Below are positions 1-64,000 of a DNA stretch of 64,000 nt, in pieces. Under the pieces are notes generated by a model, which worked only from the letters and a program-made list of their open reading frames with translations, did not search any database and was not told where the DNA came from. Location: assembly GCA_947449695.1 (NCBI GenBank), contig CANFST010000007.1, positions 1 through 64,000 on the forward strand, read 5' to 3'. Within the stretch, counting starts at the first letter, position 1, and every line of letters begins with the position of its first letter. The position numbers and the translations under genes are program-made. Origin of the DNA: Chitinophagales bacterium. GTDB taxonomy: Bacteria; Bacteroidota; Bacteroidia; Chitinophagales; CAIODY01.

Positions 1-779
1 ATTTTTTCTTCATAAACCACAGCACCACATTTGCTGTTTGTGCACAAATGATGTAATTCACTGCTCAAGCCATCTGATACATCTATCATTGATGTAGGCA
101 CAACATTTTTTTCAGCCAAAATATCAATTATCATTTTTTGTGGCTCGGGCTTTAACTGACGTTGCAATAAATACTTTTGATTTTCCAAATCAGTTGAAGC
201 GCTTGGATGAGCTATGAATACTTGCTTTTCACGTTCTAATAATTGTAAACCCATAAATGCCGCACCTAAATCGCCACTGCAACATATTAAATCTTTAGGC
301 TTAGCGCCGCCACGATAAACTACTTTTTCCTTTTCCACTTCACCAATTACAGTGATGCTTAAAAATAGTCCTTTCAATGAACTTGTTGTGTCACCTCCAA
401 TTAAATCAACACTATATTTTTCACAAGCAGCTTTCATTCCTTCATAAATTTCACTGATAGCCTCTACTGTATATTTACTACTCAATGCCATTGAAACTGT
501 TATGTATAAAGGCTTTCCATTCATGGCATAAATATCGCTCAGATTAACTGCAACAGCCTTGTAACCCAAATGCTTTAAGGGAGTGTACATTAAATCAAAG
601 TGAATTCCTTCAGCTAAAATATCAGTGCTTACCAATGTGAATTTATCAGTACCATTATCAATCACAGCACAATCATCGCCAACGCCTTTGATTACAGATT
701 TATTTTTTGTTTCAAAATTTTCGGTAAGATGTTTTATCAATCCGAATTCTCCTAATTTACTTATTGGTGTAGTTTGCAT
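1..779 (-). CDS. thiL: Thiamine-monophosphate kinase (5' part; 3' end beyond window)
   Basis: ThiL phosphorylates thiamine monophosphate to the cofactor thiamine diphosphate, in the cytoplasm. About 259 codons are visible from the ATG at 779, and the frame runs open off the left edge. AIR-synthase/ThiL signatures are in order: GVGDDCAVI near residue 32 (ATP/Mg site), STDILAEGIHFD near 51, VNLSDIYAMNG near 79, GGDTT in the middle, and MIDVSDGLSSEL close to the edge. The start sits just before the divergent HIT gene, with 58 bp between the two start codons. The C-terminal part cannot be judged. Confidence is high because motif order and spacing match the family. Confidence 0.9.
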   Translation of the reverse strand, partial: MQTTPISKLGEFGLIKHLTENFETKNKSVIKGVGDDCAVIDNGTDKFTLVSTDILAEGIHFDLMYTPLKHLGYKAVAVNLSDIYAMNGKPLYITVSMALSSKYTVEAISEIYEGMKAACEKYSVDLIGGDTTSSLKGLFLSITVIGEVEKEKVVYRGGAKPKDLICCSGDLGAAFMGLQLLEREKQVFIAHPSASTDLENQKYLLQRQLKPEPQKMIIDILAEKNVVPTSMIDVSDGLSSELHHLCTNSKCGAVVYEEK

Positions 780-837
780 GCAACAAAATTACTGAAATGA
801 ATCTGGGAAGATTATTTTTGTAGAAAGAAAATTCAAC

Positions 838-1230
838 ATGGCTACAATTTTTACAAAAATCATTAATGGAGAAATTCCTTGTCATAAAGTTGCTGAAGAT
901 GCTAATCACATAGCATTTCTGGATATTAGTCCGTTGGCTAAAGGTCATACATTGGTAATTCCTAAGAAAGAAACCGATTACATTTTCGATTTGGCGGATA
1001 ATGATTTACAGGCTTTGATAGTATTTGCTAAAAAAGTTGCTTTAGCAATAAAAAAAGTTGTGCCTTGTAAAAAAGTTGGCGTTGCGGTAATAGGCCTTGA
1101 AGTGGCACATACACACATACATTTGATACCAATGAATAATGTTGGTGATATGAACTTTGCTAATCCTAAATTGAAATTGAGCAGCGATGAATTAGCAGAG
1201 ATTGCTTTAATGATTCGAAATAATTTCTAG
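838..1230 (+). CDS. HIT family protein (histidine-triad nucleotide hydrolase)
   Basis: This 130-residue protein belongs to the histidine-triad superfamily, whose members hydrolyse nucleoside phosphoramidates or related nucleotides in the cytoplasm. The N-terminus (IFTKIINGEIPCHKV) is typical of the Hint branch, and the catalytic triad HTHIHLIP is at residues 91-98. Length is normal. It diverges from thiL and ends one base before the convergent batE stop. An upstream TATTTTTG at 813-820 fits the Bacteroidetes -7 consensus, but I see no good -33 partner. The natural substrate cannot be told from sequence. Confidence 0.9.
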   Translation: MATIFTKIINGEIPCHKVAEDANHIAFLDISPLAKGHTLVIPKKETDYIFDLADNDLQALIVFAKKVALAIKKVVPCKKVGVAVIGLEVAHTHIHLIPMNNVGDMNFANPKLKLSSDELAEIALMIRNNF

Positions 1231-1986
1231 TTAAATCCCTTTCACATTCTCAACCAATGTCCAGCCTTTTTTTCCGTTGGTTAAAATTATTTTTTGCCAG
1301 CCATTTAATTGTTCCATCGTTTGCACTTTCAATCCTTCGTGTACTATAAACAAATCGGTAGAAGTGTTATCGGGTGCGCTTTTCACGGTGATGTTAGATG
1401 GAATTACTACTGCAAATTTTTTATCTTCCATTGTAGCATTACTTCGCCAAGCAATGTAAAAGAAAAACACACCAGCAATGAAACCTATTGATACCATGGT
1501 CATTCCGAGCCTGTTCATGGCTGAAAAATAATTCAACAACCAACCAGCTAACATCATCCACAAAAAAATAATTGCAATAATGCTCCACACTTTTGCAGAG
1601 AAAAGATGGAGAAAATTATTCCACCATCTGAATAAAAAAAACTGAGGTAAAGCCTCAACGTCCTTATCCACCAATCGAAGGTTGGAGATTTTTAAATTCG
1701 TATTTACATCATCGTCTGTCGGATTGGTTTGATGTGCTTTTTCATAGCACCAAACTGCCATTCCCATTTCATGATTTTTAAAATGTGCATTGCCTGCATT
1801 CAAAAATAATTCTGAATTCGTGTAGCCAATTCTTATCAAACTATCATACAAATTGGTAGCTGCTTCGTAGTTTTTATTTTGATAAGCATGATTAGCTAAT
1901 TGCCACAAAGTGTTGGCTGAATCAGCTTTTGTGAAGCTGAACCAGATTATTCCTAGTAAAAACAAAATCGTCTTTTTCATTCTCAA
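1231..1986 (-). CDS. batE: BatE-like TPR and SH3 protein
   Basis: This is the last gene of the bat operon. The 251-residue product has a signal peptide (about 1-21), tetratricopeptide-type repeats around 25-100 (LWQLANHAYQNKNYEAA, LFLNAGNAHFKN), two membrane segments around 125-185, and a C-terminal SH3b-like region ending GWTLVENVKGI. BatE-type proteins are envelope proteins of the Bat complex, linked in Bacteroides to aerotolerance; the molecular role is unsettled. The start overlaps the batD stop by 4 bp (ATGA), indicating translational coupling. MKKTIL two codons in is an equally good start. Confidence 0.85.
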   Translation of the reverse strand: MRMKKTILFLLGIIWFSFTKADSANTLWQLANHAYQNKNYEAATNLYDSLIRIGYTNSELFLNAGNAHFKNHEMGMAVWCYEKAHQTNPTDDDVNTNLKISNLRLVDKDVEALPQFFLFRWWNNFLHLFSAKVWSIIAIIFLWMMLAGWLLNYFSAMNRLGMTMVSIGFIAGVFFFYIAWRSNATMEDKKFAVVIPSNITVKSAPDNTSTDLFIVHEGLKVQTMEQLNGWQKIILTNGKKGWTLVENVKGI

Positions 1987-3821
1987 ATTATTTTGCTTTC
2001 CAAATCCACAATTAGTTCTGTTGCATTTTTATACACCTGCTCCATTCCACCTTGCACCGCCGAAGGTGCGTAAAGAGCCATTTCGCAATCATCTAACACA
2101 TGAATAAATTTAGCTGAAGTTTCATCTGCAATATTCTTTTGTTTAAATGACTCTACAATATTTTCTTTACTCAAATCAGCCGTTTGAATTTTCATTTTAT
2201 TGCTCACATAACCATGCAAACTTCTCATCACTTCATCATAAAATCCTTTTTCATTTTTTTGTTTCAATAATTTTTCAGCCACCTGCAATCGCTTACGAGC
2301 CAATCTGCTAGCTTGTTTGAAAGCCATTGCAGATTTATCACCCATCAATGTCTTTTGAGTTTTTACATAAATCAAAATTGCTGCACTCAAAATAACTGGC
2401 AATAAACTCAACCACCAAAACAGCATGGTGCCGAAAAATTTTCCAACATTCCCTTTTTCAAATTTCACATCATTCGTTTTGATGTAGCGAATATCTTGCC
2501 CCAACAATTTCAAATCTTCTTTCTTCACCCCATTCACCATTGCATTATTTTGATTTTTTCCTTGTTTCACTTGAACTGCAATTTCACTGGAATGAAGGGT
2601 TACGTAATCCTTTTTATCCAAATCGAAATAAGAAAAATCCAAAGCAGGAATTTTATAATCGCCCGAAACCCTTGGAATAACCAAGTATTCAAAGGTTTTG
2701 CTGCCGCCAATTGGATTTTGATTTTTAGGAATATTCTCCGAAACCTTGGGGTCATACACTTCAAAATCAGGTGGCATATTCATCACGGGATTATCGAATT
2801 GAGAAATATTCCCTGAGCCCGAAACAGTAACTTTATAAGTGATAGCATCATCAGTTGTCAATGTGGTTTTATCAGCCGTGGCATTCATTTTAAAACGACC
2901 AACAGCACCACTAAAACCAGCAGGCTTATTGGCTGGCAAAGGTTTTACAGCAATAGCAACTGCACCCGATTGAATATCCATTGGCACATTTTGGACGGGC
3001 GAAAAAAACGGGTCATCAAAAAATGGGTCATTAAAAAAATTATCTAAAGGATTGTTGCTCCTTTTTCTTGCAGCTTTTATTTGCGCCGTTAATTTCATTT
3101 CAATAGGGTCAATTGTCAGTGTTCCACTTTGTGTTGGGAAAAGCGCCACCCGTTTGAGTTCTACCACATTATAAACTACGCCATTTACATTTTCTTGCGA
3201 TTGATTATTTTGAGGAATATCAAAATTTTGCGACCAGAAACCATTCAACGAAGGCAATTTTTCAAATTGATAATTCGCAATATTCACTCGATAATACAAT
3301 TTGTAAGAAGCTGTGATTTGCTCACCTTGATACACATTTGTTTTATCAACGAACACTTTTAAAAAAATCTGCTTGCTCAAATCAGCCGTTGATACAGTAT
3401 TGCTACCTTGTTGTGATTTTCCACTTGCTGAATTTTGCGGAGCAGCTTTTGTGACTTCAATCGTCAATCCGTTTGATTCAATGCTTCCTTGCGCTGTGTT
3501 GGCCGATGCTGCTGGAATTGTGAACTTACCTTCCTTAGTAGCTTGCAAAACATAAGTCAACGAAATAGACTGCGACATTCTTCCATTAATAATTGAAGTG
3601 CTGCTGCTTTGAAACGGTCCTTGTAAAACCTGAAATCCAGAAAAGGCAGGAGGATTAAAATTTTTCACATCAGCATTTTCAATCGTGTAAGTGAGTTGAA
3701 ATTGTTCACCAACACTCACAGGATTTTTTTGCACAGATGCTGTAAACTTGATGCCTGCTGCATTTGCAGCCAATTGCATCAAAACAAAAATCAGTACAAA
3801 ATATTTTTTAACGAATTTCAT
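1983..3821 (-). CDS. batD: BatD, Bat-complex membrane protein
   Basis: The 612-residue protein has an N-terminal signal peptide ending near AANA, then a long extracytoplasmic beta-rich region. This begins with the BatD signature (FTASVQKNPVSVGEQFQLTY) and contains repeated beta-sandwich segments. One membrane helix lies at about 463-485 and a helical cytoplasmic tail of about 126 residues follows. It belongs to the BatD ('oxygen tolerance') family and lies between the batB-batC fusion and batE. It probably works with the VWA proteins BatA and BatB at the inner membrane. The start is supported by the signal peptide. The 85 bp before it (3822-3906) hold no gene. Confidence 0.9.
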   Translation of the reverse strand: MKFVKKYFVLIFVLMQLAANAAGIKFTASVQKNPVSVGEQFQLTYTIENADVKNFNPPAFSGFQVLQGPFQSSSTSIINGRMSQSISLTYVLQATKEGKFTIPAASANTAQGSIESNGLTIEVTKAAPQNSASGKSQQGSNTVSTADLSKQIFLKVFVDKTNVYQGEQITASYKLYYRVNIANYQFEKLPSLNGFWSQNFDIPQNNQSQENVNGVVYNVVELKRVALFPTQSGTLTIDPIEMKLTAQIKAARKRSNNPLDNFFNDPFFDDPFFSPVQNVPMDIQSGAVAIAVKPLPANKPAGFSGAVGRFKMNATADKTTLTTDDAITYKVTVSGSGNISQFDNPVMNMPPDFEVYDPKVSENIPKNQNPIGGSKTFEYLVIPRVSGDYKIPALDFSYFDLDKKDYVTLHSSEIAVQVKQGKNQNNAMVNGVKKEDLKLLGQDIRYIKTNDVKFEKGNVGKFFGTMLFWWLSLLPVILSAAILIYVKTQKTLMGDKSAMAFKQASRLARKRLQVAEKLLKQKNEKGFYDEVMRSLHGYVSNKMKIQTADLSKENIVESFKQKNIADETSAKFIHVLDDCEMALYAPSAVQGGMEQVYKNATELIVDLESKII

Positions 3822-3906
3822 TTTTTAAAAGTCATTAGCATTACAACAATAGTTAATGGTAAATTCAAGTTGCTAATTTACCAATCTTCTCATTTCATCA
3901 TCTGCT

Positions 3907-5712
3907 TTACCAATCTTTCTCCACACTTTTGCGTTGTGTCACAAGCGTATTTTTCTTATCAGCGTTTTGCTTTGTTTTTTGTTCTTCAGCACGTAAGTGA
4001 TTCAGCATTTTTTCAGCATCTTCCTTGCTTATTTTTCCTGGCTTTGGTTGTTTTCCTTCTTTCTTCTCATCGCCCTTATTGCCTTGCTGTGGCTGATTTT
4101 GCTGTTTTTTATCGTTACCTTTTTTGTCGTCTTTCTTCTGTTGATTTTGGTTCTGTTTGTTGTCGCCTTTGTTTTGCTGTTGATTTTTATTCTGCTGATT
4201 TTTGTCGTTCTTTTTATCCTTATCGTTTTTGTTTTGCTTTTGCTTAGGCTGATTTTTTAACATTGCTTGTGCATACGCTAAATTATATTTCGTATCACGG
4301 TCGTTTGAATTCAGCTTCAATGCTTGTTTGTAAGCATCAATAGCATCGTTGTAATTTCTTTGTTGCAATTGACTATTGCCTAAGTTATGAAATGCTTTTG
4401 CTTTTTCCTTATCATCTTTTAAAAGCGCTGTTGCATTTTTAAAATCTTCCGCCGCTTGTCTGAAACTATCTTTTTCAAAATTCAAATTCCCTTTATTGTA
4501 ATAAGCTTCGCCAAAATTTTTATTCAATCTGATGGCATGCGTATTCAACGAATCAGCTAGTACAGAGTTTTTGAGTTTGTATTGTTTCAAAGCCTCACGA
4601 GCGGCTTTCCGCTCTGGTAAAGGGTTTAAAAAGCTTGACTGTGCACTAGAATTTTTATTTACCAAAAATAAAATAAACAAAACAGGAATTATTTTTTTCA
4701 ATCGCAACAACCATTGTGTCGGTTTTTCAGAAACAAAAATTTCTAACAACAGTAAAATAAACGCAGCCAACAAAAAGTATTGGAAATAATCTTCGTAATC
4801 AGTAAACAAATGTTCGTCCATAGTTTTTTGCTCCATCGTACTAATTTTTTCAACCAAAGATTTTAATTCACTTTGCGAATTACTCAACTGAAAGTAGCTT
4901 CCCTTACCAGCTTCCGCAATTTCTTTCATGGCTTCCTGATTTAATTTCGACAAAACAATGCTGCCATTTTCATCTTTCTTGAAATCAGTTTGCACACCAT
5001 TTTGGTAGACTGGAATTGGCGCACCTTGTTCCGAACCAACACCCACCGTGTAAACCACTGCGCCTTCATTCACCGCAGCCTTTGCCGATTCTATGGCATC
5101 ATCCTCATGATTTTCTCCATCAGAAATCACAATCACTGCCTTGTGTTTTTTATCTTTTGTTTGAAATGATTCAACTGCTTGGTCAATCGCAGCACCAATT
5201 GCAGTGCCTTGTGTGGGCACCATATCACAATTGGCATTTTGCAAAAACATTTTTGCAGCGCTGTAATCCACTGTTAAAGGCATTTGCAAATAACTTCTTC
5301 CGGCAAATGTGATTAAGCCAACTTTGTCATTGTTCAATTCATCAATCAAATTACTCACCGCTTGTTTGGCTCTGGTCAAGCGATTCGGCTTCACGTCTTC
5401 CGCCATCATACTTTTGCTCACATCCAATGCGATGAAAACATCAATACCTTTGCGCTTTACTTTTTCAATTTTGCTTCCCATCTGCGGATTTGCCAATGCA
5501 ATGATGATGCAAAACGCAGCCAACCACAACAATAAAAATTTCAAACTTTGTTTAATTAATTTGAAATCGGGCATCAATTGTTTAACTAAATTTTCATCAC
5601 CCAATTTTTTTATTGCACGTTTTTTACTCCATGCCGAATACACGTAAATCAGCATCCACAGCGGCAATGCGATGAGCAAATAGAGATAATATGGATGTTC
5701 GAATCGAAACAT
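3907..5712 (-). CDS. batB: BatB-BatC fusion: membrane VWA domain plus TPR domain
   Basis: One 601-residue reading frame carries what many genomes encode as two genes. The N-terminal BatB part has two membrane helices (about 9-26 and 58-76), a von Willebrand A domain with MIDAS motif DVSKS at 97-101 and a later GTAIG, and two more hydrophobic segments around 310-360. The BatC part has TPR repeats around 395-490 (AYYNKGNLNFEKDS, AFHNLGNSQLQQRNYNDAI), then a very Lys/Gln/Asn/Asp-rich stretch of about 80 residues and a helical tail. The VWA domain probably binds partners on the periplasmic side. The second hydrophobic segment at the joint resembles a former BatC signal peptide (ends NSSAQSS), which supports fusion. 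Confidence 0.9.
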   Translation of the reverse strand: MFRFEHPYYLYLLIALPLWMLIYVYSAWSKKRAIKKLGDENLVKQLMPDFKLIKQSLKFLLLWLAAFCIIIALANPQMGSKIEKVKRKGIDVFIALDVSKSMMAEDVKPNRLTRAKQAVSNLIDELNNDKVGLITFAGRSYLQMPLTVDYSAAKMFLQNANCDMVPTQGTAIGAAIDQAVESFQTKDKKHKAVIVISDGENHEDDAIESAKAAVNEGAVVYTVGVGSEQGAPIPVYQNGVQTDFKKDENGSIVLSKLNQEAMKEIAEAGKGSYFQLSNSQSELKSLVEKISTMEQKTMDEHLFTDYEDYFQYFLLAAFILLLLEIFVSEKPTQWLLRLKKIIPVLFILFLVNKNSSAQSSFLNPLPERKAAREALKQYKLKNSVLADSLNTHAIRLNKNFGEAYYNKGNLNFEKDSFRQAAEDFKNATALLKDDKEKAKAFHNLGNSQLQQRNYNDAIDAYKQALKLNSNDRDTKYNLAYAQAMLKNQPKQKQNKNDKDKKNDKNQQNKNQQQNKGDNKQNQNQQKKDDKKGNDKKQQNQPQQGNKGDEKKEGKQPKPGKISKEDAEKMLNHLRAEEQKTKQNADKKNTLVTQRKSVEKDW

Positions 5713-5715
5713 TTT

Positions 5716-6720
5716 TTACGGAATTCTTTTATAAACTGTCATTTGTAATAGCATTTCTAACAACAACAATATCAAAGCAGTTAAAGCAAATGGCGCAAAT
5801 TTTTCAGCATAATGTTTAAAGCTTGAAACCTCAATTCTTGTCTTTTCTAATTTATCAATCTGGTCATAAACCTGCTTCAGGCTCCGGTTTCCAGTTGCTC
5901 TGAAATATTCGCCACCAGTTTCATTTGCAATTTTTTGTAACAGCGCCACATCAATTTTCGATTCCATCTGAGTGTATTGTCTGCCAAAAGGCGTTTGCAC
6001 AGGATAAGGCACCATACCCACAGAGCCAGCCCCAATTGTATACACACGAACGCCAAAACTTTTCGCCAATTCCATTCCGGTTTCAGGGTCAATCAAACCA
6101 GCATTGTTTTCGCCATCGGTCATTAAAATAATTACTTTGCTTTTTGCTTTTAAATCTTTCAGGCGGTCAACCGCAGTAGCCAAGCCCATTCCAATGGCAG
6201 TTCCATCTTCCACCAAACCACTATGAATATCTTTCAACAAATTTTTCAGAACAGCATGGTCGCTTGTAATCGGACATTGCGTAAAACTTTCACTGCTAAA
6301 AATCACTAAACCAATTCTGTCATCTTTGCGTTGGTCAATAAATTCGGCTGCTAATTTTTTCACTGCTTCAATTCTGTTCGGCGAAAAATCTTCAGCCAAC
6401 ATACTGCTCGAAATATCCAGACTCATCACAATGTCAATACCTTCAGTTGTTTCTTCCCGAGTTTCAGAAGTGTTTTGCGGACGAGCCAATCCAATCACAA
6501 TTGCCACAAAGGCCAGTATTCTCAATACTTCGGGCAACCAAATGGTTTGTGTTCGCCAGGTTTTGTTTTGAAATATTTTGATGCCTTGTGTGTTCGATAA
6601 TTGAATGGTCGCTTTCGGATTTTTCGATACAAACCATTTCCATAGCATGATTGCAGGAATCAGCAACAGCAGCCAGAAAAACTGCGGATGAAGGAATTGA
6701 TATTTATAAAACAGATTCAA
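5716..6720 (-). CDS. batA: BatA, membrane-anchored VWA protein
   Basis: This 334-residue protein has membrane helices at about 13-28, 65-80 and 310-328 around a von Willebrand A domain. The metal-ion-dependent adhesion site is visible as DISSS at 102-106, with a later DGTAIG and a TDGENNAG strand. BatA is the first of the paired VWA proteins of the Bat operon and is thought to form a complex with BatB. The stop lies three bases before the next start, so co-translation is likely. The 74 bp before it hold no gene. The call is firm; the biochemical role of Bat proteins is not well defined. Confidence 0.92.
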   Translation of the reverse strand: MNLFYKYQFLHPQFFWLLLLIPAIMLWKWFVSKNPKATIQLSNTQGIKIFQNKTWRTQTIWLPEVLRILAFVAIVIGLARPQNTSETREETTEGIDIVMSLDISSSMLAEDFSPNRIEAVKKLAAEFIDQRKDDRIGLVIFSSESFTQCPITSDHAVLKNLLKDIHSGLVEDGTAIGMGLATAVDRLKDLKAKSKVIILMTDGENNAGLIDPETGMELAKSFGVRVYTIGAGSVGMVPYPVQTPFGRQYTQMESKIDVALLQKIANETGGEYFRATGNRSLKQVYDQIDKLEKTRIEVSSFKHYAEKFAPFALTALILLLLEMLLQMTVYKRIP

Positions 6721-6794
6721 TTGTTAATTTTCAATGTTGTTTTTAATGATGAATGTTGAACGATAAACGATGAACAAAATTCATCATTCATAAT

Positions 6795-7736
6795 TTATAG
6801 TTCATTGTTTTGAGTTTCCATCGGTTTCGTTCGCTCCACAAATCCACGTGCAGCAACCAATGCAGCAGCATGTTCATTCAATCCTGGTTTTGCTTTTGCA
6901 AACTTCACCATATCAGCCGATGATAAAATTTCGTGTAATTGCATTTTGCTTGCTGCATCAATTGCACTGAATCGGATTCGTTCCATCAACTCATCCGTTG
7001 TTGATTCCAAAGCAGCTACTTTATATTGTTCTTCTAAATATTCCCGAAGAATATCCGTCAGTTTTGTGTAGTACATTTTCACTTCATCCGAAGCAATCAG
7101 GTTTTCTTTTTCTAAATTATCAAACGCCATCATTGCTTTTTGATAAGGCGTATAATGCACATCAGGAGCAGCTTTCACAACAATTTGTTTCTTCTTGCGG
7201 AAGAAAATCAAATACACAACCAATGCTAAAAGCAGTAAAAAAATAATTCCGCCAATAATGATGTAAGGCAACATTTCTTTGAAAGTGTAATCAATCTCCA
7301 TCATTTTTTTGATGGGGCGAATTGCCTTCAAAGTATCAACTGCAATGCCTTTCACATAAACAGATAAAGGCGCTGTAAGCAGTGTATCAACTTTTTTATC
7401 GTGTTGAACTAAAATCTGAAAAGCAGGAATCACATAATTCCCACTATCGAAATTGGTGTATATAATTGTGCGTTTGTAACCTTCTTTTGTGGTATCGATT
7501 TTTGAAACATTTACAATTTCAAACTTTGATGTGGTATCAAAATTTGCATCAGGAAATAGAGTTGAAAAGTGATTTGGATTGTTCACTTCAAAATGAACAG
7601 CAATATGGTCGCCAATTGAAAACCTTGCTGAATCAAGCTTTGCTGACACTGTTACATTCTGTGCAAAGAGATTTTGATTCTGAAAAATTCCAAAACCAAA
7701 AATTAACATTGCGATATGTAAAATTCTTTTTTTCAT
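6795..7736 (-). CDS. BatD-like exported protein with one TM helix
   Basis: I start this gene at the ATG at 7736 (MKKRILHIAML) because it opens a clear signal peptide ending near FAQ. The frame stays open upstream only through a repeat element. The 313-residue product has an extracytoplasmic beta-sandwich domain (about 27-150; VSAKLDSARFSIGDHIAVHFEV resembles BatD N-termini), one helix at 157-179, and a cytoplasmic tail with helices (DILREYLEEQYKV). Proteins of this kind commonly stand between the DUF58 gene and batA in Bacteroidota. It probably belongs to the Bat complex; no catalytic motif is seen. Confidence 0.75.
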   Translation of the reverse strand: MKKRILHIAMLIFGFGIFQNQNLFAQNVTVSAKLDSARFSIGDHIAVHFEVNNPNHFSTLFPDANFDTTSKFEIVNVSKIDTTKEGYKRTIIYTNFDSGNYVIPAFQILVQHDKKVDTLLTAPLSVYVKGIAVDTLKAIRPIKKMMEIDYTFKEMLPYIIIGGIIFLLLLALVVYLIFFRKKKQIVVKAAPDVHYTPYQKAMMAFDNLEKENLIASDEVKMYYTKLTDILREYLEEQYKVAALESTTDELMERIRFSAIDAASKMQLHEILSSADMVKFAKAKPGLNEHAAALVAARGFVERTKPMETQNNEL

Positions 7737-7740
7737 TTTT

Positions 7741-7807
7741 TTAGTTCCTCCGCTATCGTTCAGGATGACGCTTCGAGTTAGCTGTCCTGCTGAGGAACGA
7801 AGCATCT
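7741..7807. repeat. Short interspersed hairpin repeat, copy A
   Basis: This roughly 66-bp element begins TTAGTTCCT, contains TCAGGATGAC and ends GCTGAGGAACGAAGCATCT. A near-identical copy in the same orientation is at 57282-57348. The outer parts are imperfectly complementary (TCAGGATGAC against GTCCTGCTGA), so it can form a hairpin. It lies between the DUF58 gene and the BatD-like gene and reads through as a false N-terminal extension of the latter. It looks like a REP/MITE-type intergenic repeat. Confidence 0.7.
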
Positions 7808-7850
7808 TAATTTTTAAATTTTCTCATCTCCCCATTTTCAAATTTGCCTT

Positions 7851-8717
7851 TTATCTCGATTTAAAAAAGTTTCTCAACAGCGGCACATAATTATCTTTTG
7901 TACTAATCTGCAAAGCACCAGCACCATTTTTTTGAAACTGTGTTTTGAAATTCACCACACTATTCAAATATGCCTGACGATATTGATCTCTTACTTTTCT
8001 ATCATTAAAATCAGCTAAAAAAGTTTGACCAGTTTCAGGATCATACACGTTCATCAAGCCACCAATAGGCATTTGACGTTCCGCTTCATCATAAATATTC
8101 AACCCAATCAGGTCATGTTTTTTTGAGGTGATTTTCAAACTTTCTTCATAATCATTGCACATAAAATCACTCAACAAAAATGTGATGCAACGTTTCTTCA
8201 CCATGTTGTTAAACGATTTCATTGCTTTGCCAACATCGGTACCTTTGTGAACTGGCTGATAAGTCAGCAATTCACGAATGATTCGAAGAATATGCGACTT
8301 CCCTTTTTTAGGTGAAATAAATTTTTCTACTTCACTGCTAAATAACATCAACCCCACTTTATCATTGTTTTTAATCGCTGAAAATGCAAGTACAGCGCAT
8401 ATTTCAGCCATCAACTCGTTTTTCATTTTATGCTGTGTCCCAAACTGACTGCTACCACTTACATCCACCACTAACATCAAAGTCAACTCACGTTCTTCTT
8501 CATAAACTTTTATGTAAGGATGTTTGAAACGGGCCGTTACATTCCAATCAATTGCTCTCACATCATCACCATATTGATATTCACGAACTTCGCTAAAACT
8601 CATACCTCTGCCTTTAAACGCACTGTGGTATTCACCTGCGAAGATGTGATTGCTCAAGCCTCGAGTTTTAATCTCGATTTGTCGAACACGTTTTAATATT
8701 TCAGAAGTACTTAGCAT
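7851..8717 (-). CDS. DUF58 domain protein (VWA-like), Bat operon
   Basis: I take the ATG at 8717 (MLSTSEILKRVRQIEIKTRGL) because this matches usual DUF58 N-termini; the longer frame runs into a repeat element. The 288-residue protein has the DUF58 core FKGRGMSFSEVREYQYGDD and AIDWNVTARF, followed by a VWA-type fold with DVSGS at 85-89. It is soluble, with no membrane segment. DUF58 proteins are nearly always coupled to a MoxR ATPase and to VWA proteins, as here. They are thought to act in MoxR-dependent maturation or folding of envelope partners; this role is inferred. Confidence 0.88.
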   Translation of the reverse strand: MLSTSEILKRVRQIEIKTRGLSNHIFAGEYHSAFKGRGMSFSEVREYQYGDDVRAIDWNVTARFKHPYIKVYEEERELTLMLVVDVSGSSQFGTQHKMKNELMAEICAVLAFSAIKNNDKVGLMLFSSEVEKFISPKKGKSHILRIIRELLTYQPVHKGTDVGKAMKSFNNMVKKRCITFLLSDFMCNDYEESLKITSKKHDLIGLNIYDEAERQMPIGGLMNVYDPETGQTFLADFNDRKVRDQYRQAYLNSVVNFKTQFQKNGAGALQISTKDNYVPLLRNFFKSR

Positions 8718-8730
8718 TTTTGTTTTTATA

Positions 8731-8812
8731 GAACGCAGATGACGCAGATTTTTATGATAATTTATGATTTTAATCTGCGCTAATCTTAACAATCATAATT
8801 AATCAGCGTTCC
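8731..8812. repeat. Palindromic intergenic repeat (GCAGATGACGCAGATT type)
   Basis: The element has GAACGCAGATGACGCAGATT at its left end, AATCTGCG in the middle and AATCAGCGTTCC at its right end, so the arms are complementary in pairs. It resembles a short repeat frequently found between genes in bacterial genomes; that recognition is from memory. It separates moxR from the DUF58 gene and is read through by a false extension of the latter. Confidence 0.55.
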
Positions 8813-8860
8813 ATTGTATTTCAATTTTCAAATTTTCTCATCTTCAAATTTTCACATTGC

Positions 8861-9862
8861 CTAAGGCACTTCAACAGCATTCAGAATTTCATTCACAATA
8901 TTTTCTGTAGTGATATTTTCTGCTTCGGCTTCGTAAGTCAAACCAATTCTGTGACGCATTACATCATAACAAATTGCACGAACATCTTCCGGAATCACAT
9001 AACCTCTGCGCTTAATGAATGCATAAGCTTTCGCAGCCATTGCCAGATTAATACTTGCACGTGGTGAGCCACCATAGCTAATTAACGGCTTCAATCTTGG
9101 TAGTTTATAATCTTCAGGTTTACGAGTTGCGAAAACTATATCTAAAATGTAACGCTCAATTTTTTCATCCATGTAAACCATTTTCACCACTTCACGAGCC
9201 GCTACTATTTGCGATGGGTCAACCACTGTATTTATAGTAGAAGCCTTTGCCTGCAAGTTTTGACGAATGATTAATTGCTCTTCTTCTTTTGTAGGATAAG
9301 TAATCACCACTTTCATCATGAACCTGTCCATTTGCGCTTCAGGTAATGGATAAGTTCCTTCTTGTTCAATCGGATTTTGCGTAGCCAAAACCAAAAATGG
9401 CTCTTCCAGTTTGAAAGTATTTTCGCCAATAGTCACTTGCTTTTCCTGCATTGCTTCCAGCAAAGCTGATTGCACTTTTGCAGGCGCACGATTAATTTCA
9501 TCTGCCAGAATAAAATTGGCAAACACAGGTCCTTTCTTGATTGTGAATTTATTTTCCTGTTGATTGTAAATCATTGTTCCAACCAAATCGGCAGGTAGCA
9601 AATCAGGTGTAAACTGAATACGGCTGAATTTTCCATTAATACTTTGTGACAAAGTTTTGATGGCTAAAGTTTTTGCCAATCCAGGCACACCTTCTAGTAA
9701 AATATGCCCTTGAGTTAATAAGCCAATCAACAGGCGTTCAATCATGTGTTTTTGCCCAATGATGTTTTTGCCGGTTTCCATTAATATCAAATCAACAAAT
9801 GCACTTTCTTGTGCAATGCGTTCGTTAATGGCTCGAATATCAGTATTTGCAACGTTTTCCAT
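8861..9862 (-). CDS. moxR: MoxR family AAA+ ATPase
   Basis: This 333-residue AAA+ ATPase has Walker A EGVPGLAKT (57-65), Walker B ILADE (117-121) followed by NRAPAKVQSALLEAMQE, a sensor ATQNPIEQEGTYPLPEAQ, and a C-terminal lid domain. MoxR ATPases act as chaperone-like machines for VWA-domain partners. As the first gene of the minus-strand run moxR, DUF58, BatD-like, batA, batBC, batD, batE, it probably serves those products. A promoter-like sequence lies directly upstream. Confidence 0.93.
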   Translation of the reverse strand: MENVANTDIRAINERIAQESAFVDLILMETGKNIIGQKHMIERLLIGLLTQGHILLEGVPGLAKTLAIKTLSQSINGKFSRIQFTPDLLPADLVGTMIYNQQENKFTIKKGPVFANFILADEINRAPAKVQSALLEAMQEKQVTIGENTFKLEEPFLVLATQNPIEQEGTYPLPEAQMDRFMMKVVITYPTKEEEQLIIRQNLQAKASTINTVVDPSQIVAAREVVKMVYMDEKIERYILDIVFATRKPEDYKLPRLKPLISYGGSPRASINLAMAAKAYAFIKRRGYVIPEDVRAICYDVMRHRIGLTYEAEAENITTENIVNEILNAVEVP

Positions 9863-9890
9863 ACTATGCAGTATTTAAAATTTTGAGTTG

Positions 9891-9921
9891 CAAAAATAGA
9901 CGGGGAGTGAAGTGCTTTAAA
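9891..9921 (-). promoter_or_regulatory. Predicted promoter of the moxR-bat operon
   Basis: On the minus strand TTTA, 19 bases, TATTTTTG match the Bacteroidetes sigma consensus (TTTG, N19, TAnnTTTG) with one mismatch at -33. It would start transcription a little inside 9891, near the moxR start codon at 9862. Confidence 0.5.
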
Positions 9922-10002
9922 ATTTACGTTGCTTGTTTTTGTGAAACAAGTGTAAAACATTTTTAAAAAAATTCTTAATCGGCTGAAACCCTATAAAACA
10001 CA

Positions 10003-10061
10003 AAGCCCCCGCCTTGAAAGGAAGGGGCTTGTAAAGTCCTTAAACCCAATCAGAACTTTAC
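10003..10061. other. Two abutting stem-loops in the moxR/DUF3078 intergenic region
   Basis: Region 9863-10166 has no gene. At 10003-10030 AAGCCCC pairs with GGGGCTT around a smaller CCTT/AAGG helix. Immediately after, at 10031-10061, GTAAAGT pairs with ACTTTAC. The second stem is followed by CTTTTATG on the plus strand. The two stems touch without a gap, which suggests one folded RNA, perhaps a moxR leader if read on the minus strand or a small RNA on the plus strand. I cannot assign a known family. Confidence 0.4.
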
Positions 10062-10110
10062 CTTTTATGAAAACACTGACGTAAAACTAAATCATTATTT
10101 TCAAAAAAAA

Positions 10111-10138
10111 AAGAGTTGGCAAAAAATTACCAACTCTT
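10111..10138 (-). terminator. Rho-independent terminator after the DUF3078 gene
   Basis: AAGAGTTGG pairs with CCAACTCTT, with A-runs on one side and T-runs on the other, so it could work in both directions. It lies 28 bp after the DUF3078 stop. Confidence 0.8.
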
Positions 10139-10166
10139 TTTTACACAAAAATATGTGGATGATGTT

Positions 10167-11120
10167 TTAGAATTTATACGCCAAGCCAACGCCTAGTGTA
10201 TGACGAAACTGTGTTCTTGGACCAGCGACTCCATAATATCCGTCAATTCCGTTAACTGCAGTTTTTAAAGGCACAGCAATATCATTATCATAAATTACAG
10301 TTGCACCAACTGATGCACTAATATATTTATTCACTTTCATAGCTAAAATCAAATCCCAATAAACATCAACGTTGTGTTGTTTGTCTAAATAATCAGTAAA
10401 GAATTCTAATTTAGATTTCAAGTTTACATTCTTCATCACATCTTTTTGAAATAAAAATTTCAACGAAGCACCCAATTCATATCTGTAAGTTTTAGCTCCA
10501 CCTTGCACTTTGCCATTTACTTTATCTTGCGGACGAGCAACTAAATATGTTTTTGACAAGTTTGTATCTGCACAAATAATCATTCGGTTTGCTAATGGCG
10601 AAAAGAAAACTGAAAAGTAATCTGTTGGCTTATAGTCCATACCCAACGACAATTCAATCTTAGCAGGAGCTAAAAATTTACTGTTCAAAATCGAAGTATC
10701 TTTTGTGTTGTTATAATTTTTGTTGTAAGTATAACCTGGCGTAAACTGGCTGCTAAAGTTGAACAATAAAGTGTAAAACAATTTGCTCGATGCACCATAA
10801 CCCAATTTTGAAGTTATGTTTATTCGATCATCGCTTTTTCTGAAAGTACCAACAGAACTCAATCGTGATTGGCCATAGGCAAAATCCCCATAATTTTCCC
10901 AAGCCCATTTGCCTTTGGTGTATTTTGCAAACAAACTCAACAAGCTATTTACAGTTACCGTATTATCAGTTACTGTTGACCAGTTTTGATAACCGGTTTC
11001 TGAAAAATTAAGATTGAAAGTGCCACCCTTAGCCCATTTGCCAGTATCCGATGGCATGCCTGCATAAGTGAATTCGGTGAAGAAAATTGTTGCAATTAGA
11101 AAAAGTGTAATTTTTTTCAT
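10167..11120 (-). CDS. DUF3078 outer-membrane barrel protein
   Basis: The 317-residue protein has a signal peptide (MKKITLFLIATIFFTEFTYA) followed by alternating hydrophobic beta-strands with many aromatic turns (KWAKGGTFNLNFSETGYQNWS), and ends in a barrel-type terminal strand (LGVGLAYKF). This fits DUF3078, a family found mainly in Bacteroidota and predicted to be an outer-membrane beta-barrel. Function is unknown. It appears to be monocistronic, with its own terminator. No motif suggests a substrate. Confidence 0.8.
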   Translation of the reverse strand: MKKITLFLIATIFFTEFTYAGMPSDTGKWAKGGTFNLNFSETGYQNWSTVTDNTVTVNSLLSLFAKYTKGKWAWENYGDFAYGQSRLSSVGTFRKSDDRINITSKLGYGASSKLFYTLLFNFSSQFTPGYTYNKNYNNTKDTSILNSKFLAPAKIELSLGMDYKPTDYFSVFFSPLANRMIICADTNLSKTYLVARPQDKVNGKVQGGAKTYRYELGASLKFLFQKDVMKNVNLKSKLEFFTDYLDKQHNVDVYWDLILAMKVNKYISASVGATVIYDNDIAVPLKTAVNGIDGYYGVAGPRTQFRHTLGVGLAYKF

Positions 11121-11168
11121 GTTGAAATATTTAGTTTTTAAATGTTGAATTGAATTTTTGTTTTAAAA

Positions 11169-11206
11169 AAAAGAGTTTACCAATTCTGCAATTGATAAAC
11201 TCTTTT
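11169..11206 (-). terminator. Terminator after mscL
   Basis: AAAAGAGTTTA pairs with TAAACTCTTTT 18 bp beyond the mscL stop. The run of A and T on the two sides makes it usable on the minus strand. Confidence 0.75.
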
Positions 11207-11223
11207 AAATAATTGGTTGAAGA

Positions 11224-11601
11224 TTATTTTTTCAAACTATCTCTGATTTCCATTAATAATTTATCTGTTGAAGATGGCTCTGCTGGTGCAGCAGGAGCAG
11301 CTTCTTCTTTTTTCTTAGCAGCGTTCATTCCTTTAATGATTAAGAACAAAACAAAAGCAATCAAAACAAAACTGATTACCGCTGACAAAAAGCTACCATA
11401 TTTAATTGCGCCCATTTTCAATTCAGCGATATTGCTTAAATGCGCCTCATCTAATAAAGGCTTTAACAACATTGGTGTAATTACATCCTCAATTAATGAA
11501 TTGACGATTTTTCCGAAAGCGCCGCCGATAATTACGCCTATTGCTAAATCAACTACATTGCCTTTCATGGCAAATTCTTTAAATTCTTTCATCATTGACA
11601 T
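11224..11601 (-). CDS. mscL: Large-conductance mechanosensitive channel MscL
   Basis: MscL forms a pentameric inner-membrane pore that opens under membrane tension and releases solutes during osmotic downshock. The 125-residue sequence starts MSMMKEFKEFAMKGNVVDLA and continues with the pore-lining helix GVIIGGAFGKIVNSL. A periplasmic loop and the second helix (about 68-90) follow. The C-terminus is charged and helical, after an Ala/Pro/Glu-rich linker. Any of the three methionines in the first four codons could be the start. Length and motifs are normal. Confidence 0.95.
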   Translation of the reverse strand: MSMMKEFKEFAMKGNVVDLAIGVIIGGAFGKIVNSLIEDVITPMLLKPLLDEAHLSNIAELKMGAIKYGSFLSAVISFVLIAFVLFLIIKGMNAAKKKEEAAPAAPAEPSSTDKLLMEIRDSLKK

Positions 11602-11718
11602 AAGTAAAATGTTTTTGTGGTTTGTAAAATTTTCTCAAAAGTAGATTTTTTATCCAACTCTTAAAACCATTTGACGGAATAAAAAAAGTTTTATCACTGA
11701 ACTTAACAAATGTGAATT

Positions 11719-13818
11719 CTACTTCAACGTTTCACTCAACCATTTATAAAATTCACGTTGCCACACCAATGCATTTTGTGCTGACATTACCCAATGATTT
11801 TCTTCGGGTAAATAAACTAATCTGGATTTAATACCACGAAGCTGAGCCGCCTGAAAAGCTTCTTGGGCTTGTCCTTCGGGTGTACGATAATCTTTTCCGC
11901 CTTGATATATTAAAATGGGTGTATTCCACTTAGTTACATATTCGCTTGGGTTAAATTTGGTATAACTCAAATTATTTCCGCTCCAATAATTGCCACCCAT
12001 ATCCCAGTTTGAAAACCAGATTTCTTCAGTAGTACCATACCAGCTTTTAGTATCAAACACACCATCGTGGGCAATGAATGATTTAAATCGATTATTGTGC
12101 ACCCCAGCTAACATAAACACACTATAGCCACCATAACTTGCTCCCACAGCGGCACGGCGACCAACATCAACATATTTTTCTTTCGAAACAGAATCAATTG
12201 CAGTTAGATAATCATTGATAGATTGCCCACCCCAATCGCCACTGATTTGTTCGTTCCAGGCTGTGCCATGCCCTGGCATACCACGGCGATTAGGCGCTAC
12301 AACGATATAACCATTAGCAGCCATCAATTGAAAATTCCAGCGGAATGAATAAAATTGCGACAAGGCACTTTGTGGTCCACCCTGGCAATAAAGCAGGGTT
12401 GGATATTTTTTTGTAGCATCAAAATCGGGTGGATAAATTACCCAAGTCATCAATTTTTTTCCATCGGTTGCGGTGAACCATTTGCGTTCAACTTTGCTCA
12501 ATTTCAATGAAGCATAAATAGCATCATTCACATGGGTCAGTTGTTGCATTTCGCCATTGCTCAAATTTACCAGATACAGTTCCACTGCATGGTTCATATC
12601 AGTTCTGCTAACAACCATTTTGGTTGAAGTTGCTTTTTTAGTATCCCATTTTACATTTAAAAAATTCACTTCGCCTATCATCCCATTTACATCAAAATCG
12701 CCTTTGGTAATTTGTTTTATTTCGGGTTTTCTTAATCGGATATTTGGTGCTGGCATTCCGAAATTAACTTCATAAATTTGTTCAGTGCCATCGGTATAAG
12801 CTGTGAAATAAATTTTATTGGCACTGGCTTTTGAAAACAAAAAGCTGTTGGCGCTTTCATCCCAACCGCTGGTAATAGTAGTGCTGTTGGTGGTTCCAAC
12901 TTCCCACACATAAATATCATTTTTATCAGCTTCAAAGCCATCACGTTTCATGCTTAGCCAGGCCAGATATTTGCTATCGGCTGAAAACTGTGGCGCAACA
13001 TCATATCCTAATTTTCCCTCTGACACATTTTTCACACTGCCGCCCATCACATCATACCAAAAAATATCTGTATTGGTGCTGGTAGCATAGGCTGTTCCGC
13101 TTTTGGTTTTAGTTACAAATACCACCGATTTGCTATCAGGTGAAAAAATTACATCTTCGCTGCCACCATGCGGTTTCTGCGGACAATCATAGGCTTGCCC
13201 CTGCATTAAATCCTTTGCAACGCCTGCTGTGCCTGCATTTAAGGCTGCTACAAATACATGACTATAACTGCCATCTTCATATTCATCCCAATGGCGATAA
13301 TTTAAACTGTTGTAAATTTTCACGTTTGATTTTTTCGTATCGTTATAAAAATCTTCACCAGCAATTTTTTCTACTTTCACTTCTTTGGTGAATAAAATAT
13401 TTTTTAAATCGGCCGAAACCTTCACATTATCAGCATCATCGGGCAAGCCTGCAATTTTTTTCTCATTATGGAAACTGGCATCTGCCAAAAACCAACTGCC
13501 TTTTTGCCTGAATAAGGTTGTGGTTGAATTAATCACTCTGAAATCAGATTTTTTATCATCGCTTTTCGAAATCACTTTTGTTTTCATCGAATCCAGATTG
13601 AGCATCGAAACAAAGCGCTTGCTTTTGTTTTCATTCACATCGGGTATCGAAACCCCAAACACTACATTTTTTCCGTCGGCTGAAACACACTCAGCGCCTA
13701 CCCTGCCAAGGCGCCACAACAAATCGGGCGTCATTACATCTTGCGCCTTGGAAGTGATTGGTGAATTGGCAATTGTAAATAGTACAATGGCAGAAAATAA
13801 CTTTAATAAACTTTTCAT
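11719..13818 (-). CDS. Secreted S9 family prolyl-oligopeptidase-like peptidase
   Basis: I start at 13818 (MKSLLKLFSAIVLFTIANS), which opens a signal peptide; the frame upstream crosses a repeat and is not protein-like. The 699-residue product has a WD40-like beta-propeller (about 30-430) and a C-terminal alpha/beta hydrolase. The triad is visible: Ser561 in GASYGG, Asp643 in GGKDYRTPEGQ and His675 in PEENHW. Such enzymes cleave short peptides, often as dipeptidyl or acylaminoacyl peptidases, here probably in the periplasm. The exact specificity cannot be read. A 183-bp repeat begins 63 bp upstream. Confidence 0.9.
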   Translation of the reverse strand: MKSLLKLFSAIVLFTIANSPITSKAQDVMTPDLLWRLGRVGAECVSADGKNVVFGVSIPDVNENKSKRFVSMLNLDSMKTKVISKSDDKKSDFRVINSTTTLFRQKGSWFLADASFHNEKKIAGLPDDADNVKVSADLKNILFTKEVKVEKIAGEDFYNDTKKSNVKIYNSLNYRHWDEYEDGSYSHVFVAALNAGTAGVAKDLMQGQAYDCPQKPHGGSEDVIFSPDSKSVVFVTKTKSGTAYATSTNTDIFWYDVMGGSVKNVSEGKLGYDVAPQFSADSKYLAWLSMKRDGFEADKNDIYVWEVGTTNSTTITSGWDESANSFLFSKASANKIYFTAYTDGTEQIYEVNFGMPAPNIRLRKPEIKQITKGDFDVNGMIGEVNFLNVKWDTKKATSTKMVVSRTDMNHAVELYLVNLSNGEMQQLTHVNDAIYASLKLSKVERKWFTATDGKKLMTWVIYPPDFDATKKYPTLLYCQGGPQSALSQFYSFRWNFQLMAANGYIVVAPNRRGMPGHGTAWNEQISGDWGGQSINDYLTAIDSVSKEKYVDVGRRAAVGASYGGYSVFMLAGVHNNRFKSFIAHDGVFDTKSWYGTTEEIWFSNWDMGGNYWSGNNLSYTKFNPSEYVTKWNTPILIYQGGKDYRTPEGQAQEAFQAAQLRGIKSRLVYLPEENHWVMSAQNALVWQREFYKWLSETLK

Positions 13819-13880
13819 TGGTATTAATTGATTTGAAAATTGGTTTGACGAAAGTACAATTTTTAGGTAATAAAAAAAGT

Positions 13881-14063
13881 CTGCTACTAATACCGTGGCA
13901 GACTTTTTTTGTTCCAACGAGTTTGTAACTCGTTGTTTTTTATTTGACGATTTTACACGAGCGAAGCGAACTGATGAACGCCATAAAAAATAATTTTCTG
14001 TGAATAAATCGTCTGTTACCCATGCTGAGTTGCAAACTCGGCTGAACATCAAGGTTGACGGGT
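13881..14063. repeat. 183-bp repeat, copy 1 (same orientation as copy at 16943-17125)
   Basis: Aligned base by base with 16943-17125, this copy differs at two positions (14026 and 14042). It contains a palindrome at 13915-13935 (CAACGAGTTTGTAACTCGTT plus G). Another at 14027-14040 (GAGTTGCAAACTCG) is nearly the reverse complement of the first, so the unit has inverted ends. At its left edge CTGCTAC pairs with GTGGCAG; in this copy the stem is extended outward by AGT/ACT and followed by T7. The two copies bracket about 2.9 kb. It may be a MITE or REP-type element or a structured RNA unit. Confidence 0.8.
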
Positions 14064-14259
14064 TGGGCTACTCTTCAGTTGTCGGGGAACAAACTCCGAC
14101 AACGGCTCTGCGCAATTCAACGCTTTTTATACAACACCAACAATGGCGAAAACGGAGAGCAAAATTCTTTTCATGATTTGTGTACTTTTATCGTAAAAAA
14201 TTTGAACCGCTAAAGTACAATTTTAGTTTAAAGATTAATTAAACAAAGCAATCGTAACT
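14064..14259. other. Gene-free stretch with a hairpin, upstream of the Crp/Fnr gene
   Basis: This completes the gene-free region 13819-14259. It holds a clear hairpin at 14078-14103 (GTTGTCGG pairing with CCGACAAC) and then AT-rich DNA leading to the regulator start. I see no convincing promoter match and no open frame worth calling. Confidence 0.45.
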
Positions 14260-14886
14260 ATGAATTTAATTCATTACAAAAATATTTTCGAACCAGAATT
14301 ATTGAAAGAAATTGAACAACAAGGCATCGAGAAACATTTAAACGCTGGCGATACCATTATTGATTACGGCGATTTAATCCGCCACATCCCTTTAGTATTA
14401 AGCGGTTCGATAAAAGTAAGTAGAATGAATGATGAAGGGCAAGAACTATTTTTATATTACGTTCATCCCAATGAATCGTGTGCTATGTCGTTTAGCTGCT
14501 GCCTGATGCAGCGCAAAAGCGAAATAAAAGCCGTTGCAGAAGAAGATCTTGAGCTCATCATGATTCCTAACAAAGTGATGGATGAATGGATGATGAAATA
14601 TGCATCGTGGAAAAGTTTTGTGATGCTTACTTTTCAAGCTCGATTTGATGAATTGCTGAAAGCAATCGATAGCATTGCATTTCAAAAATTGGATGAGCGA
14701 TTAGCTCATCTGCTAAAAGAAAAAAAGAAACTCACTGGCTCATCCGTAATCAATATTACCCACCAACAAATTGCTGAAGAATTAGCCACATCAAGAGTAG
14801 TGATATCAAGGCTTTTGAAGCAATTAGAAAATCAGAACAAACTATTGCTGTATCGCAATGAAATTAAGTTGCTAAAAGATTTGTAA
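14260..14886 (+). CDS. Crp/Fnr family transcriptional regulator
   Basis: The 208-residue protein has an N-terminal cyclic-nucleotide-binding-like beta-roll (GDTIIDYGDLIRHIPLVLSG, ELFLYYVHPNESCAMSFSCC), a dimerisation helix and a C-terminal winged helix with recognition segment ATSRVVISRLLKQLE. The effector is unknown. Two adjacent cysteines (SCC) sit where some homologues sense redox, but there is no full Fnr iron-sulfur cysteine set. It precedes the DUF2892-rhodanese-thioredoxin operon by 63 bp and probably controls it in response to redox or sulfur state; that is inferred from position. Confidence 0.88.
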   Translation: MNLIHYKNIFEPELLKEIEQQGIEKHLNAGDTIIDYGDLIRHIPLVLSGSIKVSRMNDEGQELFLYYVHPNESCAMSFSCCLMQRKSEIKAVAEEDLELIMIPNKVMDEWMMKYASWKSFVMLTFQARFDELLKAIDSIAFQKLDERLAHLLKEKKKLTGSSVINITHQQIAEELATSRVVISRLLKQLENQNKLLLYRNEIKLLKDL

Positions 14887-14949
14887 CATTAGTAGCCAAC
14901 GGCTCACTAATATCTCCGCAATTTTGCTCCAACAAAAATTTTATTCTTT

Positions 14950-15153
14950 ATGAAAAAAAATATGGGGAATGCCGATAGAGTGGTTCGTTTGATTATTGCT
15001 TTAGTAATTGCAGGTTTATATTTCGGACACTTTATCAATGGTACTTTGGCTTTGGTTTTAGAAGCCGTTGCGTTGATTTTCTTAATAACAAGTTTGTTTT
15101 CTTTTTGCCCTTTGTATTTGCCTTTCGGAATTAAAACTTGTAAAAAAGATTAA
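14950..15153 (+). CDS. DUF2892 small membrane protein (YgaP-type TM domain)
   Basis: The 67-residue protein starts MKKNMGNADRVVRLIIALV, the usual DUF2892 opening. It has two predicted helices and ends FCPLYLPFGIKTCKKD with two cysteines. In proteins such as YgaP, this domain is fused to a rhodanese; here the rhodanese is encoded 6 bp downstream. It is likely an inner-membrane partner that anchors or feeds the sulfurtransferase. No catalytic site is visible. Confidence 0.8.
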   Translation: MKKNMGNADRVVRLIIALVIAGLYFGHFINGTLALVLEAVALIFLITSLFSFCPLYLPFGIKTCKKD

Positions 15154-15159
15154 GCAAAA

Positions 15160-15447
15160 ATGTTGGTAGAAAATTTAATTAAATCGGGCAAAGCCACGAT
15201 AGTGGACGTCCGTACGCCCGATGAATTTTTTTATGGTAACGTAAATGGCTCAGTAAATATTCCATTGGATACCATCGAAAATAATTTTTCAAAATTGAAA
15301 TCGCTGCAAACACCTATTGTGTTTTGCTGTGCATCGGGCAACCGAAGCAGCATTGCAACTATATTATTACAACGCCACAATTTCGAAGAAGTTTATAATG
15401 GCGGCTCGTGGATTTATGTAAACAACATTTTAAAAAACAAATCATGA
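15160..15447 (+). CDS. Single-domain rhodanese-like sulfurtransferase 1
   Basis: This 95-residue protein has the rhodanese fold: VDVRTPDEFFYGNVNGSVNIPLD at the N-terminus, the active loop FCCASGNRS at about residues 64-72, and the closing EEVYNGGSWIYVN. The catalytic cysteine is the second of two adjacent cysteines in the usual C-x5 loop. Such enzymes carry persulfide sulfur between donors and acceptors, in the cytoplasm or at the membrane. The stop overlaps the next start (ATGA), so it is translationally coupled to the second rhodanese. Confidence 0.88.
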   Translation: MLVENLIKSGKATIVDVRTPDEFFYGNVNGSVNIPLDTIENNFSKLKSLQTPIVFCCASGNRSSIATILLQRHNFEEVYNGGSWIYVNNILKNKS

Positions 15448-15764
15448 TAGGATTAATTAAAAAATTATTCAGCAGCGCACCTGCGATTGATTATAAAACG
15501 CTCATCAACAATGGCGCACAAATTATTGATGTACGCACCAGTGGCGAATTTGCAGGCGGACATGTAAAGGGTTCGAAAAATATTCCTTTGAGTGCATTGC
15601 CTAATCAAATTTCGAAAATTGATAAAAAGAAAGCAGTGATTGTGTGTTGTGCATCGGGTATGCGAAGTGCATCAGCCGCTAGCATATTGCGCCGAGAAGG
15701 ATTTAGCGAAGTGTACAACGGTGGTGGTTGGATGAGTTTGAACAATAAAATTTACAAACAATGA
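15444..15764 (+). CDS. Single-domain rhodanese-like sulfurtransferase 2
   Basis: I start at 15444 (MIGLIKKLFSSAPAIDYKTL); the ATG overlaps the preceding stop. The 106-residue protein repeats the same plan as its neighbour: IIDVRTSGEFAGGHVKGSKNIPL, active loop VCCASGMRS and VYNGGGWMSLN. It is a paralog of the preceding rhodanese with a short N-terminal extension. Two consecutive copies suggest a sulfur relay or two acceptor specificities; that is inference. Its own stop overlaps the next start by 4 bp. Confidence 0.88.
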   Translation: MIGLIKKLFSSAPAIDYKTLINNGAQIIDVRTSGEFAGGHVKGSKNIPLSALPNQISKIDKKKAVIVCCASGMRSASAASILRREGFSEVYNGGGWMSLNNKIYKQ

Positions 15765-15952
15765 TTAGCATTCGTCAATGGAGTTTTGCCCGATGGCTAA
15801 GAGCCATTATGGGCAGTGCATTGGCAGGCTATGCCCTATATATGCACGATGTACCATCGGGATTATTTGGTGCTTGGTTTTTATACAGTGCATTGTTCAA
15901 CACGGGTTGTTGTGCAATAAATTCTTGCGAAATAAATTCAGGAAAAACATGA
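15761..15952 (+). CDS. DUF2892-like small membrane protein
   Basis: The 63-residue product begins [19 protein letters not shown] and has two short hydrophobic segments followed by a cysteine-rich end ([15 protein letters not shown]). It resembles DUF2892 proteins but is more divergent than the first one of the operon. It overlaps the genes on both sides by 4 bp, which argues strongly that it is translated. The three clustered cysteines could take part in thiol exchange with the thioredoxin encoded next. Confidence 0.7.
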
Positions 15953-16248
15953 GTAAATCATTTTCAGAAATCATTAAATCTAATCAACCTGTGTTGGTCG
16001 ATTTTTTTGCTGAGTGGTGTGGCCCTTGTAAAGTGATGGCACCGATGCTAAAAGAATTGAGCAGCAAAATTGGCGATAAGGCAACTATTTTAAAAGTTGA
16101 TGTAGATAAAAATCAAGCGGCATCGAATGCTTTTCAAATTAACAGTGTGCCTACTTTAATTTTATTTAAAAATGGTAAATCTGTTTGGCGTCAATCGGGC
16201 GTAGTGCCTATCAGCCAATTGCAACAGGTGATTGAGGCAAATATTTAA
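15949..16248 (+). CDS. Thioredoxin
   Basis: I start at 15949 ([20 protein letters not shown]) because it overlaps the upstream stop and gives a standard 99-residue thioredoxin. The active site is AEWCGPCK, the cis-proline loop is VPTLILF, and the C-terminal helix is [10 protein letters not shown]. It reduces disulfides or persulfides in the cytoplasm. As last gene of the rhodanese operon it probably regenerates the sulfurtransferases or releases sulfide from them. A strong terminator follows directly. Confidence 0.93.
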
Positions 16249-16251
16249 CAC

Positions 16252-16290
16252 AAAAAAAGTCCGCCACGATATAAGTAGCGGACTTTTTTG
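16252..16290 (+). terminator. Terminator of the rhodanese-thioredoxin operon
   Basis: AGTCCGC pairs with GCGGACT (16258-16284), flanked by A7 and T6. Read in reverse complement, the hairpin is close to the one at the left edge of the 183-bp repeat copy 1 (13878-13904), sharing most of 27 positions. Confidence 0.85.
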
Positions 16291-16362
16291 TTGTGAAATA
16301 ATTTAATGATAGCACAAGTCAGCAACGCTCAATTGCTCTGCTTCAGACTTGAGCCAACAGAG

Positions 16363-16689
16363 TCATTTTATCAATTTAAGAAAATTTAAAACCTCATCAT
16401 CAGTTAAGTTTTCAATTTCTGATTTGTCGTAAATGGAAAGTAGGTACACAGTTTCTTTTATGATTTGTACATAAGTTATCACTCTTGCCCCACCTGATTT
16501 TCCTTTGCCCTTGGATGTAATACTCATTCTCACTTTGTAGCAATTTTTTCCAATGGCAGTTCCCATCAATGGATTAGCTTCTAATTGTTCTGAAAGCCAA
16601 ATAATATCTTGCTTGATGGAGTGATATTTTTTCGACAACTTTTTTAGTTGCTTATCAAACGGGTCAATGATTTCAATATTATAGCTCAT
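16363..16689 (-). CDS. RelE/ParE-type toxin
   Basis: The 108-residue basic protein (FDKQLKKLSKKYHSIKQDI, GTAIGKNCYKVRMSITSKGKGK, ARVITYVQIIKETVYLLSIYDKSE) matches the RelE/ParE superfamily, in which toxins cleave mRNA on the ribosome or poison gyrase. It begins inside the 3' end of the antitoxin gene (11-bp overlap), the normal antitoxin-first layout. Target cannot be decided from sequence. The pair sits just inside the right-hand 183-bp repeat. Confidence 0.82.
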   Translation of the reverse strand: MSYNIEIIDPFDKQLKKLSKKYHSIKQDIIWLSEQLEANPLMGTAIGKNCYKVRMSITSKGKGKSGGARVITYVQIIKETVYLLSIYDKSEIENLTDDEVLNFLKLIK

Positions 16690-16888
16690 TCAAAACTGAT
16701 TTTAATGAACGAGATTTTTTCTTTCCTGCTTTCACCAAATTCAAATTGTTAACCGCTTCTTCCAGCTCATTCAGAAATTCTTCTTTCGCTGTTTTTTTTT
16801 CCGATTTCACTTTTACGAATTTAAAATTAGAAAGCAACTCTTTCACAAATTCGGCTTTGTTATCTTTTATATCAATTGTTAATTGCAT
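16679..16888 (-). CDS. Antitoxin of the RelE/ParE-type pair
   Basis: I start at 16888 (MQLTIDIKDNKAEFVKELL); the upstream codons to 16933 are less protein-like. The 69-residue acidic/helical protein has a beta-strand start (QLTIDIKDNKA), a helix (FVKELLSNFKFVKV) and a C-terminal segment rich in Lys/Ser that would bind the toxin. It looks like the small antitoxins that accompany this toxin family in Bacteroidota. Autoregulation by the pair is typical of the family but no operator is obvious here. Confidence 0.75.
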   Translation of the reverse strand: MQLTIDIKDNKAEFVKELLSNFKFVKVKSEKKTAKEEFLNELEEAVNNLNLVKAGKKKSRSLKSVLNEL

Positions 16889-16942
16889 GATTCTATTTTT
16901 TTTCAAAATTAGATTTACTTTTTCATTTATCATAAAAAACGG

Positions 16943-17125
16943 CTGCTACTAATACCGTGGCAGACTTTTTTTGTTCCAACGAGTTTGTAACTCGTTGTTT
17001 TTTATTTGACGATTTTACACGAGCGAAGCGAACTGATGAACGCCATAAAAAATAATTTTCTGTGAATAAATCGTCTGTTACCCATGCCGAGTTGCAAACT
17101 CGGGTGAACATCAAGGTTGACGGGT
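16943..17125. repeat. 183-bp repeat, copy 2
   Basis: This copy matches 13881-14063 at 181 of 183 positions, same orientation. It begins 54 bp upstream of the antitoxin start and ends inside the hairpin that closes the DUF3267 cassette-like unit (17120-17146). Its left hairpin lacks the outer AGT base pairs that make copy 1 a good terminator. A minus-strand frame crosses each copy, but its sequence is repetitive and not protein-like. Confidence 0.8.
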
Positions 17126-17155
17126 AGTTGTGCAACAGCCACCCGTGTTATGCGG
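17120..17155 (-). other. attC-like end of the DUF3267 unit
   Basis: Read on the minus strand, CCGCATAAC (17155-17147) is followed by the hairpin ACGGGT...ACCCGT (17146-17120). CCGCATAAC is the exact reverse complement of GTTATGCGG that opens the same unit at 17821-17813. Matching between a unit's first bases and the first arm of its own downstream hairpin is the rule for integron gene cassettes. The far arm expected next is missing because the 183-bp repeat takes over. Confidence 0.45.
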
Positions 17156-17165
17156 TCGTTTTTCT

Positions 17166-17789
17166 TTAACTTGTCTTTCCATAAAAATATGAAATCTTAT
17201 TTTCAATGTCGTCAAATGTAACAACTTGTTTTTCCCTATTGAATTCAAAGTAGCTTAGCAGTCCAAAGTCACCTGAGCACATTGCTGTGTGGGCAAGTAA
17301 AATACTAGAAATAGTCAATGTCCAATTGGTGTTTGCAATAAAAAGGAAAATTATAAGGGTAGTTGTGATTATAATAAATGGAGCTAGTGCAACTACTTCA
17401 AATTCTTTCTTATTTGCCACAAACTTATCTGCCAATGCCATAAAGTAAAATTTTTTCAGGTTAGCGTCATACGAAGTATTTGTTGCACCTCGAGATTTGT
17501 ATGCTAAAACGTGTATGTATTCGTGCAATGGAAGCAAGGCAAATGCAATTGCAAGTCCATAAGAGAAATGAGTAAAGCGGTCACCAAAACTATAATTTGG
17601 CAAGTTGTAACCTTGCACAAAGAAGTATCCAACAAGTCCAAAAACAATGAAGTTACTTAGGTAATAAAACACTGAATATTTTGTCCGCTTTTTCATATAA
17701 GTCCTTATGAATGGAACAAGTTCCTTATGTCCTAACTTGTCAAGGAGAACATAGCCGTTTTCTGTTAATTCGTCTGGTCTAATTTTCAT
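17166..17789 (-). CDS. DUF3267 membrane metalloprotease-like protein
   Basis: The 207-residue protein has about four hydrophobic segments. The motif HEYIHVLAYKSRGA (about 90-103) has the HExxH zinc-binding arrangement after the second helix, as in DUF3267, a family of predicted membrane zincins. A downstream acidic third ligand is not certain, so activity is unproven. The gene starts 23 bp inside the unit boundary at 17812 and ends 11 bp before the closing repeat, leaving little non-coding DNA, as in a gene cassette. Confidence 0.75.
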   Translation of the reverse strand: MKIRPDELTENGYVLLDKLGHKELVPFIRTYMKKRTKYSVFYYLSNFIVFGLVGYFFVQGYNLPNYSFGDRFTHFSYGLAIAFALLPLHEYIHVLAYKSRGATNTSYDANLKKFYFMALADKFVANKKEFEVVALAPFIIITTTLIIFLFIANTNWTLTISSILLAHTAMCSGDFGLLSYFEFNREKQVVTFDDIENKISYFYGKTS

Positions 17790-17811
17790 TTTTATTTTGT
17801 CGTTTTAAAAT

Positions 17812-18012
17812 GCCGCATAACGAGCAGGGCTTGGCGTTGTTGGGGCATTTATATTCGTCAGCCCGGAACCGAAGTTGATGATTGCAATATTGCTGATGTT
17901 TTATTCATTAGCCAAATTTATAACGTCAAGCTGGAACCGAAGTACAATAGCGAACAAAAAGTTGAGGATTTATTCGTCCTGCCCCAATAACGCCAAACCC
18001 AATGTTGGTAGC
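17812..18012 (-). other. attC-like inverted-repeat site between two cassette-like genes
   Basis: Read on the minus strand the order is GCTACCAAC, long left arm (18000-17980), a variable centre with two GGAACCGAAGT direct repeats, long right arm (17847-17827), then GTTATGCGGC. The two 21-base arms agree at 19 positions as inverted repeats. The outer boxes are not complementary to each other; each matches the far end of the gene unit it borders. This is the logic of an integron attC site joining two cassettes. The GTTRRRY core is only partly kept (GTTATGC). Confidence 0.55.
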
Positions 18013-18038
18013 AGTTTTTCGTCCACTGGCACTAAAAA

Positions 18039-18608
18039 CTACCATAATTTCCACCAAGGTTTTGTGTCCGTTGTTTTGCTGTCTCGTTCGCTAATTGTTT
18101 CAAGCATTTCTTTTATTCGTCTTTCTGCTTCTGTCTTTGTAATACCATTATAATAATCATGAACGAATGGATGGTCAAAGTCTTCATGTGGTACAATGTC
18201 TGGTCGATTATTTCCTGTCCTTGTAAAAACTGTTGTCGGAATACTGCCTCCACTAAAGTCATAGTCGGGTAAGTTGTTGCTTAACCAACCAAAATATTTT
18301 GTTTCGTGATTTTCGTTATTGAAATTGTCCGAATAGTCTTGGAAACTTTTGTCACTCAACGAAACCCAAAGTCCATATTCAAGGTCTTCGCAATGGTCAA
18401 TAACTTTTTGTGTCAAAGTGCAACGAATAAATCTGTCTGTCTGGTCTGAATGTGTAATAACGCAAAAGTCTGTGTCAAGCTTTCCGATATTTTTCTTGTC
18501 GTCCTCGGATAATGTGTCATAGTTCGTCGGGGATATATAAACTAATGCCGGCCATTCTTCGTGTTCTTTTCCACAACAGCTACAAGTATATTTAATGGTT
18601 TCTGTCAT
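18039..18608 (-). CDS. DUF2199 domain protein
   Basis: This 189-residue soluble protein opens with a zinc-finger-like YTCSCCGKEHEEWPALVY, followed by the DUF2199 core (FCVITHSDQTDRFIRCTL, LEYGLWVSLS, YFGWLSNNLPDY). The end is a low-complexity DSKTTDTKPWWKLW tail. DUF2199 has no established function. It is bounded by AAAATTGCTACCAAC upstream (18650-18664) and GTTGGTAGCAGTTTT downstream (18004-18018), so it forms the first of two cassette-like units. No operon partner. Confidence 0.8.
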   Translation of the reverse strand: MTETIKYTCSCCGKEHEEWPALVYISPTNYDTLSEDDKKNIGKLDTDFCVITHSDQTDRFIRCTLTQKVIDHCEDLEYGLWVSLSDKSFQDYSDNFNNENHETKYFGWLSNNLPDYDFSGGSIPTTVFTRTGNNRPDIVPHEDFDHPFVHDYYNGITKTEAERRIKEMLETISERDSKTTDTKPWWKLW

Positions 18609-18649
18609 TAGTTTTCTCTGTCAAATTTTGGAACGGAATGCGTCTTGAT

Positions 18650-18664
18650 AAAATTGCTACCAAC
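18650..18664 (-). other. Left boundary repeat of the DUF2199 unit
   Basis: On the minus strand this reads GTTGGTAGCAATTTT. It is an inverted copy (14 of 15 bases) of the motif at 18004-18018 on the other side of the DUF2199 gene. Upstream of it CCACAAGCC (minus strand, near 18720) pairs with GGCTTGCGG near 18690, which could be the hairpin of an adjacent site. Confidence 0.45.
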
Positions 18665-18768
18665 TTGCATATAGTGGCAACTCTATCACCGCAAGCCGTC
18701 CATTTTTGGTTGGCTTGTGGCAACTGAGTGTGTTTTTATTTGTTCGTAAAAATAGTTTTTTATATAAA

Positions 18769-18847
18769 AGTTCGTTGAACTTAGTCCATAAAGCTATAGG
18801 AAATATTTAATCGTCATACATTCCTGTAGGAAAAAGTTCAACGAACT
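18769..18847. repeat. Inverted repeat after the interrupted 19-kb gene
   Basis: AGTTCGTTGAACTT at 18769-18782 and AAGTTCAACGAACT at 18834-18847 are exact inverted copies, and each is also nearly palindromic. The spacer is 51 bp with no frame. It could be a terminator-like structure or a small palindromic element. Confidence 0.55.
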
Positions 18848-18883
18848 GGGCTTTTACTGCCCCCTGAAAACTGCTAACTGAAT

Positions 18884-19552
18884 TTATCCATTTATTGGGG
18901 CTGAAATCATATCGCTCCATGGGCCTGTACCATCGGTGCCTTCATAGCGAAACCAGTAATACACGGTTTTGCCAGCATCTGCGCCGTCAAAATGGTTCAC
19001 ATACTTGCTTTTGCTGGTGCTGCCTACAAAGGTCATTTCGCTTTGGCTAACGGGTGCAGGCCCACCTATTTTTTCCCAAATCTGTGTCGCTCTGGCACCT
19101 TCGGGCTTTGCTTTTTTGCCCGTAGTGCTGTTGCTGATATTAATAGTGTGTTCTAATCTTGCGCTGCTATCTATCTTGCCTTGAGGCTAATCAGTAGGTG
19201 TAGGCAATGGTGCATGATGCCCACCTGCTGGCGGTGCAATGCGCAATGTGTTTCTATCCTGCGTAGTTAAAACACTCTGCGGAATGTCATGATAGATATT
19301 GCGCAGGGCTGTTTGCATCGCTTCGTCAGCCTTGTTTTTGTTATCTACCATTGTTTTGGTTTTGGTGTCAGGGTTCTGACAAAATGGGTAGCTGTTGTTC
19401 CACGAAGTAAAAGCCGCCAATAAAGCATTTTTGTTAGGCGTTGAAACCAGCAATCGAGCTAAATTGGCTGCATTGGTTAAATACGGCACTGCGGCAATGT
19501 AATAATCATTGCGGTCAGCTTCAGCACTTGGAAATGGTCCGTTGTGTGGCAT
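18884..19552 (-). pseudogene. Uncharacterised two-part protein with C-terminal FnIII-like region, interrupted by TAG
   Basis: The frame from ATG 19552 runs 121 codons (helical part, ending PLPTPTD), meets TAG at 19189-19187, and continues in the same frame for 100 more codons to TAA at 18886-18884. The downstream part is clearly protein-like (KAKPEGARATQIWEKIGG, VYYWFRYEGTDGTGPWSDM). The 222-codon total and the order of motifs match the intact 225-residue protein at 47495-48172 (GKPDGVQ..., GPWSEMF...). So one base change, a readthrough codon or a sequencing error has split it. I do not recognise a function. Six 21-bp repeats lie 43 bp upstream. Confidence 0.75.
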
Positions 19553-19595
19553 AAAATTATTGTTTAAGGGTTAAGAAATTACGTGTAAAAGTGCA

Positions 19596-19721
19596 TTGGG
19601 CGGATGCCCACAACTTTTGGGCGGATGCCCACAACTTTTGGGCGCACGCCCACAATGATTGGGCGGATGCCCACAATCTCTGGGCGGCAGCCCCTAACGC
19701 TTGGGCAGCAGCCCAAACCAT
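19596..19721 (-). repeat. Array of six 21-bp tandem repeats, each a mini-hairpin
   Basis: Six units of exactly 21 bp run from 19596 to 19721. On the plus strand the type unit is TTGGGCGGATGCCCACAACT plus T. Units 1 and 2 are identical; others vary mostly in the last five bases and in the loop, while GGGC...GCCC is kept throughout. The array is upstream of the interrupted gene (start 19552). The rest of 19553-20006 is AT-rich with no gene. The frame through it spells an LWASAQK-like heptad, but its flanks are not protein-like. Confidence 0.9.
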
Positions 19722-20006
19722 GACTATAAAATGATAAAAAATATTTGTAATCGCCCAATAAGAGGAAATTGGTGCTTTATTTTTATTGCGAATGGCGAAT
19801 TGAATTATTGTAGTATGTTTAATTGTGAGAAAAAACATAAGTAGATAATTTGCACAGCAAATAAAAAAACAAATTTTTGGATAGCAAAATTTTTTTTTGC
19901 CGTAGGCAGAGTTTGTTATCTGCCAACTAAATTGGAATTGTTGGCGCACAAACACCTACAATGACTAATCTTTCTGCCTTATTTTTGCGCAATTTCTGAT
20001 AAAAAA

Positions 20007-20741
20007 ATGACGCAACAACAAATACCGCAATGGATGAGCCGAACCGAACTGGTGCTGGGCGAAGAAAAAATAATCAAACTGATGCAATCGCATGTGCTGG
20101 TGGCAGGGCTGGGCGGTGTAGGCGGCATCTGCGCCGAAGCCATAGCAAGGGCTGGTGTAGGCGAAATGACCATTGTAGATGCTGATGTGGTAGAAGCCAG
20201 CAACCGCAATAGGCAATTAGTAGCCTTGAACAGCACCGAAGGCAAATTGAAAACACAAATTTTAGCCGATAGGTTACTGGATATTAACCCCGATTTGAAA
20301 CTGCATGTAATAGATGCTTACATCAAAGAAGAAAAAACACAAGAAATATTAGATGCTGCTAAGTATCATTACGCCTGCGATTGCATCGATACTTTGAGCA
20401 GCAAGGTTTATTTCATTAAAAATTGTTTGGATAGAAAAATACCCTTAGTCAGCTCAATGGGCGCAGGCAGAAAAATTGACCCTACCCGAATTAAAATTGT
20501 TCCCATTGAAGAAACTTTTAAATGTCCGCTGGCTTTTGATGTGCGCAAGCGTTTGTATCGCTTAGGTGTAAATGGTGGCTTTGATGCGGTATTCAGCGAT
20601 GAATTAATCACCGATGATAAAATAACTATCAACCCCAAAGGCAGCAAAAAGCGCTCATTTATTGGCACAGTGAGTTATATGCCACCCATATTTGGTTTGT
20701 GTTGCGCCAGTGTAGTTATCCGAAATTTGAGCAACAAATAA
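20007..20741 (+). CDS. tcdA: tRNA threonylcarbamoyladenosine dehydratase
   Basis: TcdA is an E1-like enzyme that uses ATP to cyclise t6A37 of tRNA into ct6A in the cytoplasm. The 244-residue protein has the nucleotide-binding GLGGVGG (34-40), the following DADVVEASNRNRQ adenylation-domain signature, the ACDCIDTLSSKVYFI segment and the C-terminal KRSFIGTVSYMPPIFG. The family also includes MoeB/ThiF, but length, the early SRTELVLGE and the C-terminal motif point to TcdA. A terminator follows. Confidence 0.9.
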   Translation: MTQQQIPQWMSRTELVLGEEKIIKLMQSHVLVAGLGGVGGICAEAIARAGVGEMTIVDADVVEASNRNRQLVALNSTEGKLKTQILADRLLDINPDLKLHVIDAYIKEEKTQEILDAAKYHYACDCIDTLSSKVYFIKNCLDRKIPLVSSMGAGRKIDPTRIKIVPIEETFKCPLAFDVRKRLYRLGVNGGFDAVFSDELITDDKITINPKGSKKRSFIGTVSYMPPIFGLCCASVVIRNLSNK

Positions 20742-20750
20742 ACCCTAAAT

Positions 20751-20784
20751 AAAAAAGCCAACTACTTTCGTAATTGGCTTTTTT
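20751..20784. terminator. Bidirectional terminator between tcdA and the zinc-ribbon gene
   Basis: AAAAAAGCCAA pairs with TTGGCTTTTTT. The convergent genes end at 20741 (plus) and 20805 (minus), so one hairpin can serve both. Confidence 0.85.
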
Positions 20785-20804
20785 ATTTAATTTGATTCAG
20801 CGAC

Positions 20805-21545
20805 TTACATTCCTAATGCTTCATCTACTAATATTCTGCCGCAATGTTCGCAAGCAGTAATTTTGCGGTGTTGCTTAATTTCCATTTGTTTTTGAGGAGG
20901 AATACGATTGAAACAGCCGCCACATGCACCACGACGAATTGGCACCACTGCCAAACCGTTTCTGTAGTTTTTACGAATCTTATCGTAGCTCATCAATAAT
21001 CTTTCTTCAATATTTTCACGGTGATGCGTTGATTGATTCAACAAATCATTTTCTTCGGCTTCAGTTTCATCAATCAAATCAGTCAATTCAGTTTTTTTAG
21101 CTTTCAAAAACTTTTCTTTCTCTTTAATATGTTTTTGAGCAGCTTCCAAATTGCTTTGTTTCAATCTTAATTCTTCAGCAGCATCTTTAGCACGTTTTTC
21201 GTTCAATTGAGCTTCCAGTTTTTGCATTTCAATTTCTTTGCTCAATGCATCAAACTCACGATTGTTCTTCACATTATCTTGCTGCTTTTCATATTTTTTG
21301 GCAGCAGCTTCTGCTTCCTTTTTAGCCGCTTTGTGATTATTAATAACTTCTTCAGCTTTAGTCACTTCGCTTTCCAAATGCTGAATACGAACTTTTAATC
21401 CTTCCAATTCATCTTCCATATCTCTCACTTCCATTGGCAATTCGCCACGAAGTGTTTTGATTTCTGTAATTTTTGAATCAATTTTTTGCAATTGATACAA
21501 AGCTTTTAATTTTTGTTCAGTGCTTATTTCTTTTGTTGCAGCCAT
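20805..21545 (-). CDS. Coiled-coil protein with C-terminal zinc ribbon (CT398/DUF164-like)
   Basis: This 246-residue protein has a long antiparallel coiled coil (about 15-180, rich in Lys/Glu) and a C-terminal four-cysteine ribbon: CGGCFNRIPP then CEHCGRIL. The family is widespread and is thought to bind nucleic acid or to act as an adaptor; no reaction is established. It is directly downstream of the NIF3 gene with one base between, an arrangement seen in many Bacteroidota, suggesting a functional link. Confidence 0.85.
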   Translation of the reverse strand: MAATKEISTEQKLKALYQLQKIDSKITEIKTLRGELPMEVRDMEDELEGLKVRIQHLESEVTKAEEVINNHKAAKKEAEAAAKKYEKQQDNVKNNREFDALSKEIEMQKLEAQLNEKRAKDAAEELRLKQSNLEAAQKHIKEKEKFLKAKKTELTDLIDETEAEENDLLNQSTHHRENIEERLLMSYDKIRKNYRNGLAVVPIRRGACGGCFNRIPPQKQMEIKQHRKITACEHCGRILVDEALGM

Positions 21546-21546
21546 T

Positions 21547-22644
21547 TTATTGAAAATATTTTATTGGATTAGTGCTAATTTTAGTTTTAAGGAGCGCAAA
21601 GGTAGGATATTTTTTTGATAAAACTTCAAATAATAAGTCTATTGTAAATTGCTCACTTTCATAGTGCCCAACATCAGCAATCACTATATCATTTTCAGCA
21701 TCAAAAAACTCATGATATTTAAAATCGGCAGTAATAAAAAAATCGGCATTAGCCTGTTTGGCCTTGTTCAGTAAAAAACTCCCTGAGCCACCACAAACAG
21801 CCACTTTACGCACTCCCCTGCCTAACAGTGCGGTGTGACGAATGCAATCAGTTTTCATTTGCAACTTGACCAAATTCAGAAAATCTACCTCATTCATTTC
21901 TTCGCTCAATTCACCTACCATACCTGCACCAAATTGCGGATGTTTATTATCTAACAAATAAATATCGTAAGCCACTTCTTCATAAGGATGAGCACTCAAA
22001 AGAGCTGCGATTATTTTTCGTTCCAAATGCAACGGGAAAACAGTCTCAATTCTTATTTCATTTTCATGATGTATTTTGTTTTTCTCACCCACAAAAGGAT
22101 TTGTGTTTTCATTACCCCTGAAAGTGCCTACTCCTTCTACATTAAAACTGCATTCGTCGTAATTGCTAATAATACCGCAGCCTGCATCAAACAAAGCTTT
22201 TCGTACATCATCAGCATGCGCTTTTGGCACAAAAGTTACCAGCTTTTTCAACTGATCATTTTTAGAAGCCAATATTTTGCAATTTCGCAAACCCAGTTTT
22301 TCAGCTATTTTATTATTTACACCATCCATCACATTATCCAGATTAGTGTGGATAGCATAGATAGCAATATTATGCTGAATGGCTTTCATCACCACCCTTT
22401 CTACATAATTTTTTCCATTCAATTTTTTTAACCCTTTGAAAACAATAGGATGATGTGCTATGATTAAATCAACTTTTTGCTCAATGGCTTCATCAATAAT
22501 CTCCTCTGTTGAATCTAAGCAAATCAATGCTTTATGAATGGCAGAAGAAGGATTGCCAACTATCAAGCCTGCATTATCATAACTCTCCTGCAAGCTGCTC
22601 GGAGCTAAAGTTTCAAGATAATTTATTATTTCCGCTAAAATCAT
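21547..22644 (-). CDS. NIF3-like dinuclear metal-centre protein
   Basis: The 365-residue protein belongs to the NIF3/DUF34 family (YbgI/YqfO), hexameric ring proteins with two metals per subunit. Metal ligands are in AHHPIVFKGLK and IYAIHTNLDNV near the N-terminus and in ADVGHYESEQF near the C-terminus. A central insert domain of about 130 residues (VTFVPKAHADDVRKALF) is the PII-like insertion of the longer subfamily. The reaction is not settled; GTP cyclohydrolase-like activity has been proposed. Start and length are normal. Confidence 0.9.
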   Translation of the reverse strand: MILAEIINYLETLAPSSLQESYDNAGLIVGNPSSAIHKALICLDSTEEIIDEAIEQKVDLIIAHHPIVFKGLKKLNGKNYVERVVMKAIQHNIAIYAIHTNLDNVMDGVNNKIAEKLGLRNCKILASKNDQLKKLVTFVPKAHADDVRKALFDAGCGIISNYDECSFNVEGVGTFRGNENTNPFVGEKNKIHHENEIRIETVFPLHLERKIIAALLSAHPYEEVAYDIYLLDNKHPQFGAGMVGELSEEMNEVDFLNLVKLQMKTDCIRHTALLGRGVRKVAVCGGSGSFLLNKAKQANADFFITADFKYHEFFDAENDIVIADVGHYESEQFTIDLLFEVLSKKYPTFALLKTKISTNPIKYFQ

Positions 22645-22668
22645 TTCAATGTTTTTTTATAAAGAAAA

Positions 22669-22700
22669 ACGGCTCGTGAAAAATTAATTCCATGAGCCGC
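22669..22700 (-). terminator. Terminator after gldN
   Basis: On the minus strand CGGCTCATG pairs with CACGAGCCG and is followed by TTTTTC. It closes the gldKLMN operon 26 bp after the gldN stop. Confidence 0.75.
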
Positions 22701-22725
22701 TTAACAATTTTTTATTTGGTAAAAA

Positions 22726-23688
22726 TTAATAACTCCACAAATCGTGTTCGAAGTTAAAAATTTCAGTTTTAACTCTTTCACCTTCTAATAATGCATCAAT
22801 ACCATTGGCATAATCAGCAATACGTTCATCATTAACGTTAGAAACCTTAATGATGTAGCTACTGAAATAACGGAACTCCATAATATCCTCCCAAGTCATA
22901 CGCACTGCATCATTTTGGGTGTTATAAATTTCTTTACGAGCAAAAAACGGGCGAATATCTGGATAATAAATCCAATACATTGGCAATGGAAGTGAACCAC
23001 CACCAGAACTCATTTCATAAATAGGTGAAATACCCAAAATATGAACTTGCATGGTAGATGTTTCTTCATCAAAAAACCAATCTTCTTTTACACGAAACTG
23101 ATTTACTTTATTGAAATCTAATTCTCTAACTTTAGGAACATAACCAGTTACTTCCCCAGTGATAGGGTCTGTAACCGGAACAGTATCAACACCAGCACCA
23201 ATTGTTTTTATTTTTTCAATAGTCATTGGATTAATAAAATCTTCATCTTCAAATGCCTGAACTTCTCCTTTTAAAACAGAACTATGAATCAAATAAAAGA
23301 AAGTTTCATTAGGGAAGTGATATGGGTATTTGAATGGCAAATTCATTTTTTCACGAACATCAATTATTCGCCAAATACGTTTTTGCCAAAAGATATCAGC
23401 TTCGCGAACATAATCGTAAGGAATTATATTCTTTTCCTTAAAATTATTCCTTTCATAAACACCATTCAATCTTTTTGAGACTGGTTCTGGTTTTAATGCT
23501 CCACTTGCTTGAGCAGTTGATGAATCTTTGCCATTAGCATTATTGGTAGAGTCATCCATTAATAATTTAACAGAAGCACTTTGTTCAGCTCCAAAATCAA
23601 CTTTAGCAGATTGTGCTGCCATTAAATTTGCATTAATAAATAAAACACTAATGCAAAAAATACCGATTTTTAAAATTTGTTTGTTCAT
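22726..23688 (-). CDS. gldN: GldN, T9SS ring component
   Basis: GldN (PorN) is a periplasmic protein that, with the lipoprotein GldK, forms the ring under the outer membrane in the type IX secretion system. The 320-residue protein has a signal peptide (MNKQILKIGIFCISVLF...), then a linker and the GldN core (DIFWQKRIWRIIDVREKMN, LPMYWIYYPDIRPFFARKE, FSSYIIKVSNVNDERI). It ends the operon. The start is 4 bp downstream of the gldM stop. Confidence 0.93.
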   Translation of the reverse strand: MNKQILKIGIFCISVLFINANLMAAQSAKVDFGAEQSASVKLLMDDSTNNANGKDSSTAQASGALKPEPVSKRLNGVYERNNFKEKNIIPYDYVREADIFWQKRIWRIIDVREKMNLPFKYPYHFPNETFFYLIHSSVLKGEVQAFEDEDFINPMTIEKIKTIGAGVDTVPVTDPITGEVTGYVPKVRELDFNKVNQFRVKEDWFFDEETSTMQVHILGISPIYEMSSGGGSLPLPMYWIYYPDIRPFFARKEIYNTQNDAVRMTWEDIMEFRYFSSYIIKVSNVNDERIADYANGIDALLEGERVKTEIFNFEHDLWSY

Positions 23689-23692
23689 AACA

Positions 23693-25276
23693 CTATTTTA
23701 TTGTAAAAGTCAATGTTGGTAATTTACGAGGTGTACCATCACAACCACGAGCATAAATATTATCAAAAATGAAAATGTCACCTGGCTTACATTTGCTTAC
23801 TACTCCTAAAACCTCTGCATCAAAAATTGGACTTTGTTTACCAGTCATTGGTTTAGGATCCATTCTTTTTGCCACGTAGAAACAATCATACTTAGTAACT
23901 CTAAAAGGACAATCGAAATCAAAGCCTTCTAAAATAGCAGCAATACCTGTTTGTGCTTTAAATAAAGTTGAAGCAATCGATCCTCCTTGCTGTCCGCCAA
24001 TTTTAGGAACTGGATCAGGAATACGCTTAATACGGAATGGAAACGCACCAACAGGATTTACTTTTCCATCTGCACTTTTTCCTGAAACCGAAATACTTGC
24101 TCCGTTAGGATTACTAGCATCTACTTTGATATTAAAATGCCCTACGCCCTTAGCAGGGTCAGGAACAATCGAACCAACAGAAATTGATGCAGACAGCTTA
24201 TCAGCAGTATAACCTGCCGCAGTAATTGTTACAGGATTTTCAACACCAATATATACTACATTCATTTTATCAGCTGATACAGAACCAAATGGTTTAATAA
24301 CTTGGTATTTACCTTTGAATGGATAAACTTTAACTTCGCCAGTTCCAGGATTTTTCAAAGAAATATTTCCTTGATATTCATGTTCGCCTTCATTTCCACC
24401 TAAGGAAATTTTTCCTTCCCCCCCTTCCACTTGAACATTACCACCATTAACTGTTACTATTGGATCATCTTTTGAATTAAACGCAGATAAAAATGCCTTA
24501 GCTTTAAATTGTTGACCTACTGTTACAATAGTAGGTCCATCAGGAACAACCTGCGCTGTTAAAGTATCAAATTTAAAATCAGTTTTACCAATTGTTTTTA
24601 GAAGTTCATTAATTACATCAGATTCTGCTGTTCGAATATTTTGCTCAATACCATTCAAGATAGTTACCCCTGCAACAGCTGGAACAGAATGGAACATATG
24701 AAACCACCATTTTTTTTCAATCTCGCCTTCTCCTTCAGGGAAGTCATCAGCTCTCAAAGCAATTTGTTTATCTAGTTTTATTAAATCATTGCCAGTTACG
24801 CCTCTTATTCCTTTCAATAAATTAACCAATTTATGACGGGTTTCATTAATTCTGTTTTGAACCTGTGAACCAATTTCGCCTTTTTCATCTTTCCCGATAA
24901 AAATATCACCAGCTGCATCCAAATCTTTTTCATTTTTCAAACGATGCGTTTCTGGCTCATATCCCTCAGCTTTAGTAATAATTTCTTGCTTATACTTTTC
25001 GATTTCATTAAACAAAGCATCTGAAATTTTTTTGGCCTCGGCTGAACGCTCATAAGCTAATTGCGCTTTGCCTTTATTGTTATCATACTGTTGTTTGATA
25101 ATTTCATAGGTTAACTGATTTTTTGTTTTCAATGCTGTCTGTCCACTAACAATACCATTATTCACAATATTAAAAGCGTTCAAAATTTCAGCAGAAACGT
25201 TCATCGCCAACATGGCTGTTAACACGAGATACATCATGTTAATCATCATCTGCCGGGGTTCTTTGGGCATTGCCAT
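23693..25276 (-). CDS. gldM: GldM, T9SS motor/periplasmic shaft
   Basis: GldM spans the inner membrane and periplasm and, with GldL, forms the proton-driven motor that powers type IX secretion and gliding. The 527-residue protein starts MAMPKEPRQMMINMMYLVLT with a single N-terminal helix, followed by a helical domain and several beta-sandwich domains up to the C-terminus (RGCDGTPRKLPTLTFTIK). Acidic linkers rich in Gly/Glu separate the domains. Gene order and length match known gldM genes. Confidence 0.95.
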   Translation of the reverse strand: MAMPKEPRQMMINMMYLVLTAMLAMNVSAEILNAFNIVNNGIVSGQTALKTKNQLTYEIIKQQYDNNKGKAQLAYERSAEAKKISDALFNEIEKYKQEIITKAEGYEPETHRLKNEKDLDAAGDIFIGKDEKGEIGSQVQNRINETRHKLVNLLKGIRGVTGNDLIKLDKQIALRADDFPEGEGEIEKKWWFHMFHSVPAVAGVTILNGIEQNIRTAESDVINELLKTIGKTDFKFDTLTAQVVPDGPTIVTVGQQFKAKAFLSAFNSKDDPIVTVNGGNVQVEGGEGKISLGGNEGEHEYQGNISLKNPGTGEVKVYPFKGKYQVIKPFGSVSADKMNVVYIGVENPVTITAAGYTADKLSASISVGSIVPDPAKGVGHFNIKVDASNPNGASISVSGKSADGKVNPVGAFPFRIKRIPDPVPKIGGQQGGSIASTLFKAQTGIAAILEGFDFDCPFRVTKYDCFYVAKRMDPKPMTGKQSPIFDAEVLGVVSKCKPGDIFIFDNIYARGCDGTPRKLPTLTFTIK

Positions 25277-25340
25277 AACTCAAATAAGATTTTTTTAGTT
25301 AATTAAAATGATTTAAGAATATATTTTGAGGGCAATTAAA

Positions 25341-26156
25341 TTATTGTCTTGCTCCGCTCATTGCACCTAACATATTGCCATAAATATTATTTAAGGCAGA
25401 TAAGTTTTTGCTTAATGAAGCCATTTGTTCTTTGTATTTAGCCGTATCATCCAATGAACCATTCATATTATCCATTGCTTGCAACAAATTGCCATAATAC
25501 TTATTCATAGCTTGCAAATGAGAAGTAGTATCTTGTAATTCTAATTCGTACATTGCATTTAATGAAGCTAAATTTTTAGTAACACCTTGAATTTGTTCGT
25601 GAAAAGCTTGGGCACCACTGCCCATTGAACCAATTGATTTTACATTTTCTGCTGCTTCAATAAAAGCACCATTCATTGATGATAAAGTATTCGCTGCTGA
25701 TTTTGCACTTGAAGCATACTCATTTGTTGCAGCTACAGCATCAGAGATATCACTCATTTTATTAGCATTTTCAGCAATTTTAGTGAATCCTTCACCTAAC
25801 TTGGTAAATACTTCATCACTAACACCTACTTTATCCATCAAGTTACCCATCTGATCATTCATCGATTGATTTTGAGCAGGGTTTTTACGAACAAAAGTTC
25901 TATCAACTTCAGGCGCAATATCCAAGTTTGGATAAACACGTTCCCAATAGTAATCTTTGTGAGGTGGAAGTAATCCTAACATTGCAAACAATGCTGCTTC
26001 AACCAACATGCCAATCATAAGCATCTGAGTTGCACCTGGCCAATGAAGAATTTTAAACAAGGCTCCAAGGATAACTACAGAAGCTCCAACACCAATAACT
26101 GCGTTTTTTACACGTTTACCTCTTTCGGTTTCAAAAAAATGAGCAATACCTGACAT
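25341..26156 (-). CDS. gldL: GldL, T9SS inner-membrane motor protein
   Basis: GldL is the cytoplasmic-membrane stator of the T9SS motor. The 271-residue protein has the two N-terminal helices (VIGVGASVVILGALFKILHW, MLMIGMLVEAALFAMLGLL), with the conserved Lys-Ile-Leu-His-Trp-Pro-Gly hinge and the glutamate in the second helix that is implicated in proton flow. The remainder is a long coiled cytoplasmic region. It lies between gldK and gldM, 68 bp after gldK and 64 bp before gldM. Confidence 0.95.
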   Translation of the reverse strand: MSGIAHFFETERGKRVKNAVIGVGASVVILGALFKILHWPGATQMLMIGMLVEAALFAMLGLLPPHKDYYWERVYPNLDIAPEVDRTFVRKNPAQNQSMNDQMGNLMDKVGVSDEVFTKLGEGFTKIAENANKMSDISDAVAATNEYASSAKSAANTLSSMNGAFIEAAENVKSIGSMGSGAQAFHEQIQGVTKNLASLNAMYELELQDTTSHLQAMNKYYGNLLQAMDNMNGSLDDTAKYKEQMASLSKNLSALNNIYGNMLGAMSGARQ

Positions 26157-26224
26157 AATTTTTAAGTTGGTTTTTTTAGTTAATAATTAAGTTTGAAGAA
26201 AAAAGTTAAAATTAAATAATGAAA

Positions 26225-27505
26225 TTATTTTTGTAAATCACTTAATGAACGACCCAAGAATGTTTGGATACAACGGAAGCCAATATAACATTTAGCTGTA
26301 TCTTGAAATTCATATTCTCTAACACCACATTGCAATTTATAACCAATATCTTTCCATGAGCCGCCGCGAATCACTTTACGTTTCATAGCATTTTTATCAT
26401 CATCTTTTGCAACATAACTGATAGCTGATTCTAAATCATGGGTGAATGCGTAAGCATTTTCAAAATAAATATCTTCACACCACTCAGATACATTTCCAGC
26501 CATATTGTACAAGCCGAAATCATTAGGGAAGTAGGCATCTGCTTTTACTGTATAAACACCACCATCTTCCAAATAATTACCTCTCATCGGCTTAAAGTTA
26601 GCTAAGATACAACCTTTAGCATTTCTTAAGTAAGGTCCTCCCCAAGGATATGGTGAGTTATCATGTCCGCCACGTGCAGCATATTCCCATTCTGATTCAT
26701 AAGGTAAACGAAAATCGTCGCCATCCATTTTACCATTCAATCTATTAAAATCACTCATAAATCTTGTACGCCAGATAGAGAATGCTTTTGCTTGTTTCCA
26801 ATTAACACCAACTACAGGATAATTGTCGAAAGCTGGGTGATTAAAATAGTTACGAGTTAAAGGTTCGTTATAAGCGTAAGTGAAATCATGAATCCAACAC
26901 ATAGTGTCTGGATAAATACCAATAATTTCATTTTTTAAAAATTGATTTCTTGGTTTGGTTCTGTTCTCTTTTTTAGCAGCTTCTCTCCAATCAATCCAAA
27001 CAAAATCATATTGTAATTTACCTGGGTCAACTGCTTTTTGTCCCCAAAAACTATTTTCGGGTGTATAAAATAAATCAGATAATTTATCTTTATTGTCTTC
27101 CAATGTCCAGTCAATTTCTTTATCCCAATTAATTCTTTCATGTTCTCCGCCTGGATCTAATAAATAATCATCGCCTAAAAGTTTATGCGCTATTGAATCA
27201 CGAACCCAATATACAAACTGACGATATTCGTTGTTGGTAATCTCTGTATTATCCATGAAGAAACCTTGCACAGTTATTGAACGTGGGCGTTGAACTAAAG
27301 TTCCATTTACATCCTGATCGCTTGGTCCAACATGCAAAGTACCTGAATGCACATACACCATTCCATAAGGAATATCGAACCCTGCTTCCGGACGATCTAA
27401 TACGCCCAACAGCTGCCCATTGTAGCCCGAATGACCACAGCCTGCAGCAATCAAACCAAGAGTGGCAGTAGCGATAAACAAATAATTTTTAAATAATTTT
27501 TTCAT
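26225..27505 (-). CDS. gldK: GldK, T9SS lipoprotein of the FGE/SUMF1 fold
   Basis: The 426-residue protein has a lipoprotein signal peptide ending in LIAAGC, then a formylglycine-generating-enzyme-like domain (VYVHSGTLHVGPSD, FFMDNTEITNNEYRQFVYW, LPYESEWEYAARGG, GNVSEWCEDIY, RGGSW, GFRCIQT). GldK (PorK) forms the outer-membrane-associated ring with GldN and is not thought to act as an enzyme. It is the first gene after a strong promoter and leads gldL, gldM and gldN. Confidence 0.95.
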   Translation of the reverse strand: MKKLFKNYLFIATATLGLIAAGCGHSGYNGQLLGVLDRPEAGFDIPYGMVYVHSGTLHVGPSDQDVNGTLVQRPRSITVQGFFMDNTEITNNEYRQFVYWVRDSIAHKLLGDDYLLDPGGEHERINWDKEIDWTLEDNKDKLSDLFYTPENSFWGQKAVDPGKLQYDFVWIDWREAAKKENRTKPRNQFLKNEIIGIYPDTMCWIHDFTYAYNEPLTRNYFNHPAFDNYPVVGVNWKQAKAFSIWRTRFMSDFNRLNGKMDGDDFRLPYESEWEYAARGGHDNSPYPWGGPYLRNAKGCILANFKPMRGNYLEDGGVYTVKADAYFPNDFGLYNMAGNVSEWCEDIYFENAYAFTHDLESAISYVAKDDDKNAMKRKVIRGGSWKDIGYKLQCGVREYEFQDTAKCYIGFRCIQTFLGRSLSDLQK

Positions 27506-27560
27506 TATTAATGTTTAGGTTGTTAATTCTAATCCCCCTTACAATAAGTTATAAGGGAGA

Positions 27561-27591
27561 CAAAAGTAAACAGATAATTCAAATTTCCAAA
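27561..27591 (-). promoter_or_regulatory. Promoter of the gldKLMN operon
   Basis: On the minus strand TTTG (27591-27588), exactly 19 bases, then TACTTTTG (27568-27561) is a perfect match to the Bacteroidetes promoter consensus. The 5' leader to the gldK start is about 50 bases and contains a CCCTTA/TAAGGG hairpin (about 27535-27558). Confidence 0.75.
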
Positions 27592-27709
27592 TAGGTTGAT
27601 TCTTGTATTTCAACACAAGTTGTAGCAACGAATTTAAAACTGAACATCAATTTGAATAAGTTTATACTGATATTATAAAAAAAAGTTTCAAAAAAATAAA
27701 AAAAATCTC

Positions 27710-28699
27710 CTACAAAAATCTCGGATTGTAAATTATTTTACCACGAGGTGGCGGTGGTGGTGGAATTAAACGATAGTGTAATCCAACTTCGTTGGAACCA
27801 ATTGAAGTATGATGTAAAGTTGAAATTGTTAAATCATATGAATATATTGCAAATAATTCAGGCTTAAGTTGATAGCCGATTGTAAAAATAATTCCATCCG
27901 CCGTATTACCAGAAAAACCTCTAAAACCTAATCCACCAGTTATCATTCGCTTATACACAGCTAAAAAATTTATATCTAAAGTACTTTTTTTAAAATCAGA
28001 TTTGAAAAGTAAATTAGGTGAAAATTTCCAGTTGGTGTTTAGTTCTTTATTATATTGTGCCTGAAGATAAACTGTTGCAGGATATTTAATTTGTCCCGAA
28101 CCATTACCTGTTGAAAATTTTAATGGTAGTGGCAATAAATGCTGCACAGCTAATCCTATAAAAAATTTATCTGTAATTAAACTTGTACCAAGACCTAAAT
28201 CGGGAGCAAATGAATTAACTGTCCCTGTTGGCAAATCGGGGTCATTATGATTTATGTTTCCATCATCATAACTACCATCAGAGGCTCTTAATTTATCGCC
28301 AAAAATACTGTATTGCAACAACCCTAATTGAAAACCAGCATTCAAATAGCCGAAATTAAATTTCTTTTTATAGGCATATTGTATTTGCAAATCTGTTGAA
28401 CGATGAACTGCTGCAAAATCATTTACCAACGAAACACCCAATCCTCCACTCAACTTTGGATAGGGCATTTGTGCATATAGTGATTGAGAAAATGGCTGAC
28501 CTTCAAATAAAGTATATTGGCTTCGGAATGAGCCGCCAGCAGCTACCCCATCGTAACTGCCAGCAAACGATGGATTCCAAATGAATGAAAGAAATGGTGA
28601 ATGAGAAAATTGTGCATCTTCCTGAGCTTTTGCATTTTTAATAATTGCAATGCTCAGAAAAAAGAGTACTAAAAATTTTATAAATGATATAGTTTTCAA
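27710..28699 (-). CDS. PorP/SprF family T9SS outer-membrane protein
   Basis: The 329-residue protein has a signal peptide (ending NAKAQ), then the PorP/SprF signature (QFSHSPFLSFIWNPSFAGSYDGVAAGGSFRSQ, read in pieces) and repeated barrel strands. These proteins are 14-strand outer-membrane barrels that bind a type B C-terminal domain or the GldK ring. The final stretch is poly-proline (HYRLIPPPPPPRG), which is unusual but near the C-terminus. It precedes gldK by 204 bp and probably has its own promoter, since gldK has one between them. Confidence 0.88.
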   Translation of the reverse strand: MKTISFIKFLVLFFLSIAIIKNAKAQEDAQFSHSPFLSFIWNPSFAGSYDGVAAGGSFRSQYTLFEGQPFSQSLYAQMPYPKLSGGLGVSLVNDFAAVHRSTDLQIQYAYKKKFNFGYLNAGFQLGLLQYSIFGDKLRASDGSYDDGNINHNDPDLPTGTVNSFAPDLGLGTSLITDKFFIGLAVQHLLPLPLKFSTGNGSGQIKYPATVYLQAQYNKELNTNWKFSPNLLFKSDFKKSTLDINFLAVYKRMITGGLGFRGFSGNTADGIIFTIGYQLKPELFAIYSYDLTISTLHHTSIGSNEVGLHYRLIPPPPPPRGKIIYNPRFL

Positions 28700-28743
28700 T
28701 TTGATTTTGAGATGACAAACCTAATCAGTTTTTAGCATAACGC

Positions 28744-28787
28744 AAAAAAAGCCGAATACTTATAATGTTAAGTATTCGGCTTTTTTT
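28744..28787 (-). terminator. Terminator after hppD
   Basis: GCCGAATACTTA pairs with TAAGTATTCGGC, flanked by A7 and T7. It lies just downstream of the hppD stop on the minus strand and could also act on the plus strand. Confidence 0.88.
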
Positions 28788-28800
28788 AAATTTTTAAATG

Positions 28801-29946
28801 TTACAAGTTCCCCCTTAGCGCCTGTTCTCTTTCAATAGATTCGAACAAAGCTTTAAAATTCCCTTTGCCAAAAGATTGTGCGCCTTTGCGTTGGATAATT
28901 TCAAAGAACATAGTTGGTCTATCTTGAACTGGTTTAGTAAAAATCTGAAGCAAATAACCTTCATCATCTCTGTCAACTAAAATTCCAAGTTTTTTAAGAG
29001 GCGCAATTTCTTCATCAATTTGTCCAACTCTTGCAGTTAATTCTTCATAGTAAGAATCTGGAACTTTTAAAAATTCAACGCCACGATTTGTTAAATCTGT
29101 AACTGTTTTTACAATGTCATGCGTAGCAACTGCAATGTGCTGTACGCCTTGACCTTGGTAAAAATCAAGGTATTCTTCAATCTGTGATTTCTTTTTGCCT
29201 TCAGCAGGTTCGTTAATTGGAAATTTAATAAATCCATTTCCATTACTCATCACTTTACTCATTAATGCTGAATATTCAGTTGAAATATCATTGTCGTCAA
29301 ATGAAAGTAAATTGTAAAAACCCATCACTTCTTCATAAAATTTCACCCAAGTATTCATTTCATTCCAACCCACATTGCCCACACAATGGTCAACATACAA
29401 CAAGCCAACATCCTGAGTTTTTAATTTTGTTTCCCATTTTTTGTAGCCAGGTAAAAATTCACCTTTGTAATTTTTTCTTTCAACAAAAATGTGAACGGTG
29501 TCGCCGTATAAATGAATTCCACTTCGCTTTACTTCACCCAATTCATTTTTTTCTATAGTTGGCTCCATGTAAGGCTTTGCGCCACGTTTTACCGTTTCGT
29601 TAAATGCTTTTTCTGCATCATCAACCCAAAGAGCTAACACTTTTACACCATCGCCATGTTTGCGATGATGTTCAGCAATTGAACTTTCAGAAGTTAATGA
29701 TGATGTAAGCACCAAGCGAATTTTTCCTTGTTGCAAAACGTAGGAACATCTATCTCTTAATCCTGTTTCTAAGCCTGCATAGGCAATAGGTTGAAAACCG
29801 AAAGTATATTGATAATAAATAGCGGATTGTTTAGCATTACCTACATACAATTCAATATAATCCGTGCCATTAATTGGCAAAAAATCGGCTGCAGTGTTAG
29901 TATTAGGTTTTGACGAATAAGCAGTAGGAGCATTTGTTTCACTCAT
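28801..29946 (-). CDS. hppD: 4-Hydroxyphenylpyruvate dioxygenase
   Basis: This enzyme converts 4-hydroxyphenylpyruvate to homogentisate, the second step of tyrosine degradation, with non-haem iron and oxygen. The 381-residue sequence has the two glyoxalase-fold halves; iron ligands are visible in DHCVGNV, QHIAVATHDI and FFEIIQRKG (His, His, Glu). The N-terminal half carries LPINGTDYIELYVGNAKQSA. No other gene of the pathway is adjacent. Length and motifs are normal. Confidence 0.94.
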   Translation of the reverse strand: MSETNAPTAYSSKPNTNTAADFLPINGTDYIELYVGNAKQSAIYYQYTFGFQPIAYAGLETGLRDRCSYVLQQGKIRLVLTSSLTSESSIAEHHRKHGDGVKVLALWVDDAEKAFNETVKRGAKPYMEPTIEKNELGEVKRSGIHLYGDTVHIFVERKNYKGEFLPGYKKWETKLKTQDVGLLYVDHCVGNVGWNEMNTWVKFYEEVMGFYNLLSFDDNDISTEYSALMSKVMSNGNGFIKFPINEPAEGKKKSQIEEYLDFYQGQGVQHIAVATHDIVKTVTDLTNRGVEFLKVPDSYYEELTARVGQIDEEIAPLKKLGILVDRDDEGYLLQIFTKPVQDRPTMFFEIIQRKGAQSFGKGNFKALFESIEREQALRGNL

Positions 29947-29972
29947 AATTCAAAATATTTTAGGTCGCAAAG

Positions 29973-31001
29973 TTAAGTTGATTTTTTCAATCTGAATCGT
30001 GTTAGCAATAAAAGTGTCAGTAAAGTTAAAGCGCCGAATTGATGTGCAACACCAAACGATACCGGAATTTTTACTTTTGATAAAACTACAGTAATCACTC
30101 CTAACAATACCTGAATAGTGATCATATAAGGTAGCCATTGAAATGATTCTAAACTGATTTCATTCTTATTTTTCCACCAGAATATTAAAATAAACATAGT
30201 GATAAAATATGCCAGATTACGATGAAAAAACTGAATGAATGTTACATTTTGTATAAAATTTTCGAATAATGAAATCTGATTGTTATAAATATTTTCAGGG
30301 AAATATTTGCCATTCATAGTTGGAAATGTTGGATAGTGTAATGCAGCATGACTACCTGCCATTAAGCCTCCAAACATCATTTGTAACAGCACAAAAAGAA
30401 TAATACAATTCAATAATTTTATTTTTTGTGGTGCGATAACTAATGAATTTTTTTGTTGAAACGAGGTAGTATAAATCCAAATGAGATAAGAGAAAGTTAG
30501 CGTAGCTAATAGCAAATGTAATGTCAGGCTAAATGGTGTAACCCATGCTCTGTCTTTTAATCCTGTGCTTACCATTGCCCACCCGATAAAGCCTTGCAAA
30601 CCACCAAGTAAAAACAATGTGGCTAAATGCGGAATCAATTTTTTACTTAACCACTTTTTATAAATAAAAAAAACAAATGCTATCATAAACACTGCACCTA
30701 TACCTCTTGCCCAAAGCCGATGGAAATATTCCCAAAAAAAAATGTGTTTAAATCCACTCAAATCCATATTGCTATTGATCAATTGAAATTGAGATGTTGC
30801 TTTGTATTTATTAAATAATTGTTGCCAATCTGTTTCGTTCAATGGTGGCATCCATCCCATCAAAGCATTCCATTCAGTAATAGAAAGTCCGCTGCCAGTA
30901 AGCCTTGTAATGCCTCCCAATATGACCTGCACTGCAATCATTGCTGCACCCAATAACAGCCAATAGCCTACGTATTTATTATTTTTATTGTGATTTATCA
31001 T
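29973..31001 (-). CDS. ctaA: Haem A synthase (CtaA/COX15)
   Basis: CtaA oxidises a methyl group of haem O to the formyl group of haem A in the inner membrane, for cytochrome c oxidase. The 342-residue protein has eight hydrophobic segments. Conserved haem-ligand histidine regions are EYFHRLWARGIGAVF, GSHAALHYPTFPTMNGKYFP, FFHRNLAYFI and GVAHQFGALTL. This is the longer COX15-like type. It lies 26 bp upstream of hppD on the same strand; a shared transcript is possible. Confidence 0.92.
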   Translation of the reverse strand: MINHNKNNKYVGYWLLLGAAMIAVQVILGGITRLTGSGLSITEWNALMGWMPPLNETDWQQLFNKYKATSQFQLINSNMDLSGFKHIFFWEYFHRLWARGIGAVFMIAFVFFIYKKWLSKKLIPHLATLFLLGGLQGFIGWAMVSTGLKDRAWVTPFSLTLHLLLATLTFSYLIWIYTTSFQQKNSLVIAPQKIKLLNCIILFVLLQMMFGGLMAGSHAALHYPTFPTMNGKYFPENIYNNQISLFENFIQNVTFIQFFHRNLAYFITMFILIFWWKNKNEISLESFQWLPYMITIQVLLGVITVVLSKVKIPVSFGVAHQFGALTLLTLLLLTRFRLKKST

Positions 31002-31070
31002 TCTGAATAATTAACTTTACAAAGCTAAAAATGTTCGCCTCAAGCAAAAAATTTTTTTAATTCATTTAAT

Positions 31071-31418
31071 ATGGAAAGCAAAAAATCGAAATTAACCGAT
31101 ATTGTTTTTAACAAAAACGATAATGCTAAAGAAGAAATTAAAATTGAAGCAGCTGACTTAAAAAAAGCCGCTCTTGTGCTTAGGGCTTTGAATCATAAGC
31201 TAAGGCAAGACATGTTAAAAACAATTGATGCACATAAAAACATGACTGTAAGTCAATTGTTTTCTAAACTCAGAGTTGAGCAATCTGTTGTTTCGCAACA
31301 TCTGGCGGTTTTGCGTCAGGCAAAAATTGTTATGGTAAGTCGCGAAGGAAAATACATGCACTATTCCATTAATAAAGAGTATCTCGGATTTATTGCTAAA
31401 CTGATCAGAGAATTTTAA
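31071..31418 (+). CDS. ArsR-type HTH transcriptional regulator
   Basis: The 115-residue protein has a short charged N-terminus, then a winged helix of the ArsR/SmtB type: LVLRALNHKLRQDMLKTIDA, MTVSQLFSKLRVEQSVVSQHLAVLRQAKIV, and a wing SREGKYMHYSINKEYL. The cysteine metal box of true arsenic sensors is absent, so a metal signal is unlikely. It diverges from ctaA with 69 bp between start codons, making ctaA a possible target. Confidence 0.85.
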   Translation: MESKKSKLTDIVFNKNDNAKEEIKIEAADLKKAALVLRALNHKLRQDMLKTIDAHKNMTVSQLFSKLRVEQSVVSQHLAVLRQAKIVMVSREGKYMHYSINKEYLGFIAKLIREF

Positions 31419-31440
31419 AAATTTCTTACTCCCCATTTTA

Positions 31441-33081
31441 TTATTCTGCTTGCCATTGCATAGGGTAATCATTGGCTTGGCAATTATTTTGCCAATAATG
31501 CCATACTATCTTTTCAGCATCAAACAGTGTATTCTTTGGTGATACCAAATGAATATGACTTGCCGAATCAGTTTTATTATTAAACTTACTGAACATAAAT
31601 ATGGGCTTATACAATTCGGTATTTTTTATAAAAACATCAATCTGTTTGTCCCATTTAGTGTAAGCATCAACTGCTAAATATTTTTCGACGCCGCAGGCTT
31701 CTTTGCACATAAAATTAAATTCGTAAAAAGTAAAATACTGAAACATCGGGTTCTTCACCTCTTCGTGCATCACTAAATAAGTTGAGGGCACGGTGGCTAA
31801 ATGTTGCTGAATTAATTGTTCGGCTTTTTGAAACCTTACATAATAAGCCTGCCAATAGATATAACTGACATTGCTGCCTGCGGCAAATAATACAAACAAA
31901 GTGATATAAGCCCATCGCTGATGTTGGCTTTGTTTAATCAACCGATGAATGGCTAACACCAAAAAAATTACCAAGCCAAACCCCACCAACAAACCATTGC
32001 GGCAATTGCGATTCAATGCCCCATAATCTTTTGATACCATGCTATAAGGCAACAAAGCTGCTACAAAAAACACTACACCAATTAAGGCTATCAACCAAAA
32101 AGGCAAAGGCTGTTGAGTTGATTCATCATCATCACTTATAAAACTTGTAAAGCGATTGGGCTGCCCTAAAAAATACCTACTTACTATTCCAGCCACCACT
32201 ACACTTATTATTATAGTGATAGGATTATGCATTGCCAATTGCACCAACAACATGGGCAAGGCTATAAATATTTTATAAGCCGAAAATGCCAAATGATACA
32301 ACATATTGCCCACCGAAAAACTAATTTGATTATACCCATACACCCTTGCCATACCACTGATAGGGAACAATTTATTCCATAACCAAAATGAGAAAATGGG
32401 CAACAATACCAAACCACCATGTTGCTTCATAAACCGCAGCACATTCCTAAAAAAAACTGCGCCTACTCCCCTGTTATTGGTATGCTGGGTGAGCTGATAT
32501 TCTTTCACAAACAAGGCAAACAACACCGCATAAATAAATACATAAAACGATTGTATTTCGAAGCTGAAAAACAACAACATACACACCAATACATAGGCTG
32601 CTATTTTCTTTATACCAAAACGTTGCTGATGATATTTGAGATAAATTAAAAGGGCTGAAAAAAAAAGATTAGATGTTAAAATATAAATAGAACTGATTGG
32701 GTCGTGCGCCATAAAAAAAACCGGAATGGATTGGCTCAATACTGCAATAAAAATGTTTTGTAAATATTGTTTAGGAAAGAAAAAGTCTGCTACATAGTAA
32801 ATCAAAATAGTGATAGACCATATTAATATGAAACTGAAAAATTTAATCAGCAAAAAGGGATGAGGAAATTTCAAAAACACTATCCAGAAATAATAAACAA
32901 TACGTCTGCCTGTATTAAATATTGCCATTTTAAATACATCCATATTGTTATAATTTTTTGCATTTAACATCATCAAGCTATCCCACGACACTTCATTGTT
33001 AATTAGTAATAACCCATGCGCCGCAATGGTTGCAACGAGGGCAACAAATGCAATTTGAAAAAATGTTGGCTGGTTTTTCAT
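31441..33081 (-). CDS. Polytopic membrane protein, possible glycosyltransferase (GtrII-like)
   Basis: I start at 33081 (MKNQPTFFQIAFVALVATI), the first methionine before a membrane helix. The 546-residue product has about eleven predicted helices and a soluble C-terminal part. An early loop, NNEVSWDSLMMLN then NTGRRIVYYFW, is like the first periplasmic loop of GtrII/GT-C proteins that use polyprenyl-linked sugar. The divergent neighbour is a polyprenyl-phosphate glycosyltransferase, which would supply such a donor. The assignment is tentative; a non-enzymatic membrane protein is possible. Confidence 0.55.
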   Translation of the reverse strand: MKNQPTFFQIAFVALVATIAAHGLLLINNEVSWDSLMMLNAKNYNNMDVFKMAIFNTGRRIVYYFWIVFLKFPHPFLLIKFFSFILIWSITILIYYVADFFFPKQYLQNIFIAVLSQSIPVFFMAHDPISSIYILTSNLFFSALLIYLKYHQQRFGIKKIAAYVLVCMLLFFSFEIQSFYVFIYAVLFALFVKEYQLTQHTNNRGVGAVFFRNVLRFMKQHGGLVLLPIFSFWLWNKLFPISGMARVYGYNQISFSVGNMLYHLAFSAYKIFIALPMLLVQLAMHNPITIIISVVVAGIVSRYFLGQPNRFTSFISDDDESTQQPLPFWLIALIGVVFFVAALLPYSMVSKDYGALNRNCRNGLLVGFGLVIFLVLAIHRLIKQSQHQRWAYITLFVLFAAGSNVSYIYWQAYYVRFQKAEQLIQQHLATVPSTYLVMHEEVKNPMFQYFTFYEFNFMCKEACGVEKYLAVDAYTKWDKQIDVFIKNTELYKPIFMFSKFNNKTDSASHIHLVSPKNTLFDAEKIVWHYWQNNCQANDYPMQWQAE

Positions 33082-33138
33082 AGGCTGAAAAAATAATTTA
33101 GATATATTTGGCTCTGCTTGCAAAAATAAGCCAACAAG

Positions 33139-34092
33139 ATGGAAAATATATTTGAAGTTTCTTTGCTCATTCCGCTCTATAACGAACAAGAAACTTTTCC
33201 TGCATTAATTGACCGGTTAAAAAATGTATTAAACAATTTTAAGCACCCTACCGAAATTGTTTTAATCAACGATGGCAGCACCGATGCCACACCCCAGCTG
33301 ATGGAGCAAGTGGCATTGGCTGACGACCGATTTCAATGTGTATTTTTAAGCCGCAACTATGGGCATCAGTTTGCCCTATCGGCTGGTATGCAATATGCCC
33401 GTGCTACACAAGGCATTATGGTGCTCGATGGCGACTTGCAAGATCCTCCTGAACTATTGCCCGAATTTTATAACCTTTTGCAGCAAGGCAACGATGTGGT
33501 GTATGCCATCCGTAAAAAACGAAAAGAAGGCATCATCAAGCGGCTATTGTATTGGGCTTATTATCGCATTATGCGCAATATCTCATCTATTCATATTCCG
33601 CTGGATAGTGGCGATTTTTGCATGATGAGCCGCCGTGTTTTAAACCAACTCAATGCCATGCCCGAACGCAATAGGTATATCAGAGGTATGCGAAGCTGGG
33701 TAGGCTACAAACAAATAGGCTATGAATATAACCGCAGCGAAAGAGAAGCTGGCGAAAGCAAATATTCATTTAAAATGTTGTGGCGATTAGCCTATAGCGG
33801 CATTTTTAATTTCAGTGAGTTCCCAATAAAATTTATTACCCGAATTGGTTTCATAACAATTCTGTTTTCATTAATTTATTTTGCTGATACACTTTATAAA
33901 AAGATATTTTATCCTGAAATAATGCCGCAGGGATTTACAATGATTACTTTTTTAATCACACTATTTTGTGGTGTACAATTGCTTTCATTGGGTTTAATAG
34001 GCGAATATGTTTTACGCATTTATGACCAAGTAAAAGGCAGACCAATATTTGTAACTGATAAAATAATTAAGGATAAAAAAGTAAGTAATTAA
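33139..34092 (+). CDS. GT2 glycosyltransferase, polyprenyl-phosphate sugar transferase type
   Basis: The 317-residue protein has a GT-A fold at the N-terminus: VSLLIPLYNEQETFPAL, VLINDGSTDATPQLM, FVFLSRNYGHQFALSAG-like region, and the DxD site MVLDGDLQDPPEL. Two C-terminal membrane helices (about 235-255 and 265-290) follow. This is the DPM1/GtrB/ArnC layout that moves glucose or a similar sugar from a nucleotide to undecaprenyl phosphate. The gene diverges from the membrane protein at 31441-33081, its likely partner. TATATTTG at 33103-33110 fits a -7 box. Confidence 0.9.
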   Translation: MENIFEVSLLIPLYNEQETFPALIDRLKNVLNNFKHPTEIVLINDGSTDATPQLMEQVALADDRFQCVFLSRNYGHQFALSAGMQYARATQGIMVLDGDLQDPPELLPEFYNLLQQGNDVVYAIRKKRKEGIIKRLLYWAYYRIMRNISSIHIPLDSGDFCMMSRRVLNQLNAMPERNRYIRGMRSWVGYKQIGYEYNRSEREAGESKYSFKMLWRLAYSGIFNFSEFPIKFITRIGFITILFSLIYFADTLYKKIFYPEIMPQGFTMITFLITLFCGVQLLSLGLIGEYVLRIYDQVKGRPIFVTDKIIKDKKVSN

Positions 34093-34093
34093 A

Positions 34094-34828
34094 TTACTTA
34101 ACCAATTTGATACCTGTCAGTTTTGAGAAAGTATAAAGTGTAAAATGCGCCCAGCGAAAAAATCGTTTGTGTTCAAATATGCCAGGATGAATTTTAGTTA
34201 AATAGTCTTTATCTGTTTTATCAGCTTGTGCTTTTAAAGCTGGGTATTTATTTAAAGTTTCAGCTTTAATGAATACCAATATATTTTGTTTAAACCAATA
34301 ACTGATATTTTCATTTTGCCAAAAAATTGGTCTGATACAATCAGCTACTACATAACCTTTTCTATGAAAAATATTTGCCCAATATTCAGGATATTGTTCG
34401 TTGATATGATGTGTGCCCAATTGCATAGGTATTGCTGCTGAAAACATAATTACATCACTTAGTTTTATTAATCCATCAACAAATGTTTCGGCACAGCTTT
34501 CGGGCAAATGTTCTGCTACTTCTAACGAGATACACAAATCATATTTTCTATTTAATGTAAGCGGTTGCTTTAAATCAAATTTTAAAAACTTCGATTGTTC
34601 GATAATTAAATGAGCAGTATTTACATAATCGCCATCAATACCATACACATCACGTACGCCATTATCTTCAAACACTTTTAACCATGCGCCTAATCCGCAA
34701 CCTACATCAACTACAGATTTTGGCTGAAACATTTCAATCACTTTGGGTACAATCACCTGAGCCGATTGATAGCTACCTTCAGATAAGTTTTTAAAAAAAG
34801 TACCCCCATAAAATTTTCCTTCTTGCAT
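34094..34828 (-). CDS. Class I SAM-dependent methyltransferase
   Basis: I start at 34828 (MQEGKFYGGTFFKNLSEGSY), because this opening is usual for the family; 34879 is an alternative. The 244-residue protein has motif I VVDVGCGLGAWLKVF, an acidic end of strand 2 (YGIDGDYV), and CISLEVAEHLPESCAETF, all typical of Methyltransf_11/23 proteins that modify sugars, lipids or small molecules. The neighbouring glycosyltransferase suggests a cell-surface glycan substrate. It runs convergent to the GT2 gene with one base between stops. Confidence 0.8.
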   Translation of the reverse strand: MQEGKFYGGTFFKNLSEGSYQSAQVIVPKVIEMFQPKSVVDVGCGLGAWLKVFEDNGVRDVYGIDGDYVNTAHLIIEQSKFLKFDLKQPLTLNRKYDLCISLEVAEHLPESCAETFVDGLIKLSDVIMFSAAIPMQLGTHHINEQYPEYWANIFHRKGYVVADCIRPIFWQNENISYWFKQNILVFIKAETLNKYPALKAQADKTDKDYLTKIHPGIFEHKRFFRWAHFTLYTFSKLTGIKLVK

Positions 34829-34899
34829 CTTAAATTGTGTTTGTGCAAATAAAATATTTTTTTGCTGATATTGAACCAATAAATTCTGAAAACATTTTT

Positions 34900-34928
34900 T
34901 TTGTAATTTAAAAAAAATACTACATTTG
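34900..34928 (+). promoter_or_regulatory. Promoter of the candidate small RNA
   Basis: TTTG (34900-34903), 17 bases, TACATTTG (34921-34928) matches the Bacteroidetes -33 and -7 boxes well. It would start a transcript about 6-8 bases further on, in a region with no gene. Confidence 0.6.
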
Positions 34929-34934
34929 CCGCGA

Positions 34935-35028
34935 TGATAGTTTAGTTGTTTTGATTGTCATCATAAGGTTTTGTTATAATGAATTGTTTTTATTAGTGAA
35001 AATGCAGCTCTTGGGCTGCATTTTTTTT
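34935..35028 (+). ncRNA. Candidate small RNA of about 95 nt
   Basis: The gene-free stretch 34829-35221 contains a promoter (34900-34928) followed within 100 bases by a one-directional terminator (34999-35028: AAAATGCAGC pairing with GCTGCATTTT, then T8). Between them GATGATAG... and ...TTGTCATCA near 34934-34963 can pair. No plausible protein start is kept: ATGATAGTTTAG stops after three codons. The unit thus looks like an independent small RNA, family unknown. The remaining 190 bp to the next gene contain nothing else I can name. Confidence 0.5.
34999..35028 (+). terminator. Terminator of the candidate small RNA
   Basis: AAAATGCAGC and GCTGCATTTT enclose a six-base loop, followed by eight T in total on the plus strand. 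The opposite side has only four A, so it points to plus-strand transcription. Confidence 0.8.
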
Positions 35029-35221
35029 GGGGTATATTATGCTAAAATCAGCAGCTTGTCATCAACTGATTTATACTACATCCTTAATCAACCCTATTTC
35101 ATTCCATTTAACTTTGTCATAGGCTTAGCCATCAGTAGCCCATTCCATTTGCCATCGTTTATCCCTTATCCAAGCATAACCCATTCTACTTTTGATAAAT
35201 AAGACCTAAATACTTATCTTC

Positions 35222-37384
35222 GTGTTACAAAAAAATTACCCAGAGGTGAAGTATCTATTCATCAGCATATTATTCCTCTTCACAGGCTATCAAAACTGCC
35301 AGGCACAAGCATTAGGAAATGGAATCGATGGCTCTCCAAATATTTCGGGTATAATCAATACTTATACCTCAGTTACTAATGTTTCAATTACAGGTTGCAA
35401 CAGCACAATTACTGTTGATTCAATTTTAAATTTTCAAGCAGGTGATTTAGTATTAATCATGCAAATGAATGGTGCATTAATTGATACTACAAATTCTTCA
35501 GCTTATGGTACAATATTGAGTTACAATAATGCTGGCAATTTTGAATTTGCAAAAATCAGTTCTATTGTAGGTTTAAATATATCGTTGACTAACAAACTAG
35601 TAAATAGCTATAGCCCAAGTATTGGTAGTGTTCAATTAATAAAAGTGCCACAATATGCCCGACCAAAAATTACAGGCACACTAACTTGTAAAAGTTGGGA
35701 TGGAATAAAAGGTGGGGTATTAGCCATTGATGCAACACAAAGTATCAGATTTACTGATAGTATATCTCTTTTTCGTCAAGGTTTCAGAGGCGGTAAAGTA
35801 GTAAATGGAACTACATTTTATCCACATCAAGGTTATTGGACAAGCACATACAATCCTACTTATTATGCAGCCAAAGGCGAAGGAATTGCAGGGTATGGCA
35901 TGAATGGATTTTATTATGCAAAAGGCGCACCTGCGAATGGTGGTGGTGGTGGCAATGTTGTAAATGCAGGTGGAGGCGGTGGTGCAAGTTATGGCTGTGG
36001 TGGCTTTGGTGGTCAAGGTTTTAACTATTCTTTTTATGGTCCAAATCCATCACAAGCACAGGGTCAAGGTGGTTATGCTTTGCCTTATTCTTCATCCTTT
36101 CAAAGACTTTTCTTGGGTGGCGGTGGCGGCGCAGGACAGGAAAATGATAACGTAGCCTATGATGCTGGGAATGGAGGCGGAATAGTAATTATTAATGCAG
36201 ATTCAATTATATCGATTGCTAATGCATCCATTAATGTTAAAGGCGACTCATCAGCAGATTCTAACAACGATGGTGGTAGCGGTGGTGGTGCAGGTGGAGT
36301 AGTATTATTGCATTGCAATAAATATATAGGCAATTTAAAAATAAATGCAAATGGTGGAGATGGTGCCAATACTAATTCTTCAAGTGGATACGACCATGGA
36401 CCTGGCGGAGGTGGTGGTGGTGGCTTGGTATGGTTTTCCCTTCCTACTCAACCAGCTAATGTATTGATAAATGTAAATGGTGGATTGCAAGGAACAGCTA
36501 GTGGTAATAATAGTCTAGAAACAGATGGATGTATAGGTGCTACATTATTAAATTTCAATTATCTAACTACATCAGGGAACATCACCACTACCCTATTAGC
36601 CAGTATCTGCGGCACACAAAATTATACCTTACCAAACGGCACAATAGTAAACACCAGTGGTATTTATAACGATACACTGACTAATCATTTTGGATGCGAT
36701 AGCATCATTTCTGTTCATTTAACTCAGCTTCCTCAAAATAAAATCACTCTACAAAAAGCTATTTGTGAGGGCAGCTATTATAATTTAGCCAATGGTACAA
36801 AAGTAAATACAGCAGGCATCTACATCGATACCTTAATCAATCACTTTGGTTGCGATAGTATTATTGCTACCCAACTAAGCATATCGCAAATTCCATATGT
36901 CAGTTTAGGCACCGATACCACACTCTGCCTCGGCAACCCCATTGTATTAAATGTGAGTGCATCGCCTGGTACTTATCATTGGAACGATTTGAGCACAACA
37001 GGCATAAAAACAATTACGCAATCAGGGCTTTATACAGTGCTTATCCAAAATCCGCCCTGCACCGCTGCCACTGATTCTATCCTTATCACTTATTTAGATT
37101 GTAACAATTGCGATATAGCTATACCAAATGCTTTTACACCAAATGACGATGGTAAAAACGATGTATTCAAAGTGCTGACTAATTGCAACATCACCAATTT
37201 TTCATTAAAAATATTTAATCGCTGGGGGCAACAAGTATTTGAAACCAATGACATTAACTTTGGATGGGATGGTTATTATCATGGCATATTACAACCCATT
37301 TCAGTGTTTGTTTATTATGTACAAATCACTAAAGCCAGCGGCGATAAAAAATTAATAAAAGGAGATGTCAGCCTGATAAGATAG
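35222..37384 (+). CDS. Large secreted glycine-rich protein with gliding-motility C-terminal domain (CHU_C)
   Basis: The 720-residue protein starts at a GTG; no ATG lies before the signal peptide (YLFISILFLFTGYQNCQAQA). After a beta-rich N-terminal part comes a Gly/Asn-rich zone (about 230-430, with runs of Gly as in NGGGGGNVVNAGGGGG), then two copies of a short repeat (YTLPNGTIVNTSGIYNDTL and YNLANGTKVNTAGIYIDTL, both followed by NHFGCDSII), and the type B domain IPNAFTPNDDGKNDVF ... SVFVYYVQI. That domain is a T9SS export signal. It is likely a surface protein or adhesin. PorP/SprF-type partners bind such domains. Confidence 0.88.
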   Translation: MLQKNYPEVKYLFISILFLFTGYQNCQAQALGNGIDGSPNISGIINTYTSVTNVSITGCNSTITVDSILNFQAGDLVLIMQMNGALIDTTNSSAYGTILSYNNAGNFEFAKISSIVGLNISLTNKLVNSYSPSIGSVQLIKVPQYARPKITGTLTCKSWDGIKGGVLAIDATQSIRFTDSISLFRQGFRGGKVVNGTTFYPHQGYWTSTYNPTYYAAKGEGIAGYGMNGFYYAKGAPANGGGGGNVVNAGGGGGASYGCGGFGGQGFNYSFYGPNPSQAQGQGGYALPYSSSFQRLFLGGGGGAGQENDNVAYDAGNGGGIVIINADSIISIANASINVKGDSSADSNNDGGSGGGAGGVVLLHCNKYIGNLKINANGGDGANTNSSSGYDHGPGGGGGGGLVWFSLPTQPANVLINVNGGLQGTASGNNSLETDGCIGATLLNFNYLTTSGNITTTLLASICGTQNYTLPNGTIVNTSGIYNDTLTNHFGCDSIISVHLTQLPQNKITLQKAICEGSYYNLANGTKVNTAGIYIDTLINHFGCDSIIATQLSISQIPYVSLGTDTTLCLGNPIVLNVSASPGTYHWNDLSTTGIKTITQSGLYTVLIQNPPCTAATDSILITYLDCNNCDIAIPNAFTPNDDGKNDVFKVLTNCNITNFSLKIFNRWGQQVFETNDINFGWDGYYHGILQPISVFVYYVQITKASGDKKLIKGDVSLIR

Positions 37385-37391
37385 AGGTTGT

Positions 37392-37910
37392 TTAATCTTT
37401 CCGCTTAAACAATGGCACAGTTGAACAAGGTTCGCCGTACATAATGGTTTTAGCATAAGGCAAAAGCAAATTGGTAATGGCTACATATATGCCTGTTGGT
37501 ACAGGTTTTTCACCACATCCTTTTATTACAACACGTTGGTCTTTAAATGCACTGGCATCTATTTTCACTAAAACTTCATTCATGCTTTGCTGAATAAATT
37601 GTTCCTGACTGCCATAAAATATATTTTTAACAAATGGCTTTAAATGTACCGCTGCCAACATAAATGCCCATATAGGCACAATTGCATCGGCACTACAAAA
37701 AATACAAACTGTTTTGTTTTGATAAGTTGTAAAATCAAATTCCTGCAAAGCTTTGCGATAGTCTTTTTCTCTTAAAATCAGTTCCTGAAACAAAAATGGT
37801 TTTAAATCAAAATCTATCAATTCATCTTTCGGAAAATAATCTTCTAAATTAAAAGTGATGATTCCACTTTCCTCCACTCTGTTTTTGATAGGTTCTTGCT
37901 GGATATTCAT
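37392..37910 (-). CDS. DUF2480 family protein
   Basis: I start at 37910 (MNIQQEPIKNRVEESGIITF). The 172-residue protein matches DUF2480, nearly confined to Bacteroidota: LEDYFPKDELIDFDLKPFLFQ, LILREKDYRKALQEFD, CSADAIVPIWAFMLAA, VIKGCGEKPVPTGIYVAIT and the end GEPCSTVPLFKRK. Function is unknown; it is small, soluble and highly conserved, with invariant cysteines in CSADAI and KGCG. It follows ppiD in the same direction, but a terminator stands between. Confidence 0.88.
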   Translation of the reverse strand: MNIQQEPIKNRVEESGIITFNLEDYFPKDELIDFDLKPFLFQELILREKDYRKALQEFDFTTYQNKTVCIFCSADAIVPIWAFMLAAVHLKPFVKNIFYGSQEQFIQQSMNEVLVKIDASAFKDQRVVIKGCGEKPVPTGIYVAITNLLLPYAKTIMYGEPCSTVPLFKRKD

Positions 37911-37924
37911 ATTATTGTAAATAA

Positions 37925-37961
37925 AAAACGGCTTTGTAAAGTTACTTAACAAAGCCGTTTT
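37925..37961 (-). terminator. Terminator after the PpiD-like gene
   Basis: AAAACGGCTTTGT pairs with ACAAAGCCGTTTT around a short loop, 22 bp past the PpiD-like stop. Confidence 0.88.
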
Positions 37962-37982
37962 AAAAAAGTTTCTATAATTTGT

Positions 37983-40106
37983 TTAGAAGAAATCGCTGCG
38001 ATTATCTTTTAAAGCTAAGCGTTTTTTCAAATTAGTGAATAAACTATATTCTAATCCGTTACTAAATTGCCCTTCTAATTGTGCTTTTGAGTTTCTCAAA
38101 TCTACCTGAGCCGGAGCAGCTTCAATACTTTCAGGCACTACAATAAACACCCCATTATTACCAATAATTGGTTTAGAAACAGCACCTTGTTTTAATGCTA
38201 ATGCTGCACCTACTACTTTAGGTTCGTAACCAGCAGCAGCCAATATAGGCTGAGCCATCCCTACATTTTTAACATGATGTACACTATCCCCAATAGCAGA
38301 AGCAATAGCTGATAAATCAGATTTGCCAGCAATTTTAGCTGCTAAATCTTTAGTAATAATGTCAGCACGTTTTTGTTTTTTAATTTCATTTTCGATATAA
38401 CCTCTGAACATTTCCAAATCAGGTTGACCTTGTTCTAAAATATTACTCAATTTAGCTACCACATAAAGTTTGTTTTCAATTAAATAAGGTTGTGAAACCA
38501 TACCCACTTTTGTATCTGCATTATATACCCAATTTCTAACAAAATCACGGGCATTACCATTGATTCCATTTATGTTTATATCGTTTCTTTTTATTTGATT
38601 AGCATCACGTTTACGTAATTTAGCAGCAGCATCAAAAGCAGCAACGGTATTATTTTTTGTAGCAAATTCATTAGCTTGATTAGCAATCATTTGTTCGGTT
38701 GCTTTACTTGGTGCTACTGTTTTAGCAATAGTGAAAATTTGTGCAGCCAAATTGAAATTCTTTTGGTCGGTTATTAGAATTAAATGAACACCAAACTGAG
38801 TAAGCACTTTTACTACATCACCTTTTTTGCCATTGAAACAAGCTGTATTGAATTCAGGCACCATCATACCCTGAGCAAAATATCCTAAGTCACCATTCTT
38901 AGCTTTAGAGCCCGGATCTTGAGAGTATTTAGCAGCCATTTCGCTGAATTTTGCTCCTTTTTTTATGGCAGCCCAAATGCTGTCAATACGTTTGTTGGCA
39001 GCAGCAGTATCTTCACCTTGTTTTACTGCTATTAATATGTGACTTGCTTTTGCAGAATCAGGCATCGATTTACGATTAACAATTTTTGAAATTTTAATCA
39101 TTCCTGCTTCGAAGTAAGGACCTACAACTGCATGAATTGGTTTAGTAAAAAAACTATCTTTTAATACACTTTGTAATTTTGATTTGCTGTAATATTTGCC
39201 ATCAATATCGCCAGTTTCTGAATTAGCAAATACCATTGCAGAATCATTTTTAGTGCGATGAAATGAATCAACCAAAGCTAACATTCCATTGCGAAACTGA
39301 ACACTATCATCATGACTTGGGATTAAATCGAAAGCAACAAATTCAATTTTTCTTTCCTCTTCTTCTTTTTGAAAACGACGAATATGTTTTTCAGCGTAAG
39401 CTTTTACTTCTTCTTCGGTAGGTTTTACTTTATCATCTGATATAGTAGAAAAAGCAACAGATGTATAAGCCAATGATAACTTATCATTTTTATCTTTATA
39501 ATCCATTTCAACCATCCATTTCGGAACATAGATTGCTTTTTCAATCATTTTATTATACTTGCCATTCAAGCGGTCTTTACGAACATAGCCTTCAATATGC
39601 CCCCAACGTTTTTGCCAATTATCCTGATTGTTTTTGTACATATCACTATTCAGGAACCGACTTACATTAGCAGGGTTATATACCTGAGTTTTAGGATCTG
39701 TAAATTGTTGACGAATAACAGGATGAGGATTGTTGCCAGATAATTGCTGTTGCATTTCATCATTGCTAACCAAAATACCCAAATCATCATATTTTTTTTG
39801 CATCACTGTTTTTTGCAAAATTTCCAACCATGATTGGTCTTTAATACTTTGTCGCATTTGTTCATTCATAGTGCCTCCATTCTGGTTAAACAATTCACGT
39901 TCTTCAACATTATAAGTTTCTAATGCTGCAAAATCGTTATAATCAATACTGCTGCCGTCTATTTTAGCAATGGTTGTGTTTCTGCTGCGAAATAGCGATG
40001 TCTGGCTATCTAAAGCACTCATCAACAAAAAGCCCAACAATGATAAACCAATTATGATAGAGATTACTACACCAAAACGGTCTCTTATTTTACCTATTAC
40101 TGCCAT
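37983..40106 (-). CDS. PpiD/SurA-like periplasmic peptidyl-prolyl isomerase
   Basis: The 707-residue protein has one N-terminal membrane helix (VVISIIIGLSLLGFLLMSAL), then a SurA_N-like helical region (about 45-230) and a parvulin domain around 345-450 (KASHILIAVKQGEDTAAAN, FSEMAAKYSQDPGSKAKNGDLGYFAQGMMVPEF, FGVHLILITD). PpiD-type foldases help newly exported proteins fold near the Sec channel. The C-terminal half repeats a more divergent parvulin-like region (QPILAAAGYEPKVVGAALAL). It diverges from pdxA. Confidence 0.9.
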   Translation of the reverse strand: MAVIGKIRDRFGVVISIIIGLSLLGFLLMSALDSQTSLFRSRNTTIAKIDGSSIDYNDFAALETYNVEERELFNQNGGTMNEQMRQSIKDQSWLEILQKTVMQKKYDDLGILVSNDEMQQQLSGNNPHPVIRQQFTDPKTQVYNPANVSRFLNSDMYKNNQDNWQKRWGHIEGYVRKDRLNGKYNKMIEKAIYVPKWMVEMDYKDKNDKLSLAYTSVAFSTISDDKVKPTEEEVKAYAEKHIRRFQKEEEERKIEFVAFDLIPSHDDSVQFRNGMLALVDSFHRTKNDSAMVFANSETGDIDGKYYSKSKLQSVLKDSFFTKPIHAVVGPYFEAGMIKISKIVNRKSMPDSAKASHILIAVKQGEDTAAANKRIDSIWAAIKKGAKFSEMAAKYSQDPGSKAKNGDLGYFAQGMMVPEFNTACFNGKKGDVVKVLTQFGVHLILITDQKNFNLAAQIFTIAKTVAPSKATEQMIANQANEFATKNNTVAAFDAAAKLRKRDANQIKRNDININGINGNARDFVRNWVYNADTKVGMVSQPYLIENKLYVVAKLSNILEQGQPDLEMFRGYIENEIKKQKRADIITKDLAAKIAGKSDLSAIASAIGDSVHHVKNVGMAQPILAAAGYEPKVVGAALALKQGAVSKPIIGNNGVFIVVPESIEAAPAQVDLRNSKAQLEGQFSNGLEYSLFTNLKKRLALKDNRSDFF

Positions 40107-40285
40107 GATTCTGAAAAGTTGATTGTTTTATTTTATTAAATACTTTTTTTACAAGGGAGGCAAATGTACAATTTCCCATTCATATTTTATATACCATTTT
40201 ACAATTTAAAATCGTATTAAAAAACTTTAGTGCTTTTCAAACTTTTGCAATACCTATATTTGCCCATTAAAATAAAAAAAGATTC

Positions 40286-41341
40286 ATGCGAATAGCAATA
40301 TCAATAGGCGATTTAAACGGCATAGGACCAGAAGTGGTTTTAAAAACATTTGCCGACCAAACATTACTTAATCAATGCACTCCTATTATTTATGCTTCAC
40401 AAAAATCAATTGCATGGTGGCGTAAACATATAAGGTTGGATAATTTTAATTTTAACACCATCGCTTCTGCCGATAAATTAATCAAACATCAAATTAATGT
40501 GGTAGAAGTCTGGAATGAAGAATTACAAATAGACCCAGGCAAGGAATTACCCGTGACAGGTAAATATGCTGTTAAATCGTTAGAAGCAGCCTGCAAAGAT
40601 TTAGCAGCAGGAAAAGTAGATGCTTTAGTTACAGCTCCCATCAGCAAAAAGAATGTGTATAGTCCTGAGTTTCCTTATAATGGGCACACAGATTATTTAG
40701 CTAAATTATTTGGCAATGGTGAATCATTGATGATGATGGTGAGTGACAGCCTGAGAATCGGTTTAACCACAGTTCATATTCCGGTACAAGACATCAGCAA
40801 AAATTTAAGTATTGAAAAGGTGCAACGCAAAATTGAAATGCTGGCACAATCATTAAAAAAAGATTTTGCGATTGAATCAGGTAAAATAGCTGTGCTAGGA
40901 CTAAATCCACATGCAGGTGAAGGTGGAACTATAGGGCAAGAGGAAAAAACAATACTTGTACCTGCCATCCAAAAAACAAAAGAAAAAAAAATATTGACTT
41001 TTGGCCCTTACAGCAGTGATGGCTTTTTTGGTAATGCTCAATACAAACATTTTGATGCAGTATTAGCGCTATATCATGATCAAGGATTAATTCCTTTTAA
41101 AACACTGGCATTCGACAGCGGTGTAAACTATACTGCAGGGTTAAATATTGTTCGAACTTCGCCAGACCATGGAACTGCTTTTGATATTGCAGGAAAAAAC
41201 GAAGCAGATGAAAGCAGTTTTCGAAGCGCTGTTTTTGTAGCAATTGATATTGCTCGGAACAAAAAAAATTACGAGGAAATAACTGCAAACCCGTTAAAAA
41301 GGAATCAAATGAAAATTGAAAGAGCAGGTGGTGTAGCTTAA
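40286..41341 (+). CDS. pdxA: 4-Hydroxythreonine-4-phosphate dehydrogenase
   Basis: PdxA oxidises 4-phosphohydroxy-L-threonine in the DXP-dependent pathway to pyridoxal phosphate. The 351-residue protein has the starting ISIGDLNGIGPEVVLK, the substrate/metal motif NGHTDYLAKLFG, the GLNPHAGEGGTIGQEE stretch and the C-terminal ALYHDQGLIPFKTL followed by TSPDHGTAFDIAG, containing the three metal-binding histidines. A TATATTTG at 40255-40262 may be its -7 box. All motifs are intact. Confidence 0.94.
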   Translation: MRIAISIGDLNGIGPEVVLKTFADQTLLNQCTPIIYASQKSIAWWRKHIRLDNFNFNTIASADKLIKHQINVVEVWNEELQIDPGKELPVTGKYAVKSLEAACKDLAAGKVDALVTAPISKKNVYSPEFPYNGHTDYLAKLFGNGESLMMMVSDSLRIGLTTVHIPVQDISKNLSIEKVQRKIEMLAQSLKKDFAIESGKIAVLGLNPHAGEGGTIGQEEKTILVPAIQKTKEKKILTFGPYSSDGFFGNAQYKHFDAVLALYHDQGLIPFKTLAFDSGVNYTAGLNIVRTSPDHGTAFDIAGKNEADESSFRSAVFVAIDIARNKKNYEEITANPLKRNQMKIERAGGVA

Positions 41342-41360
41342 AATCAGGTTAGTTCAGTTA

Positions 41361-42305
41361 TTAATAAACTGTAAACCAACGACTGATATTAAATCCTAAA
41401 CGAATACCCCATTTGCTCCATGATGTTGGACTGTTTGAGATAAAATCCTGTTCGGAAAAACCACCTGTATTTACCAAGCTTAAATGAAACACATGTCCAC
41501 CGGTTTCAATTTCATAGCCAATTCCAAGCGGATTGTAGTATAAATTTTGTTTGTGTTCTTCAGTTCTGAAATTGCTGAAAGGCATAAACCAATCAATAAT
41601 AATTGCGCTACGTTTGCTGAATTTATATCTACCAGCAGCACCAATTGCAAAATAATCATTTTCATCAGCAGGCAATCCAGTAGCTGAATTAGCTGCTACA
41701 ACATAATTACGGTGAATCCAAGTAGGCATCACTTGTAATGATAATCTTTCACTAAACTTACGTGCAATTAATACTTGTGTTGAATAACTCCAACGTTGAG
41801 AAAAATTACCATAGCTCGTTTCGCTAGTAGGGTCAGTAGATGCTATCATACCACTAACTTGTGCAGTACCCACTAATGTAACAGTTATAGGAATTTTATT
41901 ATCAATGGTTTGATGTAATAATTTGTATTTCAAAAAGCCATCGTACAATTCTTTAGCAGCACCAAAGCCCTTACTACGACCAAGACCAGCCGTTAGTTTA
42001 CTTGTAACACCATATTCAAAAGCAATACGAACATTCGAGATACTTTCTAAACCATACAACGAGTGTAAATCAGCAGTGCTTGATGTATTATGTACTTCGC
42101 CAAAAACGTGTGAAATTCTTACATCTAATTGATGCTTACCAACTACTTCAATAGAATGCCCCATGTTTAATCTGGTAGTTTTAAAAGTAGCAGAAACTGG
42201 GTCGTGCGATTTTTTATCGTCTTTAAATAAATTGCTCAAATCATCTTGTGCTTTTAATGAATTGGTTGCCAGTGCAGCCAAAATAAAGATGTACAAAAAT
42301 TTCAT
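41361..42305 (-). CDS. DUF5777 beta-barrel family protein
   Basis: The 314-residue exported protein (signal peptide ending LKAQ) starts with a charged linker and then DPVSATFKTTRLNMGHSIEVVG, the DUF5777 signature. It continues as amphipathic strands that look like an outer-membrane barrel. Function is unknown; in Bacteroidota it travels with YceI and cytochrome-like genes, as here. It stands last in the minus-strand redox cluster. Confidence 0.8.
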   Translation of the reverse strand: MKFLYIFILAALATNSLKAQDDLSNLFKDDKKSHDPVSATFKTTRLNMGHSIEVVGKHQLDVRISHVFGEVHNTSSTADLHSLYGLESISNVRIAFEYGVTSKLTAGLGRSKGFGAAKELYDGFLKYKLLHQTIDNKIPITVTLVGTAQVSGMIASTDPTSETSYGNFSQRWSYSTQVLIARKFSERLSLQVMPTWIHRNYVVAANSATGLPADENDYFAIGAAGRYKFSKRSAIIIDWFMPFSNFRTEEHKQNLYYNPLGIGYEIETGGHVFHLSLVNTGGFSEQDFISNSPTSWSKWGIRLGFNISRWFTVY

Positions 42306-42346
42306 GTTGGTATTGATTTGTTTTAGTTGAAAATTAGAGAAAAAAT

Positions 42347-42378
42347 AAACCCTGCAAAAATTAATTCGGCAGGGTTTT
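42347..42378 (-). terminator. Hairpin after the YceI gene
   Basis: AAACCCTGC pairs with GCAGGGTTT. On the minus strand the following bases are ATTTTTTC, a fair T-run, so it can end the YceI transcript. Confidence 0.65.
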
Positions 42379-42389
42379 AAATGAGTTGT

Positions 42390-42947
42390 TTATTTTTTTT
42401 GTGTTTCGAAAGTAGCATCAATAGTAACTTCTACTTGCTCGGCAATATTAGCACCTACAATACTTGGAATTTTAATTTTGTGATCTTCCATTTTAATATT
42501 GAATTTAGCCTGTGCTCTTATTTTGCCATCTTTTACAGTTATTGTGCCTTTGGTAGTATATTCTTTTTCGACACCATGTAATGTCATTTTACCTTTTACA
42601 GTTACTTCATACACACCATCTTTTGTAAGATCCTGATTAGGTGCATCTACAATTTCACCGCTGAATTGTGTGAAAGGGAATTTTTCGCTTTCCATATAAT
42701 TTTCATTAAAATGTTCTTCCATCAAACTGCTTTTAAAATGGAATGAAGTGTTTTTTACTTTAAAGAAAATCTTTTTGGTTTTAACATTAATAGCTGCCGT
42801 AGCTTCTTTTGTTTTAGCATCAATATTCTCCATGGATGTAGCAGAGAAAAATGCAATGGATGCAGTTGGAGAAATATAAATTTCTTGTGCCTTTACAGTT
42901 GAAAAAGCGAAAAGAAAACTAACAAGAACTAAAAAATAATTTTTCAT
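42390..42947 (-). CDS. YceI family periplasmic protein
   Basis: The 185-residue protein has a signal peptide (ending VKAQ) and a YceI lipocalin-like barrel: SPTASIAFFSATSMENIDAK, MEEHFNENYMESEKFPFTQF, VTVKGKMTLHGVEKEYT. YceI proteins bind polyisoprenoids such as quinone-like lipids. In this setting, with cytochrome-like and Rieske proteins, it may carry a quinone or respiratory lipid; that is inference. Length is normal. Confidence 0.9.
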   Translation of the reverse strand: MKNYFLVLVSFLFAFSTVKAQEIYISPTASIAFFSATSMENIDAKTKEATAAINVKTKKIFFKVKNTSFHFKSSLMEEHFNENYMESEKFPFTQFSGEIVDAPNQDLTKDGVYEVTVKGKMTLHGVEKEYTTKGTITVKDGKIRAQAKFNIKMEDHKIKIPSIVGANIAEQVEVTIDATFETQKK

Positions 42948-42997
42948 GATTAATTTGATTTTGATTATAAAACAACAAGATGCAATTAGTGTTCCAA

Positions 42998-43399
42998 TTA
43001 ATTATTTGGTGCTCCGTTTTTCAACCAACAAATAAACTGATTGATTTGAGAAGAACTTAATTGGGCATAACTTGAGCCTGACATATCAAGGGTTTTACCA
43101 AGTATTGCAGCAGGCGAAGATGCGTAACTTAATTTACCATTACTAACTTCAGCCAGCACACTTGCATAATTTGTAAATGCAACATGTGATGAACCTGTGC
43201 CATGGCAACTTGAGCCTATCGCACAACTGGTGGTAATAATTGGTGCAATAGTTTTTGAATAAGTGATGGCTGAACAAGTATCTATCGCATTGGGCATAGC
43301 TACAACAGGCTGCGATTTATCTTTTTTACAAGAATTATAAACCAACAAAACTGCACAACAAACTGTAGTAATTAATAAAACTGAATTTTTAAATTTCAT
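42998..43399 (-). CDS. Cytochrome c-like lipoprotein with unusual haem motif
   Basis: The 133-residue protein has a lipoprotein signal (VLLVYNSCKKDKS). The body is TYSKTIAPIITTSCAIGSSCHGTGSSH... and ends INQFICWLKNGAPNN, the pattern of planctomycete-type or small cytochrome c domains. Its haem-like site is C-A-I-G-S-S-C-H, i.e. five residues between the cysteines rather than two. Related Bacteroidota proteins often show expanded spacings here; whether haem is bound is unknown. It precedes yceI by 50 bp. Confidence 0.75.
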   Translation of the reverse strand: MKFKNSVLLITTVCCAVLLVYNSCKKDKSQPVVAMPNAIDTCSAITYSKTIAPIITTSCAIGSSCHGTGSSHVAFTNYASVLAEVSNGKLSYASSPAAILGKTLDMSGSSYAQLSSSQINQFICWLKNGAPNN

Positions 43400-43418
43400 T
43401 TCAACTTTGATTTTATAA

Positions 43419-43453
43419 AAAAAGGCAGATGATTTCGCATCTGCCTTTTTGAT
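43419..43453 (-). terminator. Terminator between the T9SS protein and cytochrome-like genes
   Basis: AGGCAGATG pairs with CATCTGCCT, with A-runs and T-runs on the two sides. It follows the 43466-44278 stop. Confidence 0.85.
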
Positions 43454-43465
43454 TTGATTTTTTTA

Positions 43466-44278
43466 TTATTGTTTAATCAATTTAGTAACACTTGTTTTAC
43501 TGCCTGAAATAATTTTTACAAAATAAACACCAGCATTCAAATCAGCTATATTAACTGACTTGTTTTGTGAATTGTTGATATTTGATTGCAACATTAATTT
43601 TCCATCTAAATTATAAATTTCAACACTACTATTAGCAGACAAATTATTTGCTGAAAAATTCAAAACAGAAGTTGCCGGATTAGGGAAAATTGAAAAAGAA
43701 ACCTGATCTACTTCGTTTAAACCTGATGTTCCGCCTGGATTTGCCAATTCGGTAAATGCAGTAGTAGATAAGTAAGTATGAATATTATAAGTCATGAAAG
43801 CTGAATAGAAAGTTACAGTACCTGCACCTGCGCTTGGGGCTTTCCATTTATAAGACCATGAAGCAGGAGTAGAAGATATAGGAGAAGTGTGTGTAACATA
43901 ATGCGTACCTGTAATTTTATTGCCTGAACCAGCCATAAATGTACCAGCGAAACCTGAAGCTGATTCGGCAGTTGTTTGGAAACCATGACCATTTGCAGAT
44001 ACAGAAATGGATGAAGTAACTGTATAAGTTGAATCAGGATAATAACCTGTTGTTACAGGAGTCCCATTTAACAACAATGTAACCCCTCCTTGTGAGGAAG
44101 AAAGATTAGCAACAGTTTCATTGTGACAACTGGTATAACAATTTGTATTACTTGCCGAAGGATTACCTGCATTACCAGCAGGAGCACCATTGCTTTTTGA
44201 ATTGACACGATTATTGTTTATATTAGTAAATAATGCAATAGTAATTGCAACAATCGTTAAAAGTGTAATTTTTTTCAT
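43466..44278 (-). CDS. Secreted choice-of-anchor V protein with T9SS type A domain
   Basis: The 270-residue protein has a signal peptide, then a cysteine pair in NCYTSCHNETVANLSS, a Reeler-like/choice-of-anchor V domain (YYPDSTYTVTSSISVSANGHGFQTT), and a C-terminal sorting domain (FSIFPNPATSVLNFS ... LNAGVYFVKIISGSKTSVTKL) that is the type A export signal of the T9SS. The CYTSCH motif resembles a haem site with three residues between cysteines. It lies between the Rieske and cytochrome-like genes. Confidence 0.85.
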   Translation of the reverse strand: MKKITLLTIVAITIALFTNINNNRVNSKSNGAPAGNAGNPSASNTNCYTSCHNETVANLSSSQGGVTLLLNGTPVTTGYYPDSTYTVTSSISVSANGHGFQTTAESASGFAGTFMAGSGNKITGTHYVTHTSPISSTPASWSYKWKAPSAGAGTVTFYSAFMTYNIHTYLSTTAFTELANPGGTSGLNEVDQVSFSIFPNPATSVLNFSANNLSANSSVEIYNLDGKLMLQSNINNSQNKSVNIADLNAGVYFVKIISGSKTSVTKLIKQ

Positions 44279-44407
44279 TTTTCTGATTTGTAAATTTTTA
44301 TTTGGTTGTAAATTTATTTTTAATCTGATTGGTATTACATGATTTTTATCCTCATAAAAAAATCGAGGCGTAAGAAAAAAAGAAAATGTTAGAACAGCAA
44401 ATTTTTC

Positions 44408-44827
44408 TTATCCCGAAATTGTTAAAATATTTCCGCTTTTAGTTACTGTGTATTTTTTAATAGGAATAGAAGGAGGACCTGAAACTACATTGCCATTCAT
44501 ATCGAATGAACCGCCATGACAAGGACATACCATTTGATTAGATGAATAACTCATTGAACAACCCTGATGTGTGCAGGCTTGTGCTAAAGCATTATAGGTA
44601 TTTGTTGCAGTACAAATAACCACAACACCATTTAATGCTACCGAACCACCCACTGTTTTCAAAGCGGTATAGGGCGATTGACTGATATCTAAAGTAAAAT
44701 TGGCTGAAGGACCCTGAGCTGAAGATGTGCTGGAGCTTTTTTTACAACTTTCAACTAATAAAGCCGAACTGGCTAAACCTAATCCACCTAAAAACAAAGT
44801 TGATCTCAGGAATTGTTTTCTGTCCAT
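44408..44827 (-). CDS. Rieske [2Fe-2S] protein
   Basis: The 139-residue protein begins MDRKQFLRSTLFLGGLG, a Tat-like signal with an RK variant, followed by a possible lipobox ESC. The Rieske cluster motifs are CTHQGC and CPCHGGSF, with cysteine and histidine ligands intact. The C-terminus has the usual PPSIPIKKYTV. It probably transfers electrons in the periplasm, possibly with the neighbouring YceI and haem-motif proteins. The upstream 270 bp to the divergent GT4 gene hold no gene. Confidence 0.92.
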   Translation of the reverse strand: MDRKQFLRSTLFLGGLGLASSALLVESCKKSSSTSSAQGPSANFTLDISQSPYTALKTVGGSVALNGVVVICTATNTYNALAQACTHQGCSMSYSSNQMVCPCHGGSFDMNGNVVSGPPSIPIKKYTVTKSGNILTISG

Positions 44828-45096
44828 AATAAGTTTTATTTATTGTTTAAACATTTAGCAGTAAAGAAGACTATGATTTAACAGGAAAGTTTAACCAGCA
44901 AAAAATATTTTTTTTCTATTCTTCAAAACACTCTCTACTTCGCAAAAAATTATTGAATAAAGCAAATCTATTCCCCTATGGTTAAGAATTTTGATGGTGT
45001 GAATAATGTAACATTTTGCTAATAATTGTGTAATGCTTTGTTTAATCAACTGCTGCACATTTGACTCGGTTTATTCCAACAAAAAAAATACAGGAT

Positions 45097-46173
45097 ATGA
45101 AAGTAAATGTTTGCTCTGAAACTAAGTTGTATGGTATGCAGGGCGAAGGCATTCATACCAGTTTTATTGATTGTGTTGATTTATTGAATCAGCAAAATGA
45201 TGTAGAAGTTGTAGTGAATAATAATGGCAAAGGCGATGTGATGCATAGCCACACTTATGGTCCATATTATTTCTGGAGAGGATTAAAATATAAAGGCAAA
45301 AAGGTTTTTACTGCACATATTATTCCTGATTCAGCAAAAGGTTCAATTCCATTTCATCATGTATTGATGCCTTTGGTAAAATGGTATTTTAAACAAGTGA
45401 TTGCTTATGCTGATGTAGCCATTGCCATTAGCCCTATGGTAGAAGATGCTATCAAAACCATGGGTACAAAAACCAAAGTAGTAAGATTGAATAACCCTAT
45501 TTTATTAGATAAATGGAAACGAACTGATGGATCAAGAGTACAAGGAAGAGCAGCACTACAATTGCAGGAAAATGATTTTTGTGTGTTAGGTGTAGGACAA
45601 TTGCAAAGCCGAAAAGGTTGTTTAGATTTTATTGCTATGGCAAAGCAAACACCCGAAGCACAATTCAGATGGATTGGCGGACGACCACTTTTTGTTGACA
45701 ATATAAAAGATTTAGATAAAGCCATTGCATCAGCACCAGCCAATGTAAAATTTTTGGGTATGCAATTGCTGGAAGAAATGCCAAAATATTATGCAGGTGC
45801 CGATTTATTTGTGTTTCCATCATTTCAGGAAAATTCACCTTTAGCACCCATCGAGGCAGCAGCTTCGGGCTTGCCGGTAATTTTCAGAAACTTGCCTGAA
45901 TATAAAGCATTGTATCAATCTGATTATTTTACTGCTGATGGTGTAGCACAGTTTGTATCACAAATAAAACTGCTGATGACCTATCAGGCAGCTTATAACA
46001 GAGGCATTTTATTATCAGAACAATTGGTAAAGCAATTTGATAAAAAGGTAGTTCGTGAACAATTAATTACGCTGTATGAATCGTTAGCCAAAAAACCTGT
46101 GGCAAAAAGAACTTCCATAGTTGATAAAATCAGGTTTAGTAATTATCCACAAATTTCAAATGCAAGTGCTTAA
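45097..46173 (+). CDS. GT4 family glycosyltransferase
   Basis: I start at 45097 (MKVNVCSETKLYGMQGEGIH); the frame is open to a TTG at 45061 but that is less likely. The 358-residue protein is a GT-B enzyme: N-terminal acceptor domain with HSHTYGPYYFWRGL, and C-terminal donor domain with VGQLQSRKGCLDFI, FRWIGG, FVFPSFQENSPLAPIEAAASGLP. The donor-binding E-x7-E is present. It likely builds a surface polysaccharide or glycolipid; acceptor unknown. Its stop and the next start share one base. Confidence 0.9.
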   Translation: MKVNVCSETKLYGMQGEGIHTSFIDCVDLLNQQNDVEVVVNNNGKGDVMHSHTYGPYYFWRGLKYKGKKVFTAHIIPDSAKGSIPFHHVLMPLVKWYFKQVIAYADVAIAISPMVEDAIKTMGTKTKVVRLNNPILLDKWKRTDGSRVQGRAALQLQENDFCVLGVGQLQSRKGCLDFIAMAKQTPEAQFRWIGGRPLFVDNIKDLDKAIASAPANVKFLGMQLLEEMPKYYAGADLFVFPSFQENSPLAPIEAAASGLPVIFRNLPEYKALYQSDYFTADGVAQFVSQIKLLMTYQAAYNRGILLSEQLVKQFDKKVVREQLITLYESLAKKPVAKRTSIVDKIRFSNYPQISNASA

Positions 46174-47405
46174 TGAGTTATTGGCGGTTTGTTCTGTTCT
46201 TCATTTTAATAATTATAAATACTTCGAGTTTTGTTGTAGCTCAAAAAAGAGAATATGCTGATTCCACTCAACAGAAATCTTTAACGCAACAAAGAGACAT
46301 CACTGATGTTTTCAGAAAAAGCAACTCGATTGCTTTTTACCAAAAAACCGATTCAGTTTTCAAGCAATCATTAGGCCCTTTCAATAGTTTATTTTTATAC
46401 CCAGGTTATGCATTAGTTACCAGTTTTCAAGCCGTGTTTACAGGCAATATTTCTTTTTATACCGACACTTTGCGCCGCAGAAAAATTTCTAGTTTATTAG
46501 TAAACTCCTTATACACTGCTAACAAACAATGGATTGAAATTGCTAACTCTAACATCTGGACTAAACACAACCGATTTAATTTATTAGGCGATTGGCGCTT
46601 TTACCGATTTCCATCTTACACCTTCGGGTTAGGCAGCAATACCTCATTAACTAAATCGAGCAAAATAGATTATTCTTATGTACGATTGTATGAAGTGGCT
46701 ATGACCAAAATTGCCCGAAATATTTATGCCGGGCTGGGTTATAATTTAGATTATCATTACAACATTACCGAAGTGCAAAATGATTCCATCACGGGCATTA
46801 ATGGCATGGATGAAAACGGATTTAAAACCAAAACTTTTTCATCGGGCATTACCCTCAATATGCAATATGATAATCGGTTAAACGCCAACAATCCGCAAAG
46901 AGGAAGCTATGCCAATATTCAATTCCGTGATAATTTAAAAGTGACTGGCAGCGATAACAACTGGACCTCTTTAGTCATTGACCTGCGCCACTATATTCCA
47001 TTCCCAAAACACTCTGGTAATATCATTGCCATCTGGAGTTATGAATGGCTTACTTTAACAGGCATTCCACCTTATTTAGATTTGCCTTGCACTGGTTGGG
47101 ATACTTACAACAACACAGGCAGAGGCTATATTGAAGGCAGATTCAGAGGTACTAATCTGATTTATTTAGAAACTGAATATCGGTTTCATATCACCCACAA
47201 TGGTTTGCTGGGCGGTGTAGTATTTATCAATTCATCTACCTTGAGCCAACCCGATACGCAACAGTTTGGCAAAATAAATCTGGGCAGTGGTTTTGGTTTA
47301 CGAGTAAAAATCAACAAACAATCAAACACCAATTTTGTGATAGATTTTGGCTTTGGCACCGAAGGCAGCCGTGGCTTTTCGTTCAATCTGAATGAAGTGT
47401 TTTAA
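46173..47405 (+). CDS. BamA/TamA-type (Omp85) outer-membrane barrel protein
   Basis: The 410-residue protein has a signal peptide (ending VVAQ) and no POTRA domain visible, then strands typical of a surface-antigen/Omp85 barrel: FNLLGDWRFYRFPSYTFGLG, ITLNMQYDNRLNANNPQRGSY, FRDNLKVTG, GRGYIEGRFRGTNLIYLETEYRF (read in pieces), ending in a glycine-rich strand before NLNEVF. The VRGF-like motif appears as EGRFRG. Function could be protein or lipid export; it follows the GT4 gene directly and may export its product, which is inference. Confidence 0.8.
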   Translation: MSYWRFVLFFILIIINTSSFVVAQKREYADSTQQKSLTQQRDITDVFRKSNSIAFYQKTDSVFKQSLGPFNSLFLYPGYALVTSFQAVFTGNISFYTDTLRRRKISSLLVNSLYTANKQWIEIANSNIWTKHNRFNLLGDWRFYRFPSYTFGLGSNTSLTKSSKIDYSYVRLYEVAMTKIARNIYAGLGYNLDYHYNITEVQNDSITGINGMDENGFKTKTFSSGITLNMQYDNRLNANNPQRGSYANIQFRDNLKVTGSDNNWTSLVIDLRHYIPFPKHSGNIIAIWSYEWLTLTGIPPYLDLPCTGWDTYNNTGRGYIEGRFRGTNLIYLETEYRFHITHNGLLGGVVFINSSTLSQPDTQQFGKINLGSGFGLRVKINKQSNTNFVIDFGFGTEGSRGFSFNLNEVF

Positions 47406-47443
47406 ACAACTTGGGTAAACTCAAAGATGAATTACCAATAAAA

Positions 47444-47474
47444 AAAAAGATTTCTGCATCTGCAAAAATCTCTT
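47444..47474 (+). terminator. Weak terminator after the Omp85-like gene
   Basis: AGATTT pairs with AAATCT around an 11-12-base loop. T-run is poor on the plus strand, so the call is tentative. Confidence 0.35.
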
Positions 47475-47494
47475 ACCAAAAATTGTGAATCCCC

Positions 47495-48172
47495 CTAAGG
47501 AATCGTACACACAAACATTTCACTCCACGGACCTTGTTGGTCTTTTGTATTCACCCAGCAACCAAAGCCATACAATCTTTGTCCCGATTGAGCAGCCGTA
47601 AAACTCATGGTGATAGGCGTTCGGCTCATAGTTTTAAAAAGCGTACAAGCCTCAGCTGAAGCAGGTGCAGCGGTGCCAATGAAATACACCATCAAACATT
47701 TTTGCACCCCATCGGGCTTACCACGGCGGCTGCTGCCATCTGAGCCAATTTGTTGTTTATACGAAATTTTCAAAGTCCTACCCACCCCTTGTTTTGCCTC
47801 CATCACAGGCCTACCATCGGGCGTAGGCACAGGCGTACGCTTACCAGCATGAGGTTTCACCCCACACAATAGTTTTTGTGCATCCGTCATAGTGGTGTTG
47901 TACTGAATTTGTGTTTGAATAAACGGACGCAACTTGGCTATGAAAGCCTTCTTAGCAGCGTTTTTAGCATTGCGCTGCACCGTAGTTGCGTTCTTTTTGT
48001 TTTTACATAACCCATAAGCAGTTGACCATGTAGTTTGAAAAGTACCCAGCCCCGTCAACTGCGCCAACACTATACCCCAAGCCACTTGGTTGGTAGTACA
48101 TTGGTTAATCAAATTGCTTTGATATGCATCAAAGGGCATATCACCTCTCGGAATTAAATCTGTTGTTGCCAT
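47495..48172 (-). CDS. Uncharacterised two-part protein with C-terminal FnIII-like region (intact paralog)
   Basis: The 225-residue protein has no signal peptide. Residues 1-110 are helical; a proline-rich hinge PVPTPDGRP follows; the last 100 residues look like one fibronectin-III-like unit: RTLKISYKQQIG, SRRGKPDGVQKCLMVYFIG, TMSRTPITMSF and GFGCWVNTKDQQGPWSEMF. The end motif GPWSEM is shared with the interrupted gene at 18884-19552 (GPWSDM), as are KPxGV and P-T-P. I know similar hypothetical proteins in Bacteroidota but no function. A 21-bp-period repeat array lies 65 bp upstream, as at the other locus. Confidence 0.8.
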   Translation of the reverse strand: MATTDLIPRGDMPFDAYQSNLINQCTTNQVAWGIVLAQLTGLGTFQTTWSTAYGLCKNKKNATTVQRNAKNAAKKAFIAKLRPFIQTQIQYNTTMTDAQKLLCGVKPHAGKRTPVPTPDGRPVMEAKQGVGRTLKISYKQQIGSDGSSRRGKPDGVQKCLMVYFIGTAAPASAEACTLFKTMSRTPITMSFTAAQSGQRLYGFGCWVNTKDQQGPWSEMFVCTIP

Positions 48173-48237
48173 AACATTTGTTTTTTATTGTTTAAAAAAT
48201 GAAATCCGTTAATAATGAAATAGTGTAAATCAGTTTT

Positions 48238-48489
48238 GCGCAGCTATTTTTTAAAGTTGCGCATTGTGCTGCTCGTTTCTGAAAAACAACTGCCCATGTT
48301 TAAACTAATGCTGCCAGCCTTTTGCACCCCTACCCTTACTGCCCGATTTTATAGCTGAAACTTGTGCAGCTATTTTTTAAACCTGCGCATTTTGCTGCAA
48401 GAGTTTAAACTTTATAGCCCAGCATTTAAAAAACCAATGCTCAACTTCCAACTAATGCTGCCGCTTTTTAAACTAATACTGCCAGCAGC
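48238..48489 (-). repeat. Degenerate 21-bp-period array (12 units) upstream of the intact paralog
   Basis: Read on the minus strand from 48489, twelve consecutive 21-base units keep register to 48238. Units 1, 2 and 9 share the core GGCAGCATTAGTT. Units 5-6 and 11-12 form a repeated pair (for example AAAATGCGC or CAATGCGC followed by TTTAAAAAATAGCTGC). Most units start with A-A-G or A-A-C. The best frame contains stops in four units, so the array is not protein-coding. It is the counterpart of the cleaner array at 19596-19721. Confidence 0.75.
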
Positions 48490-48790
48490 TATACACCATT
48501 TTAAAGAACTTTAAAAACCTTTTTTGCATTGCCGATTTTATTATGCTAAAAGGCTGATGTAAAATTGTGGGTAGTTGAAATGAATTTCCTATAGCCATAA
48601 ATGGTTAATTAAATATGGTTAACCAAATATGGTGATACGCAGCTTGAAAGGCTTATGAATAAAGGGTTTGAAGAAGTGCTATTGCAAAGCACTTAACCAA
48701 ATGCTAAAATTTGGTGTGGTGATTGTGGGGAGGGGAAAGATGGGAATATTTTTCTTCTTGGTATCAATAAAAGGAGATAAAAATTAAATA
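48490..48790. other. Gene-free AT-rich stretch between array and KAP gene
   Basis: With the array this completes the 618-bp gene-free region 48173-48790. It contains AATATGGTTAACCAAATATGG near 48615-48640, with a TGGTTAACCA palindrome, and GTGCTATTGCAAAGCAC near 48678, a small hairpin. The GTTAACC palindrome could be an operator. I see no clear promoter for the array itself. Confidence 0.3.
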
Positions 48791-51451
48791 CTATTTATCA
48801 AACCACATAATAGGCTTTAATCGCTCGAATTTAAACTCTTTATTTTTTCCAGATTTTAAGATGTCATTAAATCTATTATACTCAGCAAAGCAAGGGTCAT
48901 CAATTGGAAATTTTGCATTAACGAATTCTTCTAACTCATCATAGCCATTTGGAAATATTACTTGAATAGCATCAATATCCAAATTGTAGAAATTCTCATT
49001 TGGATTTTTTTGGCGAATATACATACCAAGTTCGCAAGGATTAATAACTTTTTTCACAAAATCTCTAAAGTACAATTCAGCTTCCTTGTTCATTGATGTT
49101 ATACTTAACGTACTATTCTCATCAACACAATTCCAATAAAAAAAGTATAACTCATTTGAAATCTTATTGGAATTCATGCAATATTCTTTCAAGTAATTGA
49201 AATTAATTTTTACTAAATTTTTCTTTAACCCATCAATTAGAGGATATCGTTCTATTAAATTTCTAATCACATTACTTTCTAATATTGGAGAATTCGACGC
49301 ATTCGAAAAGAAAAAAATAATGAACTGATAATAATCATCAACGCTATTATAAAGCTTTTTAATTTGCTTGTCAGAAAGTACCAATAAATCTGATAATTCA
49401 TTTTCGTCTTTGTAGTAGTATGTATTTTCAGCCTCAACTAATTTCGGTATTTCGAAAAGTAATTTAACATGATTTTCATATTCAGTTTGGGTATCAAAAT
49501 TATCAATCTTTTTTAGCTTGTCCTTTAATGATGAGTATTTGTTTTCATTAATCCATTCAAGTACTTTAGTCTTATAAGAACCAAAATCTGACTTTCTATA
49601 AAGTTCAAAATCTTCGGATGAAATATCATCATCATTGAGTTGAAATGAAAAATATTTATGAAAATTAGAAGGATAGCGAAATAGATTTAACTTACTAATT
49701 CCATCCGTTTTTTTATCAACTTTTTCTGTTATTAAAGTTTCAATTAGATAAAAGATAATGTTCTTTTCATGTTCAGATAAATCAAGCAGAGGAAATTCTT
49801 TATGTAAATAAACTTTCAATGATTTCTCTTTTCGTTCTGTACTTGAAGTGCTATTACCAATGCTTTTTGATATTGCTAGCATTTGAGACGAAAGATACTT
49901 ATCATCCTCATTTCTTAAATCAAAAAATAAATTTCTATTAGAGTCAATTTCTTGCACGAAAAAAAGCTCTTTTTTTGTTAAGATAGAATCATAAACTGCT
50001 TGATATTTCAATTTTAGTAATTGCAATAAATAGAAGTCATAGAAGTAGATATTTTCAATAACATCTTCCAAATCGAATAACAAAGAATTTGTGAATCGAA
50101 TAACATCACGATGAGTTTTAATAAATTCGTTTGTAAAATTAAGATTATGGAATTCTGATGAATCAACAACTCTATCTATTTGGTTATGCAGTTTTTTATC
50201 AAGTTTATCTTTCAATATGTCTTTAAGAATGGTTCGCAATAAACCTTCTTTCAACATAGGAAGAGCAAATTCAAATTGAAATATTTTTTCTAAAAAGGAT
50301 TTATAATTGTTAGGATTGAAATCCTTAATTGCCTCCAACACATAACCTTTATCGTATGAAACCACATATACTATATTGTTAAAACTGGCTGTGTTCCTAA
50401 CTATTCTTAAAACCTCAATAATTTCTTTTTTGTCAAGTCTATCTAAATCATCAATAAAAACAATTACTTGTTTTTTGGATTTTTCAATTGAGGTATTGAT
50501 TAATTCATAAAGCTCATTTTTGTTTGGAGTAGGAAATATTAATTCCAAAATAGAGGCAACTCCTTTTGAGAAAATGTTTTCGTCTATTTTAGTTAAAGTC
50601 TTTGAATATCTCGATATTGTATTTGATAGCTGGGGATTGTTATCACCCAACTTATCAATAAGTAATTCAAAAAAATCTTCAATAATTTTGGCTTGAGTAG
50701 AACTTCTCCAAGGGTGGAAATCTATTACTATCCGATTTTCAGAATTGATATACTCCTTAATCATATTTGTAAATGAAGTTTTACCTGAACCCCATTCACC
50801 ATTTATTCCAATTGCTAATGAGCCATAATAATCGAAATTCGAATTTTCTTCATTGTCATTTTTAGGAGTTTGCTTGTTATTAAATTTAGGAATTGGTTTT
50901 AATTCAGATTGAATTTTAATAGCAATTTTTTTTGCAAATTTTTTTCTAGTAAATAAATCATCCTCCGCTTTAACAATAGGTGAATCAATTAAGAAGGGAT
51001 CTTTATTGTCAAAGGGTTTTTGATTAGGACTTATCCAGTTTAACACCTTCAATGAACCAATTATTCCAAACAAAAGGAATATCGAATCTGCATACTTTAA
51101 GTTGGGGAATAACTCTAAAGAAATAAAATAGTATTTGTTAGAAAAGAAATAACTATAAACAAAAATGCCAAAGAGTACACAAGAGAAAAAGAAAAAAGTA
51201 TTGCTGATTTTTTTGTCCTGAACAAGTAAGTAAAAATGTATTAATAAAGTAAAAGCAGTAAAGGCAAAAAAAAGAATATCCAAAGATTTGCTTCCTTCAA
51301 AATTTGAAAGAAATGGTGCAATAATCTTATCATCATAAAGATCACAAAGGCTTTTATTGAAAGCTATGAATAAAAATATGCAACAAGTGAAAAATAAGTT
51401 TTCCCTTGTTAATACTCTCTCGAAAATATTCTTTTCTTTTTTAGGCCTCAT
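48791..51451 (-). CDS. KAP family P-loop NTPase with N-terminal membrane helices
   Basis: The 886-residue protein has four predicted helices at about 17-35, 58-77, 85-102 and 122-138. The KAP NTPase core follows: Walker A NGEWGSGKTS (217-226), FHPWRSS, and Walker B VIVFIDDLDRLD (329-340), then VYVVSYDKGYVLEAI. The C-terminal half is a helical region without known motifs. KAP NTPases are a STAND-related group; bacterial ones are membrane-bound and some are linked to phage defence. It is a lone gene in an accessory stretch. Defence is a possibility, not a demonstration. Confidence 0.88.
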   Translation of the reverse strand: MRPKKEKNIFERVLTRENLFFTCCIFLFIAFNKSLCDLYDDKIIAPFLSNFEGSKSLDILFFAFTAFTLLIHFYLLVQDKKISNTFFFFSCVLFGIFVYSYFFSNKYYFISLELFPNLKYADSIFLLFGIIGSLKVLNWISPNQKPFDNKDPFLIDSPIVKAEDDLFTRKKFAKKIAIKIQSELKPIPKFNNKQTPKNDNEENSNFDYYGSLAIGINGEWGSGKTSFTNMIKEYINSENRIVIDFHPWRSSTQAKIIEDFFELLIDKLGDNNPQLSNTISRYSKTLTKIDENIFSKGVASILELIFPTPNKNELYELINTSIEKSKKQVIVFIDDLDRLDKKEIIEVLRIVRNTASFNNIVYVVSYDKGYVLEAIKDFNPNNYKSFLEKIFQFEFALPMLKEGLLRTILKDILKDKLDKKLHNQIDRVVDSSEFHNLNFTNEFIKTHRDVIRFTNSLLFDLEDVIENIYFYDFYLLQLLKLKYQAVYDSILTKKELFFVQEIDSNRNLFFDLRNEDDKYLSSQMLAISKSIGNSTSSTERKEKSLKVYLHKEFPLLDLSEHEKNIIFYLIETLITEKVDKKTDGISKLNLFRYPSNFHKYFSFQLNDDDISSEDFELYRKSDFGSYKTKVLEWINENKYSSLKDKLKKIDNFDTQTEYENHVKLLFEIPKLVEAENTYYYKDENELSDLLVLSDKQIKKLYNSVDDYYQFIIFFFSNASNSPILESNVIRNLIERYPLIDGLKKNLVKINFNYLKEYCMNSNKISNELYFFYWNCVDENSTLSITSMNKEAELYFRDFVKKVINPCELGMYIRQKNPNENFYNLDIDAIQVIFPNGYDELEEFVNAKFPIDDPCFAEYNRFNDILKSGKNKEFKFERLKPIMWFDK

Positions 51452-51588
51452 TGGATTTTTTCTTCGGAAGTTTGATTTTGCATCATAAGTTCTAAATCTT
51501 TATTTTGATAAAGTAAAGAAATACAACTATTAGCAGAAATGCTTTAGAACTATTTTATTTCTTGAATTTATAGATTTTTCAAAACTCT

Positions 51589-52059
51589 CTACTTCACCCC
51601 CTTTCTCACCTTTCTAATCTGCAAAACCACACCTATCACAAACAATAGTAGCAGGCATTTAATGGTTAATTGTACAATGGGTGAATCGGGTCCGTTAGCT
51701 ATGGGGTGCCCAATGGGCAGGCGGCTCAGGGTTTCGTTTACTGCTGGCACTAAAGAAAGAAACAAGGAAAAACTCATGCAATACACTACTATATATTTTA
51801 GCCATGCAGTAGTTTTGTTCACCAGTAAATAAGCAGTTGTCAAGCACAACAATACTAAAATACCAATGGCATGCCCAGGATTAAAATGCCCCGATTTTGA
51901 TAACCAGAAGGATGTGATACAAGCCACTGCATTGAGCACACTATATATTTTTCCTGTTTTTGAAAGCGGTAAAATGTAGCCATCTTTCAGCAAGCTAATC
52001 GCTGCTACCACCACTGCTGCTATGGATAAAGCAGTATGTATAATGCCTAATGTACTCAT
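51589..52059 (-). CDS. Small polytopic membrane protein, unknown function
   Basis: I start at 52059 (MSTLGIIHTALSIAAVVVAA). The 156-residue protein has four predicted membrane helices and a basic C-terminal tail (VVLQIRKVRKGVK). It looks like the DUF2306/small membrane protein type found in Bacteroidota, but I cannot name a family with confidence. No operon partner; the 137 bp to the KAP gene hold nothing obvious. Confidence 0.65.
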   Translation of the reverse strand: MSTLGIIHTALSIAAVVVAAISLLKDGYILPLSKTGKIYSVLNAVACITSFWLSKSGHFNPGHAIGILVLLCLTTAYLLVNKTTAWLKYIVVYCMSFSLFLSLVPAVNETLSRLPIGHPIANGPDSPIVQLTIKCLLLLFVIGVVLQIRKVRKGVK

Positions 52060-52132
52060 TCGTGTTGTTAGTTTTAGCCAATAAAAATAATAAAAAAGGG
52101 TAGTAAACAAAAAAAGAAAAATAGTACGCTAA

Positions 52133-52178
52133 ATCGGATTTGCAATCCGATTTTTTTGAGCTAAGGATTTGTAATCCT
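52133..52178. repeat. Pair of short palindromes with GGATTTGYAATCC cores
   Basis: ATCGGATTTGCAATCCGAT (52133-52151) and AGGATTTGTAATCCT (52164-52178) are two neighbouring palindromes. Their TTTGYAA centre is the same as in the palindromes of the 183-bp repeat. This arrangement resembles REP/BIME elements mobilised by RAYT transposases; no transposase is in the window. Confidence 0.6.
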
Positions 52179-52188
52179 GTTTTGTTCT

Positions 52189-52274
52189 TCAACTCGGCAA
52201 TTCAATCAATTTGCCTTTATAAAAAACTTTGCCTGTGTTTTCATGCAAGGTAAAACCATGCAACAAAGCAAAAA
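52189..52274 (-). pseudogene. Remnant of the 3' end of a LuxR-type gene
   Basis: Read on the minus strand, ALLHGFTLHENTGKVFYKGK followed by LIELPS and a stop is a near copy of the last 27 residues of the LuxR gene at 53638-53913 (ALLHGYTLHESTGKVFYKGK, LIELPD). Nucleotides agree at about nine in ten positions over 80 bp. The upstream part of the gene is missing; TGA precedes the matching part. The serine hydrolase gene lies between the two copies. Confidence 0.8.
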
Positions 52275-52371
52275 TAACTTCAAATAATTTTACTCAAAAG
52301 CAGTTAATCATTTGGGCTGCATTTGCTCCATTACATTCAAAATACTAACTTTGAAAATAACACTGCATTCA

Positions 52372-53532
52372 ATGGGAAAAACCAAGCAATCAATCATGAC
52401 AATCTTGATAAAGCAATCAATACTTTTTGTGCTGCTGTTTTTCACATTGCAGTTGTTTGCTCAAACCATTAACAAACAAAAAATTGATTCTATCATTTTA
52501 AGCACCATGCAGCAGCATAAAATAATTGGTGTTTCACTGGGCATAGTGAAAGATGGGAAAATAATTTATACCAAAGGCTATGGAACAACTAAAGTTGGCA
52601 CATTCAATACTATTGACAGCACTACCAATTTTTTGACTTGTTCTATTTCAAAACTATTTACCGCAACTGCCATAATGCAATTGGTTGAACAGGGCAAAAT
52701 TGATATTTCAAAAAAGCTGACTGACTATATTCCTGATTTTGTGATGAAAGACAAACGATACAAGGATATTACTATTGAGCAAATGCTTACTCATACTTCA
52801 GGCTTGCCGAATATTGCTAACAGACATTTTATTCATCCTAAACATGATAGTGTTGCATTGAAAGATTTCGTAAAAAAATTAGGCAGAAAGCGATTGAGTT
52901 TTATGCCTGGTGTTCAGTTAAGTGCTAAAACATACAGCAATACAGCTTATGATGTGTTGGGCAGGGTGATTGAAAATGTAACGCATCAAACTTATGCTGA
53001 TTATGTGTCGCAAAATATTCTGCAACCGGTAGGTATGCAATTAAGCAGTTTTTTTATTGATAGTATTCCTGTGAAAAGAAGAAGCATTCCGCATGTTCAA
53101 AACTGGCTCACGATGAAAGTGAGAGCAACTGATTATTATCCTGATATACCGCAAGATAAACCCTGCGGAAATCTGAATGCCTGCACGAATGATTTGTGTA
53201 AATGGATGCTACACAATCTGGCAATAAAGGATAATAAAATAAATGGTGTGCTTAAAAATTCAACATTGAAAATTATGTGGTCAATCCACAAAAATATTCC
53301 GCCTTATAAAACTTCTATAGGATTAGGTTGGTGGATTTTTCAATCGGATAAATACGGAAAGTATGTTTTTCATGTAGGTAATGACCCAGGCTATTCGGCT
53401 ACTTTGGTAATTTCGCCTGATAATAATTTTGGGGTTGTTATTCTATGCAATGGTGAGTATCCCCGACAAATCATCTGGAATAAACTTCCATTTAAAATCA
53501 TGGATACTTTTGGAAGTAATTGGAAAAAGTGA
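52372..53532 (+). CDS. Exported serine hydrolase, beta-lactamase/PBP4* type
   Basis: I start at 52372 (MGKTKQSIMTILIKQS); 52396 is an alternative start, and both open a signal peptide ending LFAQ. The 386-residue protein has the class C beta-lactamase-like motifs: SxxK as SISK in TCSISKLFTA, YxN as YSN in KTYSNTAYDVLG, and HxG as HVGNDPGYSA. These proteins include esterases, D-aminopeptidases and DD-carboxypeptidases. Specificity is unknown. It lies between a LuxR gene and a remnant of that gene's end. Confidence 0.88.
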   Translation: MGKTKQSIMTILIKQSILFVLLFFTLQLFAQTINKQKIDSIILSTMQQHKIIGVSLGIVKDGKIIYTKGYGTTKVGTFNTIDSTTNFLTCSISKLFTATAIMQLVEQGKIDISKKLTDYIPDFVMKDKRYKDITIEQMLTHTSGLPNIANRHFIHPKHDSVALKDFVKKLGRKRLSFMPGVQLSAKTYSNTAYDVLGRVIENVTHQTYADYVSQNILQPVGMQLSSFFIDSIPVKRRSIPHVQNWLTMKVRATDYYPDIPQDKPCGNLNACTNDLCKWMLHNLAIKDNKINGVLKNSTLKIMWSIHKNIPPYKTSIGLGWWIFQSDKYGKYVFHVGNDPGYSATLVISPDNNFGVVILCNGEYPRQIIWNKLPFKIMDTFGSNWKK

Positions 53533-53637
53533 ATCAACCCTACTGAATAATTGGGTTAGTTCTCAGTTTGATGCAATCAATTTAAAAAATACAATTCTAC
53601 CCCTCTCTGCAATTGATTGTAACGACTCATTAGTTTT

Positions 53638-53913
53638 TCAATCAGGCAATTCAATCAGTTTGCCTTTATAAAATACTTTGCCTGTGCTTTCATGCAAAGT
53701 ATAGCCATGCAACAAAGCATAAGTGATTAATCCCTGACAACTTTTAGCATTTACTTTCTGCCGCAAATGTTTTATTTGTGCTTCCACAGTGTTCTGGCTG
53801 GTGTGCATGTATCGGGCTATTTTCCAATGCACTGTTTCCAATAATAAATAGGCAATGATTTGCAACTCACGTGGAGTGAAACTAATGGGTTCATTTTGTT
53901 CATCATTTTTCAT
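53638..53913 (-). CDS. Short LuxR-type DNA-binding protein
   Basis: The 91-residue protein is essentially one LuxR/GerE HTH domain (FTPRELQIIAYLLLETVHWK, IARYMHTSQNTVEAQIKHLR, QKVNAKSCQGLITYALLHGY) plus a short tail (TLHESTGKVFYKGK). There is no receiver or sensor domain. It might act alone or be a remnant of a longer regulator. Its 3' end is duplicated at 52189-52274. It is convergent to the serine hydrolase and divergent from the porin gene, separated by 288 bp of AT-rich DNA with no convincing gene. Confidence 0.8.
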   Translation of the reverse strand: MKNDEQNEPISFTPRELQIIAYLLLETVHWKIARYMHTSQNTVEAQIKHLRQKVNAKSCQGLITYALLHGYTLHESTGKVFYKGKLIELPD

Positions 53914-54201
53914 AGTGGTAGTGGATGAATAATATAGCTAACGAAAATGTTATGCTTTTAATACGTAAGACGTTGAAAAATGTTTTGCAGTTGCATATGC
54001 ATTTTGTAATCTTTAAAAAATCAATTTCCTGCATTGAATTTTTGAAGACATTATTGACATGCTTTTTTTGTAATTTTTTTTATCAAGAAAAAAGGTTAAG
54101 AATAGTTTTTAAGCAGCAGCTATTCATAAAAAGATGGAAACAAAAATCAACCGATTTTTTTTTGTACTTAATTTTATATTTGTTCCAATTAAAAATAGCT
54201 T

Positions 54202-55602
54202 ATGCGTAGTGTTTTATTGTTTTTATTCAGTTTGATGATTGTTGCAGTTCATGCCCAAGATACTTTACCCATCACTACTTTACACTTTCAGCAAACTTTT
54301 GTCAACCAATATCATCCGGCATTTCATTCGCCAATAACCGAAGGCAACAAATCATTAAACCATCATGCCGAGCAGTGTCTATCATCTACCACTACTTTAT
54401 ATTTTGGTACTAAAACTTGGCACAATGGTGAGTTTTATTTCAACCCCGAAGTAGCAGCAGGTTCGGGCATTTCAGGTGCGACAGGGGTGGCTGGTTTTCC
54501 TAATGGTGAAACATTTCGTGTAGGTTCGCCTGCACCATCAGCATACATTGCCCGTTTGTTTTTTCGTCAGATAATTCCTTTAACTAAAGCACAATCGTTC
54601 AGAGCCGAAGACCAGAATATTTTAGCACGAATGGTGCCTGCTGAAAGAATTATTATCACTCTCGGCAAATTTAGTTTGAGTGATATTTTTGACCAGAACG
54701 TAACCAGTCACGACCCTAAATCGAGTTTGCTCAATTGGTCGATGATGGATGCTGGTGCCTGGGATTATCCATCTAACACTCGTGGTTACACCTATGCTTT
54801 ATCAGTAAAAGTGGTGAAGAAAAAATATATCCTTCGCTTTTGTTCGGCTTTGAATTCCTTATGGTCGAATGGTATCATTACCAATAATTTTTTACCATCG
54901 CCTAATGACTATTTAAAAGCGCATGGTGAAAATTTAGAACTGATATTACCCTTGCGAAAAGATTTTACACACACACTGAAATTTATGGTGTTTGCTAATC
55001 ATGGCAGAATGGCTTCATACACAGATGCCAATGCAGTGCTTTCAAAAGATACCAGCTTAGCCATACGCAATGTGGTTGGTACACCATCTGAATTGTATGA
55101 TGGTTCATCGCATCTGGTATCGCCTGCGTTAGATAATTTAAGAGGTAAAAGTGGTCCGTATTATGGCAAATATGGCTTTGTGATTAATTGGGAAAAAACA
55201 GAAGGCAAGGATATGTTGTTTGCCCGATTATCGTGGAATGATGGCAAACGTGAAACCTGGATGTACACTGAAATTGACCATTCGATTTGTGTAGGAAGTT
55301 TTATTTCGATGAATCGAATTCACCGCTACGATGACAAAATAAGAATTGCACTTGCGCTCAATGGCATTTCAAAAGACCATGCTGCCTATTTACAAAATGG
55401 TGGTTATGGTTTTATCATTGGTGATGGATTAGGCAATTATCCAAAAGGCATCAGCAATGAATTTATTGTTGAAGCACAATACAATCTGCATTATAAAATG
55501 ATGACGCTTTCACCCGATTATCAGTTTATTGTTAATCCGGCATATAACAGTTGTCGTGGACCAGTTTCGGTGTATAGTTTAAGAGCTCACTTTGAGTTTT
55601 AA
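54202..55602 (+). CDS. OprB-like carbohydrate-selective porin
   Basis: The 466-residue exported protein (signal peptide MRSVLLFLFSLMIVAVHAQ) matches the OprB family: FGTKTWHNGEFYFNPEVAAG, GVAGFPNGETFRVGSPAPS, RIIITLGKFSLSDIFDQN, SSLLNWSMMDAGAWDYP, ending SVYSLRAHFEF. OprB proteins form outer-membrane pores for sugars. TATATTTG at 54175-54182 could be a -7 box. No sugar-use genes are adjacent, so the substrate is unknown. Confidence 0.85.
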   Translation: MRSVLLFLFSLMIVAVHAQDTLPITTLHFQQTFVNQYHPAFHSPITEGNKSLNHHAEQCLSSTTTLYFGTKTWHNGEFYFNPEVAAGSGISGATGVAGFPNGETFRVGSPAPSAYIARLFFRQIIPLTKAQSFRAEDQNILARMVPAERIIITLGKFSLSDIFDQNVTSHDPKSSLLNWSMMDAGAWDYPSNTRGYTYALSVKVVKKKYILRFCSALNSLWSNGIITNNFLPSPNDYLKAHGENLELILPLRKDFTHTLKFMVFANHGRMASYTDANAVLSKDTSLAIRNVVGTPSELYDGSSHLVSPALDNLRGKSGPYYGKYGFVINWEKTEGKDMLFARLSWNDGKRETWMYTEIDHSICVGSFISMNRIHRYDDKIRIALALNGISKDHAAYLQNGGYGFIIGDGLGNYPKGISNEFIVEAQYNLHYKMMTLSPDYQFIVNPAYNSCRGPVSVYSLRAHFEF

Positions 55603-55624
55603 AATTCCACATGAATTAATTGAA

Positions 55625-57271
55625 CTACTTTTTCATCACCAGCAAACTTTCGTAAGCTGCTTTATCTTTTAAAATAGAAACTGCTTTTAAAATATTAGGG
55701 TCATTATTGAAGTCAGCTTCGGTTCTGCCTTTCTGGAAATAATATCTGCTTACAATTTCATTTTCGAGCAATTCTTTTATCTCGGTTTTGTTGTGGTATA
55801 AATCATCTTTTTTGTCATGATTTAATTTGGCTTGTAAGTTTTCGAATTGTGTTTTGAAATCATCGAAATATTTTTCTTTTTCAGCTTCTTTCTTCAAATC
55901 ACTTAAAGCTTTTTCTGATTCAGATTGGTGTTCGAAATTTTTAGTGCCAGCAAATTTCACAAACTCATCAAAGTCGGCATCAGTCAATCTGAAATCTTTT
56001 GCAGCAGCAATGGTGGGGTGATTGATTTTGTATTGAGTAGTAAACTCAAACAAAATTCCTTTGATGAAAAGTTGTTGTGATAGCAAACTCATTTCTACAT
56101 CATCCATTTTTACATCAGGCTCAATACCGCCACCATCAAACACTTTACGGCCATTTTTAGTTTTGAATTCATGTTTTAAAGAATCAGGCACTTTACCCAC
56201 ACTGCCATCGGCATTTCGATGCGTATAATCTAAAGCCTGAATACATCTGCCACTGGGGATATAATATTTAGCAGTAGTTACTTTCAATTTATTACCATAA
56301 GGCAACGGACGAGTTGTTTGTACCAAACCTTTTCCATAAGTACGCTGACCAATCACCACAGCTCTGTCATTATCCTGCAAAACTCCGCTCACAATTTCAG
56401 CAGCACTTGCCGAGTTGTGATTCGTTAAAACAGCAATAGGCAAATCAACATCCACAGGATTATTCATGGCCACATATTTTTTATCCCATTCGGCTTGTTT
56501 GCCTTTGGTACTCACCACTTCACTTCCACGAGGGATAAATAAGTTGGCAATGTCAACTGCTTCATTCAACAACCCACCCGGGTTGCTTCTTAGATCTAAA
56601 ATCAATCCCTTTAATTGGGGATTATTTTTTTTCAATTCTTTAAATGCATCGCTTAATTCACGGGCACTGTTGTCAGTAAATTGTGTAAACTTGATGTAAG
56701 CAATTTGTTGGTCAATCATACCCGAATAGCTCACACTTTTAATCACCACTTCTTCTCGTTTTATTTCTTTGGTGATTTCTTCATTTGTACCTGGTCGCTT
56801 AACTGTTATCTTAAAACCTGTGTTGGGTGTGCCTTTCAATAAATGACTCACTTCATCTACATTTTTGTTTTTGCATGAAATTCCATCCACACTAATAATT
56901 GCATCGCCTGCTTGTAAACCTGCACGTTGCGCAGGAAAACCTTCGTAAGGTTCAGCAATAGTAATGTAATCACCATCATCTCTTACCTGTGCCCCAATGC
57001 CACCATATCGGCCAGTGGTTTGAAATTTGTAATTATCTAAATCTTCTTCGGTGATTAAATTAGTATAGGGGTCTAAATTATCTAACATGGCATCAATGCC
57101 CGTTTGAGTGAGTTTATCAGCATCCACACCATCTACATAATTGCTGTTTAACTCTTTAAACATCGAACTGAAAATGTCGATATTTTTATTGATTTCAAAA
57201 TAAGAATCGGCAGCGGCGATACTTGCCAGTGCTGCGATTCCGATGATTAAAAATAGGTTTCGTTTTTTCAT
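55625..57271 (-). CDS. S41 C-terminal-processing peptidase (1)
   Basis: The 548-residue protein has an N-terminal signal/anchor (LFLIIGIAALASIAAADS), a helical region, a PDZ domain (about 85-165; GGIGAQVRDDGDYITIAEPY) and the S41 protease core with catalytic Ser in NHNSASAAEIVSG and Lys in GQRTYGKGLVQ. A C-terminal helical domain follows. Such Prc/CtpA enzymes cleave envelope proteins at their C-termini. It follows its paralog with 104 bp between, which contain a short repeat. Confidence 0.92.
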   Translation of the reverse strand: MKKRNLFLIIGIAALASIAAADSYFEINKNIDIFSSMFKELNSNYVDGVDADKLTQTGIDAMLDNLDPYTNLITEEDLDNYKFQTTGRYGGIGAQVRDDGDYITIAEPYEGFPAQRAGLQAGDAIISVDGISCKNKNVDEVSHLLKGTPNTGFKITVKRPGTNEEITKEIKREEVVIKSVSYSGMIDQQIAYIKFTQFTDNSARELSDAFKELKKNNPQLKGLILDLRSNPGGLLNEAVDIANLFIPRGSEVVSTKGKQAEWDKKYVAMNNPVDVDLPIAVLTNHNSASAAEIVSGVLQDNDRAVVIGQRTYGKGLVQTTRPLPYGNKLKVTTAKYYIPSGRCIQALDYTHRNADGSVGKVPDSLKHEFKTKNGRKVFDGGGIEPDVKMDDVEMSLLSQQLFIKGILFEFTTQYKINHPTIAAAKDFRLTDADFDEFVKFAGTKNFEHQSESEKALSDLKKEAEKEKYFDDFKTQFENLQAKLNHDKKDDLYHNKTEIKELLENEIVSRYYFQKGRTEADFNNDPNILKAVSILKDKAAYESLLVMKK

Positions 57272-57281
57272 TTTGTATTTA

Positions 57282-57348
57282 TTAGTTCCTTCGCTATCGC
57301 TCAGGATGACAACTCAATTCTACGGTCATGCTGAGGAACGAAGCATCT
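57282..57348. repeat. Short interspersed hairpin repeat, copy B
   Basis: The same element as at 7741-7807: TTAGTTCCT, then TCAGGATGAC, then GCTGAGGAACGAAGCATCT, with a variable centre of about 16 bases. It lies between the two S41 genes. Confidence 0.7.
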
Positions 57349-57375
57349 GTATTCAATTTTCAAATCGGCTAATTG

Positions 57376-59061
57376 TTACATTTTCAAATTGAGAAGTTGT
57401 TTATATCGAACATCATCATGCAACACTTTTATAGCTTCTTGCAAATCATCATCCGTTTTAAAAGTATTTTCTTTTTCGCCTTTTTCATGGAAATAAAATC
57501 CTGCAATAATTCGGTTTAATTCCTTCATCAATTCTGTTTTGTTTTTCAATACATCCTTTTCATTATCGTGTTTTACTTTTTGTTCCAATGCTTTCCATTC
57601 AGTATCAAATTGAGAAATGTATTTTTCTTTAGTCAATGATTTTTTTACTTGCTCCAATTTTTTTTCTGTATTAGTATTGTAGCTGAAAGTCTTATTGGAT
57701 AAGTATTTCACGAAATCATTAAAATCATTTTCATTAATAGAAAAATCTTTTGCAGTTGAATTAGTAGTTGGGTGAAGGCTGAAATATTTTACGGCATATC
57801 CAAACAATAGATTTTTCTCTTTCAATGTTTTTGTTACTAACGAAATATTTTCATCAGGCATTAAAACATCAGGTTCAATGCCACCGCCATCATACACTGT
57901 TCTTCCGGCTTTTGTTTTGAAAGGATGCTTTAATGAATCTGGAATTTTACCTACACTTCCATCTCCATTGCGATGTGAATAATCTAACACTTGAATACAT
58001 CTGCCTGCTGGCGTATAATATTTCGAAATCGTAACTTTTATCTGATTACCATAGCTGATGGGTTTTGTAACCTGCACCAATCCTTTGCCATACGATTTTG
58101 TTCCCACCACAATTCCTCGATCCAAATCCTGCATACAACCCGAAACAATTTCAGAAGCAGAAGCAGAGTTGTGATTGGTTAATATTGCCACTTTTATTTT
58201 TCCATCTTTCATTTCATTCAATGTGGCATAGCTGCGTTGCGCTTCGGTCAAGCGTCCACGAGTGTCAACAATTTTTGTTCCTTTTGGTACAAACAGATTT
58301 ACAATGTTCACGGCTTCCATTAATAAGCCACCACCATTGCTTCGCAAATCTAAAACCACCGACTTCAAACCATTGTGTGATTGACTTTTCAATGAATCAA
58401 TGGCATCATTAATTTCTTTGCTGCCACGTTCCATAAAAGAAGTAAATTGAATGTAGCCAGTTTCATCATCCAACAAACCATAATAAGGCACCCATTTTTC
58501 TGCAGCTTCTTCTCTCACAATATTTTTAGTAATGGTTTCATTTGTTGCTGCTCTCACAACCTTTATGTTGACAGCAGTTCCGGGCGAACCTACCAGCATT
58601 TTATTGATCTCATCATTCGATTTGCCCGATAAACTTTCACCACTTATTTCTACAATTCTATCACCGCATTGCAAGCCTGCTTTTTCTGATGGTTGATTTT
58701 GTTTCACCATGCTCACAAAAATGCTATCGCCTATTTTTAAAAATGAAATTCCTATATCAGCATGTTGCGATGAAGTGCGCAAGCGATAATCTTCAATATC
58801 ATTTTCAGCCAATAAAACTGTGTAAGGGTCAAGCGTTTTGCACATGGCATCAATTGCCTTTTTGGTCATTTTGTTGGGCGAAACGGGGTCAACATAATAA
58901 GTGTTCACTTCTTTCAACACGGCTGCAAACAGCTCCATGTTTTTAGCGGCATTAAATAACTGACTGCCCGATGTAAAAGACAACAAACTGAAAGCAGCTA
59001 CCAAAGCTAAACCCAGTATGATTGTTTTTTTATTTTTCAAAAACGATAAATTCCAATTCAT
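57376..59061 (-). CDS. S41 C-terminal-processing peptidase (2)
   Basis: This 561-residue paralog of the next gene has the same plan: N-terminal hydrophobic anchor (TIILGLALVAAFSLLSF), PDZ domain (HADIGISFLKIGDSIFVSMV), catalytic Ser in NHNSASASEIVSG and Lys in GTKSYGKGLVQVTKP, and the shared C-terminal domain (YDGGGIEPDVLMPDENISL). Both copies keep the dyad, so neither is a dead paralog by these residues. The pair arose by tandem duplication followed by divergence. Confidence 0.92.
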   Translation of the reverse strand: MNWNLSFLKNKKTIILGLALVAAFSLLSFTSGSQLFNAAKNMELFAAVLKEVNTYYVDPVSPNKMTKKAIDAMCKTLDPYTVLLAENDIEDYRLRTSSQHADIGISFLKIGDSIFVSMVKQNQPSEKAGLQCGDRIVEISGESLSGKSNDEINKMLVGSPGTAVNIKVVRAATNETITKNIVREEAAEKWVPYYGLLDDETGYIQFTSFMERGSKEINDAIDSLKSQSHNGLKSVVLDLRSNGGGLLMEAVNIVNLFVPKGTKIVDTRGRLTEAQRSYATLNEMKDGKIKVAILTNHNSASASEIVSGCMQDLDRGIVVGTKSYGKGLVQVTKPISYGNQIKVTISKYYTPAGRCIQVLDYSHRNGDGSVGKIPDSLKHPFKTKAGRTVYDGGGIEPDVLMPDENISLVTKTLKEKNLLFGYAVKYFSLHPTTNSTAKDFSINENDFNDFVKYLSNKTFSYNTNTEKKLEQVKKSLTKEKYISQFDTEWKALEQKVKHDNEKDVLKNKTELMKELNRIIAGFYFHEKGEKENTFKTDDDLQEAIKVLHDDVRYKQLLNLKM

Positions 59062-59212
59062 TGAAAATGTTTTACAGAATGAGGATTCAAATTTATTCCG
59101 AATTCGATTCTTTTTTATGTTGTTAAAAGTAATGTTTGTTTAATAGCCATTAAAATTATTTACAAAACGCTTTGCTAAGACATTTGTTTCATTGTTACGA
59201 AAATCAAAATAA

Positions 59213-59243
59213 AAAATCCGCTACTGATTGGGTAGCGGATTTT
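59213..59243 (-). terminator. Terminator after the 59265 gene
   Basis: AAAATCCGCTAC pairs with GTAGCGGATTTT. It lies 22 bp past the stop of the gene at 59265-60089 and is usable in both directions. Confidence 0.85.
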
Positions 59244-59264
59244 AATTAATGAAATTAATTGAAA

Positions 59265-60089
59265 TCAGAATCTTGTTCTATAATTAAATATTCTTTCTCC
59301 ATCTTTATAAGAAATAGTAAACTCATTGTTATCATAACTAATAATTCTGAAAGTGTCATTATCTACACCATCAATAGTTGCTTTTATCATGATCAATCCA
59401 CTCTCATTATAGATGTTAGTTATTACTACATTTTTTGAACTTTGATTTCTGTCCATGTCAGCTTCTCTTTGCGACATTTTAATTACTTCAAAGCATTGAA
59501 ATGTTTTTTTCGAGCCAATTTTTCTCTGAAAATTATCAAAACTAGGGAGCTTATTTGAATAAGCAACTCCTGCTAAATTGGTTTCTGTTGAATGACCAGC
59601 CTGATACCTTGTTCCCATTTGATTTCCTGTTGTTGAATTTTGAGTTAAATAAACAATATTTGCCCCCATCATTGCAGCCTCAATTTTCATTTTTTTAATA
59701 GCTCTTTCTTTTACCTTTTCCATACTTGCCAAGGTGGTAGTTCCTTTTGCCTTTGAACTAACATCGCCAAGTTTGAATAACCCTTTTACTTCACCTTCAA
59801 CTGAAGTTAAAGTTACATTTTCGAAATCATCTGCTCCACTTACTGTTTTATAAGAAGTAGCTTCAGCAAAGGTTTGAACCCTACCTGATTTAAAAACAAT
59901 TTTTTGTATAGTGTTTTTGTAAATTGTGTTAATTAAATCTTCCCCCGGATAAGAGTACTTTACTGCATCTTGTGCTACTTCTTTTACTGTGCATGAAATC
60001 TTTTCGTTGTTTGAATAAATTGTATCAGTTTGCGCATAACTGCTTATAAAAAATAGTTGCAGAAGAATAAAGAAAATAAGCTTTTTCAT
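59265..60089 (-). CDS. Secreted protein of unknown function
   Basis: The 274-residue protein has a signal peptide ending SSYAQ. The N-terminal part (TIYSNNEKISCTVKEVAQDAVKYSYPGED, read in pieces) resembles a small beta-sandwich seen in many Bacteroidota exported proteins. The middle has a helix MKIEAAMMGANIVYLTQ. The end (ISYDNNEFTISYKDGERIFNYR) is another beta unit. I do not recognise a family. It lies alone between the S41 and TonB-receptor genes. Confidence 0.7.
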   Translation of the reverse strand: MKKLIFFILLQLFFISSYAQTDTIYSNNEKISCTVKEVAQDAVKYSYPGEDLINTIYKNTIQKIVFKSGRVQTFAEATSYKTVSGADDFENVTLTSVEGEVKGLFKLGDVSSKAKGTTTLASMEKVKERAIKKMKIEAAMMGANIVYLTQNSTTGNQMGTRYQAGHSTETNLAGVAYSNKLPSFDNFQRKIGSKKTFQCFEVIKMSQREADMDRNQSSKNVVITNIYNESGLIMIKATIDGVDNDTFRIISYDNNEFTISYKDGERIFNYRTRF

Positions 60090-60200
60090 TTCGGTTGTTT
60101 TTTGATAAATGAATAAATTATTAGCAGTACAAATAAAAAAATCTATTTTGAAAATTCAAAAAATATTGCCTAATAATTATTTATTAAACCAACCTAAAAG

Positions 60201-62534
60201 TTATAATTTATACACAAACTGCATCGTAAAGCTTCTTACTGGAGCTATTTCACCAGGGCGTTCGGTGTATTCAAAGTTCAGCATATTTTTTACAATAAAT
60301 GCTAAGCTGGCATTTTTGTTCAATTGATATTGCAATCTTACATCAATAATCCAAATATCCTTATGCCCCCATTTTTTTATATAATCATTGATGGAAGGAA
60401 AAAGAAAAGTAAAAGCTTGGTCAATATTCACAACATAAGTGTTGTAGCGCACATAACTACCGAAAGTAAATTTTTTCCATTTCACTTCTGCATCAGTTTT
60501 CCAAGAAGTGGTATATCGATATTTCAAAACATTATTTAGAGTGTCAGAATATTGTAATCGTCTTTTAATTCTGTTCATGGTATCAAACGCTAAATCTTGA
60601 GGTAGAATGTAAGTAAAGCCTGAATGTAAAGAAACCTCTACTCTATTGATTTTTCGTTGTGCAAACACAGCAATATCAATACCTTTAATTAAAGTATTGG
60701 CAATATTTCTGGATTGAAAACCTGGATTGAAAGGCAACTTTGGTGTTGGAAAATTATCAAAAGTAAACTCCATCATGTTATTGTAACGAGTATAAAAACC
60801 AGCTATATCAAGCATTCCAATCATTTTTCCCATCATAAAATTTTGCTTCACTCCAACTTCTGCATTCCATCCTGTTTCAGGTTTAAGAAGTGTGTTGGGA
60901 AAAACATTAACCCCCGAGACATAAGTATTTACATACTTTTCAGCGATGGTTGGAAAGCGATAACCCATGCCGTAAGATGCTCGTAAAAAAGTTGCTTTTG
61001 CTAATTGATAATTCAATCCAATTCTTCCTAATGGTTTAGTAATTGCCTTTACAGTATCAACTCTGTAAAATTCATATCTGCCGCCTGCTGCCAACCATAA
61101 TCGATTGCCAATCTTTTTTTCGCCTTGTAAATAATAAGCAACATTATTTGCGGTGTGATTACCAAATAATTGCGATTGCACATCTGAATAATTTACCACT
61201 GCGCCCATTGTGATGTTCAATTGATGAGCAAACATTTTTTGTACTTGTAATTCACTGTAATAAAGCTTAGCGTTAGAATTTTGATTGGTATTGTTTTCGT
61301 TATTCATGTTGAAAAAACGGTTGCGAAAATTTATTTTCAAACCCGATTTATCGTTGTAAGAAATATAGGGGTCAATTGTATATCTATAAGTTTTTGAAAA
61401 ACTCAAACTAGTTGAAGGCGTATCAATGCCACCTCGTGGAGTTAAATAAGCAATGCTGTCCTTATGCCAAATTCCATTAACTACTTTATCAACGCCCCAC
61501 ACGAAAAAATTAGAGCCTTGTGCTTTTTGTGCATTAACATTTAGCCCAATACTCAATCCATCAATGTGCTTGAAATGATAGCGCAGATTAGCATTCACCC
61601 TACCACGGGTATTATAATTGCCTTGCAAATAACTATCATCGGTGTAATAATTACCACCAATAACTAAATCCAATTGTTTGATTTTTTGACTGTGAAAAAA
61701 ATTAGCACCGTGAAATTTTTGTACATTATTTCCTGTCCACTTTTCATAAATATTTTTTGGTGAATCATAAATTCCTTGTTGAATAACAATATTTGTTTGT
61801 GGAGTATTTCTTGGAAATGCAGTTCTGAAATTTATCACCCCATTCAAAGCCGATGAGCCGTACAAAGCACTAGATGCGCCTTTCAGCACTTCTACTTGTT
61901 CGCAATTTTCAATTGGCAAAAAATCCCACTTCACATCGCCAGCATCAGCTGTGAGCATGGGCATATCATCTACCATTACCAATACACGGCTACCTGCGCC
62001 ATAACTCCAACCGCTGCCACCTCTTATGTTCGGCTGCCCATCTACCACATCCACACCTGGAATTCTTTTCAGCATATCGTCCATCTGTGTGATGCCAGCA
62101 TCCTGAATTTGTTTTGGCTTTACCACTTCGATAGAAACAGTTTCTTCGTTCAATCGTTTTTCAAACTTGCTGCCGCTAATGGTTACAGCATTTAATTCGT
62201 GCGAAATGGGCAATAGATAAATGGTATCCATCATCACAATATCAAGATTAGAGAAAGATGAAACTGGAATCTTTTTAAACGATTTTTTGTAGCCGAAATA
62301 ATTAAATTCCATAACAAAATCGGTAGTTACATAATGACTGATTTCATAAGTAAAATCGCCATTGTTATTGGTTGAACCAATTGGCTTACCATCTATTAAA
62401 ACAATTACACCTTGCAAACTTTGTTGTGTAGCCGAATCCTTTACCACAGCCTTATACAACGAATTTGCAACCACTGAAAAATTAATTTGCAAAAGAAATA
62501 GAATTACAAAAAAAGAAAGTATTTTTTTTGCCAT
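60201..62534 (-). CDS. TonB-dependent outer-membrane receptor
   Basis: I start at 62534 (MAKKILSFFVILFLLQINFS). The 777-residue protein has a signal peptide, a carboxypeptidase-regulatory-like domain (about 25-110), a plug domain (MDDMLKRIPGVDVVDGQPNI, IRGGSGWSYGAGSRVLVMVD) and a 22-strand-type barrel with YGMGYRFPTIAEKYV and the terminal VRSFTMQFVYKL. It likely imports a metal chelate, vitamin or similar ligand using TonB energy. No SusD partner is adjacent, so a SusC glycan role is unlikely. Confidence 0.93.
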   Translation of the reverse strand: MAKKILSFFVILFLLQINFSVVANSLYKAVVKDSATQQSLQGVIVLIDGKPIGSTNNNGDFTYEISHYVTTDFVMEFNYFGYKKSFKKIPVSSFSNLDIVMMDTIYLLPISHELNAVTISGSKFEKRLNEETVSIEVVKPKQIQDAGITQMDDMLKRIPGVDVVDGQPNIRGGSGWSYGAGSRVLVMVDDMPMLTADAGDVKWDFLPIENCEQVEVLKGASSALYGSSALNGVINFRTAFPRNTPQTNIVIQQGIYDSPKNIYEKWTGNNVQKFHGANFFHSQKIKQLDLVIGGNYYTDDSYLQGNYNTRGRVNANLRYHFKHIDGLSIGLNVNAQKAQGSNFFVWGVDKVVNGIWHKDSIAYLTPRGGIDTPSTSLSFSKTYRYTIDPYISYNDKSGLKINFRNRFFNMNNENNTNQNSNAKLYYSELQVQKMFAHQLNITMGAVVNYSDVQSQLFGNHTANNVAYYLQGEKKIGNRLWLAAGGRYEFYRVDTVKAITKPLGRIGLNYQLAKATFLRASYGMGYRFPTIAEKYVNTYVSGVNVFPNTLLKPETGWNAEVGVKQNFMMGKMIGMLDIAGFYTRYNNMMEFTFDNFPTPKLPFNPGFQSRNIANTLIKGIDIAVFAQRKINRVEVSLHSGFTYILPQDLAFDTMNRIKRRLQYSDTLNNVLKYRYTTSWKTDAEVKWKKFTFGSYVRYNTYVVNIDQAFTFLFPSINDYIKKWGHKDIWIIDVRLQYQLNKNASLAFIVKNMLNFEYTERPGEIAPVRSFTMQFVYKL

Positions 62535-62622
62535 GCTGATATTTTTTTGATTTTCTAAAGATATTGTTTTCAAAATTTCTGTGAAAAATAATTTTACATT
62601 TACACTTCAAACAATTATCAAA

Positions 62623-63444
62623 ATGAAAAAAATAATTTACACTCTACTATTTATTTCCATTTCCTATCAATTTGGATTTGCACAATGCATTCCACATTCT
62701 TACACTGGCAATCATGGCTGGATATTGCCTGATAGTTCACAATTTCCGCATGCCGTAAAAAACCAAGCGTTTAATACCAATATCCAAATTCAAGTCGCAC
62801 ATGATACCACTGGGACTTTCCAAGTACCTGTTTTAGGTGCTACAGCAGGAACTTTTGTTTTCGACTCTATTACGATTCATGGTGTAACTACACAACCACT
62901 ATTACCAAATGCAATTGGCATTCAATACACCTGCAATCCTGCTAATTGTAGTTTCCCAGGCGCAAGCAATGGTTGTATTAATGTAATTGTACCGTCAGCT
63001 GGATTAACTAAAGTTGGTACTTACCGCATTATTGTAACTGCTGTGGGCAAAGGAACTTTTACACCAACTCAATTGCCAATTCCATCACCACAAACTATCA
63101 CACAAGTGGTTGATTGGTACAAAATAATTGTTGACTCAACAGGTGGAACTTCATTAGTTGAAAACTTAAATGATTTCAACTTTAATGAATTTAACTTTTT
63201 GAATCTAAGGCCAAACCCTGCAAATGATTTAGCCTCTATTGAGTTTTATTCACCTAAATCAACTTTAATTAAAATGTATGTAATGGATATGATTGGAAGA
63301 AATATTTTCAGCGACGAATGGAATACAAAAAATGGAATAAATAAAAATGAATTAAATATAACAGGTTTAGCTAATGGGATTTATTTGGTGAGTTTTAATT
63401 TTGAAGGAAGAAATTTTAGCAAAAAATTAATTGTGCAACATTAG
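62623..63444 (+). CDS. Secreted protein with T9SS type A sorting domain
   Basis: I start at 62623 (MKKIIYTLLFISISYQFGFA), which opens a signal peptide. The 273-residue protein has an unclassified beta-rich N-terminal region with two cysteine pairs (CIPHSYTGNHGWILPDSS, YTCNPANCSFPGASNGC) and a C-terminal type A domain (LRPNPANDLASIEFYS ... LANGIYLVSFNFEG, FSKKLIVQH). It is exported by the T9SS and probably surface-attached. It diverges from the TonB receptor, with 88 bp between starts. Confidence 0.85.
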   Translation: MKKIIYTLLFISISYQFGFAQCIPHSYTGNHGWILPDSSQFPHAVKNQAFNTNIQIQVAHDTTGTFQVPVLGATAGTFVFDSITIHGVTTQPLLPNAIGIQYTCNPANCSFPGASNGCINVIVPSAGLTKVGTYRIIVTAVGKGTFTPTQLPIPSPQTITQVVDWYKIIVDSTGGTSLVENLNDFNFNEFNFLNLRPNPANDLASIEFYSPKSTLIKMYVMDMIGRNIFSDEWNTKNGINKNELNITGLANGIYLVSFNFEGRNFSKKLIVQH

Positions 63445-63467
63445 TTGAACACTTATAAATACTGATG

Positions 63468-63504
63468 AAAAGGATAATCGCTAATAAATGTGGTTATCCT
63501 TTTT
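63468..63504. terminator. Terminator between convergent genes
   Basis: AAAAGGATAA pairs with TTATCCTTTT around a 16-base loop, after the T9SS protein stop (63444) and before the stop of the minus-strand permease gene (63507). It can serve both. Confidence 0.85.
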
Positions 63505-63506
63505 AT

Positions 63507-64000
63507 TTATTCAAACCTTATCGCTTTTATTGGTCGGATATAATTAATCACAAAAGCTGGCAACCACAAACTCAACAATACCACAGCAATAAAACCAATA
63601 TTAATAACGCCAATAATTGTCCAGTTAAAATCAATGGCTACTTCACTGATGTAATAAGTTTCTTCAGGCAGTTTGATGATTTTGAAATAATATTGTAAAG
63701 CGCAGATGCTTAATCCTACTGCATTTCCCCACAACATTGCCAGCACTAAAATTCTTCTGGAAAGCGATAAGAAAATTAGTTTGATGTCGAAAGGTTGCAT
63801 ACCCAAAGTTTTTAAAATGCCAATCATTTGAGTGCGTTCTAAAATCAAAATCAAGAAACAAGTAATCACATTTATCAAAGCGACTACTGTCATTAAAATG
63901 ATGATGATTCGTTCCGTCATATCTTGTAAATTCAACCAATCAAATAATGTTGGGAACAATTGATAAATAGTTTGTGAAGCAAAATTTAAAGGCAAAATAT
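63507..64000 (-). CDS. FtsX-type permease, C-terminal part (5' end beyond window)
   Basis: About 164 codons are visible, running in from the right edge. The sequence has three or four helices and the FtsX C-terminal pattern MTVVALINVITCFLILILER, TQMIGILKTLGMQPFDIKLIF, ending in the short PIKAIRFE tail that is typical of LolC/LolE-like permeases. These work with an ATPase to release or export lipoproteins. The ATPase and the periplasmic domain are outside the window, so LolE versus MacB type is not decided. Confidence 0.85.
   Translation of the reverse strand, partial: ILPLNFASQTIYQLFPTLFDWLNLQDMTERIIIILMTVVALINVITCFLILILERTQMIGILKTLGMQPFDIKLIFLSLSRRILVLAMLWGNAVGLSICALQYYFKIIKLPEETYYISEVAIDFNWTIIGVINIGFIAVVLLSLWLPAFVINYIRPIKAIRFE

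Follow-up and report, generated by a model that had tools for sequence, protein, structure and literature searches.

Arrays of 21-bp units ahead of genes for a helical-bundle/FN3 protein family in Bacteroidota: a putative two-part module

The window, a 64,000-nt stretch of a Chitinophagales bacterium genome (GCA_947449695.1, contig CANFST010000007.1, positions 1 to 64,000), carries two loci at which an array of 21-bp units precedes a gene of one and the same protein family (Table 1). At locus 1, all six units (6/6) are composed of a GGGC-N4-GCCC core and a variable tail and are arranged head-to-tail; the sequence TGGGCNNNNGCCCA occurs five times in the window, where 0.03 occurrences are expected, and every one of them lies within this array. 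The six exact units 43 bp upstream of a gene, described in the earlier note, are confirmed by TRF and by the pattern count, the gene starting at the minus-strand ATG at 19552. This gene matches the family profile over its full length (E 2.9e-45) with one TAG, located in frame after codon 121 (19187-19189, minus strand). A family gene thus does lie in the interval 18884-19721 reported previously as a single locus, but the interval conceals the stop. Because the halves on either side of the TAG both match the family, this copy appears to be a (recent) pseudogene, a recoded gene or an assembly error. A REP-like inverted element (AAAGTTCGTTGAACTT ... AAGTTCAACGAACT) occupies window positions 18766-18858, immediately downstream of the gene. 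An empty-site comparison between locus 1 and a genome of the same genus was uninformative, synteny being broken on one side.

Table 1. Array and gene features of the window, and loci of a second protein family in genome G547
Feature	Position	Strand	Description
Locus 1 gene	18884-19552	-	helical bundle + FN3 family; 222 codons, one internal TAG
Locus 1 array	19596-19721	- (that of the gene it precedes)	six 21-bp units; TRF period 21
Locus 2 gene	47495-48172	-	intact; 225-aa helical bundle + FN3 protein; AlphaFold pLDDT 90
Locus 2 array	about 48220-48492	-	degenerate; 21-bp period with 7-bp sub-period
boxA-like motif GTTCTTTAAA	48500-48509	-	in the leader of the locus 2 array; profile from rRNA leaders of related genomes
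Second-family locus	L116:9532-10455
Second-family locus	L118:4822-5784
Second-family locus	L119:7713-8723
Second-family locus	L120:8571-9512
Second-family locus	L126:631-1296

The same arrangement recurs at locus 2, as had been claimed, in a degenerate array with copy spacings of 21, 63, 84, 126 and 147 bp. Its 21-bp comb score of 0.356, against 0.265 in shuffled sequence (z = 7.6), was reached by 0 of 2,000 shuffles. Besides 21 bp, the periods 14 and 28 bp, likewise multiples of 7 bp, are raised, which points to a 7-bp sub-period in this array. Most other arrays show no such increase, and a sub-period of 7 bp was rejected as a general property of the arrays, being seen only at locus 2 and in a few others.

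The genome of the window contains a third copy (C1:206-880, L002) with nine clean 21-bp units unrelated in sequence to those of loci 1 and 2, and a distant fourth copy on C63, also with an array. A AGTTCGTCGAACT palindrome pair similar to the REP-like element near locus 1 flanks the C1 copy, of which a same-genus relative (L018, G031 C123) has lost both the N-terminal half and the array. Elsewhere on C1, at about 21981-22254 (L065:1981-2254), a period-41 tandem array with the palindromic core GAACAAACTTTGTTC and an unrelated unit precedes two small ORFs that are related to each other and have hydrophobic N-termini. Solo arrays, which lack an intact gene, are present on C19 and C20 of the window's genome (G000), and several occur in G547. 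Those at C19:28318-28500 and C20:28540-28740 (L062 and L063) are sisters of the locus 1 array that comprise 8 and 9 units, respectively; their gene is truncated or missing, and they are bordered by REP-like palindromes (GCCATCGTTGGTGTTTG...CACCGACAACGGCT). The three sisters, with 6, 8 and 9 units, differ only by whole units and substitutions, and repeat number therefore varies among copies within one genome, as in contingency repeats. The GGGC/GCCC mini-hairpin, earlier described as conserved, is present in all six locus 1 units but is limited to that locus and its sister copies, the cores of other loci being different and often palindromic.

Homologues of the protein were searched for in 398 genomes at order level and 395 at phylum level. 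They were found in 14 and 5 of these, respectively, with the genome of the window included in each count, and often with several per genome; four homologue loci come from named assemblies of Bacteroidetes. The family may reach beyond Bacteroidota, into Planctomycetota in particular. For 44 homologue loci, the lag between 10 and 69 bp giving the best 84-nt self-match was determined in the 450 nt upstream of the gene. It was 42 bp in 22 loci, 21 bp in 11 and 63 bp in 7, and hence a multiple of 21 in 40 of the 44, compared with 50 of 536 control windows (28 of 277 from the 64-kb window and 22 of 259 from the flanks of homologue loci). The corresponding Fisher P is about 5e-32, the true significance being weaker because related loci are not independent. 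One further locus has a best lag of 43 bp (21 + 22), and the three remaining are locus 2, whose period is detected by the comb test, and L034 and L038, upstream of which no array was found. The gene usually begins within about 30-200 bp after the array, and the search downstream of homologue genes gave no strong 21-bp array.

Sampling of three carrier genomes over 1.24 Mb gave 34 tandem arrays, of which 29 have a period of 21, 42 or 63 bp, a fraction biased upward by the choice of stretches partly for family members, whereas none of the three tandem arrays in 800 kb of two genomes without a detected homologue does; array counts per genome refer to sampled stretches throughout. The order as a whole clearly does not share the 21-bp arrays. 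In a genome without the family (G016), a 19-bp palindromic array, GTGAGACACGAACCATAAC, lies at L146:15122-15325, a few hundred base pairs from an ORF similar to REP-associated transposases. A second protein family in G547, of about 310 aa, combines two helical regions with an FN3-like end. Its genes also follow 21-bp arrays, and its N-terminus aligns with that of the first family (hhalign probability 88.6). The earlier suggestion that the array and the protein family belong together as a unit is thus strongly supported, since most homologues do have the upstream periodicity. Arrays away from the gene, which had been named as a point against such a unit, do exist as the solo arrays of C19, C20 and G547, but none was found in the 800 kb of the two non-carrier genomes. 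That array and gene constitute a two-part module across several families is well supported.

The AlphaFold model of the locus 2 protein is confident and consists of a helical bundle followed by an FN3 beta-sandwich. The FN3 fold is backed by PDB matches with E values down to 4e-5, while the sequence match to Pfam FN3 remains below acceptance. Searched alone against the PDB, the helical domain returned nothing better than E = 0.9 and no structural relative. Pfam, NCBIfam, PHROGs and PADLOC yielded no accepted family match for the protein, PADLOC returning nothing for three family members tested, and the product contains no recognisable DNA-binding domain. Most family members are basic, and no N-terminal signal peptide is evident by eye in the family sequences. 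No phage or plasmid homologues of the locus 2 protein were found, nor did viral contigs searched with a locus-1 subfamily query give a match.

The units of the arrays are dyad-symmetric, with a mean z of 2.1 versus 0.2 in matched controls, in which random genomic 21-mers were made into arrays that diverge in the same pattern (P about 6e-12); clear symmetry is absent in 14 of 37 arrays. Mismatches are balanced between G-T (102 cells) and A-C (91 cells), and this symmetry without a strand (G-U) preference is the expectation for DNA and counts in favour of sites recognised as DNA. Curvature from phased A-tracts (AA/TT at 10.5 bp) was rejected, its mean z being about 0. Between loci the units differ and the period is constant: only close homologues have units in common (mean similarity 0.43 versus 0.31), and paralogues that are 62-80% identical in protein can carry unrelated units. 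Array and protein showed no significant co-evolution, whether the N- or the C-terminal domain was considered. What persists is the period, the symmetry and the place of the array, while unit sequence turns over rapidly. The flanks of 37 arrays show by eye no common ends, whether leader and tail or terminal inverted repeats. Near-identical repeats with unique spacers of constant length are absent, the units being degenerate throughout and 21 bp in all.

A motif on the gene strand bears on whether the arrays are transcribed. GTTC[AT]TT precedes the array start by 23-67 nt in eight loci, including locus 2, and rRNA leaders from three Bacteroidota genomes contain GTTC[TA]TTGA, which is read here as a putative boxA antitermination element. 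A profile made from the rRNA leaders matches 8 of 39 array leaders in the sense orientation, where 1.2 are expected, and 2 against 1.1 in antisense; at the same threshold, it has no match in far-upstream or spacer DNA. This result is regarded as suggestive because the rRNA comparison came after the motif had been spotted and some of the loci are related. The boxA-like motif suggests, for about a fifth of the loci, that transcription runs through the array. boxA elements are reported upstream of CRISPR arrays (PMC7862264) and are active in the 5' UTRs of some genes (PMC5725501). The Bacteroidota promoter motif TTTG-N-TANNTTTG is not enriched upstream of, within or downstream of the arrays.

Three functions had been proposed for the array, namely a transcript of short hairpins, a protein-binding platform and a recombination substrate for the adjacent gene; we infer that the platform fits best, and the recombination substrate found no direct support. 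The preferred reading, to which we assign a probability of about 0.35, is that a cis-acting, length-variable array of symmetric sites spaced two helical turns apart lies in the leader of the gene and controls it. Dyad-symmetric units at this spacing would allow a dimeric DNA-binding protein to load side by side along one face of the helix, and the candidate binder would be either the gene product itself or a host factor. At least sometimes, the array may be transcribed as an untranslated leader, aided by a boxA-type antitermination signal. Shifts of unit number in whole 21-bp steps would tune occupancy and expression, and unit sequence turns over quickly while period and symmetry persist. Counted in favour of such cis-acting control are the association with the gene, the upstream-only position, the specificity for carrier genomes, the non-coding nature and dyad symmetry of the arrays, the gain and loss of whole units, the boxA-like motif on the gene strand and the mostly basic products. 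On the other side, sequence-specific binding by the product poorly predicts unrelated units in paralogues and a similarity that tracks neither domain. Further points against are the lack of a recognisable DNA-binding domain and of any structural relative of the helical bundle, solo arrays with no gene to control, the absence of promoter-motif enrichment around the array, the arrays without clear symmetry and the restriction of boxA to roughly one fifth of loci.

Other readings have been weighed against the same data. The array could act as RNA, either as a boxA-protected leader or as a separate transcript, its string of hairpins forming a scaffold that would most likely serve the adjacent protein in autocontrol or in a ribonucleoprotein. 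The placement of the boxA-like motif ahead of the array on the gene strand speaks for this, as does the folding of the arrays, which is better than that of column-permuted arrays (mean z -2.2); the antisense strand, however, folds just as well (mean z -2.4), there is no preference for G-U above A-C, and Rfam gave no match. Covarying RNA hairpins were rejected, as an excess of double changes (41 vs 18) disappeared against column-permuted controls that choose their best axis. With strands folding equally, mismatches balanced and the double-change excess equal to control, selected RNA hairpins are not supported; the short transcript hairpins proposed earlier are disfavoured, even though the boxA-like motif suggests a transcribed array, and an RNA scaffold is considered unlikely. 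Far less probable still is a coding role, in which each 21-bp unit would supply the 7 codons of a heptad in a repeat peptide, read in an upstream frame that is coupled to the gene. Locus 1 does read as WASAQxL heptads on the gene strand, ending 4 bp before the ATG, and L002 reads as IENQIDG, but a codon-phase test over 37 arrays gave a mean z of -0.28 with 0/37 at P < 0.05. Open sense frames number 21 against 17.5 expected from column-permuted arrays, and several arrays have stops in every frame. The arrays are non-coding as a class, and coding heptads are contradicted as a general explanation.

Fast unit turnover and the existence of 42-bp higher-order copies would also suit functionless satellites, in which hairpin-prone units expand and contract by slippage or unequal exchange, are carried along upstream of the gene and are copied elsewhere, as might be read from the solo copies beside REP-like palindromes on C19 and C20 and the solo arrays of G547. 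Such satellites are nevertheless improbable given the upstream place in 40 of 44 loci across families, its repetition in a second protein family, a period fixed at 21 despite free unit sequence, and the absence of such arrays from the two non-carrier genomes sampled. Solo arrays also share units in trans with gene-linked ones (C19/C20 with locus 1, L109 with L126 and L121 with L046), one of them, L109, being 73% identical to the array ahead of the second-family gene at L126. Together with symmetric sites at integral helical spacing, this sharing is compatible with a centromere- or iteron-like attachment system, in which the product would coat its own and the solo arrays while FN3 tethers these to a partner, the role of the system being to organise or partition DNA, not to regulate a gene. 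We regard this as quite unlikely, for there is no ParA/ParM-type NTPase among the ORFs read next to the genes, several modules reside on one chromosome, and the locus 2 protein has no plasmid or phage homologues.

The cis-acting array can be compared with several known systems. Plasmid iterons and par centromeres, such as parCAB of Myxococcus pMF1 (PMC3235114), likewise comprise arrays of imperfectly symmetric sites near a gene and dispersed elsewhere; in pMF1, the sites adjoin the gene of their binder and mediate its autogenous repression. The present modules differ in having neither an NTPase partner nor a known DNA-binding domain, in being chromosomal with many modules per genome, and in that binding is only putative; among the ORFs read next to them, no NTPase or replication initiator was seen, and there were no plasmid matches. 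The promoter repeats of Haemophilus influenzae hmw1A/hmw2A (PMC2424069) also form a tandem array of variable number upstream of genes of a multicopy family, and their number correlates with expression. Those repeats, however, are 7 bp and identical at both loci, whereas the arrays here are 21-bp, locus-specific and dyad-symmetric, and precede a product without an evident export signal. BrickBuilt, a MITE of Porphyromonas gingivalis (PMC4596501), is another intergenic element of Bacteroidetes with tandem units (23 nt) gained and lost between strains, but it has a common unit sequence, a conserved leader and tail with terminal inverted repeats, and no attached gene family.

CRISPR arrays headed by boxA, as cited in PMC7862264, resemble the 21-bp arrays in being non-coding, in combining a conserved core with a variable stretch and, at some loci, in the boxA-like head. 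They are set apart by exact repeats with unique spacers, which the degenerate 21-bp units lack, and by Cas proteins; no cas genes were present among the neighbouring ORFs read at a subset of loci. REP elements with RAYT transposases (PMC3733652) are short palindromes that are sometimes tandem. Unlike them, the arrays have a fixed 21-bp head-to-tail period, a core that differs per locus and no attached tyrosine transposase; a common palindrome tagged GTAG or CGTC and accompanied by a RAYT gene was not encountered, the attached gene not being a transposase.

No description of the arrays or of the protein family was found in open-access PMC text. Somewhat short of an even chance is given to the possibility that they represent an undescribed class of Bacteroidota module, in which a helical-bundle/FN3 protein is paired with its own rapidly diversifying, 21-bp-phased non-coding array, which would act either in the form of a DNA lattice or through a boxA-protected transcript, and solo arrays serve as extra targets. 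As a system, the array-protein module may be categorically new, while its mechanism may resemble that of iterons or contingency repeats. Linkage, a locked period and dyad symmetry that are kept while unit and protein diverge form the pattern expected of a functional pair. If confirmed, the module would add a new kind of cis-acting bacterial repeat beside CRISPR, REP, iterons and contingency repeats, and it would provide a handle on a multicopy protein family that has no annotation.
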